The position numbers and the translations under genes are program-made. A stretch of 64,000 nt of DNA from Indolivaga alginatilytica. GTDB lineage: Bacteria; Bacteroidota; Bacteroidia; Bacteroidales; Dysgonomonadaceae. Shown in pieces: positions 1 to 64,000 of this stretch. How positions within the stretch are numbered: position 1 is the first letter of the stretch; every line of letters begins with the position of its first letter. The stretch is from contig NZ_QICL01000006.1 in assembly GCF_003201355.1 (NCBI RefSeq), positions 1 to 64,000 on the forward strand, read 5' to 3'. The notes under the pieces were generated by a model, which saw only the letters and a program-made list of their open reading frames with translations, did no database searches and was not told the DNA's origin.

Positions 1-113
1 TTTATCAGTTTAAGCTCTTTCTTCTTGGGAATCATAACTGAAAAATAATGGGGATTATTCTTTTAAGTTAATGATTTTCAAGAGATTGAGCAAATAATCA
101 ATCGCTTATTTTA

Positions 114-647
114 TTGATTATAAACATTTTAACTAAACAAATCAGCGGAAAAGTTCAACTACTGATTCGCATTACTAACTGGAAATCGACTTTACTGGGC
201 GGATTTGCGGCAAAAAATCAGATGACCGACATGAACGATCGTTTCAGAGCCGGAGACCTCACTTTCACTACCGCAGGAGGCGAAACAATAACTTTGCCTG
301 CCAATACCAACACTTCTGTGCCACGTGCCGTACTTAACGATCCGAATAACAACCATCAAAATGCATCGGACTATTTCATCGAAAACGGTTCTTACCTGCG
401 TTGCAATCGTATCACTTTAGGTTACACTTTCCCTAAAAACAAATTGAAAAACTTGTCGGTAGAACAATTGCGTCTTTTTACAGGAGTGAAAAATCCGTTT
501 ACAATTACAAAGTATTCGATGTTCGACCCTCAAGTGCCCAACGGTGGTACTACCCTCGATCGGGGTGTCGATGGTACAGTATACTATTCGTCAAACACTT
601 ACTGGAGTCAACGTGAGTTTTTCGCAGGTATACAGTTAACATTCTAA
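114..647 (+). pseudogene. SusC/RagA TonB-dependent receptor, C-terminal fragment
   Basis: Only about the last 150 residues of a SusC-type outer-membrane receptor remain; intact members are about 1000 residues. The visible part has the typical late-barrel signature YFIENGSYLRCNRITLGYTF followed by a FTGVKNPFTIT strand, and ends in an aromatic terminal strand (FFAGIQLTF). The signal peptide, carboxypeptidase-regulatory domain, plug and most of the barrel are missing. The first 25 or so codons are not SusC-like and overlap a solitary repeat end, so the start is an artefact of a breakpoint near 175-200. An intact susD follows after 24 bases, as in a normal susCD pair. The fragment should not form a working transporter. 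Confidence 0.85.
150..181. repeat. Solitary right end of the 0.5-kb inverted-repeat element
   Basis: This short stretch contains CAACTACTGATTCGCATTA followed by TAACTG. It matches the right terminus of the repeat copy ending near 10882, including a few bases beyond the inverted repeat. No recognisable body of the element lies to its left. It directly abuts the point where SusC-like coding sequence begins, so it probably marks an old insertion or recombination breakpoint. Confidence 0.6.
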
Positions 648-671
648 TGTAAATCTTAAAATCAACATAAC

Positions 672-2495
672 ATGAAACGAATAAGATTATATATCGCAGT
701 TATTATAATAGTAACTGCATGGGTATTCCCCGGATGCCAACCCAATATGGATTATACAAATCCAATGGCGGAGAGCGATGCTAATTTTTATAATACGAAA
801 AAAAATCTGATAGGGGCTGTCAACGGAGCATACAATATTATGCAACGTGGCGGAGGATGGACACGCTGTATGCCGTTCATGCTCAATGCCCGCAGCGATG
901 AATATACATATACGAGCGGAGCGGTTGCCGGAGAGACTGCTTCTGCCAACATATCTCAATTTGTGGTGCAGGGCGATAATGAATTTATGTCGCTGTCTTA
1001 TCAGGATATGTTTGTACTCCAATATGCTGCCAATCTTGCGATAGAAAGATTAAAGATCAATCAGGACGGAGCGTTCGACCTGAACAATGCCGAAGACAAA
1101 GCGTTATACGACCGCTTGATGGGAGAAAGCATATTTTTACGAGGACTAAGTCGTTTTTATCTCGTTTACTTCTGGGGAGATGCCATTCCCGATCGTAATT
1201 ACACTACCACCGGCGGAGCCGACTTTAAGCTCGGTCCTTCCAGTCCCGGAGTTATTTATCAAAATATGATAAGCGATTTCAAAGAAGCAGCCAATCTCTT
1301 ACCTGTACGTTCGATTGTATACACAGACCCCGAAAATCTTGGACGAGCCACCAAAGGCTCAGCCTTTGCCTATTTGGCAAAAGCATACATGGCTCGCCCT
1401 ATTCTTGATGCAACGGCTAAAGCCGGTGATGCGGAGTGGGCTTTGGCGAAAGAAGCCTTAAAAAAGATTATAGACTCTAACGAATACGAATTAATAAACA
1501 ACTATCGAGATAACGGTTCGGAAGCTAACGAAAACAATAAAGAATCGATATTTGAAGTACAGTTTTCGAGAAGCACCGATACCGACGGATTTAATCCGGT
1601 AGCAAACGGTGACATAGGCACTTGGACTATAAGCGGTCAGAATACATGGCGACAAATAGAGTTGACCGCTCCCAACTCAAGCGAATCGGGTCGCTGGTGG
1701 AACGGGCAACCATCTTTGGCGTTATACAATGAGTTTGAACAAGATGCAAACGGAAAAATAATCGATCCTCGTGCATATCAAGGTCTATGGATACCCGACG
1801 GTGCAAAGTATAAAGGAAAATCGGGTGCATGGATCGGTCATAATATCTTGTTCAGTGGAGGAACTTTCGATGAATGGAAAGGCAAGTGGTTTGGAGTACG
1901 TAAATATGGTGAAGATGAATATGTAAACGATGCCGGAAAGAGTGGTATAAACGACCGTCTGATTCGTTATGCCGATGTACTGTTGATGTATGCCGAATGT
2001 TCTATCGAAACAGGAGACGAAGCCACAGCACTTACCTATATAAACAAAGTACGTGAAAGAGCCAATAAAAAAATGCTTAACGCTACGGAAGCCGATCAAG
2101 GTATGTTTTATGCCACAGGAACAGGAAATCTGCCTACGGCAGAACAACTGATTTCGAAGGCTCCTACATTGGGACGAGTGGTGTCTGCCAATGGACAAGT
2201 AGTGTGTGAAGGCATAAAAATAAATACCGTTCGCCGCCTGTTGAAGCACGAATATTCGGCTGAATTGTATTGGGAAGGCTGGTGTTTTTTCAATCTCATG
2301 CGTTGGTATAACAACCCCAACGACCCCGATGCATCGTCGATACTGGATAATTTGAAGAACAAAAATGCTCTGCAAGTGGAGCAAACGGGACTGACAGGAA
2401 CTATTCCATTCACTTATCAAAGACATCTGAGAATGCCTATACCTTCGTCCGAGCTCTCTACAAATAGCAATATGAAAGGTAATTCTGCAAATTAA
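672..2495 (+). CDS. SusD/RagB-family surface glycan-binding lipoprotein
   Basis: A 607-residue SusD homologue. It begins with a lipoprotein signal and a lipobox ending at Cys22 (VFPGC). Typical SusD features follow: an N-terminal helical region with ESIFLRGLSRFYLVYFWGD around residues 155-175, TPR-like helices, and a C-terminal LLKHEYSAELYWEGWCFFNLMRW segment. SusD proteins sit on the outer face of the outer membrane and cap a SusC channel. The SusC partner just upstream is only a fragment, so this SusD is functionally orphaned within the window. The downstream esterase and GH8 suggest a xylan-type ligand. Confidence in the family is high, in the ligand moderate. Confidence 0.93.
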   Translation: MKRIRLYIAVIIIVTAWVFPGCQPNMDYTNPMAESDANFYNTKKNLIGAVNGAYNIMQRGGGWTRCMPFMLNARSDEYTYTSGAVAGETASANISQFVVQGDNEFMSLSYQDMFVLQYAANLAIERLKINQDGAFDLNNAEDKALYDRLMGESIFLRGLSRFYLVYFWGDAIPDRNYTTTGGADFKLGPSSPGVIYQNMISDFKEAANLLPVRSIVYTDPENLGRATKGSAFAYLAKAYMARPILDATAKAGDAEWALAKEALKKIIDSNEYELINNYRDNGSEANENNKESIFEVQFSRSTDTDGFNPVANGDIGTWTISGQNTWRQIELTAPNSSESGRWWNGQPSLALYNEFEQDANGKIIDPRAYQGLWIPDGAKYKGKSGAWIGHNILFSGGTFDEWKGKWFGVRKYGEDEYVNDAGKSGINDRLIRYADVLLMYAECSIETGDEATALTYINKVRERANKKMLNATEADQGMFYATGTGNLPTAEQLISKAPTLGRVVSANGQVVCEGIKINTVRRLLKHEYSAELYWEGWCFFNLMRWYNNPNDPDASSILDNLKNKNALQVEQTGLTGTIPFTYQRHLRMPIPSSELSTNSNMKGNSAN

Positions 2496-2510
2496 AACCT
2501 GTGTAATATG

Positions 2511-2550
2511 TTTTGCCGGCTGTATAATCTTCTAATGACAGTCGGCAAAA
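2511..2550 (+). terminator. Hairpin after susD
   Basis: TTTTGCCGGCTGT (2511-2523) pairs with ACAGTCGGCAAAA (2538-2550), with one G-T wobble. It lies 16 bases after the susD stop. There is no strong T-tract, so it may be a weak terminator or an mRNA-stabilising structure. Confidence 0.5.
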
Positions 2551-2564
2551 TGCTTACATATAAT

Positions 2565-3153
2565 TGCAATCAGTAGTTGGATTGTCTCTAAAAAATGCTC
2601 TTTAAAGTTATTAATACTACGCACAATCAAAGATTGTTTGTGTCCCTTTTGCCACCTCCCCTCTATCCCCTCCACAAGAGGGGAAGCCAATTGACTCCTC
2701 CCTTGTGGGGAGGACGGGTGGGGTTAAAAGGAATCAAAAAGTCTTTTGCCGACCACTTACGGGTGTGATCCGTTAGCAACTTGCCATCGGAATAAAATAA
2801 GCCGTCCTGTCGGACTTTTTGTATTTTATTCTTATCGACTGCTTCGTTGAACGGATACCTCACCCCCGAAGTAAATGTCGGCTTTGCTTACGCCCGTCAG
2901 GTTCTCCGACATTTGCCGGTTGCACGGGGTACCCGATGTGAGAAGAAAGCGTAAAAAACAAAAAGAAATCAATCAAGAAAGTATTTTTTTGTTTTCGCTT
3001 TCAAGCACCTATCGGGTCGGGCAAGGAGGCTCAGTCTTGATCTTTTGTTTCGTTTTGCATCAAGGCAAAATGAAAGACAAACCTCGATAGAGGTGCGTCA
3101 GTAAAAAAAGAAAATAGAGCGTTTTTTAGAGACAATCCAACTACTGATTCGCA
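2565..3153. repeat. Inverted-repeat-bounded interspersed element, copy 1
   Basis: The left end (2565-2600) is the reverse complement of the right end (3117-3153) with only about two differences over 35 bases; both contain AATCAGTAGTTGGATTGTC or its complement. The interior matches the copies at 10366 and 59537 over most of its length. It includes a conserved stretch TCTTTTGCCGACCACTTACG and a poly-A/poly-T foldback with GCG ends. It resembles a MITE or structured palindromic element with no transposase. Copy 1 is longer than the others because it contains a nested CTCCCC-type repeat. Confidence 0.8.
2654..2725. repeat. Nested CTCCCC/GGGGAG palindromic repeat
   Basis: A G+C-rich run of opposing CCTCCCCT and GGGGAGG blocks. 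It sits inside repeat copy 1, exactly where copies 2 and 3 carry only a short CCTTTTGCCC...GCAAAAGG hairpin. A related sequence occurs at 18230-18297. Such elements are common between genes in Bacteroidetes; their role is unknown. Confidence 0.6.
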
Positions 3154-3165
3154 TAAAAACTCTAA

Positions 3166-4095
<930 letters not shown>

Positions 4096-4117
4096 TGACA
4101 GCATAAATCTAATAACG

Positions 4118-5383
4118 ATGAATCAGAATATAAAAATCGCTTTTTTTCTACTGACGTTTTGTTGTGTAAACATCAGTATCATAGGACAGACTAACAAAGG
4201 TGCTTATCATACAGGTACATACCGGAATGTTTTTCAGGAAGCCGGATATGCCCAATCCGATATAGACGCTAAAGTAGAGAAAGCTTATAAAGATCTTTTT
4301 GAAGGAGATAACCCCATTTACTTCGAGGTGGGCGACTCTATGGCGTATGTCTCAGACATTAAAAACCACGATGCACGCACCGAAGGTCTCTCTTACGGTA
4401 TGATGGTTGCCGTTCAGCTTAACAAGAAAAATGTTTTTGATCGTATCTGGCGATGGTCTAAAACCTATCATCAGCATCAGGATGGAGCTAGGGAAGGATA
4501 TTTTGCCTGGAGTTTCGATCCTGCAAAGATGAAACGAAACTCCGAAGGATCGGCTTCGGATGGCGAATTGTATTATGTTACTGCCCTTTTATTTGCATCT
4601 AACAGATGGGGAAACAACACCGGCATTGATTATTATGGCGAAGCACGCAGAATATTGGACAATATGTGGAAAAAAGACGGAACAGGAAATATCCGTAACC
4701 TTATCAATACCGAACACAAGCAAATAACATTTGTTCCCGAAGGCGATGCCTATAACTGGACAGATCCATCGTATCATTTGCCTGCTTTTTTAGAAATATG
4801 GGCAGAATACGCTAAAGACGGGCATGAACAGTTTTACCGGGATTGTGCCGATACGGCTCGTGTTTTCCTCCACAGGGCGTGCCATCCGATCACCGGGTTG
4901 AATGCCGATTATACCGAATTTAGCGGAAAACCGCATTCCACATCGTGGATGCCTGCCGCATTTCGCTATGATTCGTGGAGAGTGCCTATGAATATTGCGA
5001 TGGATTACAATTGGTACGGAAAAGATAAAGAGTGGCAGGAAGATTATGCAGCATGCATTCAGAAATTTTTCAGATCGAAGGGCATAGATACCTACGAGGA
5101 TCAGTTTAACCTCGATGGCTCGCGACCCGACTTTATTCTTAAGGCTGGCGATACCGAAGGGTTGAGGCATTCAATCGGGCTGGTGGCTACTCTTGCCACT
5201 ACCGATACAATGAATGCGGACGATAAAAATATGGATTTTGTCCATGCTCTATGGAATGCCAAGCTCGAACCTTACGACGATGGTTATTTCGACCCATACT
5301 ACGATGGGCTGTTGTATTTGTTCAGCCTGATGCACCTGAGCGGAAAATACAGGATAATAACCCCTGACTATGTATCCAAATAA
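4118..5383 (+). CDS. GH8 xylanase, likely reducing-end exo-oligoxylanase
   Basis: From the chosen ATG the product has 421 residues. The upstream in-frame ATG at 4076 overlaps the esterase gene and would place 14 extra residues before the hydrophobic signal IAFFLLTFCCVNI, so 4118 is preferred. GH8 hallmarks are EGLSYGMM (likely general acid Glu89), EGYFAWSF, SASDGELYYVTALL, and YDSWRVPMN with a candidate base at about Asp285. Many Bacteroidetes GH8 enzymes in xylan loci release xylose from the reducing end of oligosaccharides (Rex type). Endo-xylanase activity is also possible. The signal peptide has no lipobox, so periplasmic location is likely. Confidence 0.88.
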   Translation: MNQNIKIAFFLLTFCCVNISIIGQTNKGAYHTGTYRNVFQEAGYAQSDIDAKVEKAYKDLFEGDNPIYFEVGDSMAYVSDIKNHDARTEGLSYGMMVAVQLNKKNVFDRIWRWSKTYHQHQDGAREGYFAWSFDPAKMKRNSEGSASDGELYYVTALLFASNRWGNNTGIDYYGEARRILDNMWKKDGTGNIRNLINTEHKQITFVPEGDAYNWTDPSYHLPAFLEIWAEYAKDGHEQFYRDCADTARVFLHRACHPITGLNADYTEFSGKPHSTSWMPAAFRYDSWRVPMNIAMDYNWYGKDKEWQEDYAACIQKFFRSKGIDTYEDQFNLDGSRPDFILKAGDTEGLRHSIGLVATLATTDTMNADDKNMDFVHALWNAKLEPYDDGYFDPYYDGLLYLFSLMHLSGKYRIITPDYVSK

Positions 5384-5430
5384 TTCGGAAACTATCTAAC
5401 TTTTGAAGAATAATATTCAATAATCAGATG

Positions 5431-5476
5431 AGCCAGCATAGGGGCGTATAGCCTTTCGTCCTTATGCTGGCTTTTT
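5431..5476 (+). terminator. Rho-independent terminator after GH8
   Basis: AGCCAGCATA (5431-5440) pairs perfectly with TATGCTGGCT (5463-5472) and is followed by a T-run. The susD-esterase-GH8 transcript probably ends here. The rest of 5384-5719 is A+T-rich with no other supported gene and presumably holds the promoter of the next gene. Confidence 0.8.
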
Positions 5477-5719
5477 ATTAATCTTGAAGTAATAAACTGT
5501 ATTGTATAAATACTTAAGTGAATCCAGAGGTATAAAGCTCTGAAGAATACGATGAATGTTACACATTAATAATAGTATGTAACGCACTGCAAAACATCTG
5601 AAACAATATAGTTTCTTCAATTATATCTTTCGCTATACTTTAGTTTATCCAAAATTTTCACACAAATCGTTCCTCATAGAATAACAACTTTAAATTATAA
5701 AATCAAACAATATAAATTT

Positions 5720-7876
5720 ATGAAAAGAAAATGTACTCACCTTTCGCGTTTCATGTTCACGAGGTTGTTTCTCTGCCTAGCCCTATTCGGAGGTTTTTTT
5801 ACTGCCAGAGCAGAGGGAATAAAAGAACCCGCACTAAAAGATGCACTCAAAGACAAGTTTAATATAGGAGTTGCTTTGAACCTTCAACAGATATGGGAGA
5901 GAGATGTCACTGCCACAAAGATTATAAAGAAGAACTTCAATTCTATTGTCGCCGAAAATTGCATGAAAAGTGCGATGCTACAACCCGAGGAAGGGAAGTT
6001 TATGTTTAAAGATGCCGATAAGTTTGTAGAGTTTGGAGAACAAAACCAAATGAAGATAATCGGGCACACACTCATCTGGCACTCACAAGCCCCCCGTTGG
6101 TTTTTTACCGATAAAGACGGAAAAGAGGTATCGAGAGAAGTCCTGATAGAACGCGTGAAGAATCACATAACCACCGTAGTATCCCGTTACAAAGGACGTG
6201 TAAAAGGATGGGATGTTGTCAATGAAGCCATTTTAGACGACGGTACTTTCAGAAAGAGTAAATTTTATAATATCATAGGAGAAGACTTTATAAGTCTCGC
6301 CTTTCAGTTTGCACGTGCCGCCGACCCCGATGCAGAATTATATTACAATGATTTTTCGATGGCTGCCCCTGGTAAACGCAATTCAGTAGTTGCACTGGTG
6401 AAAAAATTACAATCACAAGGTATAAAAGTGGATGGTATAGGAATGCAAGGACACCTAGGATTAGAACACCCTTCGATGCAAGAGTTTGAAAAAAGCATAC
6501 TTGCTTTTGCTTCAACAGGAGCCAAAGTAATGATAACAGAACTTGATATATCGGTACTTCCTTTTCGTGAAAATGTAGGAGCTGAGGTTTCGGCAAATTT
6601 CGATTATAAAAAAGAGCTTGATCCCTACACTAAAGGATTACCTAATGATGTGTCCGAGAAATGGAATCAGCGTATGGGTGATTTTTTCGCACTCTTTCTG
6701 AAACACTCTAACGTCATCAATCGAGTAACGTTGTGGGGATTGTCGGATGGCGATTCATGGAAGAACAACTGGCCCATACACGGGCGTACCGATTATCCGT
6801 TACTCTTCGACCGACAACACAAAGCTAAACCTGTTATTGATGAGATTATAAAGATGGCAGACGCCGATCTGAAAAAAGGTAATAATCGAGCAAACACAAC
6901 GAGAAGCCCCAGATACCTTGTTCCCAACGATTATATGGCAGACCCCGCAGCTCACGTGTTCGAAGGTAAATTGTATATATATCCTTCTCACGATTGGGAA
7001 AGTGGAGTAGAGGAGAATGATAATGGCGATCACTTCAATATGAAAGATTACCATGTATTCTCGATGCAAGATATAAACGGAGAGGTTACCGATCATGGTG
7101 TCGTGCTTACCGTTAAAGATATTCCTTGGGCAGGTAGGCAATTATGGGACTCGGATGTAGCTTTTAAAAATGGTAAATATTATATGTATTTTCCGTTGAA
7201 AGATCGTAATGATATCTTCCGAATCGGAGTAGCTATTAGTGACAAACCTTATGGATCTTTTATTTCGGAGAAGCATCCTATGTTGGGCAGTTACAGTATA
7301 GACCCGTGCGTGTTCGAAGATAATGGTAAACATTATATGTATTTTGGTGGAATCTGGGGTGGTCAGTTGCAACGTTATCGTAACAATAAGGCATTAGAAT
7401 CTGCTGCTACTCCTGCCGATGATGAACCTTCGATATGTTCTAAAATTGCACAATTGAGTGATGACATGATGGAGTTTGGCGAACAACCACGTGATATTGT
7501 TATCAAGGATAAAGATGGCAAACCCTTGTTACAAGGTGATACTCAACGTCGATTTTTCGAAGCATCGTGGGTGCATAAATACAATGGGAAATATTATTTT
7601 TCGTATTCAACAGGTGATACGCACAACCTTTGTTATGCAACAGGCGACAATCCGTATGGTCCGTTTGTTTATCAAGGCGTGATAATGACTCCCGTTGTAG
7701 GTTGGACAACACACCACTCTATAGTAGAATATAATGGCAAGTGGTATTTATTCTATCATGATAGTGTTCCTTCGGGAGGAAAAACATGGCTCCGCAGTAT
7801 GAAAGTTGTAGAACTAGAATACAACCCCGATGGAACTATAAAGACATTGGATGGAATGAATCAGTCGGAAGGATAA
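5720..7876 (+). CDS. Bifunctional GH10 xylanase - GH43 arabinofuranosidase/xylosidase fusion
   Basis: A 718-residue secreted two-domain enzyme. The signal peptide covers about residues 1-31. The GH10 barrel spans about 40-385, with HTLIWHSQ (116-123), acid/base Glu169 in WDVVNEA and nucleophile Glu274 in ITELDI. A short linker (about 385-395) leads to a five-bladed GH43 domain at 396-715. That domain carries the three expected acids: Asp408 (MADPAAH), Asp528 (SIDPCVF) and Glu614 (FFEASWVH). GH10 cuts the xylan backbone, and GH43 members remove xylose or arabinofuranose from the products. The fusion couples both steps. Both active sites look intact. The GH43 subfamily and sugar preference cannot be set by eye. 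Confidence 0.92.
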
Positions 7877-7934
7877 AAATAGTATATTGCATTTTATTAG
7901 CACTATTTTCTAAAATAGCCTTAAATAAAAAAAC

Positions 7935-10298
7935 ATGAAGAAACAGGTCTTATTTATCCTAGCACTTCTTTATCTGTCGTCTGCTATGGCACAAACACAA
8001 CGAGAAGTAGAGTATTTTAAATTACAGGATATTCGACTTTTAGAAAGTCCCTTTAAACATGCCCAGGAGTTAGATAAAGAGTATTTATTGGCTTTAGATG
8101 CCGATAGATTACTTGCTCCTTTTTTACGCGAGGCAGGTCTTATACCTAAAGCCGAAAGTTATACAAATTGGGAAAACACAGGGTTAGATGGGCATATTGG
8201 TGGACATTATATTTCGGCTCTTTCTATGATGTATGCATCAACAGGAGATTTGTTGATAAAACAACGGCTCGATTATATGATTGATGAGTTGAAACACTGT
8301 CAGGACAAGAATGGTGATGGGTACATAGGCGGAGTTCCGGGAGGGAAAGCGATATGGGAAGAGGTAGCTGCCGGAAATATAAGAGCTGCAAGTTTCAGTC
8401 TCAATGACAAATGGGTTCCTCTATATAATATACATAAAACTTATGCCGGATTGCGTGATGCTTATCTTTATGCTGATAACAATATGGCGAAAGATATGCT
8501 CATAAAGATGACAGACTGGGCTGTTGATCTCGTATCCGGATTATCGGAAGAGCAAATTCAGGATATGCTTCGAAGCGAACATGGAGGCCTTAACGAAACA
8601 TTTGCTGATGCGGCAGCCATTACAGGTAATGGTGATTATCTGAAATTGGCACATCAATTCTCACATCGACAGATTCTCGATTTTCTGCTTCAGCATGAAG
8701 ATAAGTTGACAGGTATGCATGCCAATACACAAATACCTAAAGTGTTAGGATTTAAACGTATTGCCGATCTCGAAAATAATGAATCGTGGTCGGAAGCCGC
8801 TCGTTTTTTCTGGCAAACAGTCGTTGAAAAGCGTTCTGTATCAATAGGAGGAAATAGTGTGAGCGAGCATTTTAATTCGACAAGCGATTTTTCGAAGATG
8901 GTAAAAAGCATAGAAGGCCCTGAGACCTGTAATACGTACAATATGTTACGTTTGACCAAAATGCTTTATGGAACATCGAAGGATGAAAAATATGTGGACT
9001 ACTACGAGCGTGCGTTATACAATCATATTCTTTCTACACAAAATCCCGTTCAGGGAGGGTTTGTATATTTTACACAGATGCGTCCGGCACATTACCGCGT
9101 ATATTCACAGCCACAAACTAGTTTCTGGTGTTGCGTGGGTTCAGGTCTCGAGAATCATGCGAAGTATGGCGAAATGATTTACGCACATACTGAAAACGAA
9201 TTGTTTGTAAACCTGTTCATCCCTTCCCGATTAGATTGGAAGGCTATGAATACGGAAATAATACAGCAGAATAAGTTTCCAGATGAGGATGAAACACATT
9301 TGACAGTGAATCCCGATAAGGATAAGATCTTTACCTTACAATTAAGATATCCTGAATGGGTAGAAAAAGGGGCTTTGAAAATTTCGATAAACGGCAAAGA
9401 TTACCCTCTTTCGCAAGAGCCTGCAACTTATATAGCAATTAAACGGAAATGGAAGAAAGGCGATAAGGTAACAATGAAAATGCCTATGCACATAAAATTA
9501 GAGCAATTACCTGATAAGTCAAACTACTATTCTATTCTTTACGGTCCTATTGTATTAGCAGCCAAAGCAGGCACAGAGGATATGGAAGGCTTATTTGCCG
9601 ATGATAGCCGTGGCGGACATATAGCACATGGAAAGCAAATTCCCATAAAAGATATGCCTATTATAGTGAGTGAACCCAATAAGATAGAATCATTGATAAA
9701 ACCTGTGGAGGGGAAGTCTCTTACGTTCCATCTATCTGGGCTTTATCCCGATAAGTATGGTGATGGAATGGAGTTAATCCCGTTTTTCCGCTTACACGAA
9801 TCACGCTATATACTTTATTGGGCACAAGCAACCACAGACGAAGTAAAGAATATGCAGAAAAGAATAGAGCAGGAGGAAGAAGTACGTATAAAGCTGGATG
9901 CTATTACCGTAGATAAGGTGGTATGTGGAGAGCAACAACCCGAGTCGGATCATTTTATACAATCGGATCATTCCAATAATGGTTTTGTTGATGACATTCA
10001 TTGGCGTGAAGCCAAAGGATGGTTTAGTTATCGGCTACAAAATACAAACAGAAACAGTAAGGAGTTGTATATAAGCTATTTTAACTCTGACCCGAATCGC
10101 AGCTGTACCATTTATATAAACGGAATTAAACTAACTACATTGGACTTGGACGGCAAAGGCGGTGACAGTTTGTTCAGTACTGTTTACCCTATACCCGAAA
10201 GTGAACAAGGGAAAGATATTTTAGAGGTTAAGTTTGTAGCTTCTCCTGATAAAATGACAATGAAATTGGCGGAAACGAGACTCTTAAAGAACGATTAA
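7935..10298 (+). CDS. GH127 beta-L-arabinofuranosidase (DUF1680 family)
   Basis: A 787-residue protein with a signal peptide ending at SSAMAQ. The N-terminal two-thirds is an (alpha/alpha)6 domain with GLDGHIGGHYISALSMMY and EHGGLNETFADAAA. The family's zinc-thiolate catalytic set is visible: Glu330 and Cys332 in GPETCNTYNML, and Cys399-Cys400 in SFWCCVGSG. By analogy with Bifidobacterium HypBA1 the first Cys of the pair is the nucleophile. Beta-sandwich domains make up the C-terminal part. It would act on arabinose-containing side chains after depolymerisation, probably in the periplasm. It begins 58 bases after GH10-GH43 and ends before a strong terminator. Confidence 0.9.
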   Translation: MKKQVLFILALLYLSSAMAQTQREVEYFKLQDIRLLESPFKHAQELDKEYLLALDADRLLAPFLREAGLIPKAESYTNWENTGLDGHIGGHYISALSMMYASTGDLLIKQRLDYMIDELKHCQDKNGDGYIGGVPGGKAIWEEVAAGNIRAASFSLNDKWVPLYNIHKTYAGLRDAYLYADNNMAKDMLIKMTDWAVDLVSGLSEEQIQDMLRSEHGGLNETFADAAAITGNGDYLKLAHQFSHRQILDFLLQHEDKLTGMHANTQIPKVLGFKRIADLENNESWSEAARFFWQTVVEKRSVSIGGNSVSEHFNSTSDFSKMVKSIEGPETCNTYNMLRLTKMLYGTSKDEKYVDYYERALYNHILSTQNPVQGGFVYFTQMRPAHYRVYSQPQTSFWCCVGSGLENHAKYGEMIYAHTENELFVNLFIPSRLDWKAMNTEIIQQNKFPDEDETHLTVNPDKDKIFTLQLRYPEWVEKGALKISINGKDYPLSQEPATYIAIKRKWKKGDKVTMKMPMHIKLEQLPDKSNYYSILYGPIVLAAKAGTEDMEGLFADDSRGGHIAHGKQIPIKDMPIIVSEPNKIESLIKPVEGKSLTFHLSGLYPDKYGDGMELIPFFRLHESRYILYWAQATTDEVKNMQKRIEQEEEVRIKLDAITVDKVVCGEQQPESDHFIQSDHSNNGFVDDIHWREAKGWFSYRLQNTNRNSKELYISYFNSDPNRSCTIYINGIKLTTLDLDGKGGDSLFSTVYPIPESEQGKDILEVKFVASPDKMTMKLAETRLLKND

Positions 10299-10320
10299 CT
10301 AATATCTGCTTATTGAAAAA

Positions 10321-10359
10321 TACCCCCAAAAGTTATGCTTAACTTTTGGGGGTATTTTA
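10321..10359. terminator. Strong bidirectional terminator after GH127
   Basis: A 15-base perfect stem: TACCCCCAAAAGTTA (10321-10335) pairs with TAACTTTTGGGGGTA (10340-10354), with a TGCT loop. An A-run precedes it and a T-run follows it. It ends the plus-strand block and could also stop leftward transcription. Confidence 0.9.
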
Positions 10360-10365
10360 GTCGTA

Positions 10366-10882
10366 ATGCAATCAGTAGTTGAGTTGTTAGTCACAAACTC
10401 TCTTTTACTTTCGTTATACTACGCGCAATCAAAGATTGCTTGTATTCCTTTTGCCCAAATCCGCAAAAGGAACCAAAAAGTCTTTTGCCGACCACTTACG
10501 GGTGTGATCCGTTAGCAACTTGCCGTCGGAATAAAATAAGCCGTCCTGTCGGACTTTTTGTATTTTATTCTTATCGACAGCTTCGTTGAACGGATACCTC
10601 ACCCCCGAAGTAAACGTCGGCTTTGCTTACGCCCGTCAGGCTCTCCGACCTTTGCCGGTTGCACGGGGTACCCGATGTGGGAGGAAAGCGTAAAAAACAA
10701 AAAGAAATCAAAGTCGAAAGTATTTTTTTGTTTTCGCTTTCGGAGCACGTATCGGGTCGGGAAAAGAGGCTCAGTCTTGATCTTTTGTTTCGTTTTGCAT
10801 CAAGGCAAAATGAAAGACAAGCCCGATAGGGTGCGTCAGTAAAATGAGTGTTTATTTCCGACATCCAACTACTGATTCGCAT
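10366..10882. repeat. Inverted-repeat-bounded interspersed element, copy 2
   Basis: Ends ATGCAATCAGTAGTTG (10366-10381) and CAACTACTGATTCGCAT (10866-10882) are inverted repeats. The interior matches copy 1 and copy 3. Possible short reading frames in it do not stay in one frame between copies, so it is treated as non-coding. It fills the gap between the convergent GH127 and GH51 genes. Confidence 0.8.
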
Positions 10883-10908
10883 TAGTAACTGACTCTAAGA
10901 AATTTCTC

Positions 10909-12444
10909 TTATTGTATTTCCAGTACAACGATAGATTTCGCTGGTAGCTTCAAATTGAGCTTACCATTTTCTATTTTAGCACCCGAAAATACCTGAGGTT
11001 TTACCAACTCGGGATTATCGAATGTATTGTGATCTTCGATGTTTTTCGAAGTCAATATTTTACCGCTTACTTTCCCTACTTTTGTATTGAAAACGTCTAT
11101 GCTTACATTTTGGTCGTTATCCAAATCTATATTTGCTAAGGTTATATGCGTTAACCCATTCTTTTGCGATGCCGATGCACTCACCAACGGTACGTTACGA
11201 CCTCTTATCTGTTTTGTTTCAGCAATAATATCCATGGGCAGATAAGTAGCATCTTGATGTACCCGATACATATCGAAGACATGGTAAGTGGGGGTAAGAG
11301 CCATTTTGTCTCCTTTGGTCAATATCATAGATTGAAGCACGTTAACTACTTGTGCGATATTAGCCATCTGAATACGGTCTGTATATTTATTGAATACATT
11401 CAGTGTAAGAGCGGCAACAAAAGCATCCCGCATGGTATTTTGCTGAAAAAGAAATCCCGGATTTGTACCCGGCTCCACATCCCACCATGTACCCCATTCG
11501 TCCACCATAAGCCCTACACGCTTGTCTTTATCATAGGTGTCCATAATAGCCATATGCTTTTGAAGCACATCTTCTATTTCGAGGCATTTACCCATCGTCC
11601 AGTAATGATCGTCGGCACTAAATTGTGTGGCAGAACCTTTGCTGCCGTTCCACCCTCTAACGGTATAGTAGTGAAGCGAAAGACCGTCCATCTTGCTTCC
11701 TGCTTTCTTCATCAATACATCTGTCCAATTGTAGTCGTAATCGCTTGCCCCGCTTGCTATTTTAAATAATTTGTTACCGCTGAAATTACGGCAATAGACA
11801 GCATAACGGCGAAACAGATCGGCGTAATATTCTGCTTGCATATCGCCTCCGCAACCCCAGCTTTCGTTACCAACACCCAGATATTTCACTTTCCAGGGTT
11901 TCTCTCTACCGTTTTTGCGTCGTAAGTTTGCCATCGGGCTTTCGCCGTCGGAGGTCATATATTCCACCCATTTGGCTAACTCTTCTACCGTTCCACTGCC
12001 TACGTTTCCACTGATGTAGGGTTCGCATTCCAGCAATTCGCACAGGTTAAGAAATTCGTGTGTACCGAAGCTATTGTCTTCTACAACGCCTCCCCAATTG
12101 TTATTTACCATTTTGGGGCGGTTTTCTTTAGGGCCTATTCCATCCATCCAGTGATATTCGTCGGCAAAGCATCCTCCGGGCCAACGCAGGTTGGGTATTT
12201 GTAGTTTCTTCAGAGCTTCGAGCACATCGGTGCGGTAACCTTTGGTGTTGGGTATCGGAGAATCTTCGCCAACCCACAGTCCGCCATAGATGCACGTTCC
12301 GAGATGTTCGGCAAAATGACCATATATGTGCTTACTGATAGTTTGTTTTCCCCTGTCGGGATAAACACGTATTTGTACGTCTTTTTGAGGATAGACGCAT
12401 ACACAAATGAAAGTAACGATAAACGAGAGTACGCATTTTTTCAT
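10909..12444 (-). CDS. GH51 alpha-L-arabinofuranosidase
   Basis: A 511-residue secreted enzyme with a signal sequence of about 19 residues. GH51 features are [14 protein letters not shown] (37-49), [14 protein letters not shown] (86-99), acid/base Glu194 in [11 protein letters not shown] and nucleophile Glu316 in [12 protein letters not shown] beta-sandwich domain ends the protein. It removes alpha-linked arabinofuranose from arabinoxylan or arabinan fragments. Length and motifs match intact family members. It stands alone, about 120 bases after the GH10 stop. A terminator lies in that gap, so it probably has its own promoter within 12445-12520. Confidence 0.93.
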
Positions 12445-12521
12445 GTTTTTTGTAATTAAGATTATTTGATATTCAGTTGTTTTTCAGGTTTCAATTTACT
12501 TAATATTCCTGTATTAAAAAA

Positions 12522-12554
12522 ATACCCTCCCTTTTTATTACGAAGGGAGGATAT
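12522..12554 (-). terminator. Terminator after the minus-strand GH10 gene
   Basis: CCTCCCTT (12526-12533) pairs with AAGGGAGG (12543-12550). The flanking bases extend the stem, and a T-run follows on the minus strand. It lies just beyond the GH10 stop and separates that operon from GH51. Confidence 0.75.
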
Positions 12555-12565
12555 TTTTTTCATTT

Positions 12566-14239
12566 TCAGAATCCTGTGCTTACATCTTTACCTGCAAGAC
12601 CATCACAAAAACCTTTGTATGAAAGCTTACGGCGAAGGTTAAGATCCCAAAGAGCCTGTTGTTCACCCGGCAACCACTTAGAATCTTCGGGGCTATCGCT
12701 AACTCCCCACACCGTAATGCCATAACGCTGATTAGCGGGTGTATGTTTGAAATACATTTCGACTACATACCTGTACATTTCCGCTTGTGCTGCCAAATCG
12801 GCTTCGGTAGGGGTTTTACCCAATCGTATATCCAGTTCCGAAACACGTATAAGTTTACCGGTAGCAGCAAGTAACTGAAACATTTGCACTATCTTTTCCT
12901 TATCCGATGTCAACGAAAGGTGCATCTGAGTGCCTATACCGTCCACTTTTGCTCCTTTGCTTTCGATATATTGCACATACTGAATAATACCCCGGCATTT
13001 GTCGAGATTATATTCGAGATTATAATCGTTGATGAATAGCTTATCGCCTGCATTACCATACTGACGTGCAAGATTGAAGGCTTTTACCGCATAATCTTTA
13101 CCTAAGTAGTCTTGCCAATAAAATTCGTCAGCCGCCTTATTTGTTTTGCCGATGCCTGTTTTCAGCTCGTAAGGCTTGCCGTCGTCCATCGGTTCGTTTA
13201 CCACATCCCATGCTTTGACGTACTGTTTGCAGTGCGAAACCATTTCGGAAATCCATTTTTCCATCACCGAGCCGATGATTGTTTGCTCATCTTCCGAAGT
13301 GGTTTTTAATACATTAAGCGAAGAGCCGGCTATCTGGCTACGGGGGGTAGCATCTACTTTGCTGAGTACGATGTTGTCTATATAAATTGTAGCCGCAGAT
13401 TCAGCCAGACTCATTATAACCCTGTTTCTGTCGTCTGCTGTTATGGTAGTATTGAGGCCAACACGTTGCCAATCCGTACTGGCATTGACTGTTCCAAAAG
13501 AGTCTGATGAATAGTTGCTACTTTGCATCTCTGGTCTTATAACAGCGGCTTTATCGGCTTTCACATCGAAGCTGAGATTGTAGGTCGATCCATTCAATAG
13601 AGGCAAGGGTAGGGAGTAGAGTATTTGTGCGTCCCAATAATTGGCTGAGGCGGAAGGATTGGTTACCCACATAGCATACCCTGCATTTCCATAGCCTTTG
13701 CCGTTGTCGGTAACACCCATTGTCGAACCATTTCCCCAGCCTGCCCAGCCTGCAATTGTTCCCAATTCAAAATCGCTGTTCGACATAAGATTAGCCGGTG
13801 CAATAAGACTATTGAGATAGCTTGCATTCTGGTTGGTGTGCCATACAAGGGTATGCCCGAAAACGCCTACTTTAGCTTCGCTTGTTGCTGCAAAAAGACG
13901 GTCTACATTCGTAAAGTTTAACTCGCCGTCGCTTTGTACTATTGCCCCATGCTTCATTTCGTAGCCGATGGTGATTTCGTCGAAATTGCTGTTAACGATC
14001 GAATTGGCTTTAACATTGTTCACATATTCGTCTATTCCGACTCCTGCTCCAACCCTGAAAACAGGGTTGTTTGCATAATCGACATAAGATTTCACAACAT
14101 CGTATTTGCCAACGATTGCTTTAATGGAATTGCTCATATCCGGCTCCTGATAAGTTATAGCATCATGTCGGGCATCTTCGCAGGACGCAAACACGAATAT
14201 CGCTGTCAGGAACAAAAATATATAATTAGTATATTTCAT
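12566..14239 (-). CDS. GH10 endo-xylanase lipoprotein with an inserted carbohydrate-binding module
   Basis: A 557-residue lipoprotein with its lipobox Cys at residue 20 (FVFASC). The GH10 barrel is interrupted. The N-terminal part reaches GHTLVWHT (128-134), then a beta-sandwich CBM4/CBM22-like module of about 150 residues (149-297, starting NLMSNSDFELG and ending IYIDNIVLSK). The barrel then resumes with acid/base Glu349 (WDVVNEP) and nucleophile Glu469 (VSELDI). Insertion of CBMs at this loop is known for surface GH10 enzymes in Bacteroides xylan loci. The likely role is first cutting of xylan at the cell surface. It is the last gene of a SusC-stub/SusD/DUF1735/GH10 block. Confidence 0.92.
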   Translation of the reverse strand: MKYTNYIFLFLTAIFVFASCEDARHDAITYQEPDMSNSIKAIVGKYDVVKSYVDYANNPVFRVGAGVGIDEYVNNVKANSIVNSNFDEITIGYEMKHGAIVQSDGELNFTNVDRLFAATSEAKVGVFGHTLVWHTNQNASYLNSLIAPANLMSNSDFELGTIAGWAGWGNGSTMGVTDNGKGYGNAGYAMWVTNPSASANYWDAQILYSLPLPLLNGSTYNLSFDVKADKAAVIRPEMQSSNYSSDSFGTVNASTDWQRVGLNTTITADDRNRVIMSLAESAATIYIDNIVLSKVDATPRSQIAGSSLNVLKTTSEDEQTIIGSVMEKWISEMVSHCKQYVKAWDVVNEPMDDGKPYELKTGIGKTNKAADEFYWQDYLGKDYAVKAFNLARQYGNAGDKLFINDYNLEYNLDKCRGIIQYVQYIESKGAKVDGIGTQMHLSLTSDKEKIVQMFQLLAATGKLIRVSELDIRLGKTPTEADLAAQAEMYRYVVEMYFKHTPANQRYGITVWGVSDSPEDSKWLPGEQQALWDLNLRRKLSYKGFCDGLAGKDVSTGF

Positions 14240-14262
14240 ATTCAGATTTGTTAAGTGTTACT

Positions 14263-15303
14263 TTATTTAATGACAAAAGGAGTGAATGTTTCCATTGCCA
14301 CACCACGGTCACGCACGACCAAAGTGTCGGTAAAAGAGTGAGTGGCATTGCCAAAATCGACATTGTATTTGATGTGTAAAACATTGCGTTTCTCTTCGCC
14401 CCACATATCGCCTTTTAGAACAAAGTTTCCGCTACCGGATATGTTATAAGCAACCGACTCGGGATTGGTGATAACACATTTTCCGTCTTTATCGAACTTC
14501 AATACCAACTCGTAAGGGAGATTTTCATTCTCTTTGGTTTTTGCGTTCAGCGAAATGGTAACTTCATCCATCGATTTTGTGACAACCTTGCATACTTCGT
14601 CTTTTTCCACATACTGATTGTGGTAGACAATTTTATTTTCCAAGGTCGTGTTGCCACTGTTGCCTTTCACTACATCTATGCCCCGGCGAAGATATGAGCC
14701 ATGCCATGGATTGATATATTTAACGGCATAGAGGATATAATCTTTGGGAACGGTAGCCCAATCATCGGTTATCCGGCTATCGGGCTTCGGAAGGTTGCTC
14801 TTACCTCTCAGAATAGAATCGGCATTCTGAACCGAGGCTATACGCAATGGAATGACAAAGGTGTTTTTGACCGAGCGTGAGTCGGCAAAAAAAGCATCTG
14901 TCAATTTTACTTCTATTCCTCCCATAAATTTACCTTTCGGAATCATGATCTTCATATCGCTTGAAAGGGTGTAATACTCGGCAGGCATAGCTATTACCTG
15001 ATCTCCATTGCTGTTGCCGAATCTAAGGCTTTCGCAAAGCGAATTGTCGACTACCACACCGAGCGAAATATCTTTCTTATTTTTATATACTCCGCCCATA
15101 GCTGCCATAATCAGGCATTTATGGTCATTGTCGAGCGAATTGTCGTATATATCCTCCCCCAAGGTTATTGTTCTGACGGGCGATTGATAAGCAAAATATA
15201 CGGTCGAGTAATCGAAATCGGGAAATTCGTTCTCTTGATTTTCACACGAAGCGAATATTAATCCCAATATGATTGATGCAAAAAATAATTTTTTCATTTT
15301 CAC
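14263..15303 (-). CDS. DUF1735-type surface glycan-binding lipoprotein
   Basis: A 346-residue lipoprotein (Cys20 in LIFASC). The N-terminal half, about residues 25-165, resembles the DUF1735/BT_3987 N-terminal beta-sandwich (YFAYQSPVRTITLGED, then a MIPKGKFMGGIEVKLT strand). The C-terminal half is another beta-rich domain, possibly of the DUF5627 kind. Such proteins are found between susD and surface endo-enzymes and bind polysaccharide without cutting it. No catalytic motif was seen. Gaps of 29 bases to susD and 23 bases to GH10 support one operon. Confidence 0.75.
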   Translation of the reverse strand: MKMKKLFFASIILGLIFASCENQENEFPDFDYSTVYFAYQSPVRTITLGEDIYDNSLDNDHKCLIMAAMGGVYKNKKDISLGVVVDNSLCESLRFGNSNGDQVIAMPAEYYTLSSDMKIMIPKGKFMGGIEVKLTDAFFADSRSVKNTFVIPLRIASVQNADSILRGKSNLPKPDSRITDDWATVPKDYILYAVKYINPWHGSYLRRGIDVVKGNSGNTTLENKIVYHNQYVEKDEVCKVVTKSMDEVTISLNAKTKENENLPYELVLKFDKDGKCVITNPESVAYNISGSGNFVLKGDMWGEEKRNVLHIKYNVDFGNATHSFTDTLVVRDRGVAMETFTPFVIK

Positions 15304-15332
15304 TGTCTTTTATATATTAAAATTATAAGGCA

Positions 15333-17081
15333 TTACCATCCTGCGTTTTGTACAAGGTCTAACTTCAATGCCTCTTGATAAGGAATCGGGGCATAATACA
15401 TAAAATTGCTGTAAGTTCTGTTTTCTACAGCAGACACAGTATAGCTGTTATTCTCAATTTTTACACCGTTAGCCGATTCACTGATACTTTCTTTCCAGCG
15501 ACGTAAATCCCAGAATCGGAATCCTTCGAAACATAGCTCTAACCGCCTTTCGTTGTGAATGAGTTTTCTCATATCGTCTTTTCCGGTAATAGAAGCTAAA
15601 TAGGCATCGGGCTGACTTATTCCTGCTCTTTTACGGATAGCGGCTATAATTTCGCGTGCCGAATAGCTGTTTGTGCCTTTACCATCGGGACCCCATGCCT
15701 CGTTAGCTGCTTCGGCGTAGGCCAGAAATAATTCGGTGTAACGGATATGTACCGAATAGTGATTCTGGTCTGTCAACAAAGACGGGTTGAGATTTACATC
15801 CGAACGTAAGAGTTTACGCATATAATAGCCTGTGCGTGTAGAGGTACTTATTTTATCTACTGCATCGTTGCCGCCTTCGTTTTCGGTATAAATAACTTTA
15901 TTTGAAAAGCTGCTCCGGTTATAAATTATGTAATTGGCTAAACGCGGGTCGCGTCCGTCATAAGGTTTCGTTGGATCATATCCACTCTTCGAGGCATCGG
16001 AAATAGGATATCCGTTTGCCATCGGAAAAGCATCCACCAGATTTTGTGTAGGATTGATCCTTCCGTTTCCGTAAAGCGTAGGCGGAAAATTGTTTTGCTC
16101 CAAACTACGGCTTTTGCTTATAGAGCCTCTCCATAGTATTTCCCCCTGATCCTTACCTGCTAGAATATCAAGTTTATCTACGTTCGAACCTAGAAAAAAC
16201 AAGCCTCCTTGAGGATCGAGCCCGCTGATTCCTCCTACCAGCTTGAGCGATTCGCCTGCGTATTTTGCAGCATTTTCCCACGACTCTTGTCCATAAGCAG
16301 GACTCGCTGCCATTAGTGCTACTTTTGCACGGATGCCTTTAGCAATACGGGCTGTCATACGTTGTTTATTGTAATCACCCAAAACACGGTTGTAAGAATC
16401 TACGTCGACTCCCAGACTTGCATACATAGGTAACATTTGCGAAGCATCCGATATGTTGGAATAATCGGTAGGTAAATATTTTTCGGCTTCCGACAGGTCG
16501 GCGTAAATTTGCGTCAAACAGTCTTTGTAAGTATCGCGTGGTTTCTTAAAGTCCGATATGTTTTCAAGAAAGGCGGTGATGACAGGTACACCCAGCAATG
16601 TACCCTGAGCGTCATAGCCTCCATGAGCCTGCAACAGGCAGTACATAAAGTATGCCCTAAGACCGTATGCCTCACCTTTGTGGCGGGAATTATACAATTG
16701 ACTCACTTTTTCGCCCGATATTGGAGCCCAGTTGATTTTGTCGGACTCCACTAATAACTTATTCAAATACATGATCGCAGTATACGACCTGTCCCATTGG
16801 TTCATAGGATTGAACTGAGCCGACCATTGCCCTGTTGCCATACGGCGGTAGTCGTTCGATTTGTCGTTCGATACGGCGTCGTCGGTGGCAACATCATTGA
16901 AGCTGAAACCGTAAATATTGGGTAAGGCGGTATACGCATTCAAAAGGAGCCCTTCGGCAAATGTAGGGTCTTTGTACACGTTTTCGAACGTAAAATGACT
17001 ATCATCGGCCGGGGCAAACTGATCTTGGCAGCCCGATAGTATGGTTATAGCCAGCAGTAGAAGTATTATATGTTTTTTCAT
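15333..17081 (-). CDS. SusD/RagB-family surface glycan-binding lipoprotein
   Basis: A 582-residue SusD homologue with lipobox Cys18 (LSGC). Recognisable segments are KGEAYGLRAYFMYCLLQAHGG around residues 130-150, ARIAKGIRAKVALMAASPAYG around 240-262, and the C-terminal ERRLELCFEGFRFWDLRRW. It differs clearly from the SusD at 672. The gene lies 25 bases after the truncated susC, keeping the standard susC-susD order on the minus strand. Its receptor partner is broken, so import through this pair is doubtful. Confidence 0.92.
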   Translation of the reverse strand: MKKHIILLLLAITILSGCQDQFAPADDSHFTFENVYKDPTFAEGLLLNAYTALPNIYGFSFNDVATDDAVSNDKSNDYRRMATGQWSAQFNPMNQWDRSYTAIMYLNKLLVESDKINWAPISGEKVSQLYNSRHKGEAYGLRAYFMYCLLQAHGGYDAQGTLLGVPVITAFLENISDFKKPRDTYKDCLTQIYADLSEAEKYLPTDYSNISDASQMLPMYASLGVDVDSYNRVLGDYNKQRMTARIAKGIRAKVALMAASPAYGQESWENAAKYAGESLKLVGGISGLDPQGGLFFLGSNVDKLDILAGKDQGEILWRGSISKSRSLEQNNFPPTLYGNGRINPTQNLVDAFPMANGYPISDASKSGYDPTKPYDGRDPRLANYIIYNRSSFSNKVIYTENEGGNDAVDKISTSTRTGYYMRKLLRSDVNLNPSLLTDQNHYSVHIRYTELFLAYAEAANEAWGPDGKGTNSYSAREIIAAIRKRAGISQPDAYLASITGKDDMRKLIHNERRLELCFEGFRFWDLRRWKESISESANGVKIENNSYTVSAVENRTYSNFMYYAPIPYQEALKLDLVQNAGW

Positions 17082-17106
17082 ATCGTCACTTTTTTGTATA
17101 TCTTAA

Positions 17107-17559
17107 TTAAAATTTGGCAACAAGTCCCATTTCATAATATCTGTAATAGGGTGCATTACCTACATTGAGATCGAGTATGTCTTTGTTTTTTGACACAGTG
17201 AGCAGGTTAGATCCGTTAGCATATACTGTTAATCCCTTTACGAATTTGTCTTTCAGGATACTTTGCGAAAAGTTATACGTAAGTTGTACCTTGCTCAGGT
17301 TAAACCTATTGGTGCTGTACATCCAAAAATCAGAGTAACGGTTGTTGTTGGTATTACTTTGCGAACTGAGGCGGGGATAAGTAGCCGTGTTTTTGGTTGC
17401 CTCCGTCCAACGGTTCAGCACTTCTGTCGAGTACTTCTTATCGCCGTCTATCCAATAGTAGTTGCCCGATTTGATACCGTCGCCTCCTCTGTTTCCCGTA
17501 CCTTGGACAAACAAGGTGAAGTTTTTGTACGAAGCGGATAGATTGAGTGCATACGACCA
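17107..17559 (-). pseudogene. SusC TonB-dependent receptor, C-terminal fragment (second)
   Basis: About 150 codons of the end of a SusC receptor remain. Visible are YALNLSASYKNFTLFVQGTG, RFNLSKVQLTYNFSQSIL, GLTVYANGSNLLTVSKN and a terminal aromatic strand (YEMGLVAKF). The reading frame is open only as far as codon TGG at 17557-17559, where it meets a stop. At the same point sequence homologous to GH31 begins on the opposite strand. The upstream 850 or so codons, including plug and signal peptide, are absent. This is a deletion or inversion breakpoint. Confidence 0.88.
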
Positions 17560-17562
17560 TCA

Positions 17563-18163
17563 ACGCTCGGTAACATCCGACAAGCGTGTGTTTATTCTTA
17601 CCCGCTCTGCTTTTGCAGGGCAGCAACGGTATGCAGCTAACACGTGGTCGGGCGATATTGTTGCATCGTGGGAAACATTGAGAAACCAAATTTCGGCAGG
17701 TCTCAATTTCTCATTATGCGGGATTCCTTATTGGAACAGCGATATTGGCGGTTTTTTCCTTTGGGACTATAAGAAACCGCTCGAAAATGCAGATTATCGG
17801 GAGCTATATGCCCGTTGGGTACAGTTCGGAACGTTTTGCCCGATGATGCGTTCGCACGGAGCGGATGCTCCCCGTGAAATTCGCATTTATCCGGGTGCAA
17901 ACGGCGAATTTACGTTATATGAAGATGAAAACGACAATTACAACTATGAGAAAGGGATGTATTCAACTATAAATTTTATATGGAACGATGCAAAAAATAC
18001 ATTGACTATTAACGACCGTAATGGTTCTTTCTCCGGAATAATTACCGAACGTAAATTCAATATTATACGTGTCGCTCCTGCCAATGGAACAGGTATAGTC
18101 TCTTTGGTGAAATCAGATAAAGAGGTAAATTATATTGGTAAGAAGGTTGTGATTAAATTATAG
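17563..18163 (+). pseudogene. GH31 glycosidase, C-terminal fragment with internal deletion
   Basis: The frame encodes a GH31 catalytic-domain segment starting at KRVFILTRSAFAGQQRYAAN and including TWSGDIVASWETLRNQISAG, GIPYWNSDIGGFF and CPMMRSHGADAPREI. It then jumps directly to the C-terminal beta-domain signature RIYPGANGEFTLYEDENDN. In intact GH31 enzymes more than 100 residues separate these two parts, so an internal deletion near 17877-17883 is likely. The N-terminal domain and nucleophile region are also missing. Alpha-xylosidases of xyloglucan and xylan loci belong to this family. It reads away from the broken SusC on the other strand. Confidence 0.82.
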
Positions 18164-18200
18164 AATATCGGTTCGATTTGTTTTATCAGAATAACCAATT

Positions 18201-18228
18201 AAGGTCGCAGACCTTTTTATTGCTTTGG
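18201..18228. repeat. Short palindromic repeat AAGGTC-GCA-GACCTT
   Basis: A 6-base-stem hairpin followed by TTTATTGCTTTGG. The same 28 bases recur exactly at 47247-47274, with variants at 49292, 40740 and 60080. Hairpin plus T-run resembles a small terminator that has been copied between genes. Confidence 0.6.
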
Positions 18229-18229
18229 C

Positions 18230-18297
18230 AAGGCTCCCCTCTTAATCTCCCCAAAAGGGAGAAATAGCTCTCTCCTTTGGAGGGGTGGAGAGGCTTT
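18230..18297. repeat. CTCCCC/GGAGGGG palindromic repeat
   Basis: Opposed blocks CTCCCCTC, CTCCCC, GGGAG and GGAGGGGTGGAGAGG are similar in kind to the repeat nested at 2654-2725. It lies in the gap between two GH31 remnants. Confidence 0.5.
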
Positions 18298-18348
18298 ATG
18301 TCGATGAATTATCGCATTAAATATTTAACGCTACTTAAGCATATGCTA

Positions 18349-18890
18349 ATGAGTATAAAAAAAATATCTGCACTATTTATTGTTTTGCCTCTTTTTGCCT
18401 AAGGACAGGTTGTGAAACACCACCCGTAAGTAAAAGATGGAGTAATTATTGCATTACAAGAAGGGAGTCTTGATATAACTTATGTTGACGGAGGAGAAAT
18501 TGCTATAACAGTAGATAAACAAACAGGAAAATTACTGCTTACTGAGCGATCAGGGAAAATAATGCTGAGCGAAATACCCGGTTCACGAAAATTAATACCC
18601 GACTCAATCATGGGTGAGCCTTGCTTTGTTTCCGAACAAAGTTTTGAATCACCTACCGATGAGTTTATTTTTGGTTTAGGTCAATTTCAGGATGGGCACT
18701 ACAATCTGAAAGGGGTTAGCCATCGTTTGATTCAAGTTAATTCGCAAATCGCCATACCCTTCATTTTTTCAAGCAAAGGGTACGGTTTATTATGGCATCA
18801 GTATGGGCTTACCGATTTTAACCCAGCCGATAATTTTATTTCCCTCGATAAACAAGATAAATCAACCGAAAGCGAAAGAGTCTTATCAAA
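18349..18890 (+). pseudogene. GH31 glycosidase, N-terminal fragment with two premature stops
   Basis: An ATG and signal-like sequence (KKISALFIVLPLFA) are followed by TAA at 18400 and a second TAA at 18427. Both fit Gln CAA-to-TAA changes. The frame then encodes a GH31 N-terminal galactose-mutarotase-like domain: FIFGLGQFQDGHYNLKG, FSSKGYGLLWHQYGLTDFNPAD. The catalytic domain is missing; homology stops near 18890, where the frame continues into unrelated TPR-like sequence. It lies after, not before, the GH31 C-terminal fragment, so the two pieces are not one gene with a simple deletion. Confidence 0.8.
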
Positions 18891-19236
18891 AACAGATACA
18901 AACCCATCTACATTAAACAATATGGCAGTTATTTTCTTAGAAGAAGGCGACTTGGATAATGCGAAAAAGCTATTCACAGAAGCAGTGAACGGAGGTTCTA
19001 CGGAAGCACATCATAATTTACGTTAGTTACAACTGAAACGTGAAGATAAAGAGTCTTTCGAAAAAAATATCGGGAAATATCCATGGGTAGATAAACTTTG
19101 TGATTACCAGTCGTTCAGTGGAGAAAATTTCAAACGTTTTGGTATAGCAGCTACACCAATGTTATTTTTAATAGATAAAAATGGAATAGTAGTGGATCAG
19201 TTCACTAATTTAAAAGAAACAAAATTAATAGAATAA
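18891..19236 (+). pseudogene. TPR plus thioredoxin-like C-terminal remnant
   Basis: In the same frame as the GH31 N-terminal remnant, the sequence changes to a TPR-like unit (NNMAVIFLEEGDLDNAKKLF). After an in-frame TAG at 19024 it continues into a thioredoxin-fold tail (FKRFGIAATPMLFLIDKNG). The cis-proline motif TP is present but the CxxC active-site region is absent. It ends at TAA 19234-19236. The TAG could be another Gln-to-stop change. It is most likely the tail of a lost protein with TPR and redoxin domains, joined to GH31 by deletion. Confidence 0.6.
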
Positions 19237-19379
19237 GTTGTTGATATTTAATTACTCTTTGATTACAAATAGAAGTCATTAACTAATGACTAGCTACATT
19301 AGTCCATGTTGACTGTGAAGTTCGCATGGATTTTCTAATCAATTATATTATGTGTAATGTAACTATATATAGATGATAA

Positions 19380-20525
19380 ATGAATAAAATAATAAAAATA
19401 GCTTTAACTGCTTTTCTCGGGATATTTCTTTTATCCTGTGAAAAAGATGATGATAATTATACTGACTCAACTGCAACCAACCATGTAATTCTGGTATATC
19501 TGGGTGGAGATAATAATTTATCATCCGAAACTTATCAAAAAATAGAGGCCATCAGAGAAGGCTGGCAAGGAGGTTCAGGCAAAAAGCTATTGATATATAC
19601 TGATCCGGCTGATACAAATCCTTCTTTAATTGAAATTGTCAAGGAGAATGGGCAGAATATTAAAAAAATAATACGCAACTATGACGAAGAAAATTCGGCA
19701 AGTAAAGAGGTTTTGTCGCGTGTAATAGGAGAGGTTACAAGTCTTTATCCATCACCTTCGTACGGATTTGTTGTATTTTCTCATGCTTCCGGTTGGCTAC
19801 CTCAAAGTACATTGACAAGTCCCCGATCCATTATTATGGATAAGAAACAAGAAATGGAACTGTCGGATTTTGCTCAGGCTATCCCCGATAACACTTTCGA
19901 TTATATCATATTCGAAGCTTGTTTTATGACAGGGATCGAGGTTGCTTACGAATTAAAAGACAAAGCCGATTATATTCTGGCATCTTCGGCAGAGATACTT
20001 TCTCCCGGTTTTACTTATATATATCCTAAGAGTATAAACCATCTGTCGGGATCTTTATCCGGTTTGCAGGCTTTTGGAGAAGACGCTTTTATCTGGTTTG
20101 ATAACAAAGCCGGATATATGCGATCAGCAACATTCTCCATTATTAGAACATCTCAACTCGATCCTTTGGCAAATTGGATAAAGAATAACTGTGATCAAGC
20201 TAAACAAGTTAATATATCTGAGATACAACATTTCGACCGATATTCTTATCGCTTGTTCTTTGACTTCGAAGACTATTATGCATCACTTCTGAAAACAGAT
20301 AATCAAAAGAGTGAGTTATCAACTTTAATTTCGAATTGCGTTGTCTGGAAAAATGCAACACCTGCTTTCATGAAAGACTACAATGGTTTTGATATAAAGA
20401 AACATTCAGGTCTAACCACTTATATTCCTCAGAAAAAGTATTCATTTTTGAACGAAGAGTATAAAAAGTTGAAATGGTATAAGTCATCTGCCTTCGAAAG
20501 TGACTTCGAATGGATAGTAGAGTGA
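19380..20525 (+). CDS. Clostripain-like (peptidase C11) lipoprotein protease
   Basis: A 381-residue lipoprotein (Cys20 in LLSC followed by an acidic EKDDDN stretch, fitting surface exposure). The caspase-like fold is shown by HVILVYLGGDNNL, catalytic His135 in VVFSHASGW and catalytic Cys181 in FEACFMTGIEVAYEL. These match the C11 His/Cys dyad. C11 enzymes cleave after basic residues and often self-process; here no obvious activation site can be named. The gene stands about 840 bases before a SusC/SusD pair on the same strand. A link to that pair is possible but unproven. Confidence 0.85.
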   Translation: MNKIIKIALTAFLGIFLLSCEKDDDNYTDSTATNHVILVYLGGDNNLSSETYQKIEAIREGWQGGSGKKLLIYTDPADTNPSLIEIVKENGQNIKKIIRNYDEENSASKEVLSRVIGEVTSLYPSPSYGFVVFSHASGWLPQSTLTSPRSIIMDKKQEMELSDFAQAIPDNTFDYIIFEACFMTGIEVAYELKDKADYILASSAEILSPGFTYIYPKSINHLSGSLSGLQAFGEDAFIWFDNKAGYMRSATFSIIRTSQLDPLANWIKNNCDQAKQVNISEIQHFDRYSYRLFFDFEDYYASLLKTDNQKSELSTLISNCVVWKNATPAFMKDYNGFDIKKHSGLTTYIPQKKYSFLNEEYKKLKWYKSSAFESDFEWIVE

Positions 20526-21362
20526 AACATAAACTTGATAAGAAGACTATACAACTACAAAAATATCTTTCAAAAATATGCCTTGGAAATATCAATATGC
20601 CTTAGTGCTGAGATTAATGATTCTTTATTATAGAAAATAAGTAAATTAGACCGGAGAATTATAAAAGTAATAAATTACTATAGAGAGACTGCCAAACGGT
20701 GCAGAAGAGGATATGCGTAATGTCTTGAATTCTGGATAATTAAACTGGATTTTCAAGTTAACACAGATAAATATATTAATCAAGCCATTGATTTCTTAAG
20801 AGTTGAATTTACCGGATACACAAGTGATAAGATAAAATTAAGAAGAGTTATAAACCAGTTTGTTGACAAAGGAAATCTCAAAGCCATAGAATAAGGGATA
20901 CTATATTTATGTGAATAAAATACCGCAAATATGGTATTTCGAGGTTCGTTAACAAATAATAAATTTGCATTATAAATTAACTGGTGATAATAAAAAGACT
21001 GGAATGAAAATATTATCTGGAATGAAAAACAAATTATGGGCACCTTTGAATAGTAGGAATTTTATTTCGATTATCTCAAAATATCCTTTTGCATTTATCT
21101 ACACAAACTTAACCCTTTCCCTTTCTTTTGCACGAATGCGAATGTACTGCTGCTAATTTCTACTAGTAAGCAGAAGCTCTAACTGTAGCTTTGAAAATAA
21201 TTTAGATACTCCATATACATGTCTTTACAATAGATATTCAAACTATTGGTATGGTTAACTGTATGGTATGGCTAATTAAAATAATATGAAGTTTCAATAA
21301 AAAACGAACACTTCCTCCTCCGACGGCAATTGGTATTGGAAGTGCTCTTGATAAAAATTATC
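20526..21362. other. Long gene-poor gap with a small coding remnant
   Basis: This A+T-rich gap has no complete gene. An open frame at 20721-20894 reads through VNTDKYINQAIDFLRVEF and DKIKLRRVINQFVDKGN without a start codon and looks like a remnant of an unidentified protein. A TAGCTTTG box (21186-21193) resembles a Bacteroidetes -7 element, but no matching -33 TTG was found. A CACTTCC (21309-21315)/GGAAGTG (21338-21344) inverted repeat lies just before the susC start and may shape its leader. Confidence 0.45.
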
Positions 21363-24300
21363 ATGACAAAAGTAATCTTTTTTTTCAGGGTAAAGAGCCC
21401 CTTTGCAAGTGTTAATAAACATATTTATGTTTTTTTAGGGTTATTATTTTGCTCAATTACCCTTTATTCGCAAACATCTCTGACAGGATATATCTTTGAT
21501 GAGAAAACAAAAGAACCTATAATTGGTGCAGTTGTTGCGGAAAAATTTACAACAAATGGAGTAACCTCGGATGGTGAAGGAGCTTTTATACTCCGATCAC
21601 CCGATAAACTACCGGTAACATTGGTTGTAAGCTTTCTCGGCTATAAATCCCAAGAGATAAATATCTCTGAGGAAAAAGAATCAATAAAGATTGCTCTGAT
21701 TGAAGATGTAAATAGTTTAAATGAAGTTGTTATTGTCGGTTATGGTACCCAGAGAAGACAAGAGCTGACGGGAGCAGTATCCACGGTGCCTAAATTGCTG
21801 TTGGAGAATAATGTATCGCCAACAATCGATGGAATGTTAGCCGGATCCGTAGCTGGTCTAAACGTAAAGCAGGGTTCAGGACAACCGGGTGAAGCAGCTT
21901 CTATCCGTATTCGGGGAGGCAATTCTATTAATGCTAATAATGATCCGCTATATGTAATTGACGGCTTTATTTTTTATAGAGATGCCAGTTCTACCAAGAC
22001 CGGACTGGGAAGTATCGAAAGCAGTATAAATCCTCTGGCATCCATTAATCCTTCTGATATTGAATCGATCGAAGTTCTTAAAGACGTTTCTGCAACTGCC
22101 ATTTACGGTTCACGTGGAGCCAATGGGGTAATTATTATTACCACAAAAAAAGGTAAGCGAGGCGAAACCTCTGTCAATTACAGGCATTTTACAGGATGGA
22201 GTAAGCCTGCTAAAAAGCTCGACTTAATGAATGCCGGCCAATGGGCAAGAATTCAAAAAGACTATTTCAACAACAAAGGAAATTTCACTGACGAGGAGAT
22301 ATCAAAGTTGGGTAAAGGGTATGACTGGCAGGATGCTGTATTAAGAACAGGAACGACTCAAAATCACGAATTATCTATCAGTGGAGGCGATGATAAAACA
22401 CGCTATCTTATATCAGGTAATTACATTAATCAGGATGGAATCATTATCAATTCAGGTTTTAAACGTTACAATGCCCGCGTAAATCTGGATAGAAATTTAT
22501 ATAAAAACCTAACAGCAAGTGTTTTTGTAACTTTTGGAAAAAGTACTCAAAACAGCCTCACCACTACCGAACCTGTGAACTATAATTCTTCACCTTTCTC
22601 GGCAGGAATTACCAATTCCCTCACTTATGCTTTGTTTATGCCTCCGGTAGTCCCTATTTATAATAGCGATGGAAGTTATAACTACAAGAACCCGTACGAG
22701 TATGCCTATTTTGCTATAGGTAGCAAAGCGGTAAACCCGGTATCGGATTTGGAAAATAGCGTAGCAGAAACCATCAACAACTCATTACTCGGTAATTTCC
22801 TTCTCCGTTATACAATTCTTGAAGGATTGGTTGCAAAAGTAAGTTTGGGTACGGATGTCAGTAATATTACACAAAATTTCTTCGCTCCATCTTACACTGC
22901 TATCGGGCTTGCGGAACAAGGCATTGGCGGTATCGGAACAAAGAGATATGAAACATTTCAGACCGAAAATACACTGGGATATACCAAGCAGCTAAATGAT
23001 GCAAATTATATAGATTTATTGGGCGGCTATACCTATCAGAAGTCAGATATAAACTATGTTACATCTATTGCAACCCATTTTACAAACGAATCTTTAAAAC
23101 ACAATAATCTGGCGGATGGTTCTGTGGCTTACCCTCCTGTATCGGGAACATCAACAGCTTCATTGCATTCGGTTATAGGCAGGGTAAATTATACATTAGA
23201 ACAAAGATATAATCTTACTGCAACTATTCGTGCCGACAATTCTTCCCGCTTTGCAAAAGAGCATCGCTGGGGTTACTTTCCCTCCATCGGTTTATCGTGG
23301 AATTTGGAGCAGGAGAATTTTCTGAAAAACCAAAGTACTCTTAATAATCTTAAGTTAAGAATGTCTGCCGGAACAGTTGGTAATCAGGAGATCGGAGACT
23401 ATGAATATGCCCAAAGTTACAAAGCCAATCATTATAATGGTGGTGCGGCATACAAAAAAGACAATTTAGGAAATTCTAATTTGAAATGGGAAACTACGAC
23501 TCAATACAATATTGGAGCCGATGCCGGGTTTTTTAAAAACCGTCTGAATCTGGTTGCGGACATCTATTACAAAAAGACATCCGATTTATTATTGAATGTG
23601 CCGGTAGATGCCTCACAAGGGGTTATCGAACAATTGGAGAATATAGGAAATGTAACCAATAAAGGAATTGAATTTGCTGTAAATGCAACATTGATCGATA
23701 ATAAAAATCTGACATGGGTTGTAAATGCAAATATTGCCCACAATGTAAATGAAATAACAGATATGGGAAGCACCAAGAGGCTGCTTCAAGGCAATAATTC
23801 GGAGCAGATATTGCAAGTAGGCGAATCTCTGGGTTCATTCTATGGCCTTATTTTCGATGGAATTGTACAGACCGGTGAAGATGTCTCCAAACTCCCAACT
23901 ACAACCAATGGAGTTCCTAAAGCCGGAGATCTTAAATTTGTAGATGTAAGTGGTCCTAATGGTATACCCGATGGTAAGATAGACCAATATGACCGTACAG
24001 TATTAGGCAGTATACAACCCACGCTTATCTACGGATTCTCTTCTTCATTGACTTACCGGAATTTCGATTTTTTTATTCTCCTTCAAGGTTCTAAGGGTAA
24101 TAAAGTTTACAATTCGCTGCGTCGCACATTGGAACATCCGACCGATAGCTATAATATGTCTACGGCACTACTCGACAGCTGGACATCGTCAAACCCATCC
24201 AACAGGCTACCCTATATTACGGGTACCCGCCCTTATTCTTATATAGACAGCCGTTATGTGGAAGATGCTTCCTACCTCAAAATAAATAACTTGACAGTAG

Positions 24301-24476
24301 GCTACAGTATTAAATTTAAGAAATATCCTGTAAAGCTTCGATTATTTGCTGCTGCTCAAAATCTGGTAACTATATCCGACTATAAAGGATATGATCCCGA
24401 GATCTCAAGCGGTTTGGACATAGGTGCATATCCTACTGCACGCACATTTATGGCCGGTATGGAACTTTCATTCTAG
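21363..24476 (+). CDS. SusC/RagA-family TonB-dependent outer-membrane receptor (intact)
   Basis: From the ATG at 21363 the product is 1037 residues. A start at 21330 adds 11 residues ahead of the signal peptide and is less likely. The domains in order are: a signal sequence ending at TLYSQ, a carboxypeptidase-regulatory-like domain (about 40-125), a TonB-linked plug (NEVVIVGYGTQRR, then IRIRGGNS, DPLYVIDG and ATAIYGSRGANGVIIITTKKG), and a 22-strand barrel ending FMAGMELSF. It pairs with the SusD starting 70 bases downstream. It is the only complete SusC in the left half of the window. No glycoside hydrolase accompanies it, so its cargo (glycan or peptide) is unknown. Confidence 0.95.
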   Translation: MTKVIFFFRVKSPFASVNKHIYVFLGLLFCSITLYSQTSLTGYIFDEKTKEPIIGAVVAEKFTTNGVTSDGEGAFILRSPDKLPVTLVVSFLGYKSQEINISEEKESIKIALIEDVNSLNEVVIVGYGTQRRQELTGAVSTVPKLLLENNVSPTIDGMLAGSVAGLNVKQGSGQPGEAASIRIRGGNSINANNDPLYVIDGFIFYRDASSTKTGLGSIESSINPLASINPSDIESIEVLKDVSATAIYGSRGANGVIIITTKKGKRGETSVNYRHFTGWSKPAKKLDLMNAGQWARIQKDYFNNKGNFTDEEISKLGKGYDWQDAVLRTGTTQNHELSISGGDDKTRYLISGNYINQDGIIINSGFKRYNARVNLDRNLYKNLTASVFVTFGKSTQNSLTTTEPVNYNSSPFSAGITNSLTYALFMPPVVPIYNSDGSYNYKNPYEYAYFAIGSKAVNPVSDLENSVAETINNSLLGNFLLRYTILEGLVAKVSLGTDVSNITQNFFAPSYTAIGLAEQGIGGIGTKRYETFQTENTLGYTKQLNDANYIDLLGGYTYQKSDINYVTSIATHFTNESLKHNNLADGSVAYPPVSGTSTASLHSVIGRVNYTLEQRYNLTATIRADNSSRFAKEHRWGYFPSIGLSWNLEQENFLKNQSTLNNLKLRMSAGTVGNQEIGDYEYAQSYKANHYNGGAAYKKDNLGNSNLKWETTTQYNIGADAGFFKNRLNLVADIYYKKTSDLLLNVPVDASQGVIEQLENIGNVTNKGIEFAVNATLIDNKNLTWVVNANIAHNVNEITDMGSTKRLLQGNNSEQILQVGESLGSFYGLIFDGIVQTGEDVSKLPTTTNGVPKAGDLKFVDVSGPNGIPDGKIDQYDRTVLGSIQPTLIYGFSSSLTYRNFDFFILLQGSKGNKVYNSLRRTLEHPTDSYNMSTALLDSWTSSNPSNRLPYITGTRPYSYIDSRYVEDASYLKINNLTVGYSIKFKKYPVKLRLFAAAQNLVTISDYKGYDPEISSGLDIGAYPTARTFMAGMELSF

Positions 24477-24546
24477 GTTATTTAAAGAATCCACACTTTT
24501 ATTTGAATTCAATACATATATCTTAATAATTTAACATTTTACAAGT

Positions 24547-26166
24547 ATGAAAAAGTTAGTGTTATCCAAGGCTTTATTAGCCTTAGTATTGCTCGTTGCA
24601 TTCTCTTCCTGTAACGATAAAGACGACGAAGGGTCTATTGTTGGCGGTTCGAGTGTTGTTAAAAGTGACGAAGAGGCTGTTGCTCTTGTCAATGGTGTGT
24701 ATGGACCCCTTCAAACGGTTAGTTCTTCTTTCTCGTTTCTTATAGAATCGGCTACTGAGGGTACTATCAGTTTCGAAGGTGAAGAAAATGAAGCTGGACC
24801 TGAGGTGAGTCGCTTCGAAACAAAACCTACAACATGGTACCCTGTTAAAGTTTACAGCCGGCTGTATCAAGCTGTAGGTACTTCTAACGATGCGATAGAA
24901 AAAATAGGTGCTTCGACTGCTGTATCCGAAGCAACCAAAAAAGTCTCCATCGCCAGAGCTAAGTTTCTAAGAGGACTTTCCTATTCGTATCTGGTTCAGC
25001 TATTTGGGGAAGTTCCATTAGTACTACAAACCGGAACTTCAGTAAAAACGCGTTCGTCGATTAATGATGTATATACTCAAATCGTAAAAGACCTGACTGA
25101 AGCAGAGGCTGACTTACCCGAGTATGACAGTAGCCCTATTATTCCATCCAAGGGAGCTGCGAATGCCATTCTAGCAAGAGTATATCTTGCATGGGGACAC
25201 AATCCGTTGACACAAGACCAACTGGCGGAGATAGCCAACAGCTCTTCCGACCCCGTACATGTTCATGTTGATAATGCAAAACTTACGAAGGCTGTAGAGT
25301 ATGCCGATAAAGTGATCAAGAGCGGGAAATACAGTTTGTTGAGCGATTATACCAAATTATTTGGCAGATCGAATGAAAGCAAGGCGCCTGAGCATATCTT
25401 CACAATACGTCACGATGGTGATGCTGTAGATGCACAAGGCAATCACCAGACTCATTGTGCATTTACATTTGCTTTCGACCTTACTAAGGATAACCACATA
25501 GGACCTTCGAATGTTAAGCAACACGATGATTGGGATGCAGCCGATACACGCAGAGAGTTTTCATATACAACGTACTTGGAAAATCCACAGGAAAACAATA
25601 AAGGATATTATTTCTTACCACCTGTTACCCTGCCACGCTTTGGCAAAGGCATCGATCGCAGTTATGAGAACAGCGTAAACCATGCAATCACAACAAATGA
25701 AGTAGATCGTATAGAGATACGTTATGCCGAAGTGTTACTTATCAAAGCCGAAGCATTAGCTGAGTCCGGAAAAACCGGCGAGGCTCTACCTATTATCAAT
25801 CAGGTTCGAGAAAGAGCTTACGGTAATACATTGCATAACCTGAAATCACTTACTGTTGACGATGTTCGTAAAGAATGGGGATATGAGTTTGTTTATGAAC
25901 AAAAGAACTGGTTTAATCTGGTACGTTGGAAAACATTGATAGCAACTGTCAAAACAGTGAAAGACTTCGAACACTTCGATGATTCATATAAAACAGCCGG
26001 AGGAACAGGAAAAGATGGTAGTACTGTTAATGCATTTTTTGCAAAGGTATACAAACATTTGCATGCGAAATATGACAATGTGAGAGGTAAGCATTACCGC
26101 TTTCCGATACCTACAGGAGAGAAAGGTGAAGATTTAGGCATAACACCTCAGAATCCCGGATATTAA
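24547..26166 (+). CDS. SusD/RagB-family lipoprotein
   Basis: A 539-residue SusD homologue with lipobox Cys22 (AFSSC) and an acidic start (NDKDDEG) that fits surface export. Family segments are ARAKFLRGLSYSYLVQLFGEVPLV, GAANAILARVYLAW and EWGYEFVYEQKNWFNLVRW. It forms the lid of the upstream SusC. The neighbouring C11 protease and the lack of glycosidases leave open a role in peptide or glycopeptide uptake, as in RagAB-type systems. Confidence 0.93.
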   Translation: MKKLVLSKALLALVLLVAFSSCNDKDDEGSIVGGSSVVKSDEEAVALVNGVYGPLQTVSSSFSFLIESATEGTISFEGEENEAGPEVSRFETKPTTWYPVKVYSRLYQAVGTSNDAIEKIGASTAVSEATKKVSIARAKFLRGLSYSYLVQLFGEVPLVLQTGTSVKTRSSINDVYTQIVKDLTEAEADLPEYDSSPIIPSKGAANAILARVYLAWGHNPLTQDQLAEIANSSSDPVHVHVDNAKLTKAVEYADKVIKSGKYSLLSDYTKLFGRSNESKAPEHIFTIRHDGDAVDAQGNHQTHCAFTFAFDLTKDNHIGPSNVKQHDDWDAADTRREFSYTTYLENPQENNKGYYFLPPVTLPRFGKGIDRSYENSVNHAITTNEVDRIEIRYAEVLLIKAEALAESGKTGEALPIINQVRERAYGNTLHNLKSLTVDDVRKEWGYEFVYEQKNWFNLVRWKTLIATVKTVKDFEHFDDSYKTAGGTGKDGSTVNAFFAKVYKHLHAKYDNVRGKHYRFPIPTGEKGEDLGITPQNPGY

Positions 26167-26182
26167 AAATATATTATAGGAA

Positions 26183-26215
26183 ATCAAGGGACCCTACATT
26201 TTGTGTGGGATTCCT
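26183..26215 (+). terminator. Imperfect hairpin after susD
   Basis: AAGGGACCCTACA and the downstream TGTGTGGGATTCCTT form an imperfect stem shortly after the susD stop, with T-rich sequence following. It could be a weak terminator. Confidence 0.4.
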
Positions 26216-26344
26216 TGTTTATTATTGCATTAAACTGTAAATAGCTAAGACTTAACTGACATTCTTGAAAAGTAATCCCATTTTGTTGTGGTATCAATAT
26301 ATTATTCTGATTATTTTCTAATATTGATAATAAGATAGGGTATA

Positions 26345-26375
26345 AAAAAGGGTTACAATGATTGTAACCCTTTTT
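26345..26375. terminator. Bidirectional terminator between convergent genes
   Basis: AAAAAGGGTTACAAT (26345-26359) and ATTGTAACCCTTTTT (26361-26375) form a near-continuous palindrome with A- and T-runs on either side. It sits between the plus-strand susD and the minus-strand small membrane protein. Confidence 0.85.
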
Positions 26376-26393
26376 ATATATGATAAATCGATT

Positions 26394-26801
26394 CTATTTT
26401 TTTTCGTATTTCCTTTCAAGTTCTTCTATCTCTTTTTTTAGTCTTTTTCTATGAAAGTAGAATATGACTATATACATAATTATGCTGGAAGCCAATACTC
26501 CCAGGCAAAAAAGAAAGTCTATGCTATTTACTCCCACATAGAAAAAAGTAGCATAAGATAATGATAAGATTGTAATACTTGCTACAATACAATTCAATAT
26601 TTGGATTAATTTATAATCATTCATATTAGATTGCATAACTATGGTACTCATTGCTAAAAAAAGAATCAAAAGACACCCTGTTTTGTCATCTCCTTTAATA
26701 AACATTTTGAGAGGGCTAATAGGCGTCGGAATAACACAAAATGCTATAAAAATAGCTACTATTACTATTAGAATTAAAATATTTTTGTTCTTTTTGCTCA
26801 T
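26394..26801 (-). CDS. Small membrane protein of unknown function
   Basis: A 135-residue protein with four hydrophobic stretches: ILILIVIVAIFIAFCVIP near residue 8, CLLILFLAMSTIVM near 43, ILNCIVASITILSLSYATFFYVG near 68, and FLFCLGVLASSIIMYIVIFYF near 96. It ends in a highly charged helix (KRLKKEIEELERKYEKK). The signal resembles no family I can name. It ends next to a strong terminator, which supports a real gene. No partner is evident. Confidence 0.6.
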   Translation of the reverse strand: MSKKNKNILILIVIVAIFIAFCVIPTPISPLKMFIKGDDKTGCLLILFLAMSTIVMQSNMNDYKLIQILNCIVASITILSLSYATFFYVGVNSIDFLFCLGVLASSIIMYIVIFYFHRKRLKKEIEELERKYEKK

Positions 26802-27240
26802 AATAAGGTTGTTTAGAACTGCAAATATAATATTAAATTCTTATTTAGGTTGCATTTACTCTTCAGATGGAAACAGGCAGATTTATATTAATTCCTGAAA
26901 CAAGTTTGAAATAATCTTACCATCTAGTAGTAAATGTGCAGGAGAGTGAGTTTCTTTAGTAGAATATTTCTCATTGGTGTAGCATTCCTTCCATTTATAT
27001 AAAGCAATCAATATGTCATTAATACAACAGTCTCATAAATTTCGCTCATTTTGTGTGTTAAATAGCACGCTTGAAAGGTGAAGCTATTACTAATTTAGAT
27101 GAAAGACCGATTAGAAAAACAGGAGCAGGGGAATGTATTAACTAATTAATGATATTCCAAACTACTATGAGATCCATCGATATCAATTAAATACGAATTC
27201 ACCCCTATATTCAGTTGAGGATACATCTAAAGTTATAGTT
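26802..27240. other. Gene-poor A+T-rich gap
   Basis: No intact gene is supported. On the minus strand two short open stretches in different frames (around 27060-27010 and 27030-26898, the second ending LLLDGKIISNLFQELI) could be remnants of one frameshifted gene, but no family is recognisable. The gap marks the left edge of the A+T-rich glycosyltransferase and peptide region. Confidence 0.35.
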
Positions 27241-28101
27241 TTAAAAATATAGATAACTAATAAAATCAGAGAATATTTGTTGATCAAATACTTTCAGCTT
27301 TAGATTTTGCTTCATTAATGAATCGAGTATAGGTTTACTGATTTGTTTATTTAAGTTCTTGTTGCGACTCATAAACTGCGAAAAAACAGCCTCTTCATTT
27401 TTAGGTAGACGAAAGCCACAGGTTCTTAGATACTTTATTCTGATTAAATCAGCATAATGACATTGTCGGAAGTAATCTTTTGATGAAATTTGTTTTTCAT
27501 GTATACGGTAATGCATCAAAATATCAGGGGTATTTATAACTTTCCCGATCAAAGATATTTTGCACATCAAATCATAGTCTGAAGAATAATAAAACTCTTC
27601 ATTGTAATAATTTACTTGTGCTAAGACCTCATTTCTTATGATAAGAGAGGGATGTAGAAACATATTGTTTTGTAACAGAAATATTTTTAAAAGAGAATAA
27701 CTTTTCGGCTTTTTCTGAATATAACCGGTATTTATAAATTGAAAGTCTGTTCCCATTGCTAATATTTCAGTATCCTCTTCCATTATTTGGACTTGCCTTT
27801 CTAATCTGTTGGACATGGCAATATCATCCCCATCCATAACACAGATATATTTACCTTTTGCCATTCTGCAACCCTCATTTCTTGCATTATAATTACCTTT
27901 GTTAATTGCTCTGTCGATGTATATAATTCTAGAATCTTTCTCTTCTCTTATCATAGAGGAGGTATTATCTGTAGAGCCATCGTTTATAATGATAAACTCA
28001 AAGTTGTGATAACTTTGATTAAGAATACTATGAATGGCTTCTTTAATGAAGCCCTCAATATTATATACAGGCATTATTACCGAGACCAAAGGTGTTTTCA
28101 T
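27241..28101 (-). CDS. Family 2 glycosyltransferase
   Basis: A 286-residue GT-A enzyme. The N-terminal nucleotide-binding region reads PLVSVIMPVYNIEGFIKEAI, then IIINDGSTDNT and NEGCRMAKGKY, followed by the metal-binding VMDGDDIAMSNR. There is no membrane segment or signal peptide, so it acts in the cytoplasm. It is divergent from the next GT2 gene, with 78 bases between the starts. Donor and acceptor sugars cannot be predicted. It may belong to the peptide-modification cluster to the right or to an unrelated glycan pathway. Confidence 0.85.
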   Translation of the reverse strand: MKTPLVSVIMPVYNIEGFIKEAIHSILNQSYHNFEFIIINDGSTDNTSSMIREEKDSRIIYIDRAINKGNYNARNEGCRMAKGKYICVMDGDDIAMSNRLERQVQIMEEDTEILAMGTDFQFINTGYIQKKPKSYSLLKIFLLQNNMFLHPSLIIRNEVLAQVNYYNEEFYYSSDYDLMCKISLIGKVINTPDILMHYRIHEKQISSKDYFRQCHYADLIRIKYLRTCGFRLPKNEEAVFSQFMSRNKNLNKQISKPILDSLMKQNLKLKVFDQQIFSDFISYLYF

Positions 28102-28179
28102 CTTTTGTGTTTGAAGATATACGAATATACAAAAATATTCTTAACTTTAAGCATTGACCTTTATCTCAACGTTTATGCT

Positions 28180-29043
28180 ATGACTTGGTTAGTTTCTGTA
28201 ATTATACCCACATATAATGTTGAGCTATATCTTGAGGAATGTGTTTTATCTCTTCTGAATCAAACCTATATAAATCTCGAGCTGATTTTTGTCAATGATA
28301 ATTCCACAGATAGGAGTTTAGCTATTTTAAGACAATATCAATTAATTGATAATCGCATAAATATTATTAACTTAGATACCAATAACGGTCCCGGATATGC
28401 CCGTAATATTGGAATTGAAAAAGCTTGTGGTAAATACATCTTTTTTGTTGATGCAGACGATTATATAAATGATGATCTGATTAACAACTTAATAGAACAT
28501 CTAAAGTTTAAGTCGGCTGATATCTTAATATACAATGGTACCTCTTTTGATGAAGATTCTGGAAAGCAGACTAGTATCAAGTATTTTAACTTAGATGAAA
28601 GCTTTTTTAGTTATGGCAAAATAAAATCGAGGTATCAAATGTTTTTGGCTGACTGTCACTCCCCCTGTCTGAAAGTATATCACTGCTCTCTATTTAAAGA
28701 ATCATGCATCAGATTTCCATCTCATGCATATGGTGAGGATGTCGAATTTTGGATAAGATGTTTACTACATACAAAAAAAATCTCCTATATTGATTTTGTT
28801 GGATATCATAGAAGATATAGAACTGGATCTATTATGACTAGTGGGTCACTTAAGAATATAAAAGACAGAATTGATAGTTTCGACACGCTACTGGGAATTT
28901 GCCAACAAAATATTGCTCTTTATAACTATATTGTTGGAATTTATATTCCTTCTGTTGCACGAAAAGCTCTAGCATCAGATAATAAAGCCTTGATTGATTA
29001 TCTGAGCGTAGCGATGAAAGAACTTGAAATTAAATACGATTAA
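28180..29043 (+). CDS. Family 2 glycosyltransferase
   Basis: A 287-residue GT2 enzyme. An earlier in-frame start (28006) would run antisense through the divergent neighbour and add about 58 residues with no GT character, so the ATG at 28180 giving MTWLVSVIIPTYNVE is chosen. Key motifs are FVNDNSTDRS and the DxD equivalent FVDADDYI. Later PCLKVYHCSLF and GEDVEFWIRCL follow the catalytic-loop pattern with an ED acid pair. It is followed 11 bases later by another GT2, so the two are probably co-transcribed. Confidence 0.85.
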   Translation: MTWLVSVIIPTYNVELYLEECVLSLLNQTYINLELIFVNDNSTDRSLAILRQYQLIDNRINIINLDTNNGPGYARNIGIEKACGKYIFFVDADDYINDDLINNLIEHLKFKSADILIYNGTSFDEDSGKQTSIKYFNLDESFFSYGKIKSRYQMFLADCHSPCLKVYHCSLFKESCIRFPSHAYGEDVEFWIRCLLHTKKISYIDFVGYHRRYRTGSIMTSGSLKNIKDRIDSFDTLLGICQQNIALYNYIVGIYIPSVARKALASDNKALIDYLSVAMKELEIKYD

Positions 29044-29054
29044 AATACTATATT

Positions 29055-29918
29055 ATGAAAGCTCCCTCAATAAGTATTGTAATGCCTGTCTATAACTCCT
29101 CACGCTATCTATCGGAATCTATTGACAGTATTTTGTCACAGACTTTTAGCGATTTTGAACTGATTATAATAGATGACGGATCTACAGATGGTAGTCGTGA
29201 AATTATAACAACTAATTATAAAGATTCGAGAATTAGGCTGATAAAAAATGAGCATAACTTTATACAGTCTTTAAATATTGGGATGACTCAATCAAAAGGG
29301 AAATATATAGCCCGTATGGATGCCGACGATATAATGTTACCTGAAAGATTACAAATGCAGTATCATTTTATGGAAGAAAATCCGGATATAGATATTAGTG
29401 GTACCTGGATGCAGGTTTTCGGAGATATGGATGGCATATGGAAAAATACAACGGCGAGTGACGAGATAGAGGTGCAAGCAATACTTCATAGTCCTCTGTA
29501 TCACCCTACCGTTATACTAAAAAGAAGTATTATTACTCAATTTCCATTGGTAAATGATACCAATCAAGTATACAATGAAGAATATATATATGCCGAAGAT
29601 TATCAACTGTGGACCGAGTTAATGAAAAGAGGATATAGATTAACAAATCTGCCTCACGTATTATTGCGATACAGAAAGAGTGAAGGACAAATAAGTCGAC
29701 AAAAGCAAACAGAGATGCAAAATACAACTCTCAGGATACAGACAGAATATCTTGAATATATAATGGACAAGATAGCAAAACTAGATGAAGATTATTATAA
29801 TATGCTAGATCATTCTATAACCTTATGCAATAAAGGTAAAGTTCATTTTATCGATTTACAAAAAATCGTCTATATTATTGCATCTAGAGTTATTCCCGGT
29901 AGTTCTGTTCATCAATAA
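29055..29918 (+). CDS. Family 2 glycosyltransferase
   Basis: A 287-residue GT2 enzyme starting KAPSISIVMPVYNSSRYL, with IIDDGSTDGS, the metal-binding ARMDADDIMLPERL and a catalytic acid region around YAEDYQLWTELMKRGY. The DADD motif and following PERLQMQ resemble cell-surface glycan GTs. It is the last plus-strand gene before the convergent peptide operon. The acceptor is unknown. Confidence 0.86.
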   Translation: MKAPSISIVMPVYNSSRYLSESIDSILSQTFSDFELIIIDDGSTDGSREIITTNYKDSRIRLIKNEHNFIQSLNIGMTQSKGKYIARMDADDIMLPERLQMQYHFMEENPDIDISGTWMQVFGDMDGIWKNTTASDEIEVQAILHSPLYHPTVILKRSIITQFPLVNDTNQVYNEEYIYAEDYQLWTELMKRGYRLTNLPHVLLRYRKSEGQISRQKQTEMQNTTLRIQTEYLEYIMDKIAKLDEDYYNMLDHSITLCNKGKVHFIDLQKIVYIIASRVIPGSSVHQ

Positions 29919-30059
29919 AATAGTTTGTATCTTTTCTGTTGTTGGCACGATATTGCTAATATAAAAAGAGATAAGGGAAGAACCATTATCGATTAGTATA
30001 CTTATTATTTTTTATAATCAGATTAATATAATTCGTGAATGTATTTATCCGGTTATTAA

Positions 30060-30296
30060 CTAGTTGGATATTTGAGTCTTGCATAATCCTGCCGACTGCT
30101 CTGAAAAACCGAGATAATTAGATGAATATACACTGATTCCTACCCCGTTACCGCAATATCCTACATAATAATTAAGACCTCCTCCACAATCAAAACCACC
30201 TTTAAGGGTTTTCATCTCTTTCTCACTCCTAATAAACTGAGAAATGTAACAAATATATTCTGAGTTTTTTTGTAGTGCTGGTATCTTCATAAACAT
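30060..30296 (-). CDS. Double-glycine-leader peptide, putative RiPP precursor
   Basis: A 78-residue peptide whose first 34 residues look like a Bacteroidales GG leader ending EKEMKTLKGG. The putative core (35-78) begins FDCGGGLNYY and is rich in Gly, Ser and Tyr, with three cysteines at 37, 48 and 72. This pattern matches what is known of the natural-product precursors of the GG-Bacteroidales peptide system (TIGR04149-like). The start may be Met1 (30296) or Met3 (30290). It is the last gene of a minus-strand operon, 13 bases after a glycosyltransferase gene that follows a LanC-like gene. No radical SAM maturase or peptidase-containing exporter is in the window. The mature product and its modification are unknown. 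Confidence 0.72.
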   Translation of the reverse strand: MFMKIPALQKNSEYICYISQFIRSEKEMKTLKGGFDCGGGLNYYVGYCGNGVGISVYSSNYLGFSEQSAGLCKTQISN

Positions 30297-30309
30297 AGTT
30301 CTATTAGTT

Positions 30310-31080
30310 TTATATACGATTGTCTATCTCTTCTTTCGAGCTGTTCTTCATTAGTAAATGTTGGCTATCTGATATCTGTTGGGATACAAATGACCGGAAT
30401 TGGCTATTATTCCCTCTTGGATGCCAGAGGTGAAACAAAACTTTATTTGTACGATAGACTTTATAGTTAAGGGCTACAAACCTGAAATGCCTATCAAAGT
30501 CATCATTTCCCCAGCCATAATGTTTTTCATTTTCCATTCCTGCTTGTATATATTTTTCTCGATCTACGATAACTGCTCCGCCAACCAGTAAGTGTGGATA
30601 TAATCTATCCATCTTATTTTGATGCCTATGCAATATTTTCAGATCATTTTTCTTTATAAATAAGGTTCTGATTATTTCTGGTATTTCCAGACATATTCCA
30701 TTATAGGGTAAAGTAATATCTGCTTCTTTATTTCTTAATTTTGTAACTGCCTCTAATATGGCATTTTTGTCAATTACAATATCCGAATCCCAAAGTGCAA
30801 TATAAGGAGACGAAATATCCTTTACCATTTGGTTAAAATATTTTGTTCGATGGAAAATAGGATCCCTATCTTCAATAAAAAGATATCTTACTTTTTTATT
30901 TAGCAGATATTTTAGAATTCCATTGTTATAATTGTCAGCTTCGAGAATAACAATATTGGTGTCAAAGTATCTGCACAAACAATTTATCACTACAATTATA
31001 TTCTCTAATCGTTGAATAGAATCCAACTTTATCGCAATAATAAAAGTTACATCACTTAAATTTGTTTTCATAGTTGACAT
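30310..31080 (-). CDS. GT-A glycosyltransferase in the peptide operon
   Basis: A 256-residue (or 253 from the inner start) enzyme. It has a GT-A fold with the metal-binding motif ALWDSDIVID and a C-terminal GWGNDDFDRHFRF block. That block resembles the galactosyltransferase C-terminal (GWGxEDxD) motif. The inner ATG at 31071 overlaps the TGA of the LanC-like gene as ATGA, a typical translational coupling; the outer ATG at 31080 is also possible. Its tight placement between a LanC-like gene and a GG-leader peptide suggests that it glycosylates the peptide. That is inference; an unlinked glycan role is possible. Confidence 0.78.
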   Translation of the reverse strand: MSTMKTNLSDVTFIIAIKLDSIQRLENIIVVINCLCRYFDTNIVILEADNYNNGILKYLLNKKVRYLFIEDRDPIFHRTKYFNQMVKDISSPYIALWDSDIVIDKNAILEAVTKLRNKEADITLPYNGICLEIPEIIRTLFIKKNDLKILHRHQNKMDRLYPHLLVGGAVIVDREKYIQAGMENEKHYGWGNDDFDRHFRFVALNYKVYRTNKVLFHLWHPRGNNSQFRSFVSQQISDSQHLLMKNSSKEEIDNRI

Positions 31081-32099
31081 TCTTTATTATCAGAAAAATA
31101 TAATGTAGGTATGATACAAAAAATATTTGGTAAATTACCATATTTACTGAGGTATTGAGGGGCTTGTAACAAATTCCATATTCCGGAGGATTCTATTTTA
31201 GAAAATGTCAGATCCGATATAGTGTTTAACTCCTGATCTGTAAATAATTCTTTCAAGTCTTTAATTATAAGATATATACTTGAAATGCCATCCTGAAAAA
31301 ATATATTCTTATCCCTTAGTTCATCATTAAAAATAGAGAAGATATTCAGGCTATTTTTTAGTAGTGTGATATGCCTTGCCCAGTTCTCTAGTTCAATCTC
31401 TTTGTTTACTAAGTTTATAGCCCAAAGCAGTAGCAACTTATTGGCGTTGAGTATTGGAATAGTAGATAGGGCATGATATGATAATTCCTCCAGTATTTTA
31501 GTTACTCGATTATTATAAAATTGAAGTTTATGTAACTTGCTTAATACTGCTAAGAATAATGGAAGTCTGCATTCTTCTATATTATAAGATAATGATTCGT
31601 TGAAGAAATCAGAGTTAATCTGTTGATATATATAATTAACTGTTTGAATAATGATTTCTTGGTATATATAATTATTTTCACTAGAGACTTTCTGATCTTC
31701 GAGCCTCAAACATAAATAATATAAAATAGGTATTAAAGAAGAGCTTGTTAACTGAGTGTAATATCTAGGATAGCTGAGTTGTTTTATAATCTCGTTATCT
31801 ATATCTTCTAACACATGATTAATATTCCCTTCCACATACTTATTTTTGATGAGATAATGAACACCTAAGCCAATGCCGCTTAAACCATCTTTTATATCTA
31901 TCTTTTTCAGTGTTTTGATATTCTCAAAAATATCATCCAGAAGTTTCTCTGCAGCTAATAGATATTCTTTATTATCACTCTTTCTTCCTATATAGAAAAA
32001 ATAGAGGGATAGTCTCATCTTTCCGTGATCAAGTCCAAGAGAATTATTATTCTTTGAAGAGAGTAGGAGTGTCCTGTTCAAAGTCTGCAAATTAAGCAT
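31068..32099 (-). CDS. LanC-like protein, zinc ligands not evident
   Basis: A 343-residue all-helical protein with LanC-type repeat signatures: GLDHGKMRLSLYFFYIGR (22-39), DIKDGLSGIGLGVHYLI (68-84) and FFQDGISSIYLIIKDL (267-282). These match the glycine-hinged inner helices of the alpha/alpha toroid of lanthionine cyclases. The canonical zinc ligands of LanC (a Cys in WCYG and the Cys-His pair of CHG) are not visible; the only cysteines are at 130, 177, 328 and 341. It may be a peptide-binding scaffold instead of a cyclase, or use another chemistry. It is first in the operon, under a good promoter. Confidence 0.72.
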   Translation of the reverse strand: MLNLQTLNRTLLLSSKNNNSLGLDHGKMRLSLYFFYIGRKSDNKEYLLAAEKLLDDIFENIKTLKKIDIKDGLSGIGLGVHYLIKNKYVEGNINHVLEDIDNEIIKQLSYPRYYTQLTSSSLIPILYYLCLRLEDQKVSSENNYIYQEIIIQTVNYIYQQINSDFFNESLSYNIEECRLPLFLAVLSKLHKLQFYNNRVTKILEELSYHALSTIPILNANKLLLLWAINLVNKEIELENWARHITLLKNSLNIFSIFNDELRDKNIFFQDGISSIYLIIKDLKELFTDQELNTISDLTFSKIESSGIWNLLQAPQYLSKYGNLPNIFCIIPTLYFSDNKECQL

Positions 32100-32147
32100 A
32101 GCAGGTTTAATTTAAGGTTATATTGATATCGTAAAGTCTTTGATTTT

Positions 32148-32177
32148 CAAATATAGAATAATATTTCTATGTGCAAA
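32148..32177 (-). promoter_or_regulatory. Bacteroidetes-type promoter for the LanC-like/GT/peptide operon
   Basis: On the minus strand a -33 TTTG (32177-32174) and a -7 box TATATTTG (32155-32148) are separated by 18 bases. They match the TTTG/TAnnTTTG pattern of Bacteroidetes housekeeping promoters. The -7 box lies about 50 bases upstream of the LanC-like start. Confidence 0.65.
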
Positions 32178-32384
32178 AAGAAATGAAGTAATCTTTGCTA
32201 AGTAAATGTGAATAGAGGGCTTAGTGTAGCTACCTGTTTTTTGTTGTTGGGACAGTTATACTGCCGCTATGATAAGAGACCATTGTATTTTGGTATTCAA
32301 TAATTGATGGGTATTGGTGGTCTTGGAATATGAAATATCACCACAAAAGACCCATCGAAGCATAATTTGGCTATGACAGAAAAA
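32178..32384. other. Intergenic gap, no gene seen
   Basis: Between the peptide-operon promoter and the pilus-operon terminator no supported gene was found. A short open stretch with YWWSWNMKYHHKRPIEA (about 32310-32362) faintly resembles a transposase tail but is too short to call. Confidence 0.35.
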
Positions 32385-32403
32385 GCAGGCTCTAAAAGCC
32401 TGC
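32385..32403 (-). terminator. Terminator of the pilus operon
   Basis: GCAGGCT (32385-32391) pairs with AGCCTGC (32397-32403), with a 5-base loop. On the minus strand the stem is followed by a TTTTTC run, 48 bases past the last pilus-operon stop. Confidence 0.75.
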
Positions 32404-32450
32404 TGAGATTATATTTTGTCATACGGGATGTCCCGATAATAGGAGAGGAG

Positions 32451-34097
32451 TTAATGTGCCTGAACGATATATAACATCAGACGTCCCCGATCGTAACGGG
32501 TGAGATAAACTATGCCGACCCGGTCGACTCCCGTATTATTTGCTGTGGCAAATAAATAGTATGGCCCCGGATTGGGACCGGCAATCATAGTTGCACCGCC
32601 TGTTGATGAGTCATTGATTGATGAGAGGGATAACCAGCTTACACTCGCATCATTTACCTGCCCTCCTACATAAATAGGCGTTGCGGAGGAGATCAAGCCT
32701 CCGATCGCTCCTACCGCTGCCGTGGCTCTGGTTACTGCGATCGTCTTTACAATATTACCAATTTTTAATGTGATTGTTCCGGAGGTAAAAGCAGCTGTTA
32801 CACTCATCGTTACATTCCATGAGGTTATATTACCAATTATCGTCGGAGCAGGAACAACAGCTGTTATTCCTCCACTGCCAATAGCACTCAACGTATTTGG
32901 AGAGGAGGCATTGGTCGTTACCGTAACCGCAGGGATTCCGTTGTATGCAAGTTGGTTGGCAAGCATATTTAAACTGGAGTTCGACACGCCCAGATAATAT
33001 TGTCCGTTGTCCAAAATATCGAATGAGTTCAGGTCTGTCACACTGAGAGTCACTTTAATAGCATTTGATGCCGGATTGGCTATTGCCTCTGCTACCGTAG
33101 GATATCCGCTATCTGTAACCGAAGTAATGGTAAAAAGATAATATTTGTTGCGGTACACATTAACCAACTGAGTTGGACCCATAAATACAAGGCGATAGTA
33201 GCCTACAATACCATTGTAGGTTCCTTTGATGATCACTGACGTTGCACGCTCTTGTGACTCATAGAGATATATGGGATTGGCTACAGTTGTGTTATTGGTT
33301 GCCGGAGCTATACCCGTAACGCCGTCACCCGTTGTCGATGTAAGATAGTCGGTCAGATTACCCGCATTACTCTTTATGGCTATCCCAAGATCAGCTAATG
33401 CGCCGTTTCTCGGTGCTCCGACTACTGTTGCTCCGGAAAGTGTGAAAGTGTTGATGACTTCCGAGGCATCGACAGTTACTTTAGCAACAATTCTATTGAT
33501 TGGCAGTGCACTTCCTCCGGCTACTCCGGTACTGTTGATAACGGTATTTTCATTGATTGCAGCGACTACCGGCATTAATGCCGACATCGGGATAGCCAAA
33601 TCCGGAGTATAGGGCACCGTAGTTTGGGGTGAAGCTAGCTGCGGCGAAGTAAGGAGATTAGCGACTGCTGCCGTTAAGGTTTTGCCCGTAAGTTGCGCTG
33701 TCAGATTATTTTGATCAAAAGAAAATGACGTTCCCGAAGCATCTTGAAAATTAGCAGGAGCATTAGCAATAACCAGAATACGGCATGCCGTTGTGGTTTT
33801 GGTTAAGATAACAAATGTTTTTCCATCCAGAACTATAGACTGTTGCACTTCTGAAAATATGGCATTGTTATCGCTACCACTAAAAACAAATACCCACGGC
33901 GTTGCATCTACTGAATTTTCCAATGCCGATCCTATGCGGGTCTCGGGTCTCTCGTAGTTTCCTGCATTTGTAATCAGTTGTATACGCACCTTTCCACCAA
34001 TATCAGGAGTCTCGTCAATAGCAGCGCTTTCCTTAGTGCATGAGCCTAAAGTCAAAAGTACCATTCCCAATATTATGTATTTCAATCTATTAATCAT
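32451..34097 (-). CDS. Fimbrillin-family accessory or tip lipoprotein
   Basis: A 548-residue lipoprotein (Cys20 in LTLGSC). The N-terminal half shows the fimbrillin pattern: an Arg-containing leader region (RPETRIGSALENS), VFVFSG, then CRILVIANAP, with INRIVAKVTVDAS as the second-domain start. The C-terminal third is Thr/Ser/Ala-rich beta sequence resembling tandem Ig or BACON-like domains and ends GRLMLYIVQAH. Type V pilus subunits are exported as lipoproteins and cut by an Arg-gingipain-like protease after an Arg before assembly. This gene is last in the operon, where minor or tip subunits are usually encoded. Confidence 0.75.
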   Translation of the reverse strand: MINRLKYIILGMVLLTLGSCTKESAAIDETPDIGGKVRIQLITNAGNYERPETRIGSALENSVDATPWVFVFSGSDNNAIFSEVQQSIVLDGKTFVILTKTTTACRILVIANAPANFQDASGTSFSFDQNNLTAQLTGKTLTAAVANLLTSPQLASPQTTVPYTPDLAIPMSALMPVVAAINENTVINSTGVAGGSALPINRIVAKVTVDASEVINTFTLSGATVVGAPRNGALADLGIAIKSNAGNLTDYLTSTTGDGVTGIAPATNNTTVANPIYLYESQERATSVIIKGTYNGIVGYYRLVFMGPTQLVNVYRNKYYLFTITSVTDSGYPTVAEAIANPASNAIKVTLSVTDLNSFDILDNGQYYLGVSNSSLNMLANQLAYNGIPAVTVTTNASSPNTLSAIGSGGITAVVPAPTIIGNITSWNVTMSVTAAFTSGTITLKIGNIVKTIAVTRATAAVGAIGGLISSATPIYVGGQVNDASVSWLSLSSINDSSTGGATMIAGPNPGPYYLFATANNTGVDRVGIVYLTRYDRGRLMLYIVQAH

Positions 34098-34164
34098 AAT
34101 AATTATTGTTGCTTTTAAACTGAAAAATACTATCTGCCTGCCATAATATATAAGTCGATATCAA

Positions 34165-36480
34165 TTATTGCTGTATGCAGCGTACCGAAAAAGCACGCGC
34201 TTTAGCATATGTTCCATTGTTTGGTGTAACTGTCGATGAATTAAACAGCAGTATATTGGCATTAGAACCTACTATGTCACTTGTGACATAATTACCGCTA
34301 GACGTAGTTTGCAACCCACCTCCGCTGATACGGTTACCTGCCACCGGTAAAAACACCGAGGCATTGGTGGCAGCATTAAAAAATACTCGTCCGTAAGTTC
34401 CAAACTCATAATTGTTGACGCCTGTAACGTTAGCCGAGCTTTTTACGAGTCTCCTGTCAAAAAAACCGTCGGAATAAAATCCCCACAAGCTATTTCCTGT
34501 ATCGGGTGCAAAGGTGGTAAATTCGGCACCTGTGGGATGACGGTAGCCTGCAGGACATGGATCGTTGTTCGTATTCCAGCTTGCAGCAATGCCGGTCGGA
34601 TATCCTGTAATAGCTCCGGCAGGATTCAACGGATGGAAAACCCGGTTGGCGTTTGCCGTAGAACCATTATAAAGGTTCCATTGGAACATATATCCTACCT
34701 GTGTAGGGAAATCGGCAAAAGTTGTTGAAGATACGGCTGCTCGCGGAGTAAAGAGGTTATGATTGGAAATATCCGCACCTCCCAATCCGCGCAAAGGATC
34801 GGACAGATTGAACGCAGACCATTTGACGGTGCTGTTGATGACACCGGGAGCTTCGCCCTGACGCACATAAAGATAAGAGGTGCCACTAGTCGTAGTAACT
34901 CTTATAAGACCGTAACGGGGTGCAGTGGTTGCCGAAGCAAGTGTACCGGTCAACCCCACGCGGAAATAGATTCTATTGATGCCACTCACAGTGGTTGTGC
35001 CGTCCGTGACCGGATAGTTTTCAGCATTGTTGGGAATATTCGGGCTGTCCAGTCCCAATTTGGGATCAAAACTTCGTCCGGAGCTCAATAGGATGAAGTC
35101 TCCCTGCATTACGGTCGCAGTCCAATCTCCGACGTTATTGGAGTAAACAATGCGTTCTCCGGTTTGATTCCAACGGTGGAATGTTCCTACATACGGAGCG
35201 GTAGACCAAGCGGGCGGTATTGCCGGCAGTACTGTGGTGACAGTTATCTCGCGTCGTAAGCCTCCTGCATTCAGGTATATACGATGAATGTACGTAGTGT
35301 TAGCTACCAATGTTCCGTAAAAAGAGGTATAAATATCTATGTATCCCAAACCTGTAGCCGGATTGTAGTTTAAGTTACCCGCTGTCGGACCTAACAAATC
35401 ATAGAATACATTGTTTACGTTGAACTGTGTAGTGCCGGTAGCTCCCACGTACCCTATAGCATCAACGCTGACGCTGGGCTGATTGGAAGTAAAGTAAATC
35501 CTTGCCCTGTTTCTATCGGTAATGGATGCTGTCAGTGAAGCTACATTCAGTGTGCGATTGGTTATATTGCCATTTACATTTTCCGGACCCCATTCGGCAA
35601 TGCTGATATTTACTTCCATCGGGTAATTCACGATGGCATTTACAATGAAATTGGTATTGGGTGTCATTGTATAATCATTATTATCCTCATCCATTCCGAA
35701 AGTACAGCTTGGGTTGAGATTATCACCTGTAAGAACTGAAAAACCGACAAGCCGGTCTTCCTGATCAGCCGGTGTAAATTTATTTGGCGGTAGAATTACT
35801 CTTTTTACTATTTTAGCCCATGGATATCCTGCGATAACAGTATCTGCAAAATATTCGGGATTTGCGGTTGTCGTAAATATACGTTGTGCTGTATGAGTCC
35901 CTGAATAATTTCCTGTAATAGGTACATTATCAGGTAAATTATGAAATTCAACACCTGTAAAAGTTGTGGATAAGTCTCTTTTAGACTTTAAGACCAAATC
36001 GAACCTTACAGCCAAATGTTCTAATGCTACATGCCAATTACTATAATATACGCCTTCCACCACTACGCCTTCCTGATCGGGTAATACTGTAACATTAGGC
36101 ACATAGAGGGTCATAGGTATATTGTTATCAGAATTTATACCTGACGAAGGAATTTGTATATTATTCAATCCTGCTTGATTTCTTATGGCTTCCAGTGAAT
36201 TAAAAGATTCGTCGGGTGCATTTGCTATAAAGAAAAAATTATATTCACCTGCATGCATATTAAGAGTGACCGTGGTTATATCTCCTGAATAATAAAAATT
36301 ATTCTTTATATTTTGGTCTGTTACATTAAATGCCATTATTCTCAAATTAGAAATTTTACTGTCAGCCCCTATACTTAAAGAAACAGGAGCAGCTATAGGC
36401 GGATTATCATCAGAGCAAGATAATAAAGAAAAAATAGCTATTGTTAGCAAAATTAATTTATGGATATATTTTGGTTTCAT
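34165..36480 (-). CDS. Large pilus-associated lipoprotein with Fib_succ_major-like C-terminus
   Basis: A 771-residue lipoprotein (Cys22 in LLSC). Residues 25-300 follow the fimbrillin plan (ISNLRIMAFNVTD, YNFFFIANAPDESF, LEHLAVRFDLVLKS). Middle repeats are beta-rich, with a BACON-like GTSYLYVRQGEAPG near 560. The C-terminal 200 residues match the Fibrobacter-succinogenes-type major domain often found at adhesive tips: YMFQWNLYN, NDPCPAGYRHPTGAEF and a closing ARAFSVRCIQQ. It lies between the anchor gene and the last accessory gene. A tip adhesin role is inferred. Confidence 0.75.
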   Translation of the reverse strand: MKPKYIHKLILLTIAIFSLLSCSDDNPPIAAPVSLSIGADSKISNLRIMAFNVTDQNIKNNFYYSGDITTVTLNMHAGEYNFFFIANAPDESFNSLEAIRNQAGLNNIQIPSSGINSDNNIPMTLYVPNVTVLPDQEGVVVEGVYYSNWHVALEHLAVRFDLVLKSKRDLSTTFTGVEFHNLPDNVPITGNYSGTHTAQRIFTTTANPEYFADTVIAGYPWAKIVKRVILPPNKFTPADQEDRLVGFSVLTGDNLNPSCTFGMDEDNNDYTMTPNTNFIVNAIVNYPMEVNISIAEWGPENVNGNITNRTLNVASLTASITDRNRARIYFTSNQPSVSVDAIGYVGATGTTQFNVNNVFYDLLGPTAGNLNYNPATGLGYIDIYTSFYGTLVANTTYIHRIYLNAGGLRREITVTTVLPAIPPAWSTAPYVGTFHRWNQTGERIVYSNNVGDWTATVMQGDFILLSSGRSFDPKLGLDSPNIPNNAENYPVTDGTTTVSGINRIYFRVGLTGTLASATTAPRYGLIRVTTTSGTSYLYVRQGEAPGVINSTVKWSAFNLSDPLRGLGGADISNHNLFTPRAAVSSTTFADFPTQVGYMFQWNLYNGSTANANRVFHPLNPAGAITGYPTGIAASWNTNNDPCPAGYRHPTGAEFTTFAPDTGNSLWGFYSDGFFDRRLVKSSANVTGVNNYEFGTYGRVFFNAATNASVFLPVAGNRISGGGLQTTSSGNYVTSDIVGSNANILLFNSSTVTPNNGTYAKARAFSVRCIQQ

Positions 36481-36555
36481 ATATATTCTCCTTCATTTTC
36501 ACATTGTAAATAGTACAAAATATTTAATACTATATTTTAAATAATTAACTATTGC

Positions 36556-37434
36556 TTAGTTAATTATTTTATCCCATTGATGGGTCTGATTCCATTCTGT
36601 ATTTTTTATTGTTACTGATATATCTGCTGAACCATTATATTCAATCAGAAGGTTAAGCGTTTTGTTCTGAATAGTTTGTAGAGGAGAACCATCATTGTCG
36701 GTTGATACCTCATCGATCAATGTACCATCATGGAAAATCTTAACTGAGAAATTTTCCTCTCTTGAAGGAAAAAGACGGAATGTTTTAGCTATAAACTCGT
36801 TTTGTGTATTGAATGATGATTCGGGTATATATGAAGCACCATTGCCATAGTATTGTCCTGTAAAGTCCATATATGTTTTTGTTGTACCAACCACGAAAGA
36901 ATAATTATCGTCGTTGAAACCTGCAAATTTCTTCAGGTTTCTGACTGTAATGTTCATTGAAGCCACAACTCGTGCTACGTATAGTGTGACATATTCATTA
37001 GCCGACTGATTATTAATAACCGGTGCAGAACCAAACAGGATATCGTCCGGAATCTGATAAATATTAGGAGATGATATTCTTCTCAATCTGGCGTAACCGT
37101 CTCTTAAAAAAAGGTCGGGACTCAAGGATGTTATATCTATCGATCCATTCAATGTATTGCACCAGGCCACTACTGTCAATTTCCCGGCATTGGGGTAGGA
37201 TAGAATTTCTGTCTTGCCAAGTTGGGTTTCTTTTGTATCAAGAAATTTTTTGTTTTCATCAAATATATATAGAACAATGTCGTTTACAATCGATTTATCA
37301 TCTGCAGAACCACTGCCCTCGGCAATCTGTACAGTTACTGCTATCTCACACGGTGGCACATCCTCTTTAATGCAAGCATTTGCAATAAGAATCAATGTTG
37401 GAAAAGCGAATAATATGTATAGTGCTTTCTTCAT
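36556..37434 (-). CDS. Mfa2/FimB-like pilus anchor lipoprotein
   Basis: A 292-residue lipoprotein. The ATG at 37434 directly precedes the signal KKALYILFAFPTLILIANAC and is preferred over one at 37473. Lipobox Cys21 is followed by IKEDVPPCE, a spacing typical of the Mfa2/FimB family. Two beta-sandwich domains follow (FDENKKFLD, AGKLTVVAWCN, YVARVVASMNITV). Family members stay lipidated, anchor the pilus to the outer membrane and limit its length. It sits directly after the stalk gene, as in Porphyromonas and Bacteroides clusters. Confidence 0.85.
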   Translation of the reverse strand: MKKALYILFAFPTLILIANACIKEDVPPCEIAVTVQIAEGSGSADDKSIVNDIVLYIFDENKKFLDTKETQLGKTEILSYPNAGKLTVVAWCNTLNGSIDITSLSPDLFLRDGYARLRRISSPNIYQIPDDILFGSAPVINNQSANEYVTLYVARVVASMNITVRNLKKFAGFNDDNYSFVVGTTKTYMDFTGQYYGNGASYIPESSFNTQNEFIAKTFRLFPSREENFSVKIFHDGTLIDEVSTDNDGSPLQTIQNKTLNLLIEYNGSADISVTIKNTEWNQTHQWDKIIN

Positions 37435-37507
37435 ATTCGACAGTTTATATATTCTTTGATTGTTTATTGGCAAGGGATACTTTGGTTTCCCTTGCCAATG
37501 GGGGATA

Positions 37508-38707
37508 TTATTGAATTACTTTATCTACTATAAAAGGAGTCCATAGTGCGCTATTTACAGTAATATCAACATATGCGTTGTCATATATTTCTGTAGGGTC
37601 GGGGCTACCTCCTCCTCCGGTATTTGCATTTCCGGTAAGTGTAATATTAATAACATATTTTTCACCGGAAGCAATTGCATTCGCCAAACCGTCGCTACCA
37701 CCGAAAGCAAATGACCAGAAGTAATTTGGCTCTGTTAAATTGCTTGCATTTCTGGTTTGATTTGGATCATAACGTCCGAAAATTGTTACATATGTTTTAT
37801 TGGTTGTTATGGATGGGAATACATAGAAACCTTCGGTTGCAGTTTGAGCAGCGACAGCCGGTATTGTAACAGCAGATGTCATCGGAAAGTATGTTACCGG
37901 AGCCCATTTATAAATAGGATTTACAACAAAATTTCCGGCTGCGGGTTGGTCTATATAAAGAGCAGGATTTATAAAAATACCATTATAGAAGAATGCTTCT
38001 CCTGCAGGTATTTGTGCTTGTGTTGGTTTAAAATCACCATTATTCATGGTAAAACGAGTCCATGCTCCTCCATTTATTATGGATACACCGTCTAAAATGA
38101 CATTCCCTGAGTCGAAGTTAGTCATTTGATTATTAACTCGCACGTAAATTTTAGCCGGTATATATCCTAGATTTACTGTTGCAGTTCTCAATGCATTACC
38201 GTTGCCATCTACTCCATTTGCCACCAGATTTGCATTACCTGACATCCATACATTTTGGCTGATACATTGACTGCCTACATTAGGATTTCTATCAAGAGCT
38301 GAAACTACAGCATTCAAACTAGCTACATTGGTAACCGCATCAAATGCTCCGGTGGAGAACTGACCGGTATTGGTAATAATGATAACCGAAGTAGCTTTGG
38401 TTGTTCCATTAATTGTAGGAACTGTATTTCCTCCAATTATATCTGCTGCCGGAAAATAGAAAGGACCGGTATCGAAAGTATTATCAGCTCTCACCAAAAA
38501 TACAATCAGGTCATTAATCACATTGTCCTCATCTACAGGATTATTATCTACTGATCTGACTGCGGTTTGAGCTCCTTTCAAAATAAGGTTGATTTTCATT
38601 GGCTCTGGTTTGCTGTCATCTCCATTTTCACCATCTTTATCATTCGAACAGGAAAACAGCATTGTAGTCACTGCGAAGATCGCTAATAAGAATTTAGTTT
38701 TTTTCAT
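37508..38707 (-). CDS. FimA/Mfa1-like major pilus subunit
   Basis: A 399-residue lipoprotein precursor (Cys20 in TMLFSC). After the acidic linker, residues about 35-170 form the first fimbrillin domain (INLILKGAQTAVRSVDNN, with Arg residues that could be the maturation site; then VIIITNTGQF). The second domain follows (GYIPAKIYVRVNNQM, PVTYFPMT, GFYVFPSITTNKTYVTIFGRYD) and ends with a terminal VDITVNSALWTPFIV strand that could donate into the next subunit. First position in the operon agrees with the major stalk subunit. Confidence 0.85.
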   Translation of the reverse strand: MKKTKFLLAIFAVTTMLFSCSNDKDGENGDDSKPEPMKINLILKGAQTAVRSVDNNPVDEDNVINDLIVFLVRADNTFDTGPFYFPAADIIGGNTVPTINGTTKATSVIIITNTGQFSTGAFDAVTNVASLNAVVSALDRNPNVGSQCISQNVWMSGNANLVANGVDGNGNALRTATVNLGYIPAKIYVRVNNQMTNFDSGNVILDGVSIINGGAWTRFTMNNGDFKPTQAQIPAGEAFFYNGIFINPALYIDQPAAGNFVVNPIYKWAPVTYFPMTSAVTIPAVAAQTATEGFYVFPSITTNKTYVTIFGRYDPNQTRNASNLTEPNYFWSFAFGGSDGLANAIASGEKYVINITLTGNANTGGGGSPDPTEIYDNAYVDITVNSALWTPFIVDKVIQ

Positions 38708-39125
38708 TTTCTTAAAAAATTAGTTTGGTAATTAAAGTCTGTTTTTATTATTTTCTTTCAAATAGTCACAATATGTCTTGTACTACGTAATTCAGGACAG
38801 AAATTATCAGATATATGGATAAAATTTCCCTTAATTAATTGCACTGGACGTCCTGTTGTAAAATTTGAGCTTCGTATCCGAATATTGAATAATTTTGTAT
38901 TTATTCTTTAATTCAGCTATTTTAGCTTCTTTTTTTGTTTTTATTATATTGTTTTATAACAATTTAAATAATGAATTGTTTAAAGCGTAACTTAATGTCT
39001 AATTTATCTCATAATAACTTGGAGATAAACGAAAGACACATTTTTCTTATTCGAGTGATTTAGATGTTTTAACATCTGTGACTGTTTAGAGGAAGGAAGA
39101 TTAGATTTTTCTATATTCTGATATC
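38708..39125. other. Promoter-side gap of the pilus operon
   Basis: About 420 A+T-rich bases upstream of the major pilus gene hold no supported gene. A clear TAnnTTTG box with a -33 partner was not found, so the pilus promoter may be an unusual or invertible type, but no inverted repeat pair was recognised. Confidence 0.4.
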
Positions 39126-39317
39126 GTGTTTTATTATCTAAGAAGTCGCTTTCCATCCAACACTTTTGTTTATCGACCTACTTGGGTATTTGAACATAAA
39201 ACGCCAGATGGTTTAAAGATTTATACCAATGTTCTTTTAAAAGTAATTGAAGACTGCTGTGTATTTATAAGAGTTTGTAAAGCTAAAGATAGGACTGAAT
39301 TTATCTTAATGGCATGA
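39126..39317 (+). CDS. Small ORF of unknown function
   Basis: A 63-residue basic peptide containing YRPTWVFEHKTPDGLKIYTN and ending DRTEFILMA. No family is recognised. Its stop codon lies inside the left arm of a strong terminator hairpin, which supports it being a transcribed gene. No promoter box was identified. It could be a diverged remnant. Confidence 0.4.
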   Translation: MFYYLRSRFPSNTFVYRPTWVFEHKTPDGLKIYTNVLLKVIEDCCVFIRVCKAKDRTEFILMA

Positions 39318-39347
39318 AAAACTACCTTGATAATCTTTCATGCCATT
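39308..39347. terminator. Bidirectional terminator
   Basis: AATGGCATGAAA (39308-39319) pairs with TTTCATGCCATT (39336-39347). It lies between the small plus-strand ORF and the end of the minus-strand methyltransferase gene. Confidence 0.75.
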
Positions 39348-39363
39348 ATTTGTTTATTGAATT

Positions 39364-40212
39364 TTATACGCCAAAACCTTTCTCTTTTCTGGCTTCAATA
39401 TAAAGCATGGGAATTGTCAACCGTAATTCGCCTTGCCGATTGGCATAAGCATTCAGTTTTTGTTCGAAATTGTCGAAAAACAATTCTTTATCAGCTTCTT
39501 CAAACATATTTCTCCATGAATCGATAAAACCAATAATTATAAATGAATGATTAAGGAATGCTGATCCATTGTAAAATCGCATGCTATGTTCAGACTTTAT
39601 TGTATTTATTATTTTGAATCCGCTATTTTCAAATAGTTTTATGGAGCTTTCTTCCGTTCCCCGATGATTTATATGATTATCTAATTGTGCCAGATATTTT
39701 TCAAATCCTAATTCAAGTAAGCTTTCTCTAAATAGCTTATAGAATTCATCGAAAGTACCTGTGAGGTTTGTTGTTGCACAGAATGTTCCTCCCTGTTTCA
39801 AAGTTCTGTAGCTTTCATTCATAACCTGAAGAGGATCTTCAAAGTTGTTTATACCAAGGTTGGAGGTTATCAAGTCAAAATGATTATCCGGAAAATTAAT
39901 ACTTTCGGCACTGCCTTCAATTATTGAGATATGATCGAGTTGAAGTGTATCTATTTTAGCTTGGGCCCTTTTTACGGCTTCCTCCCATGGATCAATTCCT
40001 GTTGATTTACAATTGTTTCCGAGTCGGTTTGCTATCTCGATTAATGGAAATCCCGTGCCACAACCAATATCTAAATAATTTTGATATTTGCGAATCGGAA
40101 AGTTATCTAAAAGTAAAATACCGAACGGTGCTGCCCATATGCCTAATTCATCGCAGGCATTTGTAACATCGCTTTGTAAATAATTCAGGTTCTTATTTAA
40201 ATAATTTTTCAT
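39364..40212 (-). CDS. Class I SAM-dependent methyltransferase
   Basis: A 282-residue cytoplasmic protein with a Rossmann SAM-binding motif YLDIGCGTGFP (47-56), an acidic motif II in STGIDPWEEAV, and motif IV ITSNLGINNFED. A family 11-like overall pattern is present. No signal peptide or extra domain was seen. The substrate cannot be inferred; small-molecule methylation is as likely as lipid or peptide. It follows the 129-residue protein by 16 bases, so both are probably one transcript. Confidence 0.8.
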   Translation of the reverse strand: MKNYLNKNLNYLQSDVTNACDELGIWAAPFGILLLDNFPIRKYQNYLDIGCGTGFPLIEIANRLGNNCKSTGIDPWEEAVKRAQAKIDTLQLDHISIIEGSAESINFPDNHFDLITSNLGINNFEDPLQVMNESYRTLKQGGTFCATTNLTGTFDEFYKLFRESLLELGFEKYLAQLDNHINHRGTEESSIKLFENSGFKIINTIKSEHSMRFYNGSAFLNHSFIIIGFIDSWRNMFEEADKELFFDNFEQKLNAYANRQGELRLTIPMLYIEARKEKGFGV

Positions 40213-40228
40213 AATTACCTCCTACTGT

Positions 40229-40618
40229 TTATTTATGGCTATTGCCTAAAATTTGTTTTACTTCGTCGAGATTGAAACAGGCTTTTACCTGGAAGAATTT
40301 TTTCAGCTCTATAGATTGTCCTTCAAGCTCTTCTTTTAAGTTGTTATCAGGGCTAATGATAAAGAAAATAAATTTGCAACCGGTGGCTGCGGCAAGGGGG
40401 ATGAATTCGTTAAATACCCACAGTGTATCTGCTTCTTCATTCTCAAAACCATTGCGGGTATCTGCCATATAATGACAGTTTTCGTTTGCTTTCATTATTT
40501 CAATAGCGTGAAGAAGTGGTTTACGGTAATCATTACCTTGGCAGAACTTCTTCCATTCCACATAAACTACATTGGTATCGGGTAAGTAGGTAACATCACA
40601 AAATTCTGATCGATACAT
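40229..40618 (-). CDS. Small SpoIIAA/STAS-like protein
   Basis: A 129-residue soluble protein with alternating beta/alpha pattern: VVYVEWKKFCQGNDYRKPLL, NCHYMADTRNGF, DTLWVFNEFIPLAAATG, FIFFIISPDN. This resembles STAS/SpoIIAA-like single-domain proteins common in Bacteroidetes. No catalytic residues are apparent. It is encoded ahead of the methyltransferase. The assignment is by fold pattern only and the function is unknown. Confidence 0.6.
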   Translation of the reverse strand: MYRSEFCDVTYLPDTNVVYVEWKKFCQGNDYRKPLLHAIEIMKANENCHYMADTRNGFENEEADTLWVFNEFIPLAAATGCKFIFFIISPDNNLKEELEGQSIELKKFFQVKACFNLDEVKQILGNSHK

Positions 40619-40681
40619 ATTTTCATAGATTATTTTTATTCATTGTCTATTGTCTTATGCAACTATAAGAGGATATAGATA

Positions 40682-40689
40682 CAAATATA
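40682..40689 (-). promoter_or_regulatory. Promoter -7 box for the STAS-like/methyltransferase pair
   Basis: TATATTTG on the minus strand lies about 64 bases upstream of the start. No clear -33 TTG was seen at the expected spacing. Confidence 0.45.
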
Positions 40690-40739
40690 CGATTTGGTCT
40701 GAAAAGTTAATTCCGGTTTTTCTTTTTTCTATATCTTTA

Positions 40740-40752
40740 GGGTCACAGACCC
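40740..40752. repeat. Palindrome GGGTC-ACA-GACCC, variant of the AAGGTC family
   Basis: The perfect 5-base arms GGGTC and GACCC lie about 20 bases before a plus-strand TAAATTTG box (40771-40778). They match the intergenic palindrome seen at 18201 and 47247. At this site it could act as an operator or be a chance relic. Confidence 0.45.
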
Positions 40753-40770
40753 TTTTATTATTTTTATAGC

Positions 40771-40778
40771 TAAATTTG
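40771..40778 (+). promoter_or_regulatory. Promoter -7 box for the MNT-HEPN gene
   Basis: TAAATTTG matches the Bacteroidetes -7 pattern TAnnTTTG and lies 21 bases before the ATG. No TTG appears at -33; the spot holds a palindrome instead. Confidence 0.45.
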
Positions 40779-40798
40779 CAGTAAACGAATATATCTGT

Positions 40799-41689
40799 AT
40801 GAGAAAGTCAATATCATATTTACCATCAACCAACCAGAGAGATTTACATTTTATTGTTGAGTCTGTTTTACAAAGACTAAAACAAACCGAAATGATAATC
40901 CTCTTTGGCAGTTATGCCCGAAATGACTATGTGGTGTATGATGAAAAATATGAGTTTGGCAAACTACAGTTTTATGTAAGCGATTACGATATATTAGTTA
41001 TCACAAGCGGAGTATCGGATGGAGGAGCAATCAGGTCACTCAGTAATATAGAAGATTTGTATTATGACAGGGCAAAAGACCCTGACAGACAGCCTCCTGT
41101 TCAGTTTATCAGCGAAGATATGAAGAAGCTGAATAAATATCTGAATGAAGGGCGATACTTTTATACGCAAATAAAGCAAGAGGGCGTTGTTCTATATGAT
41201 AGTGGTAAACATAAGTTAGCTAGAAGACGTAAATTGAATTTCGAAGAAATAAAGCAACAGGCACAGGAATATTTCAATGATAAGTTTGTTTATGCAAATA
41301 GTTTCTTAAGAAGTGCAAATCATGACTATAACGATAAAGAATATAAAATGTGTTCTTTTCATCTTCATCAAACTTGTGAAAACTATATTTATGCAATCCG
41401 TTTAGTTTTTACATTAGAAAATCTGAAACAACATAATCTCACGAAATTATTAAACTCAGTAAAGAAATATTCAACAGACTTTGTAAAAGTATTTCCACAA
41501 GACACTCCAGAGGAAAAGCGGCTTTTTGAACTTATCAAAGCAGCTTATGTAAATGGACGTTATGACCCTGATTTTGTAGTAACAAAAGAGGATGTCGATG
41601 CACTTATCCCGAAAGTCGAGTTACTGCGGGATATTACAGAGTCAATTTGTGAAGCGAAGATTAAGGAGTATGAAGAAAAAAAAGACTAG
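40799..41689 (+). CDS. MNT-HEPN fusion protein (nucleotidyltransferase plus HEPN domain)
   Basis: A 296-residue protein. The N-terminal minimal nucleotidyltransferase domain has IILFGSYARND (GS at 37-38) and the metal-binding SDYDILV (Asp62 and Asp64). The C-terminal half, about 125-290, is a helical HEPN domain with YKMCSFHLHQTCENYIYAIRL and LKQHNLTKLL. In MNT/HEPN pairs the nucleotidyltransferase adenylylates and silences the HEPN RNase; here both are in one chain. The usual Rx4-6H RNase motif is not clearly visible, so RNase activity is uncertain. A strong terminator follows and no partner gene is present. Confidence 0.8.
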   Translation: MRKSISYLPSTNQRDLHFIVESVLQRLKQTEMIILFGSYARNDYVVYDEKYEFGKLQFYVSDYDILVITSGVSDGGAIRSLSNIEDLYYDRAKDPDRQPPVQFISEDMKKLNKYLNEGRYFYTQIKQEGVVLYDSGKHKLARRRKLNFEEIKQQAQEYFNDKFVYANSFLRSANHDYNDKEYKMCSFHLHQTCENYIYAIRLVFTLENLKQHNLTKLLNSVKKYSTDFVKVFPQDTPEEKRLFELIKAAYVNGRYDPDFVVTKEDVDALIPKVELLRDITESICEAKIKEYEEKKD

Positions 41690-41700
41690 CTAATCTAGTG

Positions 41701-41736
41701 AAAAAGGAGCTGCAAATCATTTGCAGCTCCTTTTTT
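41701..41736. terminator. Strong terminator after MNT-HEPN
   Basis: A 17-base near-perfect palindrome, AAAAAGGAGCTGCAAAT with ATTTGCAGCTCCTTTTT, ends in a T-run. Confidence 0.88.
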
Positions 41737-41884
41737 GTTTCCTATCTATATTAGCTTCTTTTTGATTGAATAATAGAGGACTGTCATTTGCTGAGGGAGA
41801 TTAACATTTAAAAACATATGTGTGTTTTTTGAGAGTCTGAAAACCGTACTGGAAGTAATTTCAGAAATTAACAAGCTAATTTTC

Positions 41885-41892
41885 TATATTTG
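41885..41892 (+). promoter_or_regulatory. Promoter -7 box for the membrane-bound regulator
   Basis: TATATTTG lies 22 bases before the regulator ATG. A matching -33 TTG was not found at normal spacing. Confidence 0.45.
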
Positions 41893-41914
41893 TAGATAAT
41901 AAAGTATTTTTATT

Positions 41915-44446
41915 ATGAAATTATTTGTGTATTTCGTTTTATTACTCTTCTTTCCTCTAAATATCTTTTCTCAGGGACTACGATTTCATGGAAATGAAAG
42001 TGTAATTAATGAGAGAACTTCATATTCCGTATTTGAGAATGGATCTCCGTCTTTTTCCGAAAAACTGGCTATTAATTTCGAATTATCGTTGCTGCCACCC
42101 TCTAATGTCGGTTATATTTTCAGATTAAAGGATACTAATCTGAATACGACTTATAATTTGATGTATGATAATGAAGGGCGCGAAAATACAGTCTTTAAAT
42201 TTAATGAAGAAGGGCGAAACAATTTAATTACTGTCGTTTTTAAGAAAGAAGAGCTTTCTAACCGCCAGTGGGTGAGTATCGGTTTGTCATTTGATCTCCG
42301 GCAAGATTCGATGATTTTGAGAATTAATGATGAAGAAACCAAAATCGGAGGTTTGAACCTTCTAGAAAAATGGAATCCTGTTATTTATTTCGGTAAGAGC
42401 GAGCATGTGGTCGATATCCCTTCGTTTGCAATTAAGAACCTTATAGTTAAAGATAAGCAGCAGGAATATTTTTTTCATTTAAATGAAAATGAGGGTGAAT
42501 TGGTACACGATTCGAGAGGTAAAGTCAGAGGTCAGGTTTCGAATCCTGTCTGGCTGATTAATAATGCTTATTACTGGGCGCCAAGGGCTTCTTTTAAGTC
42601 GAATAATGTAGCAGGCTTAAATTTCAATACCCAAACACAGAATATATACTTTTTCGACAGGGATTCTATCGTATTCTTCAATGTTCGTTCGAATACTGTA
42701 TCATCTAAAAAATATGGTAACGAATTACCTGTAAAACTCAGGCTAGGTATGAGTTTTGTGGATAAGGCAGACGATCGTTTGTATGCCTACGAGGTATATT
42801 CAGAAGAACCTGCGGGGTCTGCTACTTCTGCTTATCTTGACCTCAATACTTTAATGTGGACACCGGAGTCTATCGACAGGTTACCGACTCAACTACACCA
42901 TCATAATGGCTATTACGATTCAGCCAATCACCGATACCTTGTATTCGGAGGTTTCGGAAGCCAGCATTATAGTAAAGAATTTTATTCGTATGACCTGATC
43001 GAAAAAAGATGGAGTTTACTTTCATTCGAAGGAGATAAGATAACACCCCGATACTTCTCGTCGATGTGCTATGAGAAGGAAGCGAATGCCTTATATGTTT
43101 TTGGAGGTATGGGGAATGATTCGGGAGACCAGACTATCGGGCGTCGCTATTATTATGATTTATACAAGGTCGATCTTAATGAAAAGAAGATAACTAAGCT
43201 ATGGGAAATACCTTGGCAGGGAGATAATGTGGTTCCTGTACGTAGTATGATAATGCTCGATGATTCGTGTTTCTATACGTTATGTTATCCCGAACATTTT
43301 TCGAACACATCTTTGAAACTGTATCGTTTTTCGATTAAAGATGGAAGTTTTGATATTCTGGGTGATTCGATTCCGATTCGCTCCGATAAAATTACTACCA
43401 ACGCCAACTTGTATTACAATGAGAAGCTGAATGAATTGTATTGCACCGTTCAGGAGTTTGATGAGAATGATATATCATCTGTTGCCCGTGTATATTCTTT
43501 ATCTTTTCCCCCGATAAGCTTCGATGAACTTGTAGGGAAAGGTAAAGATGAGTCAATGGCGTATATCTGGATTGTAATGATCTCATTATCTATTTTAGCG
43601 GCAGGTATATACTTTTTCTTCTATAGAAAGAAGAAAAAAACTGAGGATGATATTGAAGATGAGGATAATCAGGTTTTGATTTTAGAATCAAAGGATGGAA
43701 AAATACGTGAATCTTTTTTGCGAAAAGACCAATCAAATTCAATTTATCTCTTTGGCGAATTTACGGTAAAGGATCGGAACAATAAGGATATTAGTTATAT
43801 GTTCAGTACAAAGTTGAAGCAAACTTTCCTACTGATTCTTCAATACAGTATCGAAGATGGTATATCCTCCCAACAATTAAGCGACATTCTATGGCCTGAC
43901 AAAACTGAAAATAAAGCCAAGAATCTGAAAGGTGTAACTCTCAATCATATACGAAAAGCTTTGGCGGAACTCGATCATATAGAACTCATTCATGATAAAG
44001 GTTTCTTTAAAATCGTATTAGATGAGGGATGTTACTGTGATTGCCTGAGATTTTTTGAAATAACCAAGGGGGCAAATATTATTAATAACAAAGAGCTGAT
44101 CGAAATTTTAACAAGGGGTAAGTTCCTGAAAAATACAGAAGACGAAATGTTCGATTCGTTTAAACAGGAAATTGAAAATAAAGCGGAATCTATTCTACAA
44201 ATGGAAATAGAAAGCAGGTATATTCAACAAGATTATCAGACAGCCTTGTTACTTATCGATACTCTTTTTACGATCGATTCCCTCAATGAAGAGGCTTTAT
44301 ATTATCAAATTCATTCTCTGGTAAAATTGAAAATGCCCGATCAGGCAAAAAATAAATATCTGTTATTCTCTGCAGAATACAAAAAGGTAATGAACGAGAA
44401 TTATTCTATCGGTTTTACCTCCCTATTGAATGATAACAAAGCATAA
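41915..44446 (+). CDS. Membrane-spanning LamG-Kelch sensor with SARP-like DNA-binding tail
   Basis: An 843-residue predicted one-component regulator. The domains in order are: a signal peptide (1-19), a LamG/concanavalin-like beta-sandwich (about 20-205), and a Kelch propeller (about 215-540; repeats such as RYLVFGGFG and ALYVFGGMGND). One membrane helix (549-569, IWIVMISLSILAAGIYFF) precedes a basic RKKKK stop-transfer. The cytoplasmic part has a winged-helix domain (about 605-715; SQQLSDILWPD, LNHIRKALAELDHI) and a BTAD/TPR-like tail. The layout suggests that it binds glycan outside and switches genes inside, replacing the usual hybrid two-component or anti-sigma systems. The adjacent GH92-GH76-SusCD genes are the likely targets. 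Confidence 0.78.
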   Translation: MKLFVYFVLLLFFPLNIFSQGLRFHGNESVINERTSYSVFENGSPSFSEKLAINFELSLLPPSNVGYIFRLKDTNLNTTYNLMYDNEGRENTVFKFNEEGRNNLITVVFKKEELSNRQWVSIGLSFDLRQDSMILRINDEETKIGGLNLLEKWNPVIYFGKSEHVVDIPSFAIKNLIVKDKQQEYFFHLNENEGELVHDSRGKVRGQVSNPVWLINNAYYWAPRASFKSNNVAGLNFNTQTQNIYFFDRDSIVFFNVRSNTVSSKKYGNELPVKLRLGMSFVDKADDRLYAYEVYSEEPAGSATSAYLDLNTLMWTPESIDRLPTQLHHHNGYYDSANHRYLVFGGFGSQHYSKEFYSYDLIEKRWSLLSFEGDKITPRYFSSMCYEKEANALYVFGGMGNDSGDQTIGRRYYYDLYKVDLNEKKITKLWEIPWQGDNVVPVRSMIMLDDSCFYTLCYPEHFSNTSLKLYRFSIKDGSFDILGDSIPIRSDKITTNANLYYNEKLNELYCTVQEFDENDISSVARVYSLSFPPISFDELVGKGKDESMAYIWIVMISLSILAAGIYFFFYRKKKKTEDDIEDEDNQVLILESKDGKIRESFLRKDQSNSIYLFGEFTVKDRNNKDISYMFSTKLKQTFLLILQYSIEDGISSQQLSDILWPDKTENKAKNLKGVTLNHIRKALAELDHIELIHDKGFFKIVLDEGCYCDCLRFFEITKGANIINNKELIEILTRGKFLKNTEDEMFDSFKQEIENKAESILQMEIESRYIQQDYQTALLLIDTLFTIDSLNEEALYYQIHSLVKLKMPDQAKNKYLLFSAEYKKVMNENYSIGFTSLLNDNKA

Positions 44447-44809
44447 TTAGACTTATTAGAGGGACAAAATTGGGTCTGCACAAGTATTTGCAGGCTGGTT
44501 TGTCTTGTGTGTATAGGTATTGTATAATATTCTTCTTTTTTCACACATATTGATTAAATATATGCAGATTAATAAAATAAGTAAAGCTTCTAACCCTTTT
44601 TTAACCACGAATTAACCCAATAGTTAACCATGCCCGCATACATTTGACCCTGTTAGCTGATAGGAAATACCATTGACCTGTAATGAAGATTAAATTCTTC
44701 AAATTCTATTTGAATATACCATGTAAGCAATTTTTGAAAAGCAAAGGCTCTTTATTTCTGTGCAAATGTTCCTACTTCAATTTACGATGTTAACTTATAT
44801 ATAAACCTT
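44447..44809. other. Intergenic region before GH92
   Basis: About 360 bases without a supported gene. It presumably carries the regulated promoter of the mannan locus. No clear TAnnTTTG box was found. A weak hairpin (TCTGCA with TTGCAG, about 44474-44494) may end the regulator transcript. Confidence 0.4.
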
Positions 44810-47116
44810 ATGCGAAATTTTACTGTATTTTTATTAATCATTTCTTTCTTTTCTATTAAAGTGAATGCCCGGACTACTCCTGTCGATTATGTGAGTACGT
44901 TGGTTGGCACACAATCTAAACATTCCTTATCTACAGGTAATACCTATCCGGCAATAGCTATGCCCTGGGGGATGAATTTCTGGATGCCCCAAACCGGTAA
45001 AATGGGTGACGGATGGGCATATACTTATGATGCCGACAAAATCAGGGGCTTTAAGCAAACCCATCAACCCAGTCCGTGGATAAACGATTATGGTCAATTT
45101 GCAATTATGCCTGTTACCGGAAAAGTTGTATTCGATCAGGATGAGCGGGCAAGTTGGTTTTCTCACAAAGCGGAAGTTGCCAAACCTTACTATTACCGTG
45201 TTTATCTGGCAGATCATGATGTGGTTACAGAGATTGCACCTACCGAGCGTGCAGCCATGTTTCGTTTTACCTTTCCGGAAAATGAGAATTCGTCGGTAAT
45301 CGTAGATGCTTTCGATGACGGTTCGTATGTGAAGATCATTCCCGAACAAAATAAGATTATTGGCTATACTACAAAAAACAATGGTGGAGTGCCCGATAAT
45401 TTCAAAAATTACTTTGTAATACTATTTGATAAACCATTTACCTATACAGCTTCCTCAATCAATAATAAAATACAAGAGGGAGTATTGGAAGCAAAAGAAA
45501 ATCATGCCGGAGCAATCATTGGTTTCTCTACTAAAAAAGGAGAATTGGTACATGCTAAAGTAGCTTCTTCGTTTATCAGCTACGATCAGGCAGAACTTAA
45601 CCTGAAAGAACTGGGTAATGATACTTTTGAGGAGATAAAGACAAAGGGTAGGAGCGAGTGGAATAAAGTCTTAGGACGTATCGAAGTAGAAGACGATAAT
45701 ATTGATAATCTTCGCACATTCTATTCGTGCCTGTACCGTTCGGTACTGTTTCCACGCAGCTTCTATGAAATGAATGCCGAAGGAAAACCCGTTCATTACA
45801 GCCCGTATAACGGAGAAGTTCTTCCCGGATATATGTTTACCGATACCGGATTCTGGGATACATTCCGTTCTTTGTTTCCATTTCTGAATCTGATGTATCC
45901 GTCTATGAATGTGAAGATGCAGGAAGGGTTAGCCAATACTTATAAAGAAAGTGGATTTCTGCCCGAGTGGGCAAGCCCCGGACACAGAGGATGTATGGTT
46001 GGCAACAATTCTGCATCTGTAGTAGCCGATGCTTATCTTAAAGGATTGAGAGGATATGATATCGAAACTCTTTGGGAGGCCGTTGTGAGTGGAACTACCA
46101 GTGTACACCCTACAGTGAGTTCTACCGGGCGTTTAGGATATCAGTATTACAATAAGCTGGGATATGTACCCTATAATGTAGGTATCAAGGAAAGTGCTGC
46201 CCGTACCTTAGAATATGCGTACGACGATTGGACTATCTATAAACTGGGCAAAGCATTGAATAAACCGGAGAAAGAGATCGCGATATACGCCAAAAGAGCC
46301 ATGAATTATAAGAACCTATTCGATCCCGAGCACAAACTGATGAGAGGAAAGAACGAAGACGGAACATTTCAATCACCATTCAATCCTCTGAAATGGGGTG
46401 ATGCTTTCACCGAAGGCAACAGCTGGCATTATACATGGTCGGTATTTCACGATCCTCAGGGATTAATAAACCTGATGGGAGGAAAGGACGGTTTCAACCA
46501 AATGCTCGATTCGGTATTCAATGTACCCCCTCTATTTGACGATAGCTATTATGGGTTTACCATTCATGAAATACGGGAAATGCAAGTGATGAATATGGGT
46601 AATTATGCACATGGAAATCAGCCTGTACAACATATGATTTACCTGTACAATTATTCGGGTGAACCTTGGAAAGCTCAGTATTGGGTGAGAGAAGTGATGG
46701 ATAAGTTATATACACCTAATCCTGACGGATATTGCGGTGATGAGGATAACGGACAAACTTCGGCTTGGTATGTGTTTTCGTCTTTAGGTTTCTACCCTGT
46801 ATGTCCCGGAACAGACCAATATGTAATAGGTTCTCCTCTATTTAAAAGTGTGACACTTAATCTGGAAAATGGAAAACAGGTTCATATCAAAGCTGATAAC
46901 AATACTAAGGGCAATCGTTATATTTCGTCACTATCGGTAAACGGGCAATCTTATGCCAAAAACTATCTGACTTATGATGAATTGTTGAAAGGAGCAACAA
47001 TTGACTTCAACATGTCTTCGACCCCTAACAAACAAAAAGGTATAAATGATGCCGATTTTCCCTACTCATTTTCAAATGAATTGAAAAAAGCAACTATAGC
47101 CGGAAAGAAGAAATAA
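44810..47116 (+). CDS. GH92 alpha-mannosidase
   Basis: A 768-residue secreted enzyme with a signal sequence ending VNA. Family features are VGTQSKHSLSTGNTYPAIA, the catalytic-acid motif FTEGNSWHYTW (Glu535), NYAHGNQPVQHM and CGDEDNGQTSAW with Asp644 and Asp646. These correspond to the calcium-dependent inverting active site known for Bacteroides GH92 enzymes. They release mannose from alpha-1,2, 1,3, 1,4 or 1,6 linkages; the linkage cannot be read here. With GH76 downstream this indicates yeast-type alpha-mannan or high-mannose N-glycan as target. No lipobox, so the periplasm is likely. Confidence 0.93.
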   Translation: MRNFTVFLLIISFFSIKVNARTTPVDYVSTLVGTQSKHSLSTGNTYPAIAMPWGMNFWMPQTGKMGDGWAYTYDADKIRGFKQTHQPSPWINDYGQFAIMPVTGKVVFDQDERASWFSHKAEVAKPYYYRVYLADHDVVTEIAPTERAAMFRFTFPENENSSVIVDAFDDGSYVKIIPEQNKIIGYTTKNNGGVPDNFKNYFVILFDKPFTYTASSINNKIQEGVLEAKENHAGAIIGFSTKKGELVHAKVASSFISYDQAELNLKELGNDTFEEIKTKGRSEWNKVLGRIEVEDDNIDNLRTFYSCLYRSVLFPRSFYEMNAEGKPVHYSPYNGEVLPGYMFTDTGFWDTFRSLFPFLNLMYPSMNVKMQEGLANTYKESGFLPEWASPGHRGCMVGNNSASVVADAYLKGLRGYDIETLWEAVVSGTTSVHPTVSSTGRLGYQYYNKLGYVPYNVGIKESAARTLEYAYDDWTIYKLGKALNKPEKEIAIYAKRAMNYKNLFDPEHKLMRGKNEDGTFQSPFNPLKWGDAFTEGNSWHYTWSVFHDPQGLINLMGGKDGFNQMLDSVFNVPPLFDDSYYGFTIHEIREMQVMNMGNYAHGNQPVQHMIYLYNYSGEPWKAQYWVREVMDKLYTPNPDGYCGDEDNGQTSAWYVFSSLGFYPVCPGTDQYVIGSPLFKSVTLNLENGKQVHIKADNNTKGNRYISSLSVNGQSYAKNYLTYDELLKGATIDFNMSSTPNKQKGINDADFPYSFSNELKKATIAGKKK

Positions 47117-47246
47117 GTACAAACCTTAAAATAAGTAAATCCATGAGAAAAAAAGGACTAGAGAATCTTTATTGTGATTCTTCTGTTTGAAATCGTATCC
47201 TTTATTCTGATCAATTAATTTGCCTTTTATTTTCAATATATGATTT

Positions 47247-47274
47247 AAGGTCGCAGACCTTTTTATTGCTTTGG
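47247..47274. repeat. Short palindromic repeat AAGGTC-GCA-GACCTT
   Basis: Identical over 28 bases to 18201-18228. It lies about 130 bases after GH92 and is followed by T-rich sequence, so it could serve as its terminator. The remainder of 47117-47460 contains no supported gene. Confidence 0.6.
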
Positions 47275-47460
47275 TTGGGCATAACAACCAGAGATAGTTA
47301 TGCTGATAAAACATCGCATTAAATAGTTAGCATTACTTAAATCTATTAAAGAATATCAGAGGAAAATGCAAAACTGTTAAACAGTGGGTTGATTTTTAAT
47401 AACGAGTATCCAATATACCTGATTTGAATTCAACCCTTAACTTTTTATTTAATTATTAAC

Positions 47461-49293
47461 ATGAAATTATTGAAGATTTTACGAACTTTTATGTTCATGG
47501 TCTTGCTGGGTACTATAGTATGTGTAGTAAGTTCCTGTAATAATGATGATGATCCGGTCAATAAAGGTATAGGTACAATTACCGGTGTTGTTCTTGATGA
47601 AGCAGGAACACCCATCGACGGAGTAGCTGTTACTATCGGCGGAATGGGCGGAACCGAGGGAACGGTAAATACCGGAAACGACGGAAAATACACTTTCGAA
47701 AATGTTTCTATTGAGTCACATTCCGTGACATTCTCTAAAACGGGATATCAGACAATCAGCCTGACGGTTACAGCAAATAAATTTGATGCCAACAAAGTAG
47801 CCAACACAACGGTAGCTATGGTAAGTGCATCGGCTAAGATTAGCGGTGTTATTACCGATGGGAAAAATGGCGGAGCAGCACTTTCCGGAGTGACTGTCAG
47901 TATAACTCCTGCTATATCGGTTACCACTGCGGGCGATGGCAAGTATAGCCTCGAAAACCTGATTGCCGATGATTATATCGTAACATTTATCAAAGCAAAC
48001 TATGTGACCGTGACCAGAACAGTAAGCAAAGCCGATTTTGTTAACGGTGTTGCAACACTGGATGTAGTGATGGGAGGTACGGAGCTGCTTCGAGGTTTGA
48101 CTCAGGCTGATTTATTAACTGCTGACAAATGGTATTACAACGAATACCGTGGTGGAGGTAACGCCGATGCTTACCCTCATTGGGATTGGGCTTGTAACTA
48201 TTTCAGCTCTATGACTTTCCATGGTAAATGGGAAGAGCAATGGGAAGGTACGACATTACAGATTCGCAATGATCCGGCTGACCGCACTAATCCTTCCGAT
48301 TTGGAAGTGTTCGACTCGTATACATATGGCAGCAAAAAGATTACGGCAGATAATAAAATTCTTTCCGTGAGATTACGTACACATAATGCAGACGATGCAT
48401 CACCCGCTTATTTTGGAGTACAGGTAGTCGACCTTTCGGCAGCCGAACCTCAAGCAGTGCAAATAGGAGAAACCAAACAATACGGTTCGGGTAATTATAC
48501 CGACTTTACTTTCGATCTGAGTGCATATGTTGGTAAAGAAGTGATTGTTGCTATCGGTATCTATCGCAAAGAAACAGGAGACTACTGGAAACAACTTGTT
48601 CTTCGTGCAATTCGTTTTGCTGACCGAAAAGTTGAAGGTTGGGATTGGTTACCGGGTAACGAAGTAATAGACGGATGGAAGCTGACCGAAGAGACAGTAC
48701 GTTCTACTATGCCTCAGACCAAAAAGCATTTTACAGGTATCAGCCCTATCAGTGCAGGAAGAGATGTGGATATGAAAACCGGATATCCGGCAGCTTATCA
48801 GGCATGGCGTGCAGTTTCGCATATTGGTCACGAATGGTCGTTTGTTCCTTTGAAAAAAGACCCCGAAGTATTCCCATCGGAAGGTTATCTGATTAAAACC
48901 CGTAATACATCCGAAGTAAGTACCGAGGTTCCCGAATCATATTACTATGCGAAGTTTACTATTGCTTCAGGTAGCAATCAACTGACACTGAAGACCCGAA
49001 ACTTCGGCAGTAATCCTACATTTTTTAAACTGACTGCAATTAAAGAAGATGGTACAGTGACTCATATTGCTCCTAAATCCAATACAGCTCAGGAGGCTTC
49101 TGCTGCAGATAACGGCTGTTGGAAGTTTAAACATGGAGATGGTGGAGCCGGTAATCCCGAAGGTTATGCTTCGTTTGTATATGATCTGTCGCAGTTTAAT
49201 GGCAATAACGTAGTACTTGCTTTTGGAGTATACAACGGGGTTGCCGAGTCAGGTGAAAATAAACTGGTTTTCTATTCGATTGATCTAAAATAA
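47461..49293 (+). CDS. Multi-domain surface lipoprotein, candidate glycan-binding protein
   Basis: A 610-residue lipoprotein (Cys26 in VVSSC followed by NNDDD, fitting surface export). Two carboxypeptidase-regulatory-like beta domains come first (ITGVVLDEAGTPIDGVAVTI about 39-115; ISGVITDGKNGGAALSGVTV about 130-200). Two jelly-roll-like segments follow, of about 190 residues each, each ending in a FDLSAYVGKEVIVAIGIY or YDLSQFNGNNVVLAFGVY strand. That repetition suggests tandem carbohydrate-binding modules. No catalytic motif was recognised. Its place between GH92 and GH76 fits a surface glycan-binding role in mannan capture. Confidence 0.65.
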   Translation: MKLLKILRTFMFMVLLGTIVCVVSSCNNDDDPVNKGIGTITGVVLDEAGTPIDGVAVTIGGMGGTEGTVNTGNDGKYTFENVSIESHSVTFSKTGYQTISLTVTANKFDANKVANTTVAMVSASAKISGVITDGKNGGAALSGVTVSITPAISVTTAGDGKYSLENLIADDYIVTFIKANYVTVTRTVSKADFVNGVATLDVVMGGTELLRGLTQADLLTADKWYYNEYRGGGNADAYPHWDWACNYFSSMTFHGKWEEQWEGTTLQIRNDPADRTNPSDLEVFDSYTYGSKKITADNKILSVRLRTHNADDASPAYFGVQVVDLSAAEPQAVQIGETKQYGSGNYTDFTFDLSAYVGKEVIVAIGIYRKETGDYWKQLVLRAIRFADRKVEGWDWLPGNEVIDGWKLTEETVRSTMPQTKKHFTGISPISAGRDVDMKTGYPAAYQAWRAVSHIGHEWSFVPLKKDPEVFPSEGYLIKTRNTSEVSTEVPESYYYAKFTIASGSNQLTLKTRNFGSNPTFFKLTAIKEDGTVTHIAPKSNTAQEASAADNGCWKFKHGDGGAGNPEGYASFVYDLSQFNGNNVVLAFGVYNGVAESGENKLVFYSIDLK

Positions 49294-49318
49294 GGTCTCA
49301 GACCTATTATTGCTTTGG
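49292..49318. repeat. Variant palindromic repeat AAGGTC-TCA-GACCT
   Basis: It overlaps the stop codon of the preceding lipoprotein gene and shares the ATTGCTTTGG tail with the copies at 18201 and 47247. It may terminate or attenuate transcription into GH76. Confidence 0.55.
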
Positions 49319-49407
49319 TGTAGGGGTGTATCCAGATGTGCACTCACATAGGTCTGCCCCTGCAACTAAAGTATATCATTAATACTTTGATTTACTTAAA
49401 AGCTGAT

Positions 49408-50853
49408 ATGATGAAAAAAATTCTTACTATAATTATTAGTTTCCTATTGGTAGCAGTTGCCTGTAGTGAAAGTTCGTCCTCCGATAATCCCGATAACCCT
49501 TCGGCGGGAGGACCCCTTAAAGAACAGAATCTTGTACGTGCCATGCAAATAGCCGATCAGACTATCTCTCTTTATTTTACAGGAGATGGCATGGCAATGG
49601 CCAGGTATTATAATCCTTATACGGAAATCCGTTCCGAGGAAAAAGGCAGTGTGTGGATGTATACCAGTTCCATTGAAGCGGTGAATGCTATTCTTCACGG
49701 TCTTAAAGCTCAGAAAGAATACGGTAATGCCACCCTTTATGACCAACACTTCAATCGTTATGTAGAGCTATTGAGTAAGTTGTATGACAATGCAGACTAT
49801 TATCTGGGAACCTTTGAACTGGTCTCTTATACCCAGACTAAGGAATGGTCGGTGTATGGTGTTAATAGAGGAGGTTCTAAAGGAGCGGCCAAAGTAGAGG
49901 GCATCGAGAATGTATATGACGATCAAATGTGGCTTGTACGTGAATTCTTAGAAGCGTATAAACTCACCAATGATAAAAAGTATCTGGATAAAGCGGAATA
50001 TCTGACCGAATATGTACTCGATGGTTGGGATTGTACACGTGATGCCAATGGCGAAGAGATTGGCGGTATACCATGGGGACCGGGTTATGTAACTAAGCAT
50101 TCGTGTAGTAACGGACCTATGGTTAGCCCATTGGTGTGGTTACACGAACTATATAAGAGCAAAGCCGATATGATTGAACACCGATATATAGACGCTTCGG
50201 ATAAAAAGACGCGAAAAACCCAAATGGAGAAGAAAAGCGACTATTACCTGGCTTTTGCAAAGAAAATATACGACTGGCAAAAGAAAAATCTACTGCGTGC
50301 TGATGGTGTATACGATGATATGATGGGCGGTTGTACTCCCGGAAGTCCTGAAACCGAGAAGATTGATGGCGTGCCTTATCGTAAAGGAGGTACTTGTGTG
50401 GATCGAGTAGGTCCTGCTATCACTTACAATAGTGGTACAATGCTTTCGGGTGCTGCCGATCTGTTTCGTGCAACCGGCAATAATGCCTATCTGGAAGACG
50501 GTCAAAAGCTGGCGACTGCAAGTTTCGGATATTTTGCTAAGCTTGGCGTTACAACTCCCGAATATTATACCTATGATATCAGCGGTTTCAGAGATTGGTT
50601 CAATGGAGTGCTGATGCGCGGATATGTAGATATGTATCCATCCTATAAAACTGTTGATATCTGTATTAATAGTTTTCAGCGGAACCTTGATTACGGGTAT
50701 GATAAGTTCCTTTACAAAGATATGCTTCCTACTAATTTATTGGTGGGCTGGAATCTCGATAGAGGTAAGAACAATACCGAAGGCATGTTTATGTTTGCCT
50801 TTGCTGCGGAATATGCTGTCTTGGCACGCTATGAACTGGAAAAAGAAAAATAA
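49408..50853 (+). CDS. GH76 endo-alpha-1,6-mannanase lipoprotein
   Basis: A 481-residue lipoprotein from the ATG at 49408 (49411 is also possible), chosen because it sits directly at the signal KKILTIIISFLLVAVAC with Cys19. The (alpha/alpha)6 GH76 domain shows SVWMYTSSIEAVNAIL and the catalytic aspartate pair Asp171-Asp172 in ENVYDDQMW. WGPGYVTKHSC and ITYNSGTMLSGAADLF are also present. These enzymes cut the alpha-1,6-mannan backbone, usually at the cell surface. It is followed 19 bases later by susC. Confidence 0.88.
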   Translation: MMKKILTIIISFLLVAVACSESSSSDNPDNPSAGGPLKEQNLVRAMQIADQTISLYFTGDGMAMARYYNPYTEIRSEEKGSVWMYTSSIEAVNAILHGLKAQKEYGNATLYDQHFNRYVELLSKLYDNADYYLGTFELVSYTQTKEWSVYGVNRGGSKGAAKVEGIENVYDDQMWLVREFLEAYKLTNDKKYLDKAEYLTEYVLDGWDCTRDANGEEIGGIPWGPGYVTKHSCSNGPMVSPLVWLHELYKSKADMIEHRYIDASDKKTRKTQMEKKSDYYLAFAKKIYDWQKKNLLRADGVYDDMMGGCTPGSPETEKIDGVPYRKGGTCVDRVGPAITYNSGTMLSGAADLFRATGNNAYLEDGQKLATASFGYFAKLGVTTPEYYTYDISGFRDWFNGVLMRGYVDMYPSYKTVDICINSFQRNLDYGYDKFLYKDMLPTNLLVGWNLDRGKNNTEGMFMFAFAAEYAVLARYELEKEK

Positions 50854-50872
50854 CTTAATTTTTAATATTGTT

Positions 50873-53800
50873 ATGATAAAAACACGATATGCTAAAGCCA
50901 TGCAACTCTTGCATCTGATGATGCTTCTTGTTGTTTTTGCACCTTTATCGATGCAGGCACAAAATAGTACCGTATCAGGTATAGTTACCGATAATAACAA
51001 TGAACCGGTTATTGGAGCGACTGTAGTAGTTAAGAATACTACAGTCGGTGTAGTTACCGGTCTCGATGGCGGATACACCATCAATGCTCCTGCAAATTCT
51101 ACGCTGGTATTCAAATATTTAGGATACGCTCCCAAAGAAGAGAGAGTGAATGGGCGTACCACGATTAATACTGCGCTGCAAGTGGATGACAATGTTCTTG
51201 ATGCTGTAGTCGTTGTGGGATACGGTACACAGAGAAAAGCGACTCTTACCGGAGCGGTAGCAGGCGTTAAAGGAGCTGAAATGCTGCGAACCCAAAACGA
51301 AAACCCTCAGAACATGCTTGCAGGACGGATTGCCGGTGTGCGTGTGTGGCAAAAAAGTGCCGAACCCGGCGCATTCAACAGTAACTTCGATATTCGGGGT
51401 TTAGGTGCTCCCTTGGTGATTATCGATGGTATTCCACGCTCGACAGAAGAGTTTCAACGTCTTAATCCGAACGATATTGAAGATGTGTCTGTGCTTAAAG
51501 ACGCTTCAGCAGCTATCTATGGAGTTCGTTCTGCCAACGGGGTACTTCTTGTAACTACTAAAAGCGGAACAAAAGACGGGAAAACAAAAGTGAGTTACAA
51601 CGGCTCGTTTACTTTCCAGAAGGTATCTAAAATGCCTGCACTAGCCAATGCATTTCAAACCATGACATTGTATAACGAAAAATCGATGAACAATGTAAAC
51701 GGAGGCAATATCATATATAAGGAAGCGGATTTTGAGGCTTTCCAGAACGGTACACGCAGAACTACCGATTGGAACGGACTGGTGTTCTCCGATGTTTCGC
51801 CACAAACCCAACACGATATAAGTATTACGGGTGGAACCGAAAAAACTCAGTTCTTTGTGAGTATGGGGTATTTTTATCAGGAAGGTTTCTTTAAATCAGG
51901 CGATTTAAACTACAATAAATACAATATACGTTCCAATATCAATACCGAGATTGTGAAAGGGTTAACTTTCGGAATCAACCTCAGCGCTATTGCCGATCAA
52001 CGTAACAATCCGTATACGGATGCAAAGGAGATTATCCGTAATTATTGGCGGCAAGGTGTATTGTTTCCTGCATATGCAGATACTGAAAACACGATGCTCA
52101 ATTATGAAGGATTGGATTTGGAAGAAAATACGATCGCAGAGATGACCTCCGATATATCGGGTTATCGCAAATATGAACAGAAATATTTCCAATCCTCGGC
52201 AACACTTAATTACGATTTCGGGACTGTAGCACCGGCATTGAAAGGATTGTCGGCAAAAATTCTGGCTAGTTTGGACTATAGACAAGATAATAATACCATA
52301 TACCGTAAAGAATATTATCAATATGCGTATGATCCTATAAGCGAGTTGTATCTGTCTAAATTATATGACTTAAGTTCGCCAAACCAACTCCGACGCGAAA
52401 TATATGATAAGCAACAACGACTTGGTCAGTTTATCATTAATTATGACCGTACTTTCAATTCTGTACATAAAGTGAGCGGACTGTTGGGCTGGGAAACTCA
52501 AAAACGTATAGGTGATAATTTCTATGCACAACGCGACCTTGCATTTTCGATGGACTACCTTTTTGCCGGTATAGATGCTAACCAGCTGGGAGGTATGAAT
52601 AAAGGTAATAATGATCTCTATGAATCAGCTAATGCTGCATTAATCGGTAGGGTAAACTATGCATTTGCCGATCGTTATCTGCTGGAGGCACAGTTTCGAT
52701 ACGATGGTTCGTCTAAATTTGCTCCCGGTCATCAGTGGGGTTTCTTCCCATCGGCTTCCGCAGGTTGGCGTATATCGGAAGAGCCTTTCTTTAAGTCGGT
52801 TGCAGCAATGTCATTTGTAAATCAGTTGAAACTACGTGCCAGCTATGGTATATTAGGGGATGACTTAGCTAATGATTGGAATTACGAATGGTCGGGAGGC
52901 TATAACTATCCCTCCTCAGGCGAGAATCCCGAGGGCGGATATTTTAATAAGTATGCTCCCGGTTACATGTTTGGCGATAAATTTATTTATGGAGTAGACA
53001 CTAAGCCCGTTCCTAACGAATTTATTTCATGGTATGAATCGCATATGTTCAATGTGGGTGTAGACTTTGAAGGATGGAATGGTTTGTTCGGATTCTCGTT
53101 TGATTACTTCGATCGCCGTCGTGAAGGACTTTTCGCCCGGCAAACAGGAGACTTCCCTACGGTAATAGGCTCCACAGCTCCTTTGGAAAATCTCAATAGC
53201 GACCGTAATTTTGGTATCGATCTTGAACTTACACACAAAAACCGGATCAATGATTTCACCTATAAAGTGAAAGCTATCGGTACGATTGCACGTCAACAGC
53301 ATATGATTGCCGTAGAAAAAGGACCATATGGCAACTCCTATGATAAGTGGAGAAACGACAATCTGACTAACCGTTATCAGGGTGTGCAGTTTGGCTATGA
53401 ATCTGCCGGGCGTTTCCAAAATTGGAATGATATACACTCGTATCCGCTTTATCACGAACGTGATGTATTGCCGGGCGACTATAAGTATGTGGATTGGAAT
53501 GGTGATGGACAAATTGACGGATTGGACGAGCATCCTTTTGCTTACGATCAAACACCGTGGTTCAATTACAGTTTGGCTTTTGACGGGTCGTACAAGAATT
53601 TTGATGCAAGTTTCCTTTTTCAAGGATCGGCACTCGGTTCTATGGAATATAAAGAACCGCTGTATAGTATATGGGGAACTAATGGCGGGGGCACTCTAAC
53701 ACAATATCTGGATCGCTGGCATCCTGTCGATCCGAGTGCAGATCCATATAATACTTCTACGGAATGGGTGAGCGGCTACTATGGCTACACGGGGCATTAT

Positions 53801-54049
53801 CCGATTACAAATTCGGAGTTCAACCGTGTGAGTACAGCTTATTTGCGTCTCAAAAGTATAGAACTGGGCTATACATTGCCTCACATAAAAGCCTTATCAT
53901 CTATGAACCTGCGTGTATTTGCCAATGCCTTTAACTTGTTTACCTTAACAAAGGTAAAATTTGTTGATCCCGAACATCCTGATGATGAAAAGGGACGGAT
54001 GTATCCGCTCAATAGAACTTATACATTAGGTATGACGCTTTCGTTTTAG
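50873..54049 (+). CDS. SusC-family TonB-dependent receptor of the mannan locus
   Basis: A 1058-residue receptor from the ATG at 50873. Longer readings overlap the GH76 gene and lack a signal, so they are rejected. It has a signal peptide ending SMQAQ, a carboxypeptidase-regulatory domain (about 32-115, GIVTDNNNEPVIGATVVVKN), a plug with VVVGYGTQRKATLTGAVAG, DIRGLGAPLVIIDGIPR and AAIYGVRSANGVLLVTT, and a barrel ending YTLGMTLSF. It is complete. It pairs with the SusD 43 bases downstream for mannan-oligosaccharide import. Confidence 0.94.
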   Translation: MIKTRYAKAMQLLHLMMLLVVFAPLSMQAQNSTVSGIVTDNNNEPVIGATVVVKNTTVGVVTGLDGGYTINAPANSTLVFKYLGYAPKEERVNGRTTINTALQVDDNVLDAVVVVGYGTQRKATLTGAVAGVKGAEMLRTQNENPQNMLAGRIAGVRVWQKSAEPGAFNSNFDIRGLGAPLVIIDGIPRSTEEFQRLNPNDIEDVSVLKDASAAIYGVRSANGVLLVTTKSGTKDGKTKVSYNGSFTFQKVSKMPALANAFQTMTLYNEKSMNNVNGGNIIYKEADFEAFQNGTRRTTDWNGLVFSDVSPQTQHDISITGGTEKTQFFVSMGYFYQEGFFKSGDLNYNKYNIRSNINTEIVKGLTFGINLSAIADQRNNPYTDAKEIIRNYWRQGVLFPAYADTENTMLNYEGLDLEENTIAEMTSDISGYRKYEQKYFQSSATLNYDFGTVAPALKGLSAKILASLDYRQDNNTIYRKEYYQYAYDPISELYLSKLYDLSSPNQLRREIYDKQQRLGQFIINYDRTFNSVHKVSGLLGWETQKRIGDNFYAQRDLAFSMDYLFAGIDANQLGGMNKGNNDLYESANAALIGRVNYAFADRYLLEAQFRYDGSSKFAPGHQWGFFPSASAGWRISEEPFFKSVAAMSFVNQLKLRASYGILGDDLANDWNYEWSGGYNYPSSGENPEGGYFNKYAPGYMFGDKFIYGVDTKPVPNEFISWYESHMFNVGVDFEGWNGLFGFSFDYFDRRREGLFARQTGDFPTVIGSTAPLENLNSDRNFGIDLELTHKNRINDFTYKVKAIGTIARQQHMIAVEKGPYGNSYDKWRNDNLTNRYQGVQFGYESAGRFQNWNDIHSYPLYHERDVLPGDYKYVDWNGDGQIDGLDEHPFAYDQTPWFNYSLAFDGSYKNFDASFLFQGSALGSMEYKEPLYSIWGTNGGGTLTQYLDRWHPVDPSADPYNTSTEWVSGYYGYTGHYPITNSEFNRVSTAYLRLKSIELGYTLPHIKALSSMNLRVFANAFNLFTLTKVKFVDPEHPDDEKGRMYPLNRTYTLGMTLSF

Positions 54050-54092
54050 AAATTTGTGTTAAAAAGTTACGAATTATAATTTTGATATATAT

Positions 54093-56162
54093 ATGAAAAA
54101 GATATTTATATTATCTCTGCTCAGTTTATTATTCTTTTCCGCTTGCGTGGATTTGGATGTTCCGCCGAAAAATATCGTTACAGATGATGATCTTTTGACG
54201 AATGAGTCCGGTATGGATATTTATATGGCGAGAATGTATAGCAATATGCCCTTTGAAGATTTTAAATACCTGGCTCAATGGGGTATTAGATTCAACGGGT
54301 GGTTAAATGCGACGGGTATAGACGGCACCGGCGAAGCGTTGAACCGCGACGGTATATGTACCGCATTTACCGGAGAAGACGATCCCTACTGGAACAAGGA
54401 CAACGCCAAGCCGTTTTCTTTGCTGCGTGATGCCAATTATTTGCTCGAAACATTGCCAAAATACCAAAAGGCTTATCCGGAAGCAACTTATAATCATTAT
54501 TTAGGGGAAGCCTATTTTGTGCGTGCTACTGTATTCGCTGCTATGGCTCGACGTTTTGGCGGTGTACCTTTGGTGACAAAAGTAATAGCTTATCCTGCTG
54601 ATCAAAGTGCATTGGAAGTACCGCGTTCTACCGAAGAGGAAACTTGGGATCAGGTACTTGCCGATTTCGACAAGGCGATCGAGCTATTGAAGCCAATCAG
54701 TCCAAAGGTTGGATATTCCAACAAATATGTAGCCTTAGCGTTCAAATCAGAAGCTATGCTGTATGCCGGATCTGTAGCCAAGTACAATGAAACGGTACCG
54801 GGTCGTCTGACCGGTTTCGGACAAAAAACCGGTATACGGGTAATGGGTTTTGCTGAGGATAAATGGCAGGTGGCTTCCAGGAAATACTTCAGGGAAGCCT
54901 ATAAAGCTGCCCGCGAAGTGATGCTTGACGGCGGATACTCGCTCTATAAGAAAAAATGGGCTGCATCCGACCGCGATGCACAATACCAGAATATGGTAGA
55001 CATGTTCAGCGATTTGAGCAGTCCCGAAAATATTTATGTGAAGCAATATACATATCCTACTTTGACGCATGGCTACGATGCTTACAATTCGCCGTTTATT
55101 TTCCGTGCTCCCCTGTCAGCGGGTACATGTCCTACACTCGATTTTCTGGAGTTATTTGATGGGTTCGACAGGTATCCCGACGGTACGGTAAAACTTACCA
55201 CAGGAAATTCGAATACTCAGGGAAATTACCTGTTATATGATAAACCGATGGATTTTTTCAAGAATGCAGAACCACGTCTGCGTGCTTATGTGATTTTTCC
55301 GGGCGATATGTTTAAAGGTAAGGATATTGAGATACGTGCCGGTGTATATACGGGATCTACACCGATTAAACCTCTATTTAGCGACTATTCTTATGCTTCT
55401 GCCGATAATAAATACCAGAGCCTGAGTATTTACACTCAAAAACCCAAAACGTTATACCTTAGTCCGATGGAAGGGCAAAGTCAGGAGTTGGTTTCATACG
55501 ATGGAGGTACCATAACTGCTGCCGGGGCTAACGGACCTTTTTATAATAATGGTGAAAGTACATTAACCGGATTTTACGGACGCAAATGGCTTAATCCCGA
55601 TCCGTCGGCTGTAATTGGTCAAGGGAAATCGGCACAACCGTTTATCCTGATGCGTTATGCAGAGGTTTTGCTTAATGCAGCAGAAGCAGGGGTTGAACTG
55701 ACCCTTGCCGGAGAACAATCTCCTGACGGGTCCAATATGATGCAGGTAGCCACGGAAGCCGTAAATGCTATTCGTGAACGGGCGGGTGCAACGTTACTTA
55801 CCGGTGGTATTCCATCGAACGAAGCTGGACGCAACACTGTGCGTAAAGAGCGACGCAAAGAGCTTGCCTTTGAACATAAAACAAAGTGGGATTTGAGACG
55901 CTGGCGTGTACAGCACTATGATAGCAGAGATGGTTTTTGGGGCGAAACCAAAGATAAAAATATATTCAGTAACAATTCGCGTTACCGTTTCAGAGGTTTG
56001 TACCCGTTCCTCTCTACCGAAAGCGGAAAGTATTTCTTCGATGCACATTTTCAGTGGGTGAGTATGAAAACATTCGAGTATAACCCGATTGACTATTATT
56101 TTGCAATCCCCGGTAACGAAGTCACAAAGAGTCCGTTAATCGACCAGCAACCCAACAGATAA
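54093..56162 (+). CDS. SusD-family lipoprotein of the mannan locus
   Basis: A 689-residue, rather long SusD homologue (Cys18 in FFSAC). Recognisable segments are YLGEAYFVRATVFAAMARRFGGVPLV, NKYVALAFKSEAMLYAGSVA, ILMRYAEVLLNAAEAG and KERRKELAFEHKTKWDLRRW. It follows susC closely and precedes a DUF3823 lipoprotein, the usual order in host-glycan and mannan loci. Confidence 0.93.
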   Translation: MKKIFILSLLSLLFFSACVDLDVPPKNIVTDDDLLTNESGMDIYMARMYSNMPFEDFKYLAQWGIRFNGWLNATGIDGTGEALNRDGICTAFTGEDDPYWNKDNAKPFSLLRDANYLLETLPKYQKAYPEATYNHYLGEAYFVRATVFAAMARRFGGVPLVTKVIAYPADQSALEVPRSTEEETWDQVLADFDKAIELLKPISPKVGYSNKYVALAFKSEAMLYAGSVAKYNETVPGRLTGFGQKTGIRVMGFAEDKWQVASRKYFREAYKAAREVMLDGGYSLYKKKWAASDRDAQYQNMVDMFSDLSSPENIYVKQYTYPTLTHGYDAYNSPFIFRAPLSAGTCPTLDFLELFDGFDRYPDGTVKLTTGNSNTQGNYLLYDKPMDFFKNAEPRLRAYVIFPGDMFKGKDIEIRAGVYTGSTPIKPLFSDYSYASADNKYQSLSIYTQKPKTLYLSPMEGQSQELVSYDGGTITAAGANGPFYNNGESTLTGFYGRKWLNPDPSAVIGQGKSAQPFILMRYAEVLLNAAEAGVELTLAGEQSPDGSNMMQVATEAVNAIRERAGATLLTGGIPSNEAGRNTVRKERRKELAFEHKTKWDLRRWRVQHYDSRDGFWGETKDKNIFSNNSRYRFRGLYPFLSTESGKYFFDAHFQWVSMKTFEYNPIDYYFAIPGNEVTKSPLIDQQPNR

Positions 56163-56196
56163 TGAATTACTTAAATAATATAAGAATATATAGAAT

Positions 56197-57012
56197 ATGA
56201 AAAAAATAGCATTTTATACTTTATTATGTGTGTTGTTTTCGTTCAGTTCCTGCGATTTGTTCAAGATGGACAATTATGAGGAGCCTGCCGAAACGTTACA
56301 GGGTGAAGTGGTGGATGTTGTTACCGGCGAACCTGTATTAACTGACCAGGGAAGTGAAGGTATCCGTGTGCGTCTGACCGAACTCAGTTGGGGTCCGAAT
56401 GCCACCCATAACCCTGATTTTTACTGTATGTCTGACGGATCTTTCCAAAATACAAAACTGTTTAAAGGTAACTACAATGTTCGTATCGATGGTCCGTTTA
56501 TCCCTTTGGTTCGTGAAGACCCGAGTGGAGTTCCCTTAGCTGATGAAAGTCAGACACTGGATATTAAAGGTGTGACTAAAATTAAGTTTAAAGTACAACC
56601 TTTCCTGAAAGTGGAGTGGGTAGGCGAACCTACATTAAGTAATGGGAAAATTACTGCAAAAGTGCGTGTTACACGTGGTGTATCGGAAGAGGACTTTCGT
56701 TCTAAAATAGAACCGATGGGAAGTTACAGCAATAGTTTTCTCAATATAACCGACATCCAATTGTTTGTCAGCTATTCATCAAGTGTAGGTTATCGTGCAC
56801 AAGATTCGCGCTGGTCAAACAAGATAGAATACTCGGGTTCGGCGTTTAGCTCCTTGTTGGGAGAAACAATTACAATTCAATCCAAGGATGCTATTCCCGG
56901 AGGACGTTCGGTATTTATCCGTGCCGCAGCACGTATAAATTATGATACCCCTCAAGGTAGCGGAACACGCCGTTGGAATTATAATGAAGCAAGAGAAGTA
57001 ATGGTTCCATAA
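56197..57012 (+). CDS. DUF3823-type lipoprotein
   Basis: A 271-residue lipoprotein (Cys19 in SFSSC). Residues about 30-115 form a transthyretin-like beta domain (LQGEVVDVVTGEPVLTDQG, LFKGNYNVRIDGPF). A second beta domain follows (LKVEWVGEPTLSNGKITAKV and RSVFIRAAARINYDT). DUF3823 proteins regularly follow susD and are thought to bind glycan at the surface. It lies 34 bases after susD and is the last gene before a leader hairpin. Confidence 0.75.
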   Translation: MKKIAFYTLLCVLFSFSSCDLFKMDNYEEPAETLQGEVVDVVTGEPVLTDQGSEGIRVRLTELSWGPNATHNPDFYCMSDGSFQNTKLFKGNYNVRIDGPFIPLVREDPSGVPLADESQTLDIKGVTKIKFKVQPFLKVEWVGEPTLSNGKITAKVRVTRGVSEEDFRSKIEPMGSYSNSFLNITDIQLFVSYSSSVGYRAQDSRWSNKIEYSGSAFSSLLGETITIQSKDAIPGGRSVFIRAAARINYDTPQGSGTRRWNYNEAREVMVP

Positions 57013-57032
57013 AGTTTTAGATTTAATTGTTC

Positions 57033-57072
57033 AGGTTTAAAGCTAAGCGTTTATTTGTTTAGCTTTAAACCT
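57033..57072 (+). terminator. Long hairpin after the SusCD-DUF3823 genes
   Basis: AGGTTTAAAGCTAA (57033-57046) pairs perfectly with TTAGCTTTAAACCT (57059-57072) around a 12-base loop. There is no T-run after it, so it may be a processing or attenuation structure instead of a full terminator. Confidence 0.55.
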
Positions 57073-57120
57073 TAAACTATCACGGAGAACATACTTTTAT
57101 AAACTACTTAACAATTTAAT

Positions 57121-59307
57121 ATGAAAAAGAACATACTGGTTTTAGGTCTTTTATGTTTGGCAATTCAGGTTGGAGCCCAAACTAAAGACGATGTTAAGAC
57201 CGTTTTCCAAACTTCCCATCCTTGGAAGCCATCTATTGATAATAGAGCGGATGCTGCCATTGTATATGGTATTGGGGGAAATCCTTCGGATAATTCTAAG
57301 AGAGTATCGTTTGAAGAACGTGTAAAATCGTGGCAGGACCGGGGTTATAAAACCCATTTCATGACGGGGATAGCCTGGGGGGAATATCAGGACTATTTTA
57401 CAGGTAAATGGGATGGTAAATGGCATCTCGATGAAGGTCAGGTAACCCAAAACGGAGACACTATATGGCATGGTCATTTAATACCCTATATCGTACCTAC
57501 CGAAAACTTCATTAAATACATGAAGGAGGCACAAATCAAACGGGTAATAGATGCCGGTATTGATGCTATATATCTGGAAGAACCCGAATTTTGGGCACGT
57601 GCAGGTTATAGTGATGCTTTTAAAAGAGAATGGAAAAAGTATTACGGGTTCGATTGGAGACCGCAACACGAATCGCCCGAAAACACCTATTTAGCCAATA
57701 AATTAAAATATCAGTTATACTACAACGCCCTCAATGAAGTATTTACGTATGCTAAAGAATATGGAAAAAGCAAGGGGATGAATGTTCGTTGTTATGTGCC
57801 TACTCACTCGCTGGTGAATTATTCGCAATGGCAAATTATTAGTCCCGAAGCAAGTTTAGCTTCGCTTCCTTGTGTGGATGGATATATTGCACAGGTATGG
57901 ACGGGGACATCCCGCGAGCCAAACTATTTTAACGGTAAAGTAAAAGAGCGTGTTTTCGAAACCGCTTTTCTGGAGTATGGTTCTATGGAGTCTATGACAG
58001 CTCCGACAGGGCGTAAAATGTTTTTCCTGACCGATCCTATTGAAGATTTACCTCGCGATTGGGTAGATTACAAGAAGAATTACGAGGCTACATTTACAGC
58101 TCAATTATTGTATCCTAAGATAGCCGATTATGAGGTGATGCCTTGGCCGGAACGTATTTACGAAGGACTGTACCGAAAAAGCGCCAACAGCGAGGAGAGG
58201 GCAACTATTCCCCGCCATTACTCAACACAAATGCAGGTGATGATAAACGCTTTGAATTCGATGCCATTGTCGGATAATAAGGTGACAGGTTCAACAGGTA
58301 TCAGTGTTCTGATGGCTAATTCGTTGATGTTTCAGCGTTACCCTACCCATGCAGGATATGAAGACCCTCAATTGTCGAACTTTTATGGTCAGGCACTTCC
58401 TTTCCTGAAACGTGGAGTACCTGTTAAGACCGTTCATATCGAAAATTTATCGTATGCCGAAACTCTGAAGGATACTAAAGTTTTGTTGATGTCTTATTCG
58501 AATATGAAACCACAGACAGCCGAAGCTCATAAACTTCTTGCCGAGTGGGTGAAAAAAGGAGGTATTATTGTATATAGCGGACAGGATAACGATCCGTTCC
58601 AATCCGTTCAGGAATGGTGGAACCAAGGAGATATGAAATACAATGTGGCTTCGGATCACTTGTTCGAAATAATGAATATTGGTATCAATCCTAAGGAGGG
58701 GGAATATGCTTATGGTAAAGGTATAGTGTATGTTTTGCGTAACGATCCTAAAGAGTTTGCAATGGAAACAGGGCAAGATACTAAATTGGTGGATGTTGTA
58801 AAACGAATGTATGAGCAAAAAGCGAAAGCAGGTATATTAGAATTCAAAAACAGCTTTTATCTGGCAAGAGGTCAATACGATTTAGTGGCAGTATTAGACG
58901 AAAACAGCAATACAAACCCTTATACTGTTAAAGGTATATTGATCGATTTATTCGATCCGCAGCTGCCTGTATTAAAAGAAAAGGTGGTATTACCCGGCGA
59001 ACAGGCCTTTTTATATAATGTAGGACGTGTGAAAGATAAATCGAAACCTCAGGTATTGGCTTCCGCATCTCGTGTGTATGACGAAAAGATAAGTAAATCA
59101 ACCTATTCTTTCATAGCTAAAAGTCCTGTAAATACAACAAATTCGATGCGAGTTTTACTGCCTGCCAAACCGAGTAAATATGTGATAACAGCACCTGACG
59201 GATCTGAATTAAAAGATGCTCAATGGTTGTGGGATGAATATAGTAAAACCGCTTTCCTTACTTTCGAAAATAATCCGGATGGTGTAAAAGTCTCTCTTAC
59301 GTGGTAA
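57121..59307 (+). CDS. Uncharacterised secreted TIM-barrel-like protein, possible new glycosidase
   Basis: A 728-residue protein with a signal peptide (1-20). Residues about 40-370 look like a TIM barrel of the GH42/clan-A kind: FEERVKSWQDRGYKTHFMTG, AGIDAIYLEEPEFWARAG with Glu153, Glu154 and Glu156, and a later ETAFLEYGS strand. Residues about 385-510 resemble a class I glutamine-amidotransferase-like domain used for trimer formation in GH42 (VLLMSYSN, WVKKGGIIVYSGQDND). A beta domain ends the chain. I cannot place it in a named GH family. Its position in the mannan locus suggests action on mannan side groups, by inference only. Confidence 0.6.
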   Translation: MKKNILVLGLLCLAIQVGAQTKDDVKTVFQTSHPWKPSIDNRADAAIVYGIGGNPSDNSKRVSFEERVKSWQDRGYKTHFMTGIAWGEYQDYFTGKWDGKWHLDEGQVTQNGDTIWHGHLIPYIVPTENFIKYMKEAQIKRVIDAGIDAIYLEEPEFWARAGYSDAFKREWKKYYGFDWRPQHESPENTYLANKLKYQLYYNALNEVFTYAKEYGKSKGMNVRCYVPTHSLVNYSQWQIISPEASLASLPCVDGYIAQVWTGTSREPNYFNGKVKERVFETAFLEYGSMESMTAPTGRKMFFLTDPIEDLPRDWVDYKKNYEATFTAQLLYPKIADYEVMPWPERIYEGLYRKSANSEERATIPRHYSTQMQVMINALNSMPLSDNKVTGSTGISVLMANSLMFQRYPTHAGYEDPQLSNFYGQALPFLKRGVPVKTVHIENLSYAETLKDTKVLLMSYSNMKPQTAEAHKLLAEWVKKGGIIVYSGQDNDPFQSVQEWWNQGDMKYNVASDHLFEIMNIGINPKEGEYAYGKGIVYVLRNDPKEFAMETGQDTKLVDVVKRMYEQKAKAGILEFKNSFYLARGQYDLVAVLDENSNTNPYTVKGILIDLFDPQLPVLKEKVVLPGEQAFLYNVGRVKDKSKPQVLASASRVYDEKISKSTYSFIAKSPVNTTNSMRVLLPAKPSKYVITAPDGSELKDAQWLWDEYSKTAFLTFENNPDGVKVSLTW

Positions 59308-59408
59308 TAAGTAGCTATTGAAACCACTTAAGTAGTTGGGGTATTTTATCTATAATCAGACATAAAGTAACAAGAATCAATAAGAGAAAATAAAACCCAT
59401 GAGAGAAG

Positions 59409-59535
59409 TGTTACTTTTGTTACCTTTTGTGTTCTTTGTTTTTGAAATACAGATGTTTAGTTGATTCTCGAAAATGACACTTTTTAGTTGTTGATCGGTT
59501 ACTTTTGTTACTTAATTTGTTACCTTTTTGTAACT
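59409..59535. repeat. GTTAC-type short repeats
   Basis: Several copies of GTTACTTTTGTTAC and GTTACCTTTT occur at about 59409-59430 and 59499-59535, just left of repeat copy 3. Similar runs are common between genes in Bacteroidetes. The remainder of 59308-59536 shows no gene. Confidence 0.45.
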
Positions 59536-59536
59536 A

Positions 59537-60054
59537 ATGCGAAGCAGTAGTCGGATTATAATAAACGCTCTTTTAAGTTATTAATTACCTACGCGCAATC
59601 AGAGATTGCTTGTGTTCCTTTTGCCCAAAGCCGCAAAAGGAACCAAAAAGTCTTTTGCCGACCACTTACGGTGGTGATCCGTTAACAACTTGCCGTCGGA
59701 ATAAAATAAGTCGTCCTGTCGGACTCTTTGTATTTTATTCTTATCGACTGCTTCGTTGAACGGATGCCTCACCTCCGAAGTAAATGTCGGCTTTGCTTGC
59801 GCCCGTCAGGCTCTCCGACCTTGGCGGTTGCACGGGGTACCCGATGTGAGAGGAAAGCGTAAAAAACAAAAAGAAATCAAAGTCGAAAGTAATTTTTTGT
59901 TTTCGCTTTCAAACACTTATCGGGTCGGGCAAGGAGACACAGTCTTGATCTTTTGTTTCGTTTTGCATCAAGGCAAAATGAAAGACAAACCCGATAGGGT
60001 GCGTCAGTAAAAAAAAGAACGTTTATTACAGACAATTCAACTACTGATTGGTAT
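59537..60054. repeat. Inverted-repeat-bounded interspersed element, copy 3
   Basis: The interior is closely similar to copy 2. The left end is ATGCGAAGCAGTAGTCGGAT and the right end CAATTCAACTACTGATTGGT, an imperfect inverted pair. TAACTAATG occurs on both outer flanks (59531-59539 and 60054-60062) and could be a target duplication, although part of it resembles extended terminus sequence. The ends have diverged more than in copy 1. Confidence 0.78.
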
Positions 60055-60079
60055 AACTAATGAATATTTAAATAATAAA

Positions 60080-60094
60080 AAGGTCTGTGACCTT
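60080..60094. repeat. Palindrome AAGGTC-TGT-GACCTT
   Basis: A perfect 6-base-arm palindrome 14 bases before the start of the DUF4965-type gene. It belongs to the same family as 18201 and 47247 but in the reverse orientation. Its place in the leader could matter for expression. Confidence 0.55.
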
Positions 60095-60108
60095 AAAATA
60101 TAATTTAT

Positions 60109-62610
60109 ATGAAAAAAAATCTTTTACTAGCCTTTTTGGTAACTGCAACTATGTTGGGTTGTTCGCAAAGCAACAGTCCTGCTTTTAATGTTATAAAGAA
60201 TGATATACGCCCACCGGCTTATCCTCTTATAACTATCGATCCGTATACAAGCGGATGGTCGTTCACCGACAATCTTTATGATAGTTCCGTAAAACACTGG
60301 ACAGGCAAAGACTTTCCGTTGATTGGAGCCATAAAGGTCGATAATGAAGTGTATCGCTTTATGGGAACCGAAGATTTAGAATTGAACGCAATCGCTAAAA
60401 CTTCGGAATATGGTAATTGGACAGGTAAGTATACCACCGATAAGCCCGTTGATACGTGGATGAAAAATGATTTTGACGATTCGAAATGGAAAGAAGGTCC
60501 TGCCGCATTTGGCACACAGGAAAATGAGGTTACTGCCAAAACTCACTGGGGTAGTGAATACATCTGGACAAGACGGGTTGTGAATATTGAAGAAGATCTG
60601 AAAGGTAAAAACGTTTATCTTGAATATTCACACGACGATGATGCTATCATTTACGTGAATGGTATCGAAGTTGTAAATACGGGAAATGCCGCTAAGAAAA
60701 ATGTATTGATCAAGCTGCCCGAAAATGTAGTAAATTCTCTGGCAAAAGGCACAAATGTAATAGCCGGATACTGTTATAACAGAGTGGGTAACGGGTTATT
60801 GGATTATGGTTTGTTTGTAGAAAAAGAAAATACAACTTTCTTTAATAAAACAGCTATTCAGAAATCGGTTGACGTACAAGCCACCCAAACTCACTATGTA
60901 TTTAGTTGTGGCAATGTAGATTTGAAACTGACATTTACAGCACCTTTGTTTATGGATGATTTGAAGCTAATGTCTCGTCCGATCAATTACATTTCGTATG
61001 AAATTGTATCGGCAGATAATAAATCGCATGATGTACAATTATATCTCGAAGCATCTTCAAATTGGGCATTGGATAGGGCTTATCAGGAGTCGGAAAGTGA
61101 AGGTTTCGATAATGGAGATCTGTCATTCTTAAAAACGGGAAGTTCTACACAGAAGATTCTGGCTAAGCAGGGTGATGATGTTCGTATCGATTGGGGATAT
61201 TTCTACTTGGCTACTGAAAAAGACAAAGGTACTACATCGAGCATTGGTGACGGAAAAGAGCTTAGAGCTAATTTTACCAATAACGGACAAAAAGGATCTG
61301 TCGAAAAGAGAATCGGAACGAATGAAAAACTGGCTTTCACCCGTTCTTTGGGTTCAGTAAATAAAGCATCGGGTAAATTCCTTATCGGATACGATGATTT
61401 GTATTCCGTTCAATATTTCGGTGAAAACTTAAGAGCTTATTGGAATGCAGACGGAAAGAAAAATATTCTGGATGAGTTTCATAAAGCCAAAGAAGAGTAC
61501 AGCCAACTGTTGGCTAAGTGCTATAAATTTGACGAAAGCCTGATGACTGATGCAATGGCAGCAGGAGGTAAGAAGTATGCAGAACTATGTGCGATAGCTT
61601 ATCGTCAGGCAATAAGTGCACATAAATTAGTTCAGGCTCCTAACGGTGATTTGTTATTTTTGTCGAAAGAAAACTTTAGTAATGGTTCTATAGGTACTGT
61701 GGATATAACATATCCTTCGTCGCCTTTATTCTTATACTATAATGTGGAATTGGCGAAAGGATTATTAAATCATATCTTCTATTACAGTGAAAGCGGAAAG
61801 TGGGCAAAACCATTTGCTGCCCACGACATAGGTACTTACCCGTTGGGTAACGGACAAACTTATGGCGGTGATATGCCGATAGAAGAATCGGGTAATATGA
61901 TTATTGTGACAGGAGCGATAGCTACTGTAGAGGGTAATGCCGATTATGCGAAAAAACACTGGGATGTATTGACCGTCTGGACTGATTATCTGGTAGAAAA
62001 CGGACTTGATCCCGAAAACCAATTGTGTACGGATGATTTTGCAGGACACTTTGCTCATAATACCAATCTTTCGATTAAAGCTATAGTAGCTATTGCTTCT
62101 TACGGCAGATTAGCTGATATGTTGGGTAAAAAAGATGTTGCCGAAAAGTATTCCAACATTGCAAAAGGAATGGCTGCCGAATGGGTTAAAATGGCTGATG
62201 ACGGAGATCATTACCGTTTGACATTCGACCAATCGGGAACGTGGAGCCAAAAATACAATATGGTTTGGGATAAATTATTGAAACTGGGTATATTCCCACC
62301 TGAAGTAGCTAAAAAAGAATTAGCATATTATTTGACTAAACAAAATAAGTATGGTTTACCTCTTGATAACCGTGAACCTTATACAAAAACCGATTGGATT
62401 ATATGGACTGCCACATTGGCTGATGATCAAGCTACTTTTGAGAAGTTTATTGCTCCTGTACATTTGTTTATGAACGAAACAACGGACCGTATACCGATGT
62501 CCGACTGGGTATTTACAGACAGACCCAATCAACGAGGCTTTCAAGCCCGATCGGTAGTGGGAGGATACTTTATCAAAATGTTGGAAACGAAATTGAATCA
62601 GAAAAAATAA
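60109..62610 (+). CDS. DUF4965/DUF5127 'glutaminase A-like' lipoprotein
   Basis: An 833-residue lipoprotein (Cys18 in TMLGC). An N-terminal DUF4964-like part (PPAYPLITIDPYTSGWSFTD) precedes an inserted beta module (about 100-245; WTRRVVNIEEDL, YSHDDDAIIYVNG). DUF5127-like and (alpha/alpha)6 DUF4965/DUF1793-like domains follow: FLSKENFSNGSIGTVDITYP, AAHDIGTYPLGNGQTYGGDMPIEE split over 609-632, DDFAGHFAHNTNLSIKA. The family is named for a fungal glutaminase, but Bacteroidetes members in glycan loci are more likely glycosidases. The acid-rich DIGTYP and MPIEESGN stretches could form the active site. It closes the mannan region. Confidence 0.72.
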   Translation: MKKNLLLAFLVTATMLGCSQSNSPAFNVIKNDIRPPAYPLITIDPYTSGWSFTDNLYDSSVKHWTGKDFPLIGAIKVDNEVYRFMGTEDLELNAIAKTSEYGNWTGKYTTDKPVDTWMKNDFDDSKWKEGPAAFGTQENEVTAKTHWGSEYIWTRRVVNIEEDLKGKNVYLEYSHDDDAIIYVNGIEVVNTGNAAKKNVLIKLPENVVNSLAKGTNVIAGYCYNRVGNGLLDYGLFVEKENTTFFNKTAIQKSVDVQATQTHYVFSCGNVDLKLTFTAPLFMDDLKLMSRPINYISYEIVSADNKSHDVQLYLEASSNWALDRAYQESESEGFDNGDLSFLKTGSSTQKILAKQGDDVRIDWGYFYLATEKDKGTTSSIGDGKELRANFTNNGQKGSVEKRIGTNEKLAFTRSLGSVNKASGKFLIGYDDLYSVQYFGENLRAYWNADGKKNILDEFHKAKEEYSQLLAKCYKFDESLMTDAMAAGGKKYAELCAIAYRQAISAHKLVQAPNGDLLFLSKENFSNGSIGTVDITYPSSPLFLYYNVELAKGLLNHIFYYSESGKWAKPFAAHDIGTYPLGNGQTYGGDMPIEESGNMIIVTGAIATVEGNADYAKKHWDVLTVWTDYLVENGLDPENQLCTDDFAGHFAHNTNLSIKAIVAIASYGRLADMLGKKDVAEKYSNIAKGMAAEWVKMADDGDHYRLTFDQSGTWSQKYNMVWDKLLKLGIFPPEVAKKELAYYLTKQNKYGLPLDNREPYTKTDWIIWTATLADDQATFEKFIAPVHLFMNETTDRIPMSDWVFTDRPNQRGFQARSVVGGYFIKMLETKLNQKK

Positions 62611-62655
62611 ATCCGGTTAAAGATTTAGTGTGGTAAGTTTTTGATATTTAGTTTG

Positions 62656-62691
62656 TTGCCCCTCGGATGCTAAGCGTTGTCCGAGGGGCAA
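62656..62691. terminator. Bidirectional terminator
   Basis: TTGCCCCTCGGA (62656-62667) pairs perfectly with TCCGAGGGGCAA (62680-62691). It separates the mannan locus from the convergent outer-membrane protein gene. Confidence 0.85.
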
Positions 62692-62715
62692 TTAATTTTG
62701 AGGATGGTAATCTTT

Positions 62716-63915
62716 TCAGAATACCTCATTTAGTGATATGAATAATCCTTGTGAGCCATTGGTTGCCCATCCGTAATCGAGATTGACATTAGAACGGCTC
62801 TTCTTGTTAATCATGACACGTAACCCCAAACCGTAAGCAAGGTTTACATTCTGGAAAAGATCTACATTCTCGGTACGGCTGCTTGCTGTGGTTGTGTTGG
62901 CAAAAATAACACCACCCAAAAGGTCGCTGTTTGCTTGTAAGGGAAAACGATATTCAACTTCGGTATATATTAAATCTTCGCCTCTGAAACGTCCCGAAGT
63001 ATAAGCTCTTCCCGACCTGCTGAACATATCCCAACCAATAGCAGGCAGGTTCATATACGGTAAATTGCCGCTTGTAACAAACCATCCGTATGTCCATATA
63101 CCGATGAGGTGACGGGGACGTTCTTTTGAGAGATTAAAGTAATCGCGGTATTCCAGCCAAAGTGTACTTGAGTTCTGTGTACTGCCAATCAATTTAGGAT
63201 TCACCCTCCAACTGGCAAAGGCATAACGTCCCGAATAGGGATTGGCAACGTTATCTCTGCTGTCGTACATCAGATTGAGTGATACACCTGATACTGTATT
63301 GCCTTTTGCACTGAAATTTTTGAGTTTATTATATCGGTAGTGTTGAGTTACTTGTTGAGGTATTGTATCCAGATTAAGTAAATTATCGTCTATGTTGTAT
63401 ATTACATCCAGATGGTATCCTAAGCCATAAAAGAAACGGGTATCTTCATGTTTTCTCAGTGTGGTTATGTAAGCTCTTATGAGGTCATATTCCATCATCT
63501 GATGTTTTCTCAGATAATGTCTTTCCGAATAGCCATAATCGTTATTTACCAAAGGATGTATTGAGCCGCTTCCTGTACCTAATCCGTAGGTAGGCTGCGA
63601 AGTTATCTGATACCTGAGGTCTGCCATGATATTCCATTTATCACCTTCTAAAAAAGTATTTCCTCTGGCACTGAATAAAAATTGCTGATTAGTAGTATAG
63701 ACCAGTGATGCAACAACAGACGACATACTGGTGTTTTGCAGATCGCCCATGTGCCATGTAAATCCGGGAGAGACACCGAATGCGAAACCTACGGTTGGGT
63801 TGGTCGCAAGAACGGGAAATGGAATGATATTTACTTTTTTTTCTTGAGCCTTTATCGAAAATACACCCAAGATAAATACTATTGTCAGTTGAATCGTTAT
63901 AAACGCTTTTTTCAT
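62716..63915 (-). CDS. Omp85/BamA-TamA family barrel protein without POTRA domains
   Basis: From the ATG at 63915 the product is 399 residues: signal peptide KKAFITIQLTIVFILGVFSIKAQ, then directly a 16-strand-type barrel with alternating aromatic strands. GVSLNLMYDSRDNVANPYSGRY and YTSGRFRGEDLIYTEVEYRFP are the VRGF/L6-like and adjacent Omp85 signatures. POTRA repeats are absent, unlike BamA. Such short barrels are common in Bacteroidetes with unknown function. Another ATG at 63924 lies inside a hairpin, so the inner start is favoured. Confidence 0.75.
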   Translation of the reverse strand: MKKAFITIQLTIVFILGVFSIKAQEKKVNIIPFPVLATNPTVGFAFGVSPGFTWHMGDLQNTSMSSVVASLVYTTNQQFLFSARGNTFLEGDKWNIMADLRYQITSQPTYGLGTGSGSIHPLVNNDYGYSERHYLRKHQMMEYDLIRAYITTLRKHEDTRFFYGLGYHLDVIYNIDDNLLNLDTIPQQVTQHYRYNKLKNFSAKGNTVSGVSLNLMYDSRDNVANPYSGRYAFASWRVNPKLIGSTQNSSTLWLEYRDYFNLSKERPRHLIGIWTYGWFVTSGNLPYMNLPAIGWDMFSRSGRAYTSGRFRGEDLIYTEVEYRFPLQANSDLLGGVIFANTTTASSRTENVDLFQNVNLAYGLGLRVMINKKSRSNVNLDYGWATNGSQGLFISLNEVF

Positions 63916-63917
63916 TA

Positions 63918-63949
63918 GGTTCATTAGATAAGATACTATCTAATGAACC
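63918..63949 (-). promoter_or_regulatory. Perfect hairpin at the translation start of the Omp85-type gene
   Basis: GGTTCATTAGATA (63918-63930) and TATCTAATGAACC (63937-63949) are perfect 13-base arms around 6 bases. In the minus-strand mRNA the hairpin ends two bases before the preferred ATG and contains the alternative ATG. It could be an operator or a structure that limits translation initiation. Confidence 0.6.
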
Positions 63950-64000
63950 GTATTATGGAGAAATAGTTCATTATTGTAAAAACTATTTTAGGAGAATAGT

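Follow-up and report, generated by a model that had tools for sequence, protein, structure and literature searches.

A zinc-less LanC-like protein, a paired glycosyltransferase and a GG-leader peptide form a candidate system for glycosylated peptides in Indolivaga alginatilytica

The stretch of 64,000 nucleotides of Indolivaga alginatilytica analysed here (the window, part of contig C6) contains a three-gene unit that, judged from sequence comparisons, probably makes a glycosylated, exported peptide, with a LanC-like protein presenting the peptide to a glycosyltransferase. The ribosome would make a GG-leader peptide, whose leader or core would be bound by the zinc-less LanC-like protein and thus be held against the cognate glycosyltransferase. 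The latter would attach one or more sugars, of whichever kind, to Ser, Thr, Tyr or Cys residues in a core rich in Gly and Cys, and an ABC exporter with a C39 peptidase domain would cut after Gly-Gly and export the core. As the window's contig is without a C39 exporter (no PF03412 match on C6) and two full-length ones are encoded elsewhere in the genome, the exporter would have to act in trans, with the C1 copy as the likeliest candidate; the product may serve as a bacteriocin or a signal. The presumed glycosylation, for which the LanC-like protein would serve as platform, had been proposed in a first-pass annotation of this DNA, and it is still the best reading, since the pairing of LanC-like protein and glycosyltransferase is close and widespread, fusions of the two occur and GG-leader peptides accompany them.

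Features of the three-gene unit and its surroundings (positions in the window)
Feature	Position	Strand	Remarks
LanC-like protein	31068-32099	-	343 aa, without zinc ligands; would present the peptide to the glycosyltransferase
GT-A glycosyltransferase, beta-4-galactosyltransferase (GT7 C-terminal) type	30310-31071	-	253 aa from ATG 31071 (256 aa from 31080)
GG-leader precursor peptide	30060-30290	-	76 aa from ATG 30290 (78 aa from 30296)
Peptide leader ending SEKEMKTLKGG	30195-30290	-	From sequence; GG site by likeness to TIGR04149
Predicted core, 44 residues	30063-30194	-	From composition; putative cleavage after GG
Promoter-like site TTTG-N18-TATATTTG, Bacteroidetes-type	32148-32177	-	48 bases before the LanC-like ATG
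Terminator-like stem	32384-32404	-	Between fimbrial genes and the three-gene unit
Three family-2 glycosyltransferase genes adjoining the unit	27241-28101, 28006-29043, 29055-29918	-, +, +	PF00535 in all three

The three ORFs have the positions and the minus-strand orientation given in the first-pass annotation. The ATGA overlap that it described (31071-31068, 4 bases) arises if the glycosyltransferase gene starts at its second ATG, as its four aligned relatives do. The 13-base gap in front of the peptide gene results if translation starts at ATG 30296, but we favour ATG 30290 because related peptides mostly begin with MK. The pattern TTTG-N18-TATATTTG, which follows the Bacteroidetes promoter consensus, occurs seven times in the window with 2.7 occurrences expected, and one terminator-like stem was found in 29700-32500 with 0.9 expected in shuffles; as real signals, the promoter-like site and the stem upstream of the LanC-like gene are no more than suggestive. 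A Pfam scan of the 12 ORFs of 24547-38707 identified no radical SAM gene. The three neighbouring family-2 glycosyltransferases could possibly extend the sugar on the peptide, a link that we only infer.

LanC proteins are a family of enzymes acting on peptides. PF05147 (LANC_like) matched the window's LanC-like protein with 22.1 bits (E 6.7e-5), just below the curated 23.2, and a profile built from 13 LanC-likes matched LicM2 (residues 638-677, E 3.4e-6). Alignment with three LanCs from related genomes, all having WCYG and CHG, revealed that the WCYG segment and CHG (zinc ligands) are missing in the window protein and in six relatives. Because its zinc ligands are missing, the window protein is hardly a lanthionine cyclase. 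It departs from 36 relatives at 3 of the 23 columns conserved to at least 80%, and R29, I326 and I329 replace near-invariant Gly; these lost glycines may indicate decay.

The glycosyltransferase scored 24.8 bits with PF02709 (Glyco_transf_7C), above the curated 23, and a five-row profile matched beta-4-galactosyltransferase 7 (B4GALT7) with E 7.1e-7, in its last part only (positions 153-211 of 260). W97, D100, W190, G191, D194, H217, L218 and H220 are invariant over 48 glycosyltransferase rows, and D98 and G189 are conserved to at least 90%. Compared with its 47 relatives the window enzyme differs at 6 of 48 columns conserved to at least 80%, one of them being a conservative change in the GWGxxD motif, where D193 stands in place of Glu. 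With the Glyco_transf_7C domain, DxD and GWGxxD it has all features by which we recognise a GT7-type enzyme. Glycosyltransferases about 31% identical to it occur in 28 cyanophage records, and others with 28-32% identity are carried by Azospirillum plasmids; in view of these relatives the family as a whole is wider than peptide use.

We then compared the neighbourhoods of LanC-like genes across Bacteroidota. A family-level search with the LanC-like protein gave a match in 27 of 101 genomes, own genome included, and 40 stretches were obtained. In these LanC-fetched loci a glycosyltransferase lies beside, or is fused to, 37 of 44 zinc-less LanC-likes as compared to 35 of 320 other genes, pairing being defined as location on the same strand less than 300 bases apart, or fusion. 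This count is fairer than our first one (88/100 versus 87/838), which mixed in loci fetched by the glycosyltransferase itself. By the same definition the window contains such a pair, owing to the 4-base overlap. At the order level 34 of 393 genomes had a match, and stretches were taken from the best matches only. Fourteen of the best 29 stretches outside the window contain a zinc-less LanC-like but lack LanB; a glycosyltransferase is adjacent or fused in 10 of them, and in none of the other 15 (13 with the zinc motif, two beside LanB). The zinc test was a motif pattern of our own making. An earlier value of 11/14 (p 1.1e-5) had counted locus L213 across a 96-residue ORF; the common rule gives 10/14.

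The pairing is also apparent from the side of the enzyme. Scanning the genome contigs for the window-type glycosyltransferase yielded 56 loci, 49 of which have a LanC-like gene. Together with the window and loci L044 and L048 they provided 58 window-type glycosyltransferases of at least 200 residues, and in 48 cases, counting that of the window, a LanC-like is adjacent or fused. Of the 47 pairs located in the 56 loci, 42 overlap or are separated by no more than 15 bases. Since the remaining 10 enzymes have no LanC-like beside them, a LanC-like protein is not always needed nearby. Loci L035-L037 duplicate L076, L075 and L085 and were left out of the count of 58 and of the tree described below, but they are part of the count of 44. 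The search for conserved neighbourhoods, advised by the first-pass annotation, thus revealed a close and widespread pairing. One Parabacteroides distasonis record names the LanC-like member of such a pair 'lanthionine synthetase LanC family protein' and its partner 'galactosyltransferase-related protein'; a family A glycosyltransferase comes next, and then a peptidase-domain ABC transporter.

Pairing is specific in that LanC-like lineages track the family of their partner glycosyltransferase. A tree was built of 90 zinc-less LanC-likes, without those shorter than 180 or longer than 430 residues or having CHG, and on it the partner family changes 9 times as compared to 30.5 times after shuffling of labels, with none of 200 shuffles being as low. 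The 81 rows with a partner-family label come from loci of two kinds of search, so that their mix is not a natural sample, many branches are weak, and near-copies, which were retained (e.g. L107/L108, L117-L119, L124/L125), raise the clustering. In the clusters L044, L117 and L129, which have two pairs each, one LanC-like lies by a window-type enzyme and the other by a GT4-type enzyme, and the two are located apart on the tree.

Both partners may also be parts of a single chain. Six LanC-like proteins of more than 430 residues were also matched by a glycosyltransferase model, and in L042, L077 and L120 Pfam identified a glycosyltransferase part and a LANC_like part, the latter with 18.8-22.4 bits and hence below the cut-off of 23.2. 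On the complete chromosome of Bacteroides fragilis Q1F2 one chain (L129:8726-10762) comprises a family-2 enzyme, a LanC-like part (226-403, iE 1.2e-30 with a model built without fusions; Pfam at E 0.01 does not detect it) and, at 424-671, a glycosyltransferase of the window type (iE 1.5e-88). The fused glycosyltransferase domain of L042, a protein to which L043 and L052 are 39% and 42% identical, has human polypeptide GalNAc-transferase 2, an enzyme with peptide substrates, as its closest relative in the PDB (E 1.5e-13). A phylum search with the fusion alignment gave matches in 61 of 395 genomes, most of them to the glycosyltransferase half only, and just one hit was used, a ppGalNAcT-like gene on contig C21 of the own genome (E 2.1e-13) that is located beside another GG peptide and a radical SAM gene.

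A leader HMM, for which 15 peptides of other loci were the training set, detected GG peptides in 28 of the 56 loci. The same HMM gave at least 8 bits for 39 of 608 small ORFs from the 56 loci and the window region as compared to 0.1 per shuffled set, small ORFs lying mostly inside larger ones being excluded from this count and from the homologue search below. A radical SAM match is present in 18 of the loci, an HlyD-type protein of at least 150 residues in 20 and an exporter-type ABC protein of at least 300 residues in 24, at least 16 of which have the C39 motif, identified by a pattern of our own that may miss some; all locus counts rest on models that we built. An earlier count of 29 loci with exporters had taken in fragments and plain ABC proteins. 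The arrangement called 'minimal' in the first-pass annotation is hence so only locally.

Of five peptides from related loci tested with TIGR04149, those of L075, L081 and L126 pass (32.1, 64.3 and 30.7 bits in the three passing peptides) and those of L083 and L090 are below the cut-off. The peptide of L126, which has the highest of these scores, begins 66 bases after the glycosyltransferase, corresponding to the order in the window. The Dysgonomonas capnocytophagoides locus comprises a LanC-like gene, a glycosyltransferase gene, an S41-type peptidase gene and a peptide that passes TIGR04149 with 32.1 bits; no exporter or radical SAM match was found in the fetched stretch, and C39 proteins are encoded elsewhere in that genome. 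Likewise, L081, L103 and L115 combine LanC-like protein, glycosyltransferase and GG peptide, and their fetched stretches contain neither of the other two genes.

The window peptide itself matches TIGR04149 below threshold, with 21.7 bits (E 1.4e-4) at a cut-off of 25 and over profile positions 18-42 of 43 only, so that the profile comparison advised by the first-pass annotation gave a match under the family cut-off. On the leader HMM the peptide reaches 11.1 bits. Its predicted core contains 9 Gly, 6 Ser, 1 Thr, 3 Cys and 5 Tyr, and the Ser, Thr, Cys and Tyr residues are possible sugar acceptors. No full-length relative of the peptide was found in the five other congeneric genomes searched, of which one is 62% complete. 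Three of these five gave partial matches (E 0.003 to 0.35), and the best other match among 949 small ORFs of the window region and the related loci had E 0.0092. Being sub-threshold, with an atypical N-terminal part of the leader and without a full-length relative in these congeners, the peptide is the weak link of the main reading. The own-genome peptides on C1, C37 (2 of 4 scanned) and C21 gave no TIGR04149 match either.

The own genome has three C39 matches outside the window's contig. Two of them are full-length exporters that are 68% (C1) and 50% identical to the exporter of the LanC/glycosyltransferase locus L035. The statement of the first-pass annotation that radical SAM gene, exporter and dehydratase are lacking applies to the 12 ORFs scanned for radical SAM, to contig C6 for the C39 exporter and to the whole genome for LanB.

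Three other explanations were weighed against a glycosylated peptide. The LanC-like protein and the glycosyltransferase might modify a glycan of the cell surface, with the GG peptide and the exporters lying nearby by chance or in a mixed island. Three more glycosyltransferase genes within 3 kb of the unit and the phage and Azospirillum relatives of the enzyme would be in line with this, as would the 16 of 56 loci that by the strict count contain neither GG peptide nor radical SAM, HlyD-type protein or C39-motif exporter (8 of these stretches are longer than 10 kb and 8 shorter than 7 kb; a looser count leaves 11 of 56 empty). At least one of the four is, however, present in 40 of the 56 loci, one of the fused glycosyltransferase domains is closest to polypeptide GalNAc-transferases, and the LanC family acts on peptides, so we regard a role in surface glycans as unlikely. 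That the LanC-like protein is a true cyclase, and a lanthipeptide arises from the unit with the help of a dehydratase encoded elsewhere, is suggested by its likeness to the LanC family and by Ser, Thr and Cys in the core, but is highly improbable. The zinc ligands are missing together with their segment, none of the 13 zinc-motif LanC loci among the best stretches of the order-wide set has an adjoining glycosyltransferase, and a search for the LanB N-terminal domain (PF04738) was negative for the own genome and for G030, a genome of the same genus, the same model being positive in G014, G032 and G034. An earlier LanB search without these last three genomes had a silent control and is therefore not trusted alone. 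With the zinc site lost and no LanB found in the own genome, the lanthipeptide reading was rejected.

The third explanation, which is compatible with the main reading as far as the relatives are concerned, regards the window copy as what decay has left of a formerly complete cluster, without a product now. The missing C39 exporter on the contig, the lack of radical SAM in the 12 neighbouring ORFs, the loss of three near-invariant LanC glycines, the atypical leader and the sub-threshold peptide point in this direction. Yet none of the three frames is interrupted and their spacing is tight, the glycosyltransferase has retained all but six of its well conserved columns, exporters are present elsewhere in the own genome, and D. 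capnocytophagoides, L081, L103 and L115 have neither exporter nor radical SAM in the fetched stretch. We therefore consider a remnant doubtful, although the window copy is unusual and may be either specialised or decaying. Returning to the glycosylated peptide, we lean slightly towards a more general view, namely that Bacteroidota have a class of RiPPs for which a catalytically dead LanC fold would serve as the general subunit that presents peptides to their glycosyltransferases. These enzymes would belong to at least four families, and the fold would replace a lectin or RRE domain, either as a separate cognate subunit or fused to the enzyme. The window would represent its exporter-less three-gene form.

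Related genes have been noted before. In the available parts of PMC10352776, rSAM+LanC and rSAM+LanC+GlyS areas are counted in Bacteroidales, and the LanCs of three clusters are without zinc motifs and are judged to be more like endoglucanases; those of PMC7268733 set aside LanC-like genes without lanthipeptide partners as unclassified and state that some clusters with ABC transporters and proteases may make an uncharacterised RiPP class. The claim that the arrangement is undescribed is thus right in part. Within the literature searched (titles and beginnings of abstracts and parts of three papers, with subscription papers mostly outside) we found no LanC-likes as glycosyltransferase partners. 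If our reading is correct, the puzzle of the zinc-less LanCs in PMC10352776 becomes directly testable, and the LanC-like genes of Bacteroidota set aside in surveys would point to a large number of secreted peptides that bear sugars. The LanC fold would then have a new job, the holding of a peptide for another enzyme, and the pair would be a small system for the attachment of sugars to peptides.

Comparison with known systems places the unit between several of them. It shares the sequence family with class I LanC cyclases, but the window protein is devoid of the zinc-binding Cys...Cys-His and no dehydratase was found in the own genome. Polypeptide N-acetylgalactosaminyltransferases, which have a lectin domain, are matched by the fused relative L042, where a LanC-like domain takes the place of the lectin domain, whereas the window's own enzyme is nearer to beta-4-galactosyltransferases. 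With the GG-Bacteroidales (TIGR04149) peptides the window peptide has in common the LKGG end of the leader, the Cys/Gly-rich core and the Bacteroidota host; it differs in scoring below the cut-off and in that the LanC-like/glycosyltransferase pair replaces radical SAM, of which the 12 neighbouring ORFs scanned gave no match. The rSAM+LanC+GlyS areas and the clusters BGC3-5 of PMC10352776 likewise have zinc-less LanC-likes with GG peptides, with glycosyltransferases in BGC3; the available part of that paper reports the vicinity of CAZymes, but not adjacency, fusion or partner specificity with glycosyltransferases. Finally, glycocins such as glycocin F and thermoglycocin (PMC12457901, in which LanC and Bacteroid are not mentioned) share the ribosomal peptide with a leader, the glycosyltransferase and the C39 exporter, which in glycocins belongs to the cluster and for the window would be supplied from outside contig C6, and the enzyme here is of the beta-4-galactosyltransferase type.

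The genome carries further GG peptides, precursors with a leader ending in Gly-Gly, on its contigs C1, C21 and C37 (see table). Those of the C37 locus are 40-41 residues each. The 19.5 kb C21 stretch around the ppGalNAcT-like gene yielded no LanC-like gene. Upstream of the unit of GG-leader peptide, glycosyltransferase and LanC-like genes lies a row of fimbrial genes, for which the Pfam cut-off was exceeded by Mfa2 only.

Features of the window, its genome and related genomes (C39 exporter, peptidase-domain ABC exporter)
Feature	Location	Strand	Source
FimA/Mfa2-type fimbrial gene row, upstream of the unit	window 32451-38707	minus	Pfam
Consecutive ppGalNAcT-like glycosyltransferase, 77-residue GG peptide and radical SAM/SPASM gene	L198:9401-11989 (C21)		
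4 short GG peptides, 787-residue protein, C39 exporter, short HlyD-type protein, PapB-like radical SAM gene	L165:6993-14138 (C37)		
51-residue GG peptide, FxsB/YhhB-like radical SAM gene, C39 exporter, HlyD-type gene	L164:5627-11778 (C1)		
S41-type peptidase genes	L036:10469-11840; L040:15975-17351		
LanB-type dehydratase loci	L129:11949-15321; L049; L073; L043		

The LanC-like/glycosyltransferase pair is present in two Parabacteroides distasonis records filed as plasmids, NZ_OY725771.1 and NZ_OY725766.1. The former, though filed as a plasmid, looks like a piece of the chromosome; lysS and gmk are among the housekeeping genes on it. S41-type peptidase genes adjoin the LanC-like/GG-peptide loci L036 and L040, the one at L036 being apparently broken into two ORFs.

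Using PF04738 we detected LanB-type dehydratase genes in the Bacteroidales genomes G014, G032 and G034, and our own model detected such a gene next to a zinc-motif LanC in Bacteroides fragilis Q1F2 (chromosome, L129). The presence of these genes differs from the survey of rSAM+LanC areas in PMC10352776, which reported no LanB-type dehydratases for the order Bacteroidales.
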